23,137 nucleotides of DNA from a virus: IMG/VR virus record IMGVR_UViG_3300028590_000090, positions 1 through 23,137 of that record, one strand, 5' to 3'. Both the position numbers and the translations under genes were made by a program. The notes under the pieces were generated by a model that saw nothing but the letters and a program-made list of their open reading frames with translations, ran no database searches and was not told the DNA's origin. Positions 1 through 23,137 of this stretch are shown piece by piece (the stretch's first letter is position 1; the number at the start of each line of letters is the position of its first letter).

Positions 1-1
1 A

Positions 2-139
2 AGCCGGCCTGCTGCGCTGGACGAGGCGTTGCCTGACACGCCTGACCCTGCGTGGGGGCGGAATGGCCGGTGGTACGCGGTGTTCCTCGTGCTGGGCTGC
101 TTCGTGGTCGCGCTGGTTGCGGCTCAGGTGGTGCGGTGA
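2..139 (+). CDS. 3' end of a small membrane protein gene (truncated by window start)
   Basis: An open frame enters from the left edge and ends at TGA 137-139, giving 45 residues of unknown total length. The C-terminal half is one strongly hydrophobic segment (WYAVFLVLGCFVVALVAAQ) ending in VVR, so it is probably a single-span membrane protein with its hydrophilic part N-terminal. The stop overlaps the ATG of the next gene by one base (TGATG), which is the coupling style used throughout this operon. The start lies outside the window and no family is recognised. Confidence 0.6.
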   Translation, partial: SRPAALDEALPDTPDPAWGRNGRWYAVFLVLGCFVVALVAAQVVR

Positions 140-534
140 TGGCTCGGCGAATCGAGGCGTGCGACATGTTCGCAACCATCGCCCGGCCGCCTGAGCCGAT
201 CACGCTGGCCTATCGCATGTGCGTGTCTCCGCGCGAAATGGAGATGGCCCGGTTCATGACCCGGCAGGACTTGAAGAAGGAGATCGTCCGCTCGATGGCG
301 CATGCGCTTGCCAAAGAGATCGCCGAGAAGTGTGCCCCGTTCGAACTACCGCAGGAATTCTATCCGGGGCAAACGCTGGTGCAGATGGAGATCACTCTGC
401 ACGACCGCGGAGCGTACGAGCACATGCTTCCGCACGCGCGGCAGGAAGGCAAGAAGCTCGGTGCCGAGATGCAACGTCGCGTGGATGAAGCGCGAACCCC
501 ATACGGCTTCGAGCCGGAAACCTTCTACGAGTGA
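139..534 (+). CDS. Hypothetical phage protein, nin region
   Basis: This gene encodes 131 residues. I chose the ATG at 139 over an upstream ATG at 52 because it overlaps the preceding stop by one base and the longer version would run over the upstream gene. The product is mostly charged and helical, with no transmembrane segment or cysteine cluster. I do not recognise a family. It sits just before ninB, so a role in early or intermediate phage DNA metabolism is possible, but that rests on position only. Confidence 0.7.
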   Translation: MARRIEACDMFATIARPPEPITLAYRMCVSPREMEMARFMTRQDLKKEIVRSMAHALAKEIAEKCAPFELPQEFYPGQTLVQMEITLHDRGAYEHMLPHARQEGKKLGAEMQRRVDEARTPYGFEPETFYE

Positions 535-541
535 GGCTGTG

Positions 542-973
542 ATGGAACCCCTCCGCATCACCCTCTACAACGCCCAGCAGGGAGGCGTGCAGCTTCAGCG
601 CCTGTGCGAGATGGCGAAGGCCCACCTGATCGCCGGCCGTCGCATGGTGGTCACGCTCAAGCCAGCCACCCGCACCGACGAGATGAACGCCCGCCTGCAC
701 GCCACGATCAGCGACGTGGCAAAGCAGGTGGAGTGGGCCGGGCAGAAGCGCGATGTCGAGACGTGGAAGCGCCTTCTCGTGGCCGCCTGGTCCCGTGTCC
801 GTGGTGAACCGCTGGACTACCTCCCCGCCATCGACGGCCACGGGGTGGACATCGTTTTTCACCGCACATCGAAGATGACGCAGGCCGAGGTGTCGGAGTT
901 GTGCGAGTTCATCTATGCGTGGGGCGTCGATCACGGGGTGAAGTTCACGGCTCCGGAACGGGAGTACGCATGA
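542..973 (+). CDS. ninB: NinB family recombination protein
   Basis: The product has 143 residues, close to lambda NinB (Orf, 146). NinB/Orf is a single-strand-DNA-binding recombination mediator that helps load the recombinase in phage recombination. The family look is clear: an N-terminal beta strand, then the KPATRTDEMNARLHATISDVA segment (about 40-60), a helix with WKRLLVAAW (75-83), and a C-terminal MTQAEVSELCEFIYAWGVDHGV helix (112-133). The ATG at 542 follows the upstream stop by 7 bases; a longer in-frame reading from 302 is a shadow inside the preceding gene. The stop overlaps the next ATG (ATGA), so it is coupled to ninG. Confidence 0.9.
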   Translation: MEPLRITLYNAQQGGVQLQRLCEMAKAHLIAGRRMVVTLKPATRTDEMNARLHATISDVAKQVEWAGQKRDVETWKRLLVAAWSRVRGEPLDYLPAIDGHGVDIVFHRTSKMTQAEVSELCEFIYAWGVDHGVKFTAPEREYA

Positions 974-1587
974 TCCGCTCCAGCCCCCTCAAGCGCTCCA
1001 CCACCATGACCACCCGCGTCCCGGTGCAGCGCAAGTGCAAGGTCTGCCGCGCCCTGTTCGCCAAGCGCAGCATGACCCACGTCGCCTGCTCCCCGGCATG
1101 CGCTGAGGTTGTGGGGCAGGCCAAGGCAGCGAAGGAGCGGGCAGCGGCCGAGAGGGCAGACAAGCGGGAGACGCGGGAGAAGCTGGAGGCCATCAAGCCG
1201 CGCGCCAAGTGGCTCAGCGAGGCCCAGTCCGCTTTCAACGCCTTCGTCCGGGCCCGGGATGCCCATCTGCCCTGCGTCAGTTGCGGCCGGTACCACGAGG
1301 GCTCATGGGACGCCGGGCACTGGCTCACGACCGGGGCACGTCCCGAACTCCGCTTCGACGAGCAGAACGTCCACCGCCAGTGCGTCCCGTGCAACCGCCA
1401 CCTCCACGGCAACACGGTGCTGTACCGGCTCGAACTGCTGCGCCGCATCGGGCCGGCTGCTGTGGAGCGACTGGAGGGTCCGTGCCCTCCACGCCACTAC
1501 AGCATCGACGACCTCCGGGCCATCAAGCAGAAGTACACCGCGCTCGCGCGTGAGATCACCAACCGCCGCGACTGCGGCACCACCTGA
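970..1587 (+). CDS. ninG: NinG (Rap) family recombination endonuclease
   Basis: The product has 205 residues, as expected for the lambda NinG/Rap family, which cleaves recombination intermediates such as D-loops and Holliday junctions. An N-terminal zinc-finger-like cluster is visible (C23-x2-C26, C40-x3-C44), then a Lys/Arg/Glu-rich helix (50-80). A second metal-binding region follows with C102-x2-C105, H109, DAGHW (114-118), and C138-x2-C141 with nearby histidines, an HNH-like arrangement. The ATG at 970 overlaps the ninB stop by four bases. The ninB-ninG order is as in lambdoid nin regions. Confidence 0.92.
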   Translation: MIRSSPLKRSTTMTTRVPVQRKCKVCRALFAKRSMTHVACSPACAEVVGQAKAAKERAAAERADKRETREKLEAIKPRAKWLSEAQSAFNAFVRARDAHLPCVSCGRYHEGSWDAGHWLTTGARPELRFDEQNVHRQCVPCNRHLHGNTVLYRLELLRRIGPAAVERLEGPCPPRHYSIDDLRAIKQKYTALAREITNRRDCGTT

Positions 1588-1597
1588 AGGAAGACCC

Positions 1598-1897
1598 ATG
1601 AAGCTCTACGAAGGAACGAAGCGCCTGCGGGCGAAGCCGATGACGCGCGGTCAGTACAACGCCTATCGCGGTTGGGAGAACCCCGCGAACGAGAACGTGA
1701 GCGACACCGGCTACCTCGTCGAGTACGAGGACGGCGGCAAGGCGAACGACTCGCGTCATGCCGGCTACATCAGCTGGTCGCCGAGCGACATTTTCGAGCG
1801 CACGTACCACGAGATAGCCGTCGAGACGAAGGCCTACCCGGACGGCACGACGGCCACCGGCACGCCGCCGTTGCCCGAGCAGTCTCCGGTCGCCTGA
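1598..1897 (+). CDS. Small conserved phage protein of unknown function
   Basis: This gene encodes 99 residues from the ATG at 1598, preceded by a good ribosome-binding site (AGGAAG at 1588). The GTKRLRAKPMTRGQYNAYRGWENPANEN block and the following GYLVEYEDGGKANDSRHAGYISWSP block match a small protein I recognise as common in many proteobacterial phages, usually with the same MTR...YN..RGWE...GYLVEY.DGG.AN core. Its function is unknown. It is soluble, acidic and lacks membrane segments. It lies between ninG and the late-regulator region and is probably part of the same transcript. Confidence 0.8.
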   Translation: MKLYEGTKRLRAKPMTRGQYNAYRGWENPANENVSDTGYLVEYEDGGKANDSRHAGYISWSPSDIFERTYHEIAVETKAYPDGTTATGTPPLPEQSPVA

Positions 1898-1910
1898 CCG
1901 ACGTGCTGGC

Positions 1911-2096
1911 ATGAGCAACGACCACCGCAACACCCCCGCCATGCCAGCCTTCCGCGCTGTTGGAGTGGGGAGCCTTGTCACCAAGCACTGCTTCGGTTGT
2001 GACCGCTGGAAAACATCAACCAACAGCACCGGATCCGGCATCCGCTGGCGGTGTGCTGCCTGTTCACCAACCCGCGCCGTTGTGGCGCAAACCTGA
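1911..2096 (+). CDS. Small putative zinc-ribbon protein
   Basis: The predicted product has 61 residues. Two cysteine pairs, C27-x2-C30 and C48-x2-C51, are spaced like a small zinc ribbon and are the main support for this call. The ATG at 1911 is 13 bases after the preceding stop; no strong ribosome-binding site is visible (CTGGC upstream). The rest is Ser/Thr-rich and unremarkable. It could be a nucleic-acid-binding accessory protein, but no specific family is recognised. Confidence 0.55.
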   Translation: MSNDHRNTPAMPAFRAVGVGSLVTKHCFGCDRWKTSTNSTGSGIRWRCAACSPTRAVVAQT

Positions 2097-2106
2097 GAGG
2101 AAGACC

Positions 2107-2592
2107 ATGCGTCTCACCGTCAATATCATGTTCATGGCGCTCGTCTGTGTCGCCCTGTTCGGGTGCAGCAAGGAACCTGAGCGGTCCGCGGTGGCACCCG
2201 CGCCGCAAGCAGCCAGCGCGGCGCAAGTCATCGTCGTGCAGCAGCCTGCACAGCAGAGCGGCATGGGCGACATGCTCATGGGCGGCGCCATCGGCTACAT
2301 GATGGGCCAGTCATCCGCCCGCAACTCGACACCAGCGCCTGCACCGCAAGTGATCGAACGCCGCACGGTGATCCGCGAGGTTCCGCGTCCGGCGCCAGTG
2401 CAGCAGGCTGCCGTTCCTCGGCCCGTCGTTCCGCCGCCTGCTCCGGCAATGCCGCAGCCGAACAAGCCGAGCTTTGCTTCGACGACTCCGTACAAGATGA
2501 CGCAGAACACGCCGACGTACAAGGCGCCTCCGGCCCCGGTCTATCGTCCTGCGCCCACGTACCGTCCGAGCCCGAGCTACCGGAGCCGTTGA
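2107..2592 (+). CDS. Proline-rich phage lipoprotein
   Basis: The product has 161 residues. The ATG at 2107 follows GAGAGGAAG, a good ribosome-binding site. Residues 1-20 form a lipoprotein signal peptide ending in a lipobox (LFGC, lipidated Cys20), so the product should be exported and membrane-anchored in the periplasm or outer membrane. A glycine-zipper-like hydrophobic stretch follows (MGDMLMGGAIGYMMGQ, about 58-73). The C-terminal 80 residues are Pro/Ala/Tyr-rich and low complexity (repeated PxYRP motifs). Similar lipoproteins occur in other phages without known function. A cell-envelope role in the lysogen or superinfection exclusion is possible (inference). Its stop overlaps the next ATG. 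Confidence 0.8.
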   Translation: MRLTVNIMFMALVCVALFGCSKEPERSAVAPAPQAASAAQVIVVQQPAQQSGMGDMLMGGAIGYMMGQSSARNSTPAPAPQVIERRTVIREVPRPAPVQQAAVPRPVVPPPAPAMPQPNKPSFASTTPYKMTQNTPTYKAPPAPVYRPAPTYRPSPSYRSR

Positions 2593-2780
2593 TGCGCACC
2601 CGCTACGCCATCGTCAACCGCCGCAACGTCTGGGTCATCGAGCAGTTCGACCCGGCCGTTGCGAGGTGGCTCGAACTCGGCCCGGAGCACGAAGCCCCCA
2701 CCGCTGAACTCGCCGGCAGGGCTGTGGATGCCATGGTGGCGATGGATCTGCTCAGGAAGGAGGCCCAGCATGTGGCTTGA
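2592..2780 (+). CDS. Small hypothetical protein
   Basis: The predicted product has 62 residues, starting at an ATG that overlaps the lipoprotein stop by one base (TGATG). It is a charged, soluble protein with a beta-rich first half (YAIVNRRNVWVIEQFD) and a helical second half (ELAGRAVDAMVAMDLLRKEA). It overlaps the next gene by 11 bases. I do not recognise it; the coupling on both sides is the best evidence that it is translated. Confidence 0.6.
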   Translation: MRTRYAIVNRRNVWVIEQFDPAVARWLELGPEHEAPTAELAGRAVDAMVAMDLLRKEAQHVA

Positions 2781-2988
2781 AGCCGCGACCGTTGCCGCCG
2801 CTGCGGTTTCCTCAGCGCAGGATTCATTGGCCGAGCAGCAGCGCCTCTACTGGGAGAGCGCGCATGGTCGTGCGCACTTCCTCCCGTACCTGAACGATCC
2901 GGCCCCGGTCTACCGTCACGTCGGCAACTGCCGGAACTGCGGCGCACCCCATGAGCCTGTGTGCAGCTACTGCGGGACGAAACAATGA
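2770..2988 (+). CDS. Small protein with C-terminal zinc ribbon
   Basis: The product has 72 residues. The first 20 are Ala-rich and helical; the C-terminus carries CRNCG (C54, C57) and CSYCG (C65, C68), a compact rubredoxin-like zinc ribbon. The ATG at 2770 lies inside the end of the upstream gene, just after an AGGAAGGAGG ribosome-binding site (about 2754-2763). The stop overlaps the next ATG by four bases. It probably binds nucleic acid or a protein partner; no named family is assigned. Confidence 0.68.
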   Translation: MWLEAATVAAAAVSSAQDSLAEQQRLYWESAHGRAHFLPYLNDPAPVYRHVGNCRNCGAPHEPVCSYCGTKQ

Positions 2989-3395
2989 CAGAAGAGTTGA
3001 CCTACCAACAGCAGATCGCAGCCGACCGAGCCAGCCAGCTCGACAACCTACTCAGCCAGTGGCACCAGTGGGCCGACAGCAAACTAGGGGTGAGGGGCTA
3101 CGCCTCCAAGGCGCTGGTCTGCGGAGACTACCGGGTGTCGCGGCAGTACGACGACCAGAACGGGAGCCTCGACGCTGACCTCGACAACAGCACCATGAAG
3201 ACGGTGGATTTTCAGGTGCAGGAGATGCCCGAGCCCTACCGCAGCGCCATCTACGCCCTGGCCCGGAACCTGACCACCGGGCACAATGTGTTCCTGAGTC
3301 CGCGCCTGCCCCAGTCCAAGGAAGCGCGGGACATGGTGATCGCCCAGGCCCGGCAGATGGTCACGGCCCGGCTGATCTCGGCGGGGGTGCTGTGA
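2985..3395 (+). CDS. Phage protein in the Q position; candidate late antiterminator/regulator
   Basis: The product has 136 residues, from an ATG in an ATGA overlap with the upstream gene. The N-terminus is helical and Gln-rich (TYQQQIAADRASQLDNLLSQWHQW). A central block (YASKALVCGDYRVSRQYD) and the C-terminal QEMPEPYRSAIYALARNLTTG...AKEARDMVIAQARQMV region resemble small proteins found before the late promoter in other phages. The C-terminal layout recalls the degenerate sigma-like fold of ArpU/Q-type regulators, but I see no decisive motif. The location just upstream of a promoter-terminator pair is what suggests a Q role. That function is inference; the gene itself is well supported. Confidence 0.75.
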   Translation: MTEELTYQQQIAADRASQLDNLLSQWHQWADSKLGVRGYASKALVCGDYRVSRQYDDQNGSLDADLDNSTMKTVDFQVQEMPEPYRSAIYALARNLTTGHNVFLSPRLPQSKEARDMVIAQARQMVTARLISAGVL

Positions 3396-3529
3396 TGGGG
3401 TACGCCCTCGGTGTCGCACTGGCATTCCCGTTCCGCGTTCTGGGTGGGGTGTGCTTGTTCATCGCCTACATGCTTTCAGCCCTCCCTGATGAGAGCTATT
3501 TGCAGTGGCGTCGGCGTAAAGACTCTTGA
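3395..3529 (+). CDS. Very small membrane peptide
   Basis: This 44-codon ORF begins at an ATG that overlaps the previous stop by one base. It has one hydrophobic span (about residues 4-30, including VALAFPF and VLGGVCLFIAYML) and a basic tail (WRRRKDS), giving a likely N-out/C-in topology. Its stop codon lies inside the -35 box of the promoter at 3526. It could be a small lysis or signalling peptide, or a regulator of the host membrane; no family is recognised. Confidence 0.55.
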   Translation: MGYALGVALAFPFRVLGGVCLFIAYMLSALPDESYLQWRRRKDS

Positions 3530-3553
3530 CATGACGTGAAAAGTCTTTACAGT
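3526..3553 (+). promoter_or_regulatory. Sigma-70-type promoter, candidate late promoter (pR'-like)
   Basis: TTGACA at 3526-3531 is a perfect -35 hexamer. TACAGT at 3548-3553 is a 4/6 match to the -10 hexamer, 16 bases away. Transcription would start near 3560. Overlapping it are an inverted repeat (AAAGACT 3518-3524, AGTCTTT 3542-3548) and an imperfect direct repeat with a 20-base period (CTTGACA-TGACGT and CTTTACAGTGACGT), which may be a protein-binding site. It is the only clear promoter in the window and lies just ahead of the packaging genes. Confidence 0.6.
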
Positions 3554-3560
3554 GACGTTC

Positions 3561-3583
3561 CTGAGGGGCAGAGGTGCCTCCAG
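3561..3583 (+). promoter_or_regulatory. Hairpin at the start of the late transcript
   Basis: The sequence CTG-A-GGGGCA, loop GAGG, TGCCTC-CAG folds into a 9-bp stem with a bulged A and one G-U pair. It would begin within a base or two of the predicted transcription start, so it would form the very 5' end of the late RNA. It could be part of an antiterminator loading or pausing element. Confidence 0.45.
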
Positions 3584-3588
3584 AATTC

Positions 3589-3625
3589 AGCCCCACGGTG
3601 CAAGCCGGTCGGGGCTTTTCGCTTT
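3589..3625 (+). terminator. Intrinsic terminator in the late leader (tR'-like)
   Basis: AGCCCC (3589-3594) pairs with GGGGCT (3611-3616), with an inner CGG/CCG pairing, followed by TTTTCGCTTT. It lies about 30-60 bases downstream of the predicted start and before any gene. This promoter-terminator spacing mirrors the lambda pR'-tR' region, where Q allows readthrough. The T tract is interrupted, so it may be leaky. Confidence 0.6.
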
Positions 3626-3669
3626 GTGCGGCCGACTTCAGGCGGAATCCTGATGCGTAGAGGTAAGCC

Positions 3670-3876
3670 ATGACATTCAATGCCGCGCCGGATCGCGTTG
3701 CGCTTCCGTACATTCCGGGGGCCTACCTGTTACGCCCGGAATCCATGGGCGATCAGCAATGGGCCGACACGGTGTCGCTCCATGTTGAGCCGCATCTGTG
3801 GGTTGGGCGTGAGGTTGACGGGAAGATGCGGTTGGTACGCGAAGGCGGCCCAGCGCCTGTGGGGTCGCCATGCTGA
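3670..3876 (+). CDS. Small hypothetical protein, first gene of the late operon
   Basis: The predicted product has 68 residues, with the ATG at 3670 preceded by AGAGGTAAG, a good ribosome-binding site. It is soluble, with a Trp/His-containing middle (QQWADTVSLHVEPHLWVGREVDGKMRLVREGG). It overlaps the next gene by 7 bases. No family is recognised. As the first ORF after the late leader terminator it should be among the first late products. Confidence 0.6.
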   Translation: MTFNAAPDRVALPYIPGAYLLRPESMGDQQWADTVSLHVEPHLWVGREVDGKMRLVREGGPAPVGSPC

Positions 3877-4034
3877 TCAACTTCGAACTCTGGCAGTTCG
3901 GCGTCTTCCTGGCGCTCCATCGCTACTCGCCCGAGTGGGATGTGCACGAGACGCGCCTGACGCTCTGGAGCCCGTTCGGGCAGAAGACGTTCGGCAAGTC
4001 GGCCAAGGTGCTTGGTCGCGCAGTGAGTGCGTGA
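3870..4034 (+). CDS. Small hypothetical protein upstream of terminase
   Basis: This 54-codon ORF starts at ATG 3870 and ends at TGA 4032-4034, whose last base is the first base of the terminase small subunit ATG. The product is aromatic-rich (FELWQFGVFLALHRYSPEWDVHETRLTLWSPFGQ) with a basic C-terminus. It is tightly overlapped on both sides, which favours a real coupled gene. Function unknown. Confidence 0.5.
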   Translation: MLINFELWQFGVFLALHRYSPEWDVHETRLTLWSPFGQKTFGKSAKVLGRAVSA

Positions 4035-4477
4035 TGGCTCGTCCGACGGATTTCCAAGTCGAGTACATCGAGCAGGCTCGAAAGCTCTGCAAGCTCGGTG
4101 CCACGGACCAGGAGATCGCCGACTTCTTCGAGGTGTCGGCTCGTACGATCTACCGGTGGAAGGCCAGTCATGACGAGTTCTGTCAGGCCCTAAAAGCCGG
4201 GAAGGACGAAGCGGACGACCGCGTAGAGCGCAGTCTCTTCGCTCGAGCGAACGGCTACGAGCACGACGAAGTGGACATTCGCGTGATTGGTCAGGAGATC
4301 ATCCAGACGCCGATCCGCAAGTTCTATCCGCCTGACACGACGGCGGCGATCTTCTGGCTGAAGAACCGCCGCCCAGGCGAATGGCGAGACAAGCGGGAAA
4401 ACGAACTGACCGGTCCCAATGGCGGGCCGGTGCAGATCCAAGAGATTCGCCGCGTGGTGGTTGATCCGAAGGAATGA
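4034..4477 (+). CDS. terS: Terminase small subunit
   Basis: The product has 147 residues. An N-terminal helix-turn-helix (about 22-44, with GATDQEIADFFEVSARTIYRW) is the DNA-recognition domain typical of phage small terminases. A central helical region for oligomerisation follows, then a C-terminal tail containing WLKNRRPGEWRDK, a signature seen in many TerS proteins. It recognises the packaging site and recruits TerL. The start was set at the ATG overlapping the preceding stop; a longer in-frame extension to 3680 is only a shadow of the two small genes upstream. The stop is in an ATGA overlap with terL. Confidence 0.88.
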   Translation: MARPTDFQVEYIEQARKLCKLGATDQEIADFFEVSARTIYRWKASHDEFCQALKAGKDEADDRVERSLFARANGYEHDEVDIRVIGQEIIQTPIRKFYPPDTTAAIFWLKNRRPGEWRDKRENELTGPNGGPVQIQEIRRVVVDPKE

Positions 4478-5706
4478 GCCTCGACATCGAGACGCCCCGG
4501 TGGGCGGTTCCTCTTCTGGGGCCGGCTCGCTACAAGGGTGTTCACGGTGGGCGTGGGTCAGGCAAGTCGCACTTCTTCGCCGAGATGCTGGTTGAGCGAT
4601 CGATCATGGCGAAGACGGACATCGTGTGTGTCCGGGAGATTCAGAAGTCGCTCGATCAGTCGGTCAAGAAGCTGATCGAGTCGAAGATCGAAGCCCTGAA
4701 CGCAGGGTCGTACTTCGAGGTGCAGGACAAGAAGATCCACTCGTCCAAGGGCGGGTTGATCATCTTCCAGGGGATGCAGAACCACACGGCCGACTCGATC
4801 AAGTCGCTGGAGGGTTACGACATCCTGTGGGGCGAGGAAGCGCAGACGCTGAGTCAGCGCAGCCTTGACCTGATGCGCCCGACGATCCGCAAGCCAGGCT
4901 CTGAGCTGTGGTTCTCGTGGAACCCATCGCTTGAGAGTGACCCGGTAGACCAGTTGCTGCGCGGTGCTGAACCGCCGCCGGGTTCTGTGGTCGTTGAGGC
5001 GAACTACACGGACAACCCGTGGTTCCCTGATGTGCTGCAGGTCGAGATGGAATACGACCAGCGCCGGGACCCGGACAAGTACGTCCATGTTTGGAAGGGC
5101 GGATACCTGCGCAACAGTGAGTCGCGCGTGTTTCGCAACTGGAAGGTGGAAGAGTTCGAGCGGCCCGCTGGCACGGTTCACCGGCTGGGGGCCGACTGGG
5201 GCTTCTCGGTTGATCCGAGCGTGCTGGTTCGCTGCTCCATCGAGGGGAACATCCTCTACGTGGACTTCGAGGCCTACATGGTGGGCTGCGAGATCGTGAA
5301 CCTGCCCGAGCTGTTCATGTCGGTGCCTGAGTCTGAGAAGTGGCCGATTACGGCAGACAGCGCTCGGCCCGAGACGATCAGCCACATGAGGAAGAACGGC
5401 TTCCCCAAGATCATGAGCGCCGTGAAGGGTGCAAAGAGTCTGGAAGAGGGCGTCGAGTGGCTGAAGAGCTTCGACATCGTGGCGCATCCACGCTGCAAGC
5501 ACCTCATCGACGAACTGACGATGTATTCATACAAGACCGACGAGCTAACCGGCAAGGTGCTCCCGATCTTGAGCGACAAGGACAACCACGTGATTGACGC
5601 TCTGCGATACGCCTGCGAGGGCGCCCGTCGTGCTGGCAAGGCGCGCCCGGCCCAAGCGAAGACGGTCACGCGGCAGATGGGCATGGCAGGAGGGTGGCTC
5701 GGATGA
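4474..5706 (+). CDS. terL: Terminase large subunit (packaging ATPase/nuclease)
   Basis: The product has 410 residues and belongs to the PBSX-type TerL group. The ATPase domain has Walker A GGRGSGKS (25-32), Walker B YDILWGEEA (115-123, catalytic Glu121/122), and motif III LWFSWNP (about 145-151). The RNase H-like nuclease has GADWGF (Asp241), ITADSARPE (Asp295) and DKDNHVIDALRY (Asp374), the three metal-binding acidic positions. It translocates DNA into the procapsid at the portal and cuts the concatemer. The ATG at 4474 overlaps the terS stop by four bases. All catalytic motifs are intact. Confidence 0.96.
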   Translation: MSLDIETPRWAVPLLGPARYKGVHGGRGSGKSHFFAEMLVERSIMAKTDIVCVREIQKSLDQSVKKLIESKIEALNAGSYFEVQDKKIHSSKGGLIIFQGMQNHTADSIKSLEGYDILWGEEAQTLSQRSLDLMRPTIRKPGSELWFSWNPSLESDPVDQLLRGAEPPPGSVVVEANYTDNPWFPDVLQVEMEYDQRRDPDKYVHVWKGGYLRNSESRVFRNWKVEEFERPAGTVHRLGADWGFSVDPSVLVRCSIEGNILYVDFEAYMVGCEIVNLPELFMSVPESEKWPITADSARPETISHMRKNGFPKIMSAVKGAKSLEEGVEWLKSFDIVAHPRCKHLIDELTMYSYKTDELTGKVLPILSDKDNHVIDALRYACEGARRAGKARPAQAKTVTRQMGMAGGWLG

Positions 5707-6083
5707 AACTCGGCAAACGCGTCTTCGGTGCTGCCTCCTGCAAGCTGGGCCGCACGGTTCAGGTGCCGGAGAAGATGCGAGACGGCATCGTGGAGCTGTC
5801 CGCGCTGTTCTGCCCTGCTGCGCAACGGCGCGAGGGCTTCGCGACTGCACTGGTGGGTGAGATCTGCAACGAGGCCGACGAGGCTGGCAAGGTTCTCTTG
5901 CTCCACGTCGCCCCGTATGCCCCTGGTGGGCTCGACACCGCTCAACTGGCCGCTTGGTACGCCGACCGCTTCGGCTTCCAGCCCATCCAGGCTGAGCCGC
6001 TTCTGATGGCTCGCATGGTGGGTGCCACGCCTCGCCAATCGCTGAAACCGGTGGCCCATGCCGCCATTCAACTGACGAACTGA
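5703..6083 (+). CDS. GNAT-like acetyltransferase-fold protein
   Basis: The product has 126 residues, with its ATG in an ATGA overlap with terL. The GNAT motif A is recognisable: R42-R-E-G-F-A-T-A-L matches the R/Q-x2-G-x-G/A acetyl-CoA pyrophosphate loop followed by a helix, and the strand VLLLHVAP precedes the C-terminal AAWYADRFGFQPI (motif B, with the usual Tyr then GF). The protein is shorter than most GNAT enzymes (about 140-160), mainly at the N-terminus. The substrate is unknown. Insertion of such a gene between terL and portal is a known type of phage accessory insertion; it could modify a virion or host protein. Confidence 0.75.
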   Translation: MKLGKRVFGAASCKLGRTVQVPEKMRDGIVELSALFCPAAQRREGFATALVGEICNEADEAGKVLLLHVAPYAPGGLDTAQLAAWYADRFGFQPIQAEPLLMARMVGATPRQSLKPVAHAAIQLTN

Positions 6084-8254
6084 TGAACGACATCGACAGC
6101 CCCGACGACAAGCCCGCAAAGGGCTCGGACGACGAGGCGATCATTGCCGAGGCTGTCAAGTTCCTGTCCGATACAGCCTCGTCCGAGTCGGAGAATCGCT
6201 CCGAGGGTCTGGATGACCTGTGGTTCTTGCAGGGTGCCGGTCAGTGGCCCGCACAGATCAAGGCGATGCGCCAGGCTGAAGGCCGTCCGTGCCTGACGAT
6301 CAACACGCTGCCTGCGATGACGCACCAGGTCACGAACGACCTGCGCCAGAACAAGCCGTCGATCAAGGTTCACCCAGTGGACGACGACGCGGACGTGAAG
6401 ACGGCCGAGGTGATGCAGGGCCTGATCCGGCACATCGAGTACGACAGCAATGCAGAGGTGGCGATTGTCACCGCGGCGACCTACGCAACGGCGTGCGGTG
6501 CCGGGTACTTCGAGCTGATCACGGACTACGAGAGCGAAACCTCGTTCGATCAGGTCATCAAGTTCCAGCGCATCCGCAACCCGTTCACGGTCTACATGGG
6601 GTTCCACATCCAGCCGGATGGGAGCGACATGAAGAAGTGCATGATCGTGGACGACATGCCGAAGGTTGATTTCAAGGCAGAGTTCCCGAAGGCTGACGCG
6701 GGCGATGGATTCCAGACTGGCATTGGCAACAGTGCCCCGGGCTGGATGGACGGCAACATGGTCCGCGTGGCTCGGTACTTCCGCATCGAATGCGAGTACG
6801 AGACGCTGTGCCTGTTGGAAGACGGCAGCGCGGTGTTCAAGAGCGAGCTTCCCGAAGGCGCTGTGGTCATCAAGGAGCGCAAGTCAGAGCGCCGCAAGGT
6901 GATGGTCTACAAGCTGACCGCCTGCGAGATCCTGGAGCGCACCGAGATCGCGTGCAACTGGATCCCGGTGTTCCCGATCTACGGGGACGAGCTTGACATC
7001 AACGGCAAGGTGTTCCGCTCTGGCCTGATCCGGCACTCGAAGGATCCGGCCCGGATGTACAACTTCTGGATGACGAGCGCGACCGAGGAAGTGTCGCTGC
7101 GTCCGAAGACGCCGTACATCGGGGCTGAGGGGCAGTTCGAGGGCTACGAGGGCGAATGGGGCAGCGCAAACCGCGTGTCGCATGCGTTCCTGCAGTACAA
7201 GCCGGTGAGCCTGGATGGTTCTCTTGCGCCTGCGCCGCAACGCCAGCCGATGGCCGATGTGCCGTCGGGCGTGCTGGCGATGGCTGGTCATGCTCGCGAG
7301 AACATCAAGGCCACGATGGGCCTGTTTGACGCCTCGTTGGGAGCTCGCGGCACGGCAACGTCCGGGAAGCAGGAGCTCGCCCAGCAGCGCGAAGGCGACA
7401 CGGCCCAGTTCCACTACCAGGACAACGCCAACATCACGCTTCGCCACGCTGGCCGGTGCCTGCTGTGGATGATCCCGCGCTACTACGACACCCCGCGTGC
7501 GATCCGCATCCTGGGTGAGGACGAGAAGCCGGGTTCGGCCAAGATCAACCAGGAATTCGAGACGGGCAAGGTCGATCCCGAGACGCAGGCTGTGGAAACG
7601 GCCATGCACGACCTGACCGTGGGCGAGTACGACTGCACGATCACGAGCGGCCCGAGTTACACCACGATGCGCCAGGAGGCTGCGGCTTCCATGGCCTCGA
7701 TTGCGCAGTCCTGGCCCAAGATCATGGACGTGGCGGGCGACAAGTTCGTCTCTGCCATGGACTGGCCGGGGGCTGACGAGATCGCCAAGCGCATCAAGCG
7801 CACGATCCCGCCCGAGATCGTGGGTGACGAGGACGGCAACACGCCTGCGCCGATGGTTCAGACTCCGAACGGTCCGGTTCCTGTTGAGCAAGCCTCTCAG
7901 ATGATGGCCCAGATGGATCAGGGCCTGAAGGAGATGAGCCAGCAGCTTGAGGAAGCCACGAGCGGCATCGAGAAGGCCAAGATCGACGGTCAGTTCAAGG
8001 TGGAGGTCGCAGAGATCAACGCCCGGTCCAAGCAGGACGTGGAAGAACTGAAGGGGATGATCCAGATCCTCATTCAGAAGATGCAGCCCCCTCCAATGCT
8101 CGTCGCCGACGCGATGGTCGAAGGGAAGGCCGGAGAGGCCCCGCCAAGCGCTCAATCAGAGCCGCCGCCGCAGATGGCCGCACCCGAACAAACAGAACCC
8201 GCTCCGGCGGGTTTTTCTTTGCCTGAACAGCAAAGCCAGCAGCCCTTCGGCTGA
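6083..8254 (+). CDS. Portal protein, P22 gp1 family
   Basis: The product has 723 residues, almost the length of P22 gp1 (725). The portal dodecamer is the DNA entry/exit ring at the capsid vertex, binding TerL during packaging and gp4-type proteins afterwards. N-terminal features include LWFLQGAGQWPAQIKAMRQAEGRPCLTINTLPAMTHQVTNDLRQNKPSIKVHPVDDDA, a highly typical start of this family. A long C-terminal helical/coiled region (about 600-680) leads into a Pro/Gln-rich tail. The ATG overlaps the previous stop by one base. The last 20 codons contain an intrinsic terminator hairpin. Confidence 0.95.
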   Translation: MNDIDSPDDKPAKGSDDEAIIAEAVKFLSDTASSESENRSEGLDDLWFLQGAGQWPAQIKAMRQAEGRPCLTINTLPAMTHQVTNDLRQNKPSIKVHPVDDDADVKTAEVMQGLIRHIEYDSNAEVAIVTAATYATACGAGYFELITDYESETSFDQVIKFQRIRNPFTVYMGFHIQPDGSDMKKCMIVDDMPKVDFKAEFPKADAGDGFQTGIGNSAPGWMDGNMVRVARYFRIECEYETLCLLEDGSAVFKSELPEGAVVIKERKSERRKVMVYKLTACEILERTEIACNWIPVFPIYGDELDINGKVFRSGLIRHSKDPARMYNFWMTSATEEVSLRPKTPYIGAEGQFEGYEGEWGSANRVSHAFLQYKPVSLDGSLAPAPQRQPMADVPSGVLAMAGHARENIKATMGLFDASLGARGTATSGKQELAQQREGDTAQFHYQDNANITLRHAGRCLLWMIPRYYDTPRAIRILGEDEKPGSAKINQEFETGKVDPETQAVETAMHDLTVGEYDCTITSGPSYTTMRQEAAASMASIAQSWPKIMDVAGDKFVSAMDWPGADEIAKRIKRTIPPEIVGDEDGNTPAPMVQTPNGPVPVEQASQMMAQMDQGLKEMSQQLEEATSGIEKAKIDGQFKVEVAEINARSKQDVEELKGMIQILIQKMQPPPMLVADAMVEGKAGEAPPSAQSEPPPQMAAPEQTEPAPAGFSLPEQQSQQPFG
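8196..8216 (+). terminator. Intrinsic terminator inside the 3' end of the portal gene
   Basis: AACCCGC (8196-8202), loop TCCG, GCGGGTT (8207-8213), then TTTTT gives a 7-bp GC-rich stem with a uridine tract. It lies entirely within the portal reading frame, about 40 bases before its stop. It encodes the PAPAGF segment of the tail. It would stop or reduce transcription unless antitermination occurs. Confidence 0.7.
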
Positions 8255-8346
8255 CCAATCACGCCCCGCCACAGTCCCGGCGGAATCAGGCGCAAGAGGG
8301 CGAACAACTCATACCGGCTGAGTGAGCCCGGGCCTCAATACGTGGG

Positions 8347-9195
8347 ATGACCATGCCTGAAGAAATCGTGAGTGAGCAACCTGTTCCCGTTGTGCTCGAG
8401 CCGCAAGCTCCGGCAACTGTCGAGGCTCCGGCCGCGCCTGTCGAGGACAAGGAAGCTCCGGTCAAGGAAGAAGGTGCGGAACCTGAAGCGGACGACGGAC
8501 AGCCCCGAGATGAAAAGGGCAAGTTCAAGTCGCCGACGCAGGCCCGCATGGACGAACTGACGCGCGCCCGGCGTGAAGCTGAGCGTGAAGCCGCCTTCTG
8601 GCGTGCTCGTGCGAATCCCGAAAAGACTGTTGAGCCGGCCCCTAAGCCGACTGCGGACAAGTTCGAGAACTACGACGAGTTCACCGAGGCGCTGACGGAC
8701 TGGAAAGCGGAACAGGCAGTCGCCAAGGCCCTCAAGGCCCGCGACACCGAGACCGCTCAATCCGCTGAGCAACGCGCCCAGCAAACGAAGGCCGAAACCT
8801 TCGCTGAGCGCATGGAGCAAGCCAAATCTGTGATCACCGACTTCGATTCCGTCGTCGGTGCCGCGGATGTCCCGGTCGCAAAGCACGTCGAGGAGGCCAT
8901 CCTCGAAAGTGCCAAGGGGCCGGAGCTGCTCTACCACCTTGCGAAGCACCCGGAACTGGCCGAGCGCCTGTCCGGCATGTCCGTCCGTGAGGCTGATCGG
9001 GAGATCGGCCGCATCGAAGCGTCTCTCGGCTCGTCCAAGCCTGCTCCCGTGACCAAACCCGCAAGCAATGCACCGGCGCCGATGCGCCCGACAGGACGGA
9101 ACGCGGCCACTTCGGTCACGTCCGACCCCGCCAAGATGGGCCACGACGAGTTTCGTGTGTGGGCCAAGCAAAACGGGTCCCGTTGGGTGAAGTAG
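8347..9195 (+). CDS. Scaffolding protein
   Basis: The product has 282 residues, highly charged and Glu/Ala/Lys-rich. The N-terminal 60 residues are acidic and disordered (Pro/Glu repeats), then a KGKFKSPTQARMDELTRARREAEREAAFWRARAN block, a long coiled region (about 105-160), and a basic C-terminal end (FRVWAKQNGSRWVK) suited to binding coat protein. Such composition, and position between portal and coat, match P22 gp8-type scaffolds, which direct procapsid assembly and then leave. Two starts are possible, ATG 8347 or ATG 8353; the GGG at 8344 fits the second slightly better. Confidence 0.85.
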   Translation: MTMPEEIVSEQPVPVVLEPQAPATVEAPAAPVEDKEAPVKEEGAEPEADDGQPRDEKGKFKSPTQARMDELTRARREAEREAAFWRARANPEKTVEPAPKPTADKFENYDEFTEALTDWKAEQAVAKALKARDTETAQSAEQRAQQTKAETFAERMEQAKSVITDFDSVVGAADVPVAKHVEEAILESAKGPELLYHLAKHPELAERLSGMSVREADREIGRIEASLGSSKPAPVTKPASNAPAPMRPTGRNAATSVTSDPAKMGHDEFRVWAKQNGSRWVK

Positions 9196-9216
9196 GCGAA
9201 ACGCGGAAACGAACTG

Positions 9217-9239
9217 AACCGGCTGAGGCCGGTTTTTTT
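9217..9239 (+). terminator. Intrinsic terminator between scaffold and coat genes
   Basis: AACCGGC (9217-9223), loop TGAG, GCCGGTT (9228-9234), followed by an uninterrupted run of seven T. This is the most canonical terminator in the window. Confidence 0.85.
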
Positions 9240-9271
9240 ACGCCCGCTCATCCCTATCCACGAGGTTTGAA

Positions 9272-10492
9272 ATGAGCAACACCCTTGTCACCTGTTCCAT
9301 CGTCGCAAAGTCGGCGCTGGCCATCCTGGAAAACATGCTGACGTTCTCTCGAGACGTCAACCGCAAGTGGGAAGACGAGTTCACGAGCAATATGTCTCGT
9401 GGCTACGCCCCCGGCCAGACCATCAACATCAAGCGCCCCCCGCGCTACACGTACCGTGCCGGTCGTGTCGCGGTCCCGCAATCGACCGTCGAAACCACGG
9501 TGCCGCTGACCCTCTCGCAGGGCGGTTGCGATCTGAACTTCACCAGCATCGAGCGCACCCTGTCGCTGACGCAACTGGAGGACAAGATCCAAGCGGCGCT
9601 GGCGACGGTGGCGAACGAGATCGACCGTCAGGGCCTGCAGATGGCCCGCTTCGCCACGTACAACACGCTGAACGCTGCCGGCGTGGTCCCGACCACGCAG
9701 GATCTGGCCGTGGGTGCGATCACGGACATCCAGCGCCGCTTGGACGACATGGCCGCCCCGCGCAAGGACAACGGGCGCTCGCTGATCATGAACCCGGCGC
9801 TGAACGCCGGCCTGCTCCGCGGCTTCGCCGGCATGTTCAACAACAGCGGCCAGCTCGACAAGCAGTACAAGAACGGCCTGTTCCAGAACGCCTTCGGCAT
9901 CGACCCGGGCATGGACCAGAACGTGGACGTGCACACCAACGGTGCGGCCACCGCGACCAACATCAACGGCGCGAACCAGACCGGCTCGACGATCACCGTT
10001 GCGGCTGTCGCTGGCGGCACGCTGACCCGCGGCACCACGATCACGCTCCCGGGCGTCTTCGCGGTGAACCCGCAGTCGCGTCAATCGACCGGCGTGCTGG
10101 CGAACTTCATCGTCACGGCCGACGTGCTGGTGGGTGCGACCTCGATCCCCATCAGCCCGGCCATCGTCCCGAGCGGCGCGTTCCAGAACGTCACCGCCTC
10201 GCCGACGACCGCGCAGCCGTACGTGATCCAGGGTGCGGCCTCCACGTCGTACGCCGCGAACATCGGCTACCACAAGGACGCCTTCACCCTGGCCATGGTG
10301 CCGATGTGGGCCCCCCCGGGTGGCAAGGGCGTGATCGACGTGGCGCAGGAGACCTACAAGGGCTTCACGATCAAGGTCACCGAGGGCTACGACCTGACCA
10401 ACGACAACAGCATCATGCGTCTCGATGTGCTGTTCGGTTGGGCCGCCACGTACCCCGAGCTCGCCACGCAGTACCGCACCGTCCTGAGCTGA
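9272..10492 (+). CDS. Major capsid (coat) protein, P22 gp5 family
   Basis: The product has 406 residues (P22 gp5: 430). It has the HK97-like coat fold of the P22 group: N-terminal helix (LAILENMLTFSRDVNRKWEDEF), the GQTINIKRPPRYTYR strand region typical of this family, a helical spine (LEDKIQAALATVANEIDRQGLQMARFATYNTL), and a Thr/Gly/Val-rich beta region (about 215-320) where P22 has its I-domain. The C-terminal GFTIKVTEGYDLTNDNSIMRLDVLFGWAATYPELATQY block is also characteristic. The ATG at 9272 is preceded by GAGG. Terminators flank it on both sides, suggesting separate control of coat level. Confidence 0.95.
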   Translation: MSNTLVTCSIVAKSALAILENMLTFSRDVNRKWEDEFTSNMSRGYAPGQTINIKRPPRYTYRAGRVAVPQSTVETTVPLTLSQGGCDLNFTSIERTLSLTQLEDKIQAALATVANEIDRQGLQMARFATYNTLNAAGVVPTTQDLAVGAITDIQRRLDDMAAPRKDNGRSLIMNPALNAGLLRGFAGMFNNSGQLDKQYKNGLFQNAFGIDPGMDQNVDVHTNGAATATNINGANQTGSTITVAAVAGGTLTRGTTITLPGVFAVNPQSRQSTGVLANFIVTADVLVGATSIPISPAIVPSGAFQNVTASPTTAQPYVIQGAASTSYAANIGYHKDAFTLAMVPMWAPPGGKGVIDVAQETYKGFTIKVTEGYDLTNDNSIMRLDVLFGWAATYPELATQYRTVLS

Positions 10493-10494
10493 AC

Positions 10495-10516
10495 GAGCGG
10501 GCCTGCGGGCCCGTTC
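10495..10516 (+). terminator. Weak terminator-like hairpin after the coat gene
   Basis: GAGCGGGCC (10495-10503), loop TGCG, GGCCCGTTC (10508-10516) forms a 9-bp stem with one G-U pair. It is followed by a pyrimidine-rich CTCCTTCT rather than a T run, so it may act as a transcript-stabilising hairpin instead of a terminator. Confidence 0.45.
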
Positions 10517-10543
10517 CTCCTTCTACTTTCGAGGAACCACATC

Positions 10544-10936
10544 ATGATTCTCCTGAACCGCTCCTACAACGGCTTCACGGCCGGCTCCATCGTGGAGTTC
10601 CCCGCCGAACTCGAAGCCGCCCTCATCGCGCAGGGCCTGGCCTCGTCGTCCGCAGGCCCTGTCACCCCTGGCACGCAGACGCGTTCCGATGGCCCCAACA
10701 CGCTGATTCCGGTCCTGGTCGGGACCGGCTCGGTTGCCATCGGCGCTTCGACGCTGGTCGTGAACAACGCCAACATCACCGCCAACAGCAAGTGTTTCGC
10801 GCTGGTGTCGCAAGCCGCAGCGGACGCAACTGCGCTGCGTGTTGAGCGCGCCTCTGCGGCGGCTGGCGTTCTGACCATCGCCGTCACCGCCGCCGCCACC
10901 GCAGCGACCGAAGTCAGCTACATCGTCTTCGCCTGA
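10544..10936 (+). CDS. Putative small virion structural protein (capsid-associated)
   Basis: The product has 130 residues. The N-terminal 35 residues (ILLNRSYNGFTAGSIVEFPAELEAALIAQGLA) form a small module I recognise from many phage structural genes that sit just after the coat gene. A short Gly/Pro/Thr linker then leads to an Ala/Thr/Val-rich beta domain (about 55-130). No signal peptide or membrane span is present. The location after the coat gene, with terminators on both sides, suggests a capsid decoration or head-associated protein, but direct evidence is lacking. Confidence 0.7.
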   Translation: MILLNRSYNGFTAGSIVEFPAELEAALIAQGLASSSAGPVTPGTQTRSDGPNTLIPVLVGTGSVAIGASTLVVNNANITANSKCFALVSQAAADATALRVERASAAAGVLTIAVTAAATAATEVSYIVFA

Positions 10937-10953
10937 TCCTCCTGGGGTTGAGC

Positions 10954-10967
10954 GCGGCTTCGGCCGC
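10954..10967 (+). other. UUCG-tetraloop hairpin
   Basis: GCGGC, loop TTCG, GCCGC is a very stable small RNA hairpin six bases before the next terminator. It may protect the 3' end of the upstream message or assist termination. Confidence 0.5.
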
Positions 10968-10972
10968 TTGAT

Positions 10973-11004
10973 GGGCCGGCTCTCACAAGGGGCCGGCCCT
11001 TTTT
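10973..11004 (+). terminator. Intrinsic terminator before the neck genes
   Basis: GGGCCGGC (10973-10980) pairs perfectly with GCCGGCCC (10992-10999) across an 11-base loop, followed by TTTTT. The stem is unusually GC-rich (8 of 8 pairs). Confidence 0.8.
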
Positions 11005-11017
11005 CATGGAGTGAGCC

Positions 11018-11734
11018 GTGGGCACCATCGTTGCGCTGGACCTGATCAAGTCGTCCCTGCGCCTGATCAACGCCATCGCCATCGGTGAAACACCGACCGG
11101 GCAGGAAGCGACGGACTCGCTCCGTGTGCTGAACAACCTGCTCGAGACGTGGAGCACCGAGAACCTGACGGTGTACACGCAGGAGTCGCTGACGTTCAAC
11201 TTCGTGCCTGGTCAGGGCTCGTACACGATTGGCCCTGCCGCGGCTGACTGGATCGCAACGCGCCCGGTGAACATCGAGATCGCGCGCACGACGTACCAGG
11301 GCACGAACTTCCCCCTTCAGCGGATTGACGAGGGTTGGTACAACCTGATCGCGACAACGCAGCAGCAAAGCCAGATCCCCGTCTGGTTCAAGTACGACGC
11401 CGACTACCCGTTGGGTGTCGTGACCATGTGGCCGGTGCCGAACTTCGCCTCGACCATCACGCTCACGGTGAACAAGCAGTTCGCCGAGGTCCCGAGCACG
11501 GCAACGGTGCTTTCGTACCCGCCCGGGTATGAGCGCGCACTGCGCTACTCGCTGGCGGTTGACCTTGGCCCAGAGTACGGCGTCCTGGTTCCCGAACTCG
11601 TCGTTGCGCAGGCGCGGGCGGCAAAGGCGGCGATCAAGCGCGCCAACAACAAGTCACCGGTGTCTCGTTCTGATGAGGCACTTCTCGGCGACCAGTGCTA
11701 CAGCATCGGCCAGTTCCTCGGGGGGAACTTCTAA
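11018..11734 (+). CDS. P22 gp4-like tail accessory/head completion protein
   Basis: The product has 238 residues, longer than P22 gp4 (166). It starts at GTG 11018, supported by GGAGTGAG just upstream. The N-terminal helical part (LDLIKSSLRLINAIAIGETPTGQEATDSLRVLNNLLETWSTENL) is the typical start of this adaptor family, and GYERALRYSLAVDLGPEYG is also characteristic. It would bind the portal after packaging and begin head closure. The extra length is in the middle and C-terminal parts. Its stop overlaps the next ATG by one base. Confidence 0.85.
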   Translation: MGTIVALDLIKSSLRLINAIAIGETPTGQEATDSLRVLNNLLETWSTENLTVYTQESLTFNFVPGQGSYTIGPAAADWIATRPVNIEIARTTYQGTNFPLQRIDEGWYNLIATTQQQSQIPVWFKYDADYPLGVVTMWPVPNFASTITLTVNKQFAEVPSTATVLSYPPGYERALRYSLAVDLGPEYGVLVPELVVAQARAAKAAIKRANNKSPVSRSDEALLGDQCYSIGQFLGGNF

Positions 11735-13191
11735 TGCCGTCGTTCCCGTTCATCGGAGCAGCCTACGAGGCGCGCTCGGTGAACTTCGACGCCCAGCGCT
11801 GCGTGAACCTGTATCCAGAGCGTTCCGAGAGCGGCACGAGCAAGTCGGTTGCCTGCCTGATCGGTACGCCTGGCATGCGACTGCACTCAAACAGCACGGC
11901 GGATGAGAAGTCGGCGCGCGGGCTCTACAAGTTCAGCGACACCACGGCAATCCGAATCGTCGGCGGCGTCGTATCGAAGATGACCGCCGGAGGCGGTGAA
12001 GTGATCATCGGCTCCATCATCGAGCGAGACACGCTCGTGACCATGGCCGACAACGGCACGGTCATCATGCTGGTGACTGGGTACACGGAAGGCTACTTCA
12101 TCGAGCCGGGCGCGAACACGGTCACTCAGATCACCTCCACTGACTTCGTTGGCGCAACCGGCGTCGGCTTTATCGCTGGCCGGTTCGTCTGGAACAAGCT
12201 GGGGACCGGTCAGTTTCAGTACACGGAGCCGTATGACACGGCAATCAACCCGCTGAACTTCTACACAGCGGAAAGCTCGCCGGATGCGCTGCTGAACCTG
12301 ATCGTGAACCACTCGGAAGTGTGGCTTTTTGGTTCGGACAGCGTCGAGACGTGGGTGCAGAGCGGGGACAACACCGATCCGTTCGTCCGCATTCAGGGCG
12401 CGCAGATGGAAACCGGCATCGACGCGGCGCGGTCGCTGGCGAAGATGGACAACACGATCTTCTGGCTCGGCGGTGATTCGCGCGGCCGCGGGATCGTGCT
12501 GAAAGCGGCAGGCTACAGCCAAGCCGCGCGGGTGAGCACACACGCCATCGAGTACGCCATTGCGCAGTACGGCGACGTGTCGGACGCCATCGCGTTCACG
12601 TATCAGCAGGAGGGGCACACCTTCTACGTGCTGACGTTCCCGACGGCGTCGAAGACGTGGGTTTTCGATGCCGCCACGGGTATGTGGCACGAGCGTGCGC
12701 ACATGACATCCGATGGGCAGTATCAGCGGATTCGCGCCTGCTGCCAGATGGCATGGGAGAGCGTTGTTCTTGTCGGCGACTACGTGAACGGCGGCCTCTA
12801 CACGTTCGATCTGGACTATCAATTCGAGCCGGGTGTGCCGGACTACGTTCCACGGTCCATTCCGCGCGTCCGCGCGGCGCCGCACCTGTCCAACGACCTC
12901 AAGAACCAGTTGTTCCATTCGCTGCAGATCGACATGCAGACCGGGGTGGGCGTGAATTTCCCCTTGGAGGGACGCGATCCGCAAGCAATGCTCTCCTGGA
13001 GCGACGACGGCGGCCACACGTGGAGCAATGAGGTCTGGGCCCCGATGGGAAAGATCGGCGAGACGCGCACTCGTGTGCGATTTCGTCGGCTCGGCAAGAG
13101 CCGTGACCGCGTGTTCAAGCTCGTCATCACTGACCCGGTGAAGGTGGTGCTGATCGGTGCAACTGCGGAGGTGACGCCGTGCCCAACCTGA
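11734..13191 (+). CDS. P22 gp10-like packaged DNA stabilisation (tail hub) protein
   Basis: The product has 485 residues (P22 gp10: 472). The N-terminus, PFIGAAYEARSVNFDAQRCVNLYPE, and motifs such as GTPGMRL, WLFGSDSVETWVQSGD and FWLGGDSRGRGIV are typical of this beta-propeller family, which forms the hexameric hub below gp4 and helps keep DNA in the head. The ATG at 11734 overlaps the upstream TAA by one base; an in-frame codon at 11695 would run over gp4. The C-terminus carries a DDGGHTWSNE block, then a beta-rich RTRVRFRRLGKSRDRVFKLVITDPV end often seen in gp10 homologues. Confidence 0.92.
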   Translation: MPSFPFIGAAYEARSVNFDAQRCVNLYPERSESGTSKSVACLIGTPGMRLHSNSTADEKSARGLYKFSDTTAIRIVGGVVSKMTAGGGEVIIGSIIERDTLVTMADNGTVIMLVTGYTEGYFIEPGANTVTQITSTDFVGATGVGFIAGRFVWNKLGTGQFQYTEPYDTAINPLNFYTAESSPDALLNLIVNHSEVWLFGSDSVETWVQSGDNTDPFVRIQGAQMETGIDAARSLAKMDNTIFWLGGDSRGRGIVLKAAGYSQAARVSTHAIEYAIAQYGDVSDAIAFTYQQEGHTFYVLTFPTASKTWVFDAATGMWHERAHMTSDGQYQRIRACCQMAWESVVLVGDYVNGGLYTFDLDYQFEPGVPDYVPRSIPRVRAAPHLSNDLKNQLFHSLQIDMQTGVGVNFPLEGRDPQAMLSWSDDGGHTWSNEVWAPMGKIGETRTRVRFRRLGKSRDRVFKLVITDPVKVVLIGATAEVTPCPT

Positions 13192-13496
13192 GCATCCGCA
13201 TCCCTTCTGACCGTGAGCCACTGGTTCGGCTGGACCAGAGCACGGGAGAGATGGTCATCACGCGCAGCTGGTACCTGTTCCTCTACTGGGTCTTCCAGCG
13301 CGTCGGTGGCGCAACTGGCGACCCAATCGACACCTCCGCGGAGTTGATCGCGGCCGTCGAAGGACTGCAGTCGGCACCTGTGCTCGTGGAGCCCGATGTG
13401 GTGCAGCAACTGCAGACCGAACTGAACGAGACACGCGAGCGACTTGCCGAACTGACGAAGGTCGTTCAAGGCATCTCGAGCGGAACCATGCTTTAA
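13179..13496 (+). CDS. Small coiled-coil virion-associated protein
   Basis: The product has 105 residues. The GTG start at 13179 lies 13 bases inside the gp10-like gene and has a strong ribosome-binding site (GCGGAGGTG). The N-terminal part (RLDQSTGEMVITRSWYLFLYWVFQRVGG) carries a pattern seen in small proteins between neck and tail genes of related phages. Residues about 70-98 (VVQQLQTELNETRERLAELTKVVQ) are a short coiled coil. P22 encodes its tail needle (gp26) here; this protein is too short for gp26 but could serve as a needle-like plug or an assembly factor. Confidence 0.7.
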   Translation: MPNLSIRIPSDREPLVRLDQSTGEMVITRSWYLFLYWVFQRVGGATGDPIDTSAELIAAVEGLQSAPVLVEPDVVQQLQTELNETRERLAELTKVVQGISSGTML

Positions 13497-13505
13497 GGAA
13501 CGCAC

Positions 13506-13847
13506 ATGGCAGTCACCCCGAAGGTCGTCGTAGACCCGTATCAGGTCGCCGCGGCCGAGGCCAGCATCTACATTTCGCCGTCTGCCGGGAAGGGCACGAT
13601 CATCGACAAGTGCTCGGCCACGAACACGACGGGAGTGGCGGCCACGATCACGATTCGTCTGGTCAAGACCGCGACCGTTTTCGGCGTGTCTAACACCGTC
13701 TTGTTCGCCAAGAGCATCGCAGCGAACGAGACGTACACATGCCCCGAGGTGGTCGGCCACGTTCTCAACCCGGGCGACTTCATCAGCGTGGTGGCCGGTA
13801 CTGCTGCCGCGATCACGCTGCGCATCAGCGGCCGGGAGCTGACCTGA
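13506..13847 (+). CDS. Putative small structural protein, beta-sandwich-like
   Basis: The product has 113 residues. AAGGA lies eight bases before the ATG at 13506. The sequence is rich in Thr, Val and Ile with regularly spaced beta strands (SIYISPSAGKGTIIDKCSATNTTGVAATITIRLVK...AITLRISG), suggesting a jelly-roll or immunoglobulin-like domain. Such small beta proteins are common among phage head and tail decoration components. No enzyme motif is visible. The stop overlaps the next ATG by one base. Confidence 0.65.
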   Translation: MAVTPKVVVDPYQVAAAEASIYISPSAGKGTIIDKCSATNTTGVAATITIRLVKTATVFGVSNTVLFAKSIAANETYTCPEVVGHVLNPGDFISVVAGTAAAITLRISGRELT

Positions 13848-14242
13848 TGCCGCACATCGGCGAGTTCCAGACGCCCCCGCCGAAGCAAGGGCAGTTCACG
13901 CCAACAGATACCAGCGGCGCGGGCCTAGTGCTCACCACGGCGCTCTGCGATTGGATCCTGACCGGCGGTCTCGTCCATGCGCGGTATCGGATCTCCTACC
14001 CGGCGACGGCTGATGTGTCGAACGCGGCGCTGAGTCTGCCGTTCCAGCACGCCACAGGCGCCTCTGGTCTTGCCGCCACGGGGACCGTCCAGAGCGGTGT
14101 CGCTCAGGCCGCGCACTGGTTCATCGATCAAGGTTCCTCCGAGCTTCGCATCTATCCCGTGGGCTCGTTCACCCGGGCCCGAAACGTGGACCTCAGCAAC
14201 CAGCCGCTGTACTTCAGCGTCACCTACAAGCCAGTCCCATGA
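13847..14242 (+). CDS. Putative small structural protein, beta-rich
   Basis: The product has 131 residues. It is Ser/Thr/Ala-rich with alternating hydrophobic strands (GGLVHARYRISYPATADVSNAALSLPFQHA, LYFSVTYKPVP) and no membrane segment. It is coupled to both neighbours by 1- and 4-base overlaps. With the preceding gene it forms a pair of beta-rich small proteins within the neck/tail region, so a virion role is likely, but no family is recognised. Confidence 0.62.
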   Translation: MPHIGEFQTPPPKQGQFTPTDTSGAGLVLTTALCDWILTGGLVHARYRISYPATADVSNAALSLPFQHATGASGLAATGTVQSGVAQAAHWFIDQGSSELRIYPVGSFTRARNVDLSNQPLYFSVTYKPVP

Positions 14243-14544
14243 GCATCGACATCACCCACCACTGGGTGGCCGACGAGGTGTATTCCAAGCGAACGAAGAT
14301 CGCCGCGGGAATGAAGCTGACCCAACACATCCACCCGTATGACCATGCCTCGGCGCTGATCAGCGGGACGGTGCTGCTGGAGGTGGACGGCGAGAAGCGC
14401 GAGATCACTGGCCCCGACATGCTACTCATCCGGGCAGGCAAAGAGCACTCGGTGACGGCTCTGACGGATGTGGTCTGGCACTGCATCCACATCACCGATG
14501 ACACCGACCCCGAGACGGTCGATCAATCGATCCTGACCCCGTGA
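14239..14544 (+). CDS. Cupin-domain protein
   Basis: The product has 101 residues and is essentially one cupin domain. Motif 1 is nearly perfect: G24-x5-H30-x-H32-x3-H36-x6-G43, with His in place of the usual Glu. Motif 2 is G58...RAGKEH70. These give H30, H32, H36 and H70 as likely metal ligands. The ATG overlaps the upstream stop by four bases and the stop overlaps the GTG of the oxygenase by four bases, so the two are translated together. It may be a small metal enzyme or a sensor/partner of the oxygenase; substrate unknown. Confidence 0.85.
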   Translation: MSIDITHHWVADEVYSKRTKIAAGMKLTQHIHPYDHASALISGTVLLEVDGEKREITGPDMLLIRAGKEHSVTALTDVVWHCIHITDDTDPETVDQSILTP

Positions 14545-15080
14545 CCAAGATCAAGAAACTCGCCGACGGACTGCCCGTCGGGGCGCTGCTGTGGGCGCTT
14601 CAGGCGAATCCGCAGCTCTGGGACGGGAACACGGCGCGGACGGAGAGCCCGAACAGCCCTCATCACGGCCTCTCGGACATCTGGGCCCGGTTCGCTGCAC
14701 CCGGTGTCGATGGCTCGCTTCCGCACTCGTCGGTCTGGTATCCGTCGGCAGACCTGATCCCGATTCGTGAGCTGGTGTACCCGCTGATGGGTCACGTCCG
14801 CGGGGACCAGCTGGGCGGCGTGCTGATCACCCGCATCAAGGCCGGTCAGCAGTGCAAGCCGCACACCGATCCGGGCTGGCACGCCCGCTACTACAAGAAG
14901 TTCGCTATCCAGGTGCAGAGCGCACCGGGGCAGGCCTTCTGCTTCGAAGGTGAACGCCTCGAGACGAAGCCCGGCGACCTCTTCTTCTTCGACAACAGCT
15001 TCACCCACTGGGTGGAGAACGACACACCACACGACCGCATCACCGCGATTGTGTGCATCAAGACGGATCTGGAGGTCTAA
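14541..15080 (+). CDS. 2-oxoglutarate/Fe(II)-dependent oxygenase, Asp/Asn beta-hydroxylase-like
   Basis: The product has 179 residues. The core has the facial triad: H108-x-D110 (KPHTDPGW) and H156 (SFTHWVEND), with R166 ten residues later for 2-oxoglutarate. The flanking LGGVLITRIKAGQQCKPHTDPGWHARYYKKFAIQV and GDLFFFDNSFTHWVEND segments are typical of the aspartyl/asparaginyl beta-hydroxylase branch. The start is GTG 14541 in a four-base overlap with the cupin gene. It probably hydroxylates an amino-acid side chain, perhaps on a virion protein or host target (inference). Active-site residues are intact. Confidence 0.85.
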   Translation: MTKIKKLADGLPVGALLWALQANPQLWDGNTARTESPNSPHHGLSDIWARFAAPGVDGSLPHSSVWYPSADLIPIRELVYPLMGHVRGDQLGGVLITRIKAGQQCKPHTDPGWHARYYKKFAIQVQSAPGQAFCFEGERLETKPGDLFFFDNSFTHWVENDTPHDRITAIVCIKTDLEV

Positions 15081-15082
15081 CC

Positions 15083-16006
15083 ATGCCATGGGCAGCAGCA
15101 GCCGCGGTCGCAGCGGCGGGGGTAGGTGCAGCCGCGTCAAACAGTGCCGCCAAGAAACAGGCCGGTGCCGCGGGCAACGCCACACAGGCGCAACTCGACC
15201 AGTACTACCAGGCGCGGCAGGATCAGGAGCCTTGGCGCGATGCTGGTCAGCAAGCCCTGAATCAGCTTGTCACTGGCATCGGTGGAACGCCGTACACGCA
15301 GACCCAGCGGAACTTCGACCCCGCGGCGTACCTCGCGGCGCATCCGAACGTCAGCCAGGATCCGCGGTATGCGGGCGACCCGTACCAGCACTACCTCGAC
15401 TACGGCCGGAACCTCGGGTACGAGTTCACCTCGTCCTCTCCGCAGCAGACTGCCGCGCCGACCGCTGGCGGCATCGACTCCGGCGAGTTCAACCGCAAGT
15501 TCACCCTCGCCGACTTCCAGAAGGATCCGGGGTATGACTTCCGCCTGAACCAAGGTCTCGACTCCGTGCAGGGAAGCCGCGCAGCCCGCGGCAGCATGCT
15601 CAGCGGCTCCACGCTCAAGGCCCTGAGCGACTACGGTTCGAACTACGCATCAAGCGAGTACGGCAAGGCATACGACCGGTTCAACAACGACCAGACCACG
15701 CGCTTCAATCGCCTGTCGTCCATCGCTGGCATTGGTCAGACCGCCACCAACAACGTCGGCACGGCCGGGGCGAACGCTGCGAACAACATCAGCGGCAACC
15801 TCATTGGCGCGGGCAACGCCGCCGCCGCGGGTCAGGTGGGCACGGCCAACGCCATCAATGGCGGCCTGAGCAACCTGCAGAGCATCTACCAGCTCAACCA
15901 ACTGAACAACCGCAACGCCGCACCTTCATGGTCTACGGCTGGCGGCGGCTCGGGTCAATGGCTGGATGGGGCAGGCGGCCAAGACGGCACGATGTACCTC
16001 CCGTAA
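15083..16006 (+). CDS. DNA transfer/ejection protein (pilot protein)
   Basis: The product has 307 residues, with GGAGG just upstream of ATG 15083. The Ala-rich N-terminus (2-24) is a hydrophobic helix. The region from 148 onward (DPGYDFRLNQGLDSVQGSRAARGSMLSGSTLKALSDYGSNYASSEY, then RFNRLSSIAGIGQTA) matches the DNA transfer protein family found in the P22 gp7 position. These proteins are packed in the head and injected with the genome to help DNA cross the envelope. Residues about 78-110 (FDPAAYLAAHPNV...PYQHYLDYGRNLG) form a separate small module, absent from many relatives. Confidence 0.85.
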   Translation: MPWAAAAAVAAAGVGAAASNSAAKKQAGAAGNATQAQLDQYYQARQDQEPWRDAGQQALNQLVTGIGGTPYTQTQRNFDPAAYLAAHPNVSQDPRYAGDPYQHYLDYGRNLGYEFTSSSPQQTAAPTAGGIDSGEFNRKFTLADFQKDPGYDFRLNQGLDSVQGSRAARGSMLSGSTLKALSDYGSNYASSEYGKAYDRFNNDQTTRFNRLSSIAGIGQTATNNVGTAGANAANNISGNLIGAGNAAAAGQVGTANAINGGLSNLQSIYQLNQLNNRNAAPSWSTAGGGSGQWLDGAGGQDGTMYLP

Positions 16007-16018
16007 GGAGAAAGACGA

Positions 16019-17503
16019 ATGGCAACCATCGATCCGAGCATCGCCCTGCAGGTCCGGCAAGTCGCCGACCCGCTGGAGAGCTACGGGAAAGCCGTCACTC
16101 TCAAGTCGCTGGCGAACAAGCAGCGGATGGAAGAGGCGCAGTATGCGCAGTTCGAAGAGAACCAGGCGGCCGAGCGCAAGCTGAACGATCTGTACCGCGG
16201 CAACGTCGGTGCGGACGGCCAGGTGAACCGAAACGCACTCCTGTCCCGTGCAGCATCTTCGGGTCTGGGTTCGCGCATCCCCGGACTGCAAAAAGGCTTC
16301 GCCGAGGCTGACAAGACCGCCGCCGAGTCGAAGAAGCTCGGGATCGAGAACAAGACCAAGGGCCTGGAGTTCATCAGCACGTACCTTCCTCGCCTGGCCG
16401 CGAACCCGAACGTCACGCAGCAGGACGTGATCAACGCAGTCGCTGCGGTCCCGGCCGACATCCTGGACCCCCAGCAGACCGCGCAGTTCGTTCGCAACCT
16501 GCCGACCGATCCGAACCAGCTCCGCCGAACGCTGATCATGTTCGGGCAGAACGCATCGGACCAGCTCAAGGCCATCACGCCCGAGTTCAAGTCCATCGAT
16601 GCCGGGAACCGCGTCATCACCGGCACCGTGGATCCCGCGACGGGTGGCTTCTCCCAGCAGGGTGCGCCGATGGTCAAGGCGCCAGAGGGCTACAACGTCG
16701 GTGCGGATGGCGGCCTGACTGTCGACCCCGGCTTCCTCGGCGCCAAGAAGCAGATCGCCGCCGCCGGTCGGCCGGTGACGAACGTCAACGTCAACACGAA
16801 CAAGACGCTGCTGAACGAGGTGGCGCAGGGGCTTGGTGGGCAACTCGATGCTGGGCTTGCGGGGGCGAACGCTGCCGTCAGTTCGATCCAAGCCGCCCGC
16901 GGTCTTCGCCAGGCCCTCGACTCTGGCAAGGTCATCACCGGCCCCGGCGCAGACACACGCATCCTCCTGACCCGAATCGGCAGTTCTCTGGGCCTCACGG
17001 GCAAGGATGCCGAGGAAACCCTGGCCCAAACCACGCAGGCCATCCAGAACCTCGCGCAGGGGGAATTGCAGGCCGCTCAGGGCATGAAGGGGCAAGGGGC
17101 CATCACCGACGCCGAGCGCACGCTGCTGAAGCGGGCGGCGAGCGGCGACATCTCCATGACGGAGGGTGAACTCCGGGCGCTGACGGGGGCCATCGAGCGC
17201 AACGCCAACGCCCGGATCCAGCAGCATCAGTCGAACACGCAGCGCCTGAAGGCAGTTCCTGGCGGTGAATCACTGATTCCCTTCTACCAAGCCCCGCAAG
17301 TGCCGCAGGCGGCTCCTGCCGCCGCTCCTGCCGCGCCCGCGCAACCCGCCGCGCCTGTCGCGCCCACGTGGAAGGATGCTGGCTACGCGAGCCAAGCGCA
17401 GGCCGTGCAGGACGCGCGCAACGCCATCCAGCGCGGCGCGAACCCGGCCGAGGTCGTCAAGCGCCTTGAAGCCGCCGGCATCACCAACCACGGAATCCGC
17501 TGA
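16019..17503 (+). CDS. Ejection/internal virion protein (second pilot protein)
   Basis: The product has 494 residues, with AAGGAGA before ATG 16019. It is mostly alpha-helical and Gln/Ala-rich. A conserved-looking N-terminal part (ALQVRQVADPLESYGKAVTLKSLANKQRMEEAQ) is followed by long helices. The middle (ITGPGADTRILLTRIGSSLGL...GAITDAERTLLKRAASGD) resembles phage internal virion proteins, and the C-terminus has a Pro/Ala linker (about 430-450) then a short helical domain. Position between the gp7-like gene and the large ejection gene corresponds to P22 gp20/gp16-type products. Confidence 0.78.
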   Translation: MATIDPSIALQVRQVADPLESYGKAVTLKSLANKQRMEEAQYAQFEENQAAERKLNDLYRGNVGADGQVNRNALLSRAASSGLGSRIPGLQKGFAEADKTAAESKKLGIENKTKGLEFISTYLPRLAANPNVTQQDVINAVAAVPADILDPQQTAQFVRNLPTDPNQLRRTLIMFGQNASDQLKAITPEFKSIDAGNRVITGTVDPATGGFSQQGAPMVKAPEGYNVGADGGLTVDPGFLGAKKQIAAAGRPVTNVNVNTNKTLLNEVAQGLGGQLDAGLAGANAAVSSIQAARGLRQALDSGKVITGPGADTRILLTRIGSSLGLTGKDAEETLAQTTQAIQNLAQGELQAAQGMKGQGAITDAERTLLKRAASGDISMTEGELRALTGAIERNANARIQQHQSNTQRLKAVPGGESLIPFYQAPQVPQAAPAAAPAAPAQPAAPVAPTWKDAGYASQAQAVQDARNAIQRGANPAEVVKRLEAAGITNHGIR

Positions 17504-17505
17504 CC

Positions 17506-19671
17506 ATGGGCATGTTCGACGACCTTGTGGGCCAGGGCAACCAAGGGCCGAAGGGACTGTTCGGCGACCTCGTTCCCGCTCAGGGCGAGAAACCGAAGAC
17601 TCTGACCGGCGAAATCGTGCGCCAAGTCGGCCTTACGGGTCGGTATGCCCTGGAAGGCGTGCCGCAGATCGCCGACTTCGTGGCGAGCCCGATCAAGGCC
17701 GGGACGGACGCCATCTTCGGGCCGAGCCCGACTCTCTCCGAGATGGGCGGCCAATTGGCCGACAAGATCGGTCTGCCCAAGCCGGAAACGGCTCAGGAAC
17801 GGGTGGTCGGCGACATCACGCGCACGGGATTCGGCGCTGCCGGGGGCGCTGGTGCGGCCCGCGGACTTGCCAACATGGCAACCGGTCCGGTTGCGCGGCA
17901 AACTCTTTCGTCCCTCGCCGCCAATCCCGGAACCCAAGTCGCGTCCGGCGCCGCGGCCGGTGGCGCCGCTGGTGAAGTGCGCGAGGCTGGTGGTTCGCCG
18001 CTTGGGCAGGCCCTTGTCGCCACGGTGGCGGCCTTTGCAACTCCTGCGGCGATGGGCGCGGGGCGTAACCTCGGCAATGCCGCCGCAGACGTGGTGCGCT
18101 CCAAGATGGTCCCGCCGCAGGCACTGGACGCCCGTCTTCAGGTCGAACTGCAACGGGCTGGCATCAACTGGGAGGAACTGAGCGCCCAGGCCCGCATGCA
18201 ACTCCGTGACGATGCCCGCAAGGCCATCTTCAGCGGCGAGTCCATCGACCCGGCTGCGATGCGCCGACTCGCCGACTTCCGCAACATCGGGGCGACCCCG
18301 ATGCTCGGCGACATCACCCAGAACCCGGCCATCCAGACGCAGCAGCGCAACCTTGCCAAGACGCAGGCCGCCCGCGGCATCACCGGGGAAAGCTCGCTGC
18401 CCGAGATCCAGAACCGAAACGCGAGCCAGGTGCTGAACACGCTGGAAGGATCGGCCACATCCCCGATGGATTCGTACTCCACCGGCCAGCGGATCACCTC
18501 AAACGTGACCGGGGAGGCGGCGAGGCGCGGCGCAGCCGAGAACGCCGAGTACGCCACCGCTCGGGCCGCTGCTGGTCGCGAAATCCCTCTGGACCGCTCG
18601 GCCTTCGTGAACCAGGCATTCGGCAACCTGGCGCAGTCGAACAAGGGTTCGTTCCTGCCGAAGGAGATCGAAACGCTCCTGAACCAGATCAGCGCAGGGG
18701 AGGTGACGATTGGCGGTAAGACCTTCCCCGCACCGTTCAACGTGGACACCATCGACCAACTGAAGACGGTGCTCGGGAGTGCTTCGAGGGCGACGGCAGA
18801 CGGCAACGTGAAGGCGGCGATCAAGAGCGTGCGTGATGCGCTCGAGAACGTCCAGCCGGCCGCGGTGAAGCGCGACTTCGGTGGTGCTGCAGTCGCGACA
18901 GCCAAGGACGGCGCCCGCATGCAGGCCGCCGACGAACTCCCCGCCGAAGCCTTGGCCGCGTTCGACCGCGCCCGTGCGACGGCTCGCAGCAATCGCGAGT
19001 GGGCCGAGTCGGCTCCGTTCATCGAGGACGCCCTCGGTGGCGCGACGCCAGACGCATTCGTCAGGCGTCACGTAATCAATGCCCCCGTGGAACATCTGCA
19101 GAGGCTGCGCGACTTCGTTGGTGGCACGGGTTCGACCGGAACCCGTGAGCTTTCGACCATCGCCAACGGAACGCCAGGGCAAGTGCAGGGCGACCCGCAA
19201 TTGCTCAATGCCATTCGGCGGCAAATGGTTGACTATGTGATGCAGCGTGGTGGCACAGATACCGACATCGTCAAGTTCGGAAGCGAAGGACTCCGCAAGG
19301 GATTCGATGCAATTGGGCGGCGCAAGTGGGAGATGTTCTTCACCCCCCAGGAAATCCAGCAGTTGCGTTCTGCCGTGAACGTGGCCCGCTACACGCAAGG
19401 CCAGACGGCCGGGGCTGCGGTGAACAACTCGAACACGAGCGCTGCCGTCATGAGCGGCCTGAACAAGCTGCTCGACGTGGGCAAAGACATCCCTGTCGTT
19501 GGCCCGATGGTGGCCGGACCCATTCAGGGCCTCACGACCCGCATGGAAGCCATCCCGCTGCGAAACCTCTCATCGGGCCTGGTTCGCCAGGAGGCTAAAG
19601 CTAGCCCGAAGTCTTCACTCGTCCCGCTTGCCGCGCTTCTTGGCGCACCAGCCGCTGACCAGCGCGAATAG
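17506..19671 (+). CDS. Large ejection/internal virion protein (third pilot protein)
   Basis: The product has 721 residues. The ATG at 17506 follows the upstream stop by two bases; there is no strong ribosome-binding site, so translation is probably coupled. The N-terminus repeats an FDDLV/FGDLV motif around Gly/Pro linkers. Ala/Gly-rich hydrophobic stretches (about 105-130 and 165-185) could cross or disturb a membrane, as expected for a protein that builds a channel during DNA entry. The rest is long, charged and helical. It occupies the P22 gene 16 position. A family match is inferred from position and composition, not from a specific motif. Confidence 0.75.
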   Translation: MGMFDDLVGQGNQGPKGLFGDLVPAQGEKPKTLTGEIVRQVGLTGRYALEGVPQIADFVASPIKAGTDAIFGPSPTLSEMGGQLADKIGLPKPETAQERVVGDITRTGFGAAGGAGAARGLANMATGPVARQTLSSLAANPGTQVASGAAAGGAAGEVREAGGSPLGQALVATVAAFATPAAMGAGRNLGNAAADVVRSKMVPPQALDARLQVELQRAGINWEELSAQARMQLRDDARKAIFSGESIDPAAMRRLADFRNIGATPMLGDITQNPAIQTQQRNLAKTQAARGITGESSLPEIQNRNASQVLNTLEGSATSPMDSYSTGQRITSNVTGEAARRGAAENAEYATARAAAGREIPLDRSAFVNQAFGNLAQSNKGSFLPKEIETLLNQISAGEVTIGGKTFPAPFNVDTIDQLKTVLGSASRATADGNVKAAIKSVRDALENVQPAAVKRDFGGAAVATAKDGARMQAADELPAEALAAFDRARATARSNREWAESAPFIEDALGGATPDAFVRRHVINAPVEHLQRLRDFVGGTGSTGTRELSTIANGTPGQVQGDPQLLNAIRRQMVDYVMQRGGTDTDIVKFGSEGLRKGFDAIGRRKWEMFFTPQEIQQLRSAVNVARYTQGQTAGAAVNNSNTSAAVMSGLNKLLDVGKDIPVVGPMVAGPIQGLTTRMEAIPLRNLSSGLVRQEAKASPKSSLVPLAALLGAPAADQRE

Positions 19672-19731
19672 AACCGACCCAGCCAGATAGCCGAGGAATG
19701 CCGGGTCCATCCCGAAAAGCGTTTCTCTCAT
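19615..19731 (-). CDS. Candidate 38-codon antisense membrane protein
   Basis: On the minus strand, ATG (19731-19729) to TGA (19617-19615) encodes a peptide with one well-formed membrane span (PAFLGYLAGSVLFALVSGWC, about 9-29) followed by a strongly basic tail (AKKRGKRDE), a proper positive-inside arrangement. It overlaps the end of the large ejection gene by 57 bases. No clear ribosome-binding site is visible. In P22 the gap between gene 16 and tailspike gene 9 holds antisense sieA, an inner-membrane exclusion protein, so the location is suggestive. It is too short to be SieA itself. Confidence 0.35.
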   Translation of the reverse strand: MRETLFGMDPAFLGYLAGSVLFALVSGWCAKKRGKRDE

Positions 19732-19739
19732 GACACCAC

Positions 19740-19763
19740 AGCCCGCCTCGAGCGGGCTTTTTC
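19740..19763 (+). terminator. Intrinsic terminator before the tailspike gene
   Basis: AGCCCGC (19740-19746), loop CTCGA, GCGGGCT (19752-19758), then TTTTT. The stem has seven pairs. The minus strand also has a few T beyond the stem, so it could act weakly in both directions. It lies between the ejection genes and the tailspike. Confidence 0.8.
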
Positions 19764-19781
19764 GTTTCTGGAGCACAGATT

Positions 19782-21014
19782 ATGGCCGCAGTGTTGATGC
19801 CCGAGGGACGTCAATCTTTCGAGGACAGTGCTGGGCAACCCTTGGTTGGGGGGAAGCTCTACACGTACGTCGCAGGCACGAGCGCACCTCAGGGGACGTG
19901 GGTTGATGCGGCGCAGACAACTCCGAACACGAACCCGATCATTCTCGACGCTCGCGGTGAAGCAACCATTTTCTGGACCGGCTCGTACAAGGTCGTTCTG
20001 TTCGACGCGAACGATGTGCTGATCTGGACCGTGGACAACGTCACGACCCCGGAGCCTGCTGGTTCAGCCGCTGCGCTGCGTGCGGAGTTGCAGGCCTCTA
20101 CCTTCACGCCGAAGTTCCTCAGCGTGGAGGCTGGTGGCAATCCGCTCCTGACCCCTGGGACGGTCTACTACGCCGACAAGACGATCACGAGCCACGGCAA
20201 CTACGGGTTCATCGACAACAGCACGGTGAGCTACGCGGTGCCGGGCTTCCTCGGGCAGGCCGCGTTCAACGACAACCGCAAGTACATTGGTTCAGTCGCG
20301 TCCGATCACGTCCACAGCTACCAGAGCTACGTCCACTACGGGACCGCGGCGAACGTGGGCGTCGTGTCGTCCTTCTGGTCGCAACTTGACGCGACGGCTG
20401 GCAACATCAGCGAGGCAAGCGGGCTCAAGTTCAACAACCCGCTTGGCGCCGGGACGATCACGAACCTGTGCGGCGTCCTCATCGACAACCTCACGCGCGG
20501 CACGAACAACTGGGGCATCTTCAGCAAGGCGGACAAGAGCTTCCTGGGTGGCGTGATGCACTACGGCGACACCGTGGGCACGTCCTACACGACGCTCGGG
20601 TACAACGGCGACGGCTACCTGACGGCCACTCCACGGGCCACCTTTGCGTTCCGCATCGCTGGCATCCCGGGCAACTCTGCGCGCCTGAACATCGGCGCCA
20701 TCGGCGGGGCAGCCAACGACTCCATCCTGGAGCAGGAGGCCACTGGGCGCACGCGTCTCGCGCCGCGTCCAGGATTCGGCATCCTGCTCGACGGGTCAAC
20801 GGAGATCAGCAACTCTCTTGTGATGGGCGCACCGATCATCGAGCGCTCCACGACTGTTGCGCTTCTGAACGCGACCTTCCCAGCCGCCTCATGGACCTAC
20901 GGCCGGTGCATGGTCAGTGACGCAACCGTCACGACATTCGCCTCTATCGTCGCCGGTGGCGGGGCCAACCGCGTGCCGGTCTACAGCGACGGGACCAACT
21001 GGCGGATCGGCTGA
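19782..21014 (+). CDS. Tailspike / receptor-binding protein
   Basis: The product has 410 residues; CTGGAG stands eight bases before ATG 19782. Residues 1-93 match the P22-type head-binding domain (GQPLVGGKLYTYVAGTSAPQGTWVDAAQTTPNTNPIILDARGEATIFWTGSYKVVLFDANDVLIWTVDNV), which attaches the spike to the neck. The remaining 300 residues are Gly/Asn/Thr-rich beta structure without a recognisable enzymatic site; the C-terminus (VPVYSDGTNWRIG) is a common fibre end. This half determines host recognition and is expected to vary between relatives. It is shorter than P22 gp9 (667), so it may bind rather than digest its receptor. Confidence 0.85.
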   Translation: MAAVLMPEGRQSFEDSAGQPLVGGKLYTYVAGTSAPQGTWVDAAQTTPNTNPIILDARGEATIFWTGSYKVVLFDANDVLIWTVDNVTTPEPAGSAAALRAELQASTFTPKFLSVEAGGNPLLTPGTVYYADKTITSHGNYGFIDNSTVSYAVPGFLGQAAFNDNRKYIGSVASDHVHSYQSYVHYGTAANVGVVSSFWSQLDATAGNISEASGLKFNNPLGAGTITNLCGVLIDNLTRGTNNWGIFSKADKSFLGGVMHYGDTVGTSYTTLGYNGDGYLTATPRATFAFRIAGIPGNSARLNIGAIGGAANDSILEQEATGRTRLAPRPGFGILLDGSTEISNSLVMGAPIIERSTTVALLNATFPAASWTYGRCMVSDATVTTFASIVAGGGANRVPVYSDGTNWRIG

Positions 21015-21017
21015 AAC

Positions 21018-21392
21018 ATGGCAGAAATCACAACCACAGCAACCGGCCTGCTTGCAGTGGGCACGGGGGCGACTGTTCTCTCGTCGTTGGGGCTTGAAGC
21101 GGGGCCGCTTTTTTGGGCCACCGTGGGGGCAACTGCAGGGCTATCCACAGCGGTCGTCATGTCGCGCGCCCGCGCGTTCGTGGTGTTCGTCTCGGTGGTC
21201 CTGATCTGCTCCCTTCTCGGGGCGTGGCTGGCGCAGCGTTACTTCGGCGGCGAGCAGCTGTCGCGCAACGCGTTCGCGTGTCTGCTGGCCCTGTTCTTCC
21301 ACCCCCTCGTCAGTCTGATCCTGACGAAACTCCCGGCCCTCTGGGATGCAGTTGTCGTTCGGGCGGTCGGTGCTGGAGCCGAGAAGCCATGA
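21018..21392 (+). CDS. Putative holin or antiholin, three membrane spans
   Basis: The product has 124 residues. Three hydrophobic spans are visible at about 30-48, 53-72 and 84-103, with a short hydrophilic N-terminus and a charged C-terminus. The order (membrane protein, membrane protein, endolysin, spanins) marks it as a lysis gene. The ATG is three bases after the tailspike stop. Its stop overlaps the next ATG by four bases. Which of the two membrane proteins forms the killing holes is not shown by sequence. Confidence 0.75.
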   Translation: MAEITTTATGLLAVGTGATVLSSLGLEAGPLFWATVGATAGLSTAVVMSRARAFVVFVSVVLICSLLGAWLAQRYFGGEQLSRNAFACLLALFFHPLVSLILTKLPALWDAVVVRAVGAGAEKP

Positions 21393-21694
21393 ACGTCATC
21401 GCCTTCCTCCTGTCTGCTGTCGTGCTGCTGCTGGTGTGGGACCGACAGCGGGTCATCAACTGGCACACCGGGCGGGCCTACGCCAATGTGCTGCTGCTCA
21501 TCCAGGCCGCCGTGGCCTTCTGGGGTGCATGGGAATCCTGCACGGGCGAGGTTCGCCTTCTGCTGTGGGTGCTGCTCCTTGCGTCTTTGCTGTCGCTGCT
21601 GTGGACACTGCCCCAGTGGAAGGGCGGGGCACCGCGGCACATCCAGACCCGGCCGGCGGATCTTGGGCCGCCTGAACTAGGGAGGTACAAATGA
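21389..21694 (+). CDS. Second lysis-cassette membrane protein (holin/antiholin partner)
   Basis: The product has 101 residues from ATG 21389 (ATGA overlap). Hydrophobic segments lie at about 1-17, 31-48 and 57-75, separated by short charged loops (WDRQRVINWHTGR, ESCTGEVR), and the C-terminus is hydrophilic. Placement directly before the endolysin and coupling to the upstream membrane protein suggest a holin/antiholin pair. The longer in-frame reading from 21113 is a shadow of the upstream gene. Confidence 0.72.
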   Translation: MNVIAFLLSAVVLLLVWDRQRVINWHTGRAYANVLLLIQAAVAFWGAWESCTGEVRLLLWVLLLASLLSLLWTLPQWKGGAPRHIQTRPADLGPPELGRYK

Positions 21695-22146
21695 CCGATG
21701 AACGCCTGACCCCCAGCTTCTGGCTGTCCGAGTTCTTCAAGAGCGACACCGCGCTGCGCAAGGGGATCGACAACACCCCGACGCCCGAAGCGCTGGCGAA
21801 CATTCGCACGCTGCTGGGTCCGGGAATGCAGCGCATCCGCGAGTTTCTGGGTGCCCCGGTGTCGATCAGCAGCGGCTACCGCTCCCCGGCCCTGAACAAG
21901 GCCGTGGGTGGATCGCAGACCAGCCAGCACAGCAAGGGGCAGGCGGCCGACTTCACCGCCCCGAGCGCAGGCGATCCGCTCAAAATCTGCCGCAAGCTGC
22001 TCGAGCACCGGGACGAGATCGGCTTCGACCAGTTGATCTATGAGGGAACCTGGGTTCACGTCAGCTTCTCCCAGGTCCCCCGCGGCCAGGTGCTGACGGC
22101 CAAGTTCGGCCCGGGCGGTACGACGTACTCGGCGGGGTTGCCGTGA
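21691..22146 (+). CDS. Endolysin, M15 family peptidase
   Basis: The product has 151 residues. The zinc peptidase motifs are H80-x6-D87 (SQHSKGQAADF) and W121-V-H123 (GTWVHVSF), preceded by the typical SGYRSPALNKAVGG substrate-loop region (61-74). This is the M15A-type D,D-carboxypeptidase/endopeptidase fold, which cuts peptide crosslinks in peptidoglycan. There is no signal peptide, so release depends on the holin. The ATG overlaps the previous stop by four bases, after GGGAGG, a strong ribosome-binding site. All zinc ligands are present. Confidence 0.94.
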   Translation: MTDERLTPSFWLSEFFKSDTALRKGIDNTPTPEALANIRTLLGPGMQRIREFLGAPVSISSGYRSPALNKAVGGSQTSQHSKGQAADFTAPSAGDPLKICRKLLEHRDEIGFDQLIYEGTWVHVSFSQVPRGQVLTAKFGPGGTTYSAGLP

Positions 22147-22508
22147 TCAGCCTCTACGCCGGGGTCGCTGCTGGCGGCCTGTTCGTCACCGGGATCATCG
22201 GGTCGTACTTCTACGGCGTGAACGTCGGGAGCGATCTGGAGGCTGGGAAGGCTGCGCGGGATCGGGAGGTTGTCGAGATCGCCATGAACTCGGCGAACGC
22301 CGCCGTGGCCGCGAACCTGTCGAACCTGACCGTCACGAACACGACCATTCGGCAGACCCTGGAGAGCAAGACCCGTGAAGTTCCATACCCTGTCGATTGC
22401 CGCCTGCAGCCTGACGTTCTGCGCCTGCTCAACTCCACCCCGGGCATTGCCCCCGCAGCCTCAACCCCTGGTGGTGGCGAACTGCCCGCTTCTGGCCCCG
22501 CTCGCTGA
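22143..22508 (+). CDS. Rz: Rz-like inner-membrane spanin
   Basis: The product has 121 residues from GTG 22143 in a four-base overlap with the endolysin stop. One N-terminal membrane span (about 4-25) is followed by a periplasmic helical region (SDLEAGKAARDREVVEIAMNSANAAVAANLSNLTV), then a RLQPDVLRLLN segment near the C-terminus that is typical of Rz proteins. It would join the outer-membrane Rz1 and fuse the two membranes in the last step of lysis. Rz1 is encoded in another frame starting inside this gene. Confidence 0.85.
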   Translation: MISLYAGVAAGGLFVTGIIGSYFYGVNVGSDLEAGKAARDREVVEIAMNSANAAVAANLSNLTVTNTTIRQTLESKTREVPYPVDCRLQPDVLRLLNSTPGIAPAASTPGGGELPASGPAR

Positions 22509-22611
22509 CCCGTCCATGGGCGGGCTGCTGCTGTGGGCGCAGTACGTGGCGGGGCAGTACGGTGCCTGCGCCTGCTCGGCTGGCGTGAAGGTTGCCTGCG
22601 CACAGAAGTGA
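22375..22611 (+). CDS. Rz1: Rz1-like outer-membrane spanin lipoprotein, overlapping Rz
   Basis: The product has 78 residues in the +1 frame relative to Rz, starting at GTG 22375 inside Rz and ending 103 bases beyond it. A short signal peptide with lipobox-like FCAC (Cys18) precedes a proline-rich stretch (TPPRALPPQPQP), the hallmark of Rz1. GGAGAG (22361-22366) is a usable ribosome-binding site. The mature part carries extra cysteines near the C-terminus. The staggered Rz/Rz1 overlap is a classic arrangement. Confidence 0.82.
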   Translation: MKFHTLSIAACSLTFCACSTPPRALPPQPQPLVVANCPLLAPLADPSMGGLLLWAQYVAGQYGACACSAGVKVACAQK

Positions 22612-22619
22612 AGATGGTG

Positions 22620-22641
22620 GCCGGTGCTGATCTCCGGCTTT
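22620..22641 (+). terminator. Weak terminator after the lysis cassette
   Basis: GCCGG (22620-22624), a nine-base loop, CCGGC (22634-22638), then TTT. The stem is short and the T run minimal, so it may only slow polymerase. Confidence 0.4.
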
Positions 22642-22647
22642 CAAACT

Positions 22648-22716
22648 GAGCGGGCGAGGGTATCGAACCCTCTGCGCAAACGTCGTTGTGCTGCGCCATT
22701 TCCGATTTTGCCCACC
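22648..22716 (-). ncRNA. tRNA-like three-way junction (not a standard tRNA)
   Basis: Read on the minus strand, GGTGGGC (22716-22710) can pair with GCCCGCT (22655-22649) as a 7-bp closing stem with two G-U pairs. A T-arm-like hairpin (GAGGG, loop TTCGATA, CCCTC; 22672-22656) abuts the closing stem exactly as in a tRNA. A central hairpin (GCGCA 22696-22692 with TGCGC 22678-22674) takes the place of the D and anticodon arms. There is no canonical anticodon loop and no CCA end. It could be a tRNA remnant, a tRNA-like RNA domain, or chance. Confidence 0.35.
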
Positions 22717-22727
22717 GGAACCCGGTG
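22713..22727. other. Perfect 6-bp hairpin
   Basis: CACCGG, loop AAC, CCGGTG. It shares bases with the closing stem of the tRNA-like junction (22710-22716), so the two structures are mutually exclusive and could form a switch. Confidence 0.4.
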
Positions 22728-22739
22728 ACGAGCCTAAGC

Positions 22740-22755
22740 GCGCATCAGCCTGCGC
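22740..22755. other. 5-bp hairpin in the noncoding stretch
   Basis: GCGCA (22740-22744), loop TCAGCC, TGCGC (22751-22755). The same stem sequence, GCGCA/TGCGC, also occurs at 22674-22696. Confidence 0.35.
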
Positions 22756-22760
22756 ATTCA

Positions 22761-22866
22761 CCATCAAGAGTGCAAACGTCCGGGGCGACGATGTGAGTTG
22801 CAAAACGTCGGACTGACACGTCCGTCACACCTTTGCTGATCCGCGCTCCGTTCGCACTCCTGATGG
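22761..22866 (-). repeat. 18-bp inverted repeat, candidate long RNA stem
   Basis: CCATCAAGAGTGCAAACG (22761-22778) and CGTTCGCACTCCTGATGG (22849-22866) are inverted copies matching at 16 of 18 positions. Both mismatches become G-U pairs if the minus strand is transcribed but are A-C clashes on the plus strand, so an uninterrupted 18-bp helix forms only in minus-strand RNA. Inside are smaller nested stems (GTGTGA with TCACAT; CGGAC with GTCCG). Confidence 0.6.
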
Positions 22867-22928
22867 CCCCGGTCTTTCGCCCAGGCTGCCCCTCTACGCT
22901 TGGGGTGGCGACCAAAGCCGGCGGGGCC
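22865..22928. repeat. 64-base imperfect hairpin next to the inverted repeat
   Basis: GGCCCC (22865-22870) pairs with GGGGCC (22923-22928). Going inward, GG pairs with CC, CTTT with AAAG, CGCC with GGCG, and CCCC (22889-22892) with GGGG (22902-22905), for about 20 pairs with small bulges and a nine-base terminal loop. It directly abuts the 18-bp inverted repeat. Confidence 0.5.
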
Positions 22929-22945
22929 GGAGGCGGTGCAAGTCT

Positions 22946-22959
22946 ACCAGCGATCTGGT
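22946..22959. other. 5-bp tetraloop hairpin
   Basis: ACCAG, loop CGAT, CTGGT. Flanking TCT and AGA (22943-22945 and 22966-22968) can extend it past a bulge. Confidence 0.35.
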
Positions 22960-22977
22960 CCCGCTAGATTCCCGCTC

Positions 22978-23034
22978 GCCGTGCTGCAGGCCGCGCCAGT
23001 GCTCGAATGAGAGTCCGACCCGGGGCACCACGGC
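22978..23034. other. Possible larger stem near the window end
   Basis: GCCGTG (22978-22983) pairs with CACGGC (23029-23034), and GTGC (22999-23002) with GCAC (23025-23028), the right-hand halves being contiguous. A TCG/CGA pair extends inside. High G+C makes such stems likely by chance, so support is weak. Confidence 0.25.
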
Positions 23035-23137
23035 ACGCCGCCGCACCTTTTCTTTCCCGCATACCCTCGTCGCCACCCGGGTTCCACCGGAGACCGTCTC
23101 CGCGCGCCTGGTTCATGATGGAGCCATCCATCCATGG

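Follow-up and report, generated by a model that had tools for sequence, protein, structure and literature searches.

The minus strand of the window, the 23,137-nucleotide stretch of viral DNA analysed here, is almost certain to encode a conserved structured RNA. It represents an RNA family whose existence is near certain and whose function is a matter of inference. Comparison with relatives shows that the RNA has a core, made of stem P1 and hairpins A and B, whose loops are complementary, and that the long stem P2 provides a 5′ domain. It also reveals two hypervariable slots, one (cargo 1) inside P2 and the other (cargo 2) separating the hairpins, and the exchange of modules between copies. 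Judged by sequence matches, the RNA is carried by prophages or phage-plasmids in roughly a quarter of Escherichia coli genomes. The family and its architecture appear to be new, and the RNA is apparently undescribed.

Anatomy and setting of the window copy

The sequence-only reading had placed a structured noncoding RNA of 300 bases or more at 22612-22930. When the boundaries were re-drawn by comparison, the 3′ end was retained, the 5′ end proved to be ~45 nt too long, and the length was reduced to about 275 nt. The parts of this copy are listed below, with the evidence for each in brackets.

~22885 to 22613, minus strand: the element as a whole, ~275 nt (boundaries from comparison)
22868..22885, minus strand: P0, a small 5′ hairpin, CCUGG-GCGAAAGA-CCGGG (hairpin counts in relatives)
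22849..22866, minus strand: P2 5′ strand, CCAUCAGGAGUGCGAACG, the outer CCAUC being X_up (inverted repeat and family-wide tests)
22779..22848, minus strand: cargo 1, hypervariable slot within P2, 70 nt (comparison of relatives)
22761..22778, minus strand: P2 3′ strand, CGUUUGCACUCUUGAUGG (inverted repeat and stem scan in relatives)
22760..22765, minus strand: X′, stem P1 5′ strand, GAUGGU (common to P2, with X_up, and P1, with X_down)
22756..22759, minus strand: conserved linker GAAU (alignment)
22740..22755, minus strand: hairpin A, GCGC-AGGCUGAU-GCGC, at the D-arm position (shared block and covariation)
22639..22739, minus strand: cargo 2, hypervariable slot between hairpins A and B, 101 nt (7-179 nt in relatives)
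22649..22716, minus strand: mini tRNA-like fold inside cargo 2, particular to the window copy (sequence)
22620..22638, minus strand: hairpin B, GCCGG-AGAUCAGCA-CCGGC, at the T-arm position (shared block and covariation)
22613..22618, minus strand: X_down, stem P1 3′ strand, ACCAUC (pairing statistics and covariation)

The 18-bp inverted repeat (22761-22778 / 22849-22866), whose two imperfections had been described as G-U pairs on the minus strand only, was recovered with 16 Watson-Crick pairs and the remaining two positions G-U on that strand. The tRNA-like closing stem for which two more minus-only G-U pairs had been claimed is also present, and is the acceptor-like stem (GGUGGGC/GCCCGCU, minus 22716-22710 / 22655-22649) of the mini tRNA-like fold, which further contains a hairpin GCGCA..UGCGC and a perfect T-arm GAGGG-UUCGAUA-CCCUC (minus 22672-22656) and is without a D-arm. 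As evidence these wobble-bearing stems pointed to the right strand, but they lie in variable parts of the element, and the conserved A/B/P1 core had gone unnoticed. The location after lysis genes was confirmed: the stretch follows an endolysin (PHROG_894, E=3e-38) and overlapping ORFs of spanin-like layout, and the lysis genes and the minus-strand RNA are convergent. No promoter or terminator of the window copy was found by consensus, and the promoter may be missing because the contig ends only ~250 nt upstream of the RNA. The phage is distant from those on record, so that local synteny could not be compared with a close relative. Elsewhere in the window (4474-10492) a terminase matching that of Xanthomonas phage PBR31 at ~75 % and a P22-type coat region were observed. 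Folding energy relative to shuffles (z of -2.11 for the minus and -2.07 for the plus strand) was abandoned as evidence because both strands fold equally well; the comparison with relatives, through shared blocks and the recurrence of P2, is stronger.

Covariation, shared strands and orientation

A sensitive search of phage records with positions 22600-23137 returned 167 records with two short blocks in common, both inside 22612-22930, and nothing else. On the minus strand these blocks are GGUGAAUGCGCAGGCUGAUGCGC and AAGCCGGAGAUCAGCACCGGCCACC, and the sequence between and upstream of them is unrelated and variable in length in the relatives. The same order of parts was found in 277 copies: P0, P2 around cargo 1, stem P1, GAAU, hairpin A, cargo 2 (7-179 nt), hairpin B and the 3′ strand of stem P1. 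Hairpin A has 4 bp and the loop AGGCUGAU, hairpin B has 5 bp and the loop AGAUCAGCA, and the GCUGAU of the former loop is complementary to the AUCAGC of the latter over six bases.

Covariation among relatives, proposed as a check by the sequence-only reading, was detected. For the whole structure in 51 diverse cores the score was 0.310, compared with 0.120 (sd 0.007) for shuffled alignments (0/500), and it was ≤0.119 when the structure was slid; changes on both sides were seen in 12 of the 22 pairs. The inner pairs of stem P1 were 97.1 % paired in 190 cores, against 77.5 % with partners permuted, and were represented by 56 distinct strand pairs. The contact between the loops of hairpins A and B is nearly invariant apart from its first pair, which is G-U in 13/190 cores, and from compensatory changes in P7 (AGACUGAU with AGAUUCAGUA) and L320 (AGGUCGAU with AGUUCGACA). 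Because its middle four pairs hardly vary, the kissing interaction rests on complementarity, the G-U variants and these two compensatory cases. Further core types in the same frame and without the A/B kissing pair, such as AUGAAGUGCAGCUC..AGAUAAGCA and GAAUGCGGCUAAGCGC..CACCCGG, were observed in L302 (4160-4275, 4640-4840), L309 (2590-2650, 3080-3205) and L376, and are possibly other elbow designs.

In relatives, P2 is formed by unrelated sequence in the same place, with a stem score ≥11 in 132/241 copies and in 3/241 shuffled ones. X_up and X_down are direct repeats, alike beyond permuted expectation: pairing of ≥7 of 8 was obtained in 126/184 copies (permuted mean 64, max 78) and identity of ≥6 in 90 (permuted mean 41, max 54). 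The result is a three-strand overlap, in which the partners available to X′ upstream and downstream are identical. Stems P1 and P2 compete for X′, which serves both as the outer strand of P2 and as the 5′ strand of P1, and the window energies computed without the kissing contact (-119.6 kcal/mol for the P2 state, -115.7 kcal/mol for the P1 state) are ~4 kcal/mol apart. P0-like hairpins, with loops GAAAGA, GAAGAGA, GAGAGA and CGUAA, precede many relatives. A hairpin of ≥5 bp occupied the P0 position in 95/149 copies against 46 shuffled, and the loop motif was counted 60 times against 19, so that the putative status of P0 as a family-wide part has modest support.

Three asymmetries establish the minus strand of the window as the RNA strand. 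Across P1 and hairpins A and B in 190 distinct cores, 59 G-U pairs were counted on the modelled strand, as against 16 A-C combinations, which are G-U on the other strand. T-arms occurred in 18/251 cargo 1 sequences (shuffles 0.2, opposite strand 1) and 6/230 cargo 2 sequences (shuffles 0.1, opposite strand 0), or 24 against 1 by strand. Where a tRNA lay within 1 kb it was on the same strand in 38/40 copies; several such tRNAs begin 14-16 nt past hairpin B, and a few lie inside or directly touch the element. With the covarying stems, these counts bear out the earlier claim of a structured noncoding RNA on this strand.

Occurrence, module exchange and the tRNA-like slot

Scans of IMG/VR with each block identified at least 120 viral contigs. 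A one-genome-per-species set contained 80 contigs, chiefly gamma- and betaproteobacterial, a few bearing other titles; these include at least two CRISPR spacers and a few contigs without the second block, and ~75 are genome contigs. Among complete E. coli genomes, 1493/5426 have a match to the stem together with block A, some matches being chromosomal and others on plasmids of ~90-110 kb, and the commonest single module is present in 926. Among the E. coli matches listed, no PGAP annotation lay beneath the element, and a search of the K-12 Qin prophage did not find it. Four separate block A matches were seen on one chromosome of Pantoea sp. BAV 3049 (L233, L244, L277, L293). CRISPR arrays in Halomonas olivaria (L241 903-1495) and Candidatus Magnetaquicoccus (L292 ~2329-2536), with periods of 61 bp and 60 bp, include block A, letter for letter, as a spacer; the RNA gene has thus been sampled by CRISPR systems.

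The commonest PHROG families among upstream ORFs are CI-like repressors and Q-like antiterminators, and downstream ORFs belong to holins, endolysins, N-like proteins and terminase small subunits. In ~35 % of loci the first ORF downstream is oriented opposite to the element. No universal protein partner and no dominant recombinase family were found among the neighbour families, and the Ro family was not among the 25 most frequent (PHROGs may lack Ro, and an adjacent Ro/Rsr is the criterion for YrlA). In HK620 and related prophages the element lies between Q and the holin gene, in mEp460 it lies beside the repressor, and in P1, P7 and D6-type phages copies follow trnT in the tRNA cluster; these CI, Q-holin and tRNA-cluster sites are known accessory and immunity loci. 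The P1 and P7 copies are in the ban region controlled by C1 operators. In the P7 record an upstream C1-controlled operator controls the tRNA genes, and expression of the RNA alongside the tRNAs in the lytic phase is therefore likely, in the absence of expression data. In phage P1 (L309 2478-3047; NC_005856 69472-70041), the annotated genes plp and upl run antisense to the RNA copies and to the 3′ part of trnT, and may be spurious ORFs. An unannotated tRNA-Ser-like gene was observed immediately after a canonical copy in P7 (L310 ~1455-1545; AF503408).

The 244 distinct cargo 1 sequences fell into 209 clusters and the 232 distinct cargo 2 sequences into 196. Tandem copies are found in L036, L280, P1, P7 and P1-like plasmids, and exchange is traceable between copies: a 65-nt module in slot 1 of a P7 copy is 98 % identical to one in the core slot of the lambdoid prophage L307, and in phage P1 a slot 1 module is combined with a core which, in the P1-like plasmid L302, belong to successive tandem copies. 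L307 and another lambdoid prophage, L304, differ in their cores, although the flanking ~1 kb to either side is 97 % identical. Such swapping is compatible with an arms race, but also with the general mosaicism of phages. Cargo energies were only slightly below those of shuffles and did not identify the cargos as strongly folded domains. An exact search with the tRNA-like insert of the window copy gave no matches, because the insert belongs to the variable part. A recurrent cargo 1 submodule, stem-ACGGG-(N)UCAUAN-CCCAAUC-stem, with covarying outer stems, was noted in L030/L077 and in copies 3 and 4 of phage P1 (L309), and it resembles a CAU anticodon arm.

When the enterobacterial P2 stem was scanned for regardless of core, 110 distinct frames were obtained; the core was canonical in 48 and of another kind in 62. 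The other cores include a tRNA-Arg (L312, 68.6 bits to Rfam tRNA) and a tRNA-Gly (L370). In L333, L341, L360 and L421, X′/X_down serve as the acceptor stem and are followed by an AGCUCA-type D-arm, an anticodon domain that is enlarged and odd, and a canonical T-arm immediately next to X_down; the L341 core scored 46.4 bits against Rfam tRNA, though enlarged to 108 nt. A perfect T-arm was present in 8/34 other-core clusters, in four of them 0-1 nt before X_down. Cargo 1 is likewise a degenerate or complete tRNA in some relatives, as in Massilia sp. TS11 (L223 4464-4656), where slot 1 is a complete tRNA-Gly(UCC) without CCA, its acceptor stem merged into P2.

Since the same slot of sister elements is filled by real tRNAs, or by folds that resemble tRNA but have an aberrant anticodon domain, the core has the look of a tRNA scaffold of natural origin. 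The canonical layout, a closing stem of 7-8 bp, a 4-bp arm with an 8-nt loop and a 5-bp arm adjoining the closing stem, strongly suggests acceptor stem, D-arm and T-arm, with cargo 2 standing in place of the anticodon domain. The stem P1 domain is probably a tRNA-type scaffold, and folding of the canonical core like a tRNA in three dimensions is an inference. Recognisably tRNA-like cargos amount to only ~5-10 % (ARAGORN at an 85 % threshold, 14/242 against 1-2 shuffled) and anticodon-arm motifs were not enriched in cargos, so that "tRNA decoy" does not fit most modules. CCA after X_down was not consistent across copies. ARAGORN found no tRNA in the window, and at E≤10 the tRNA-like part of the window copy gave only a weak match to tRNA-Sec (16.3 bits, cut-off 47).

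Possible function and known RNAs

The favoured function is that of a phage RNA scaffold on which decoy or aptamer modules are shown, perhaps to counter host defences, to which a probability of about 0.4 is given, there being no transcript, partner or phenotype data. The scaffold would provide a stable, abundant RNA, and its exchangeable modules would be shown to host proteins as decoys or aptamers. The likeliest targets would be proteins of anti-phage defence systems, or else nucleases directed at tRNA and enzymes that handle it, and an arms race would explain the fast turnover and swapping of modules. This proposal is favoured because of the folded invariant part, the two display slots, the accessory loci and the module exchange; no defence system was tied to the element by any test made. 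More specifically, the elements could be a natural tRNA-scaffold display with a recombining module library in its two slots, each module a decoy for, or inhibitor of, a particular host defence or rival phage and the modules acting as exchangeable weapons made of RNA, a version that is put forward only tentatively.

Several other explanations share part of this evidence. A trans-acting regulator that base-pairs, through its variable loops, with RNAs of the host, a prophage or a rival phage would match the Q-holin location, which is also that of the Pas sRNAs, base-pairing RNAs that bear terminators (PMC13192938), and targets that change would account for cargos as variable as these. It is nevertheless unlikely, as stems enclose the cargos, what stays invariant is a folded core, there is no match to an Rfam sRNA family, and the window copy, unlike the Pas sRNAs, is without an intrinsic terminator with a U-tract (Hfq site). 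The tRNA-like layout, the slot shared with real tRNAs and the co-location with tRNAs could also reflect a tRNA mimic that targets translation or the metabolism of tRNA (ribosome, aminoacyl-tRNA synthetases, EF-Tu, RNase P) and would favour phage expression or host shut-off instead of being a defence decoy; the lack of a consistent CCA end or anticodon makes this doubtful, as does module sequence that is unconstrained, which is unexpected for a fixed translation target. ROOL and GOLLD, phage and prophage RNAs of unknown function, are often near tRNAs and have kissing loops and variable linkers (PMC12286853), features shared with the present element. A structural or multimeric RNA of their kind, with the cargo as a passenger, is improbable at ~275 nt, many GOLLD members exceeding 800 nt, with no Rfam match and with loop complementarity that lies within one molecule.

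A cis-acting element for neighbouring genes or tRNAs (a leader, an antiterminator such as HK022 put, or a processing signal) is also improbable. The position directly after the leader terminator in Q-holin loci (L304/L307), the spacing of 14-16 nt ahead of some tRNAs and the switch-like strand sharing of P1 and P2 are in its favour, but the opposite orientation of ~35 % of nearest downstream ORFs and the convergence of the window's lysis genes on the RNA are against it, and tandem copies with different cargo and whole-core exchange would not be expected. That several modules are decayed tRNA pieces raises the question of functionless degenerate tRNA genes or tRNA-array debris retained by recombination; this is very hard to maintain, being contradicted by covariation, since selection is required both for the compensatory changes seen in P1 and the two hairpins and for loops that are near-invariant across phyla. 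A recombination or cassette site acting as DNA and not as RNA would accord with the exchange of cores and cargos and with the X_up/X_down direct repeats, and has very little left to support it given the one-strand G-U excess, the strand-specific T-arms, the co-orientation of tRNAs and the absence of a dominant recombinase family among the neighbours.

Being unannotated in P1, P7, D6, HK620, mEp460 and about a quarter of E. coli genomes, the RNA would rank among the commonest undescribed phage RNAs. With its invariant tRNA-like carrier and its hypervariable, swappable modules, found in the immunity and moron loci of prophages, it would extend to RNA the range of anti-host and inter-phage weapons that are now seen as proteins. 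The question is open to direct test in laboratory strains, because the phage P1 copies lie in the C1-controlled ban region. Searches of the literature by sequence and keyword, which did not cover most subscription journals, found no description of the RNA, and an earlier description in a subscription journal or preprint is possible.

Among known RNAs, Rfam 15 gave no family for the window at gathering score, and only tRNAs for P1, P7, lambdoid and tandem relatives, so that the caution of the sequence-only reading in not assigning the RNA to GOLLD or ROOL was justified. A snoRNA-like sR1 hit in the window (20.6 bits, below the cut-off of 45, plus strand) was rejected. Like ROOL and GOLLD, in the latter of which the variable linkers sometimes hold tRNAs (PMC12286853), the new RNA was found in phages and prophages, often beside tRNAs. 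It differs from both in its unrelated sequence and structure, in having no Rfam match at gathering score, in its much smaller size and in its two hypervariable slots and tRNA-like layout. AgvB, AsxR, the Pas sRNAs and STnc100 share its moron location in lambdoid phages (PMC13192938). These sRNAs base-pair and have 3′ terminators, whereas the new RNA is a scaffold with a conserved folded core. With tRNA (RF00005) it has in common an acceptor-like P1, arms at the D- and T-arm positions and a loop-loop contact; this contact is made by ~6 Watson-Crick pairs instead of the elbow, variable modules replace the anticodon domain, no CCA is consistently present, and the window copy is not recognised by ARAGORN or Rfam. 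Other tRNA-like RNAs are tmRNA and the bacterial Y RNAs such as YrlA. In the recombinant tRNA scaffold of biotechnology, which is man-made, a foreign RNA replaces the anticodon arm for the sake of stability. The present RNA resembles that scaffold in its display at the place of the anticodon arm, and would be its natural counterpart.
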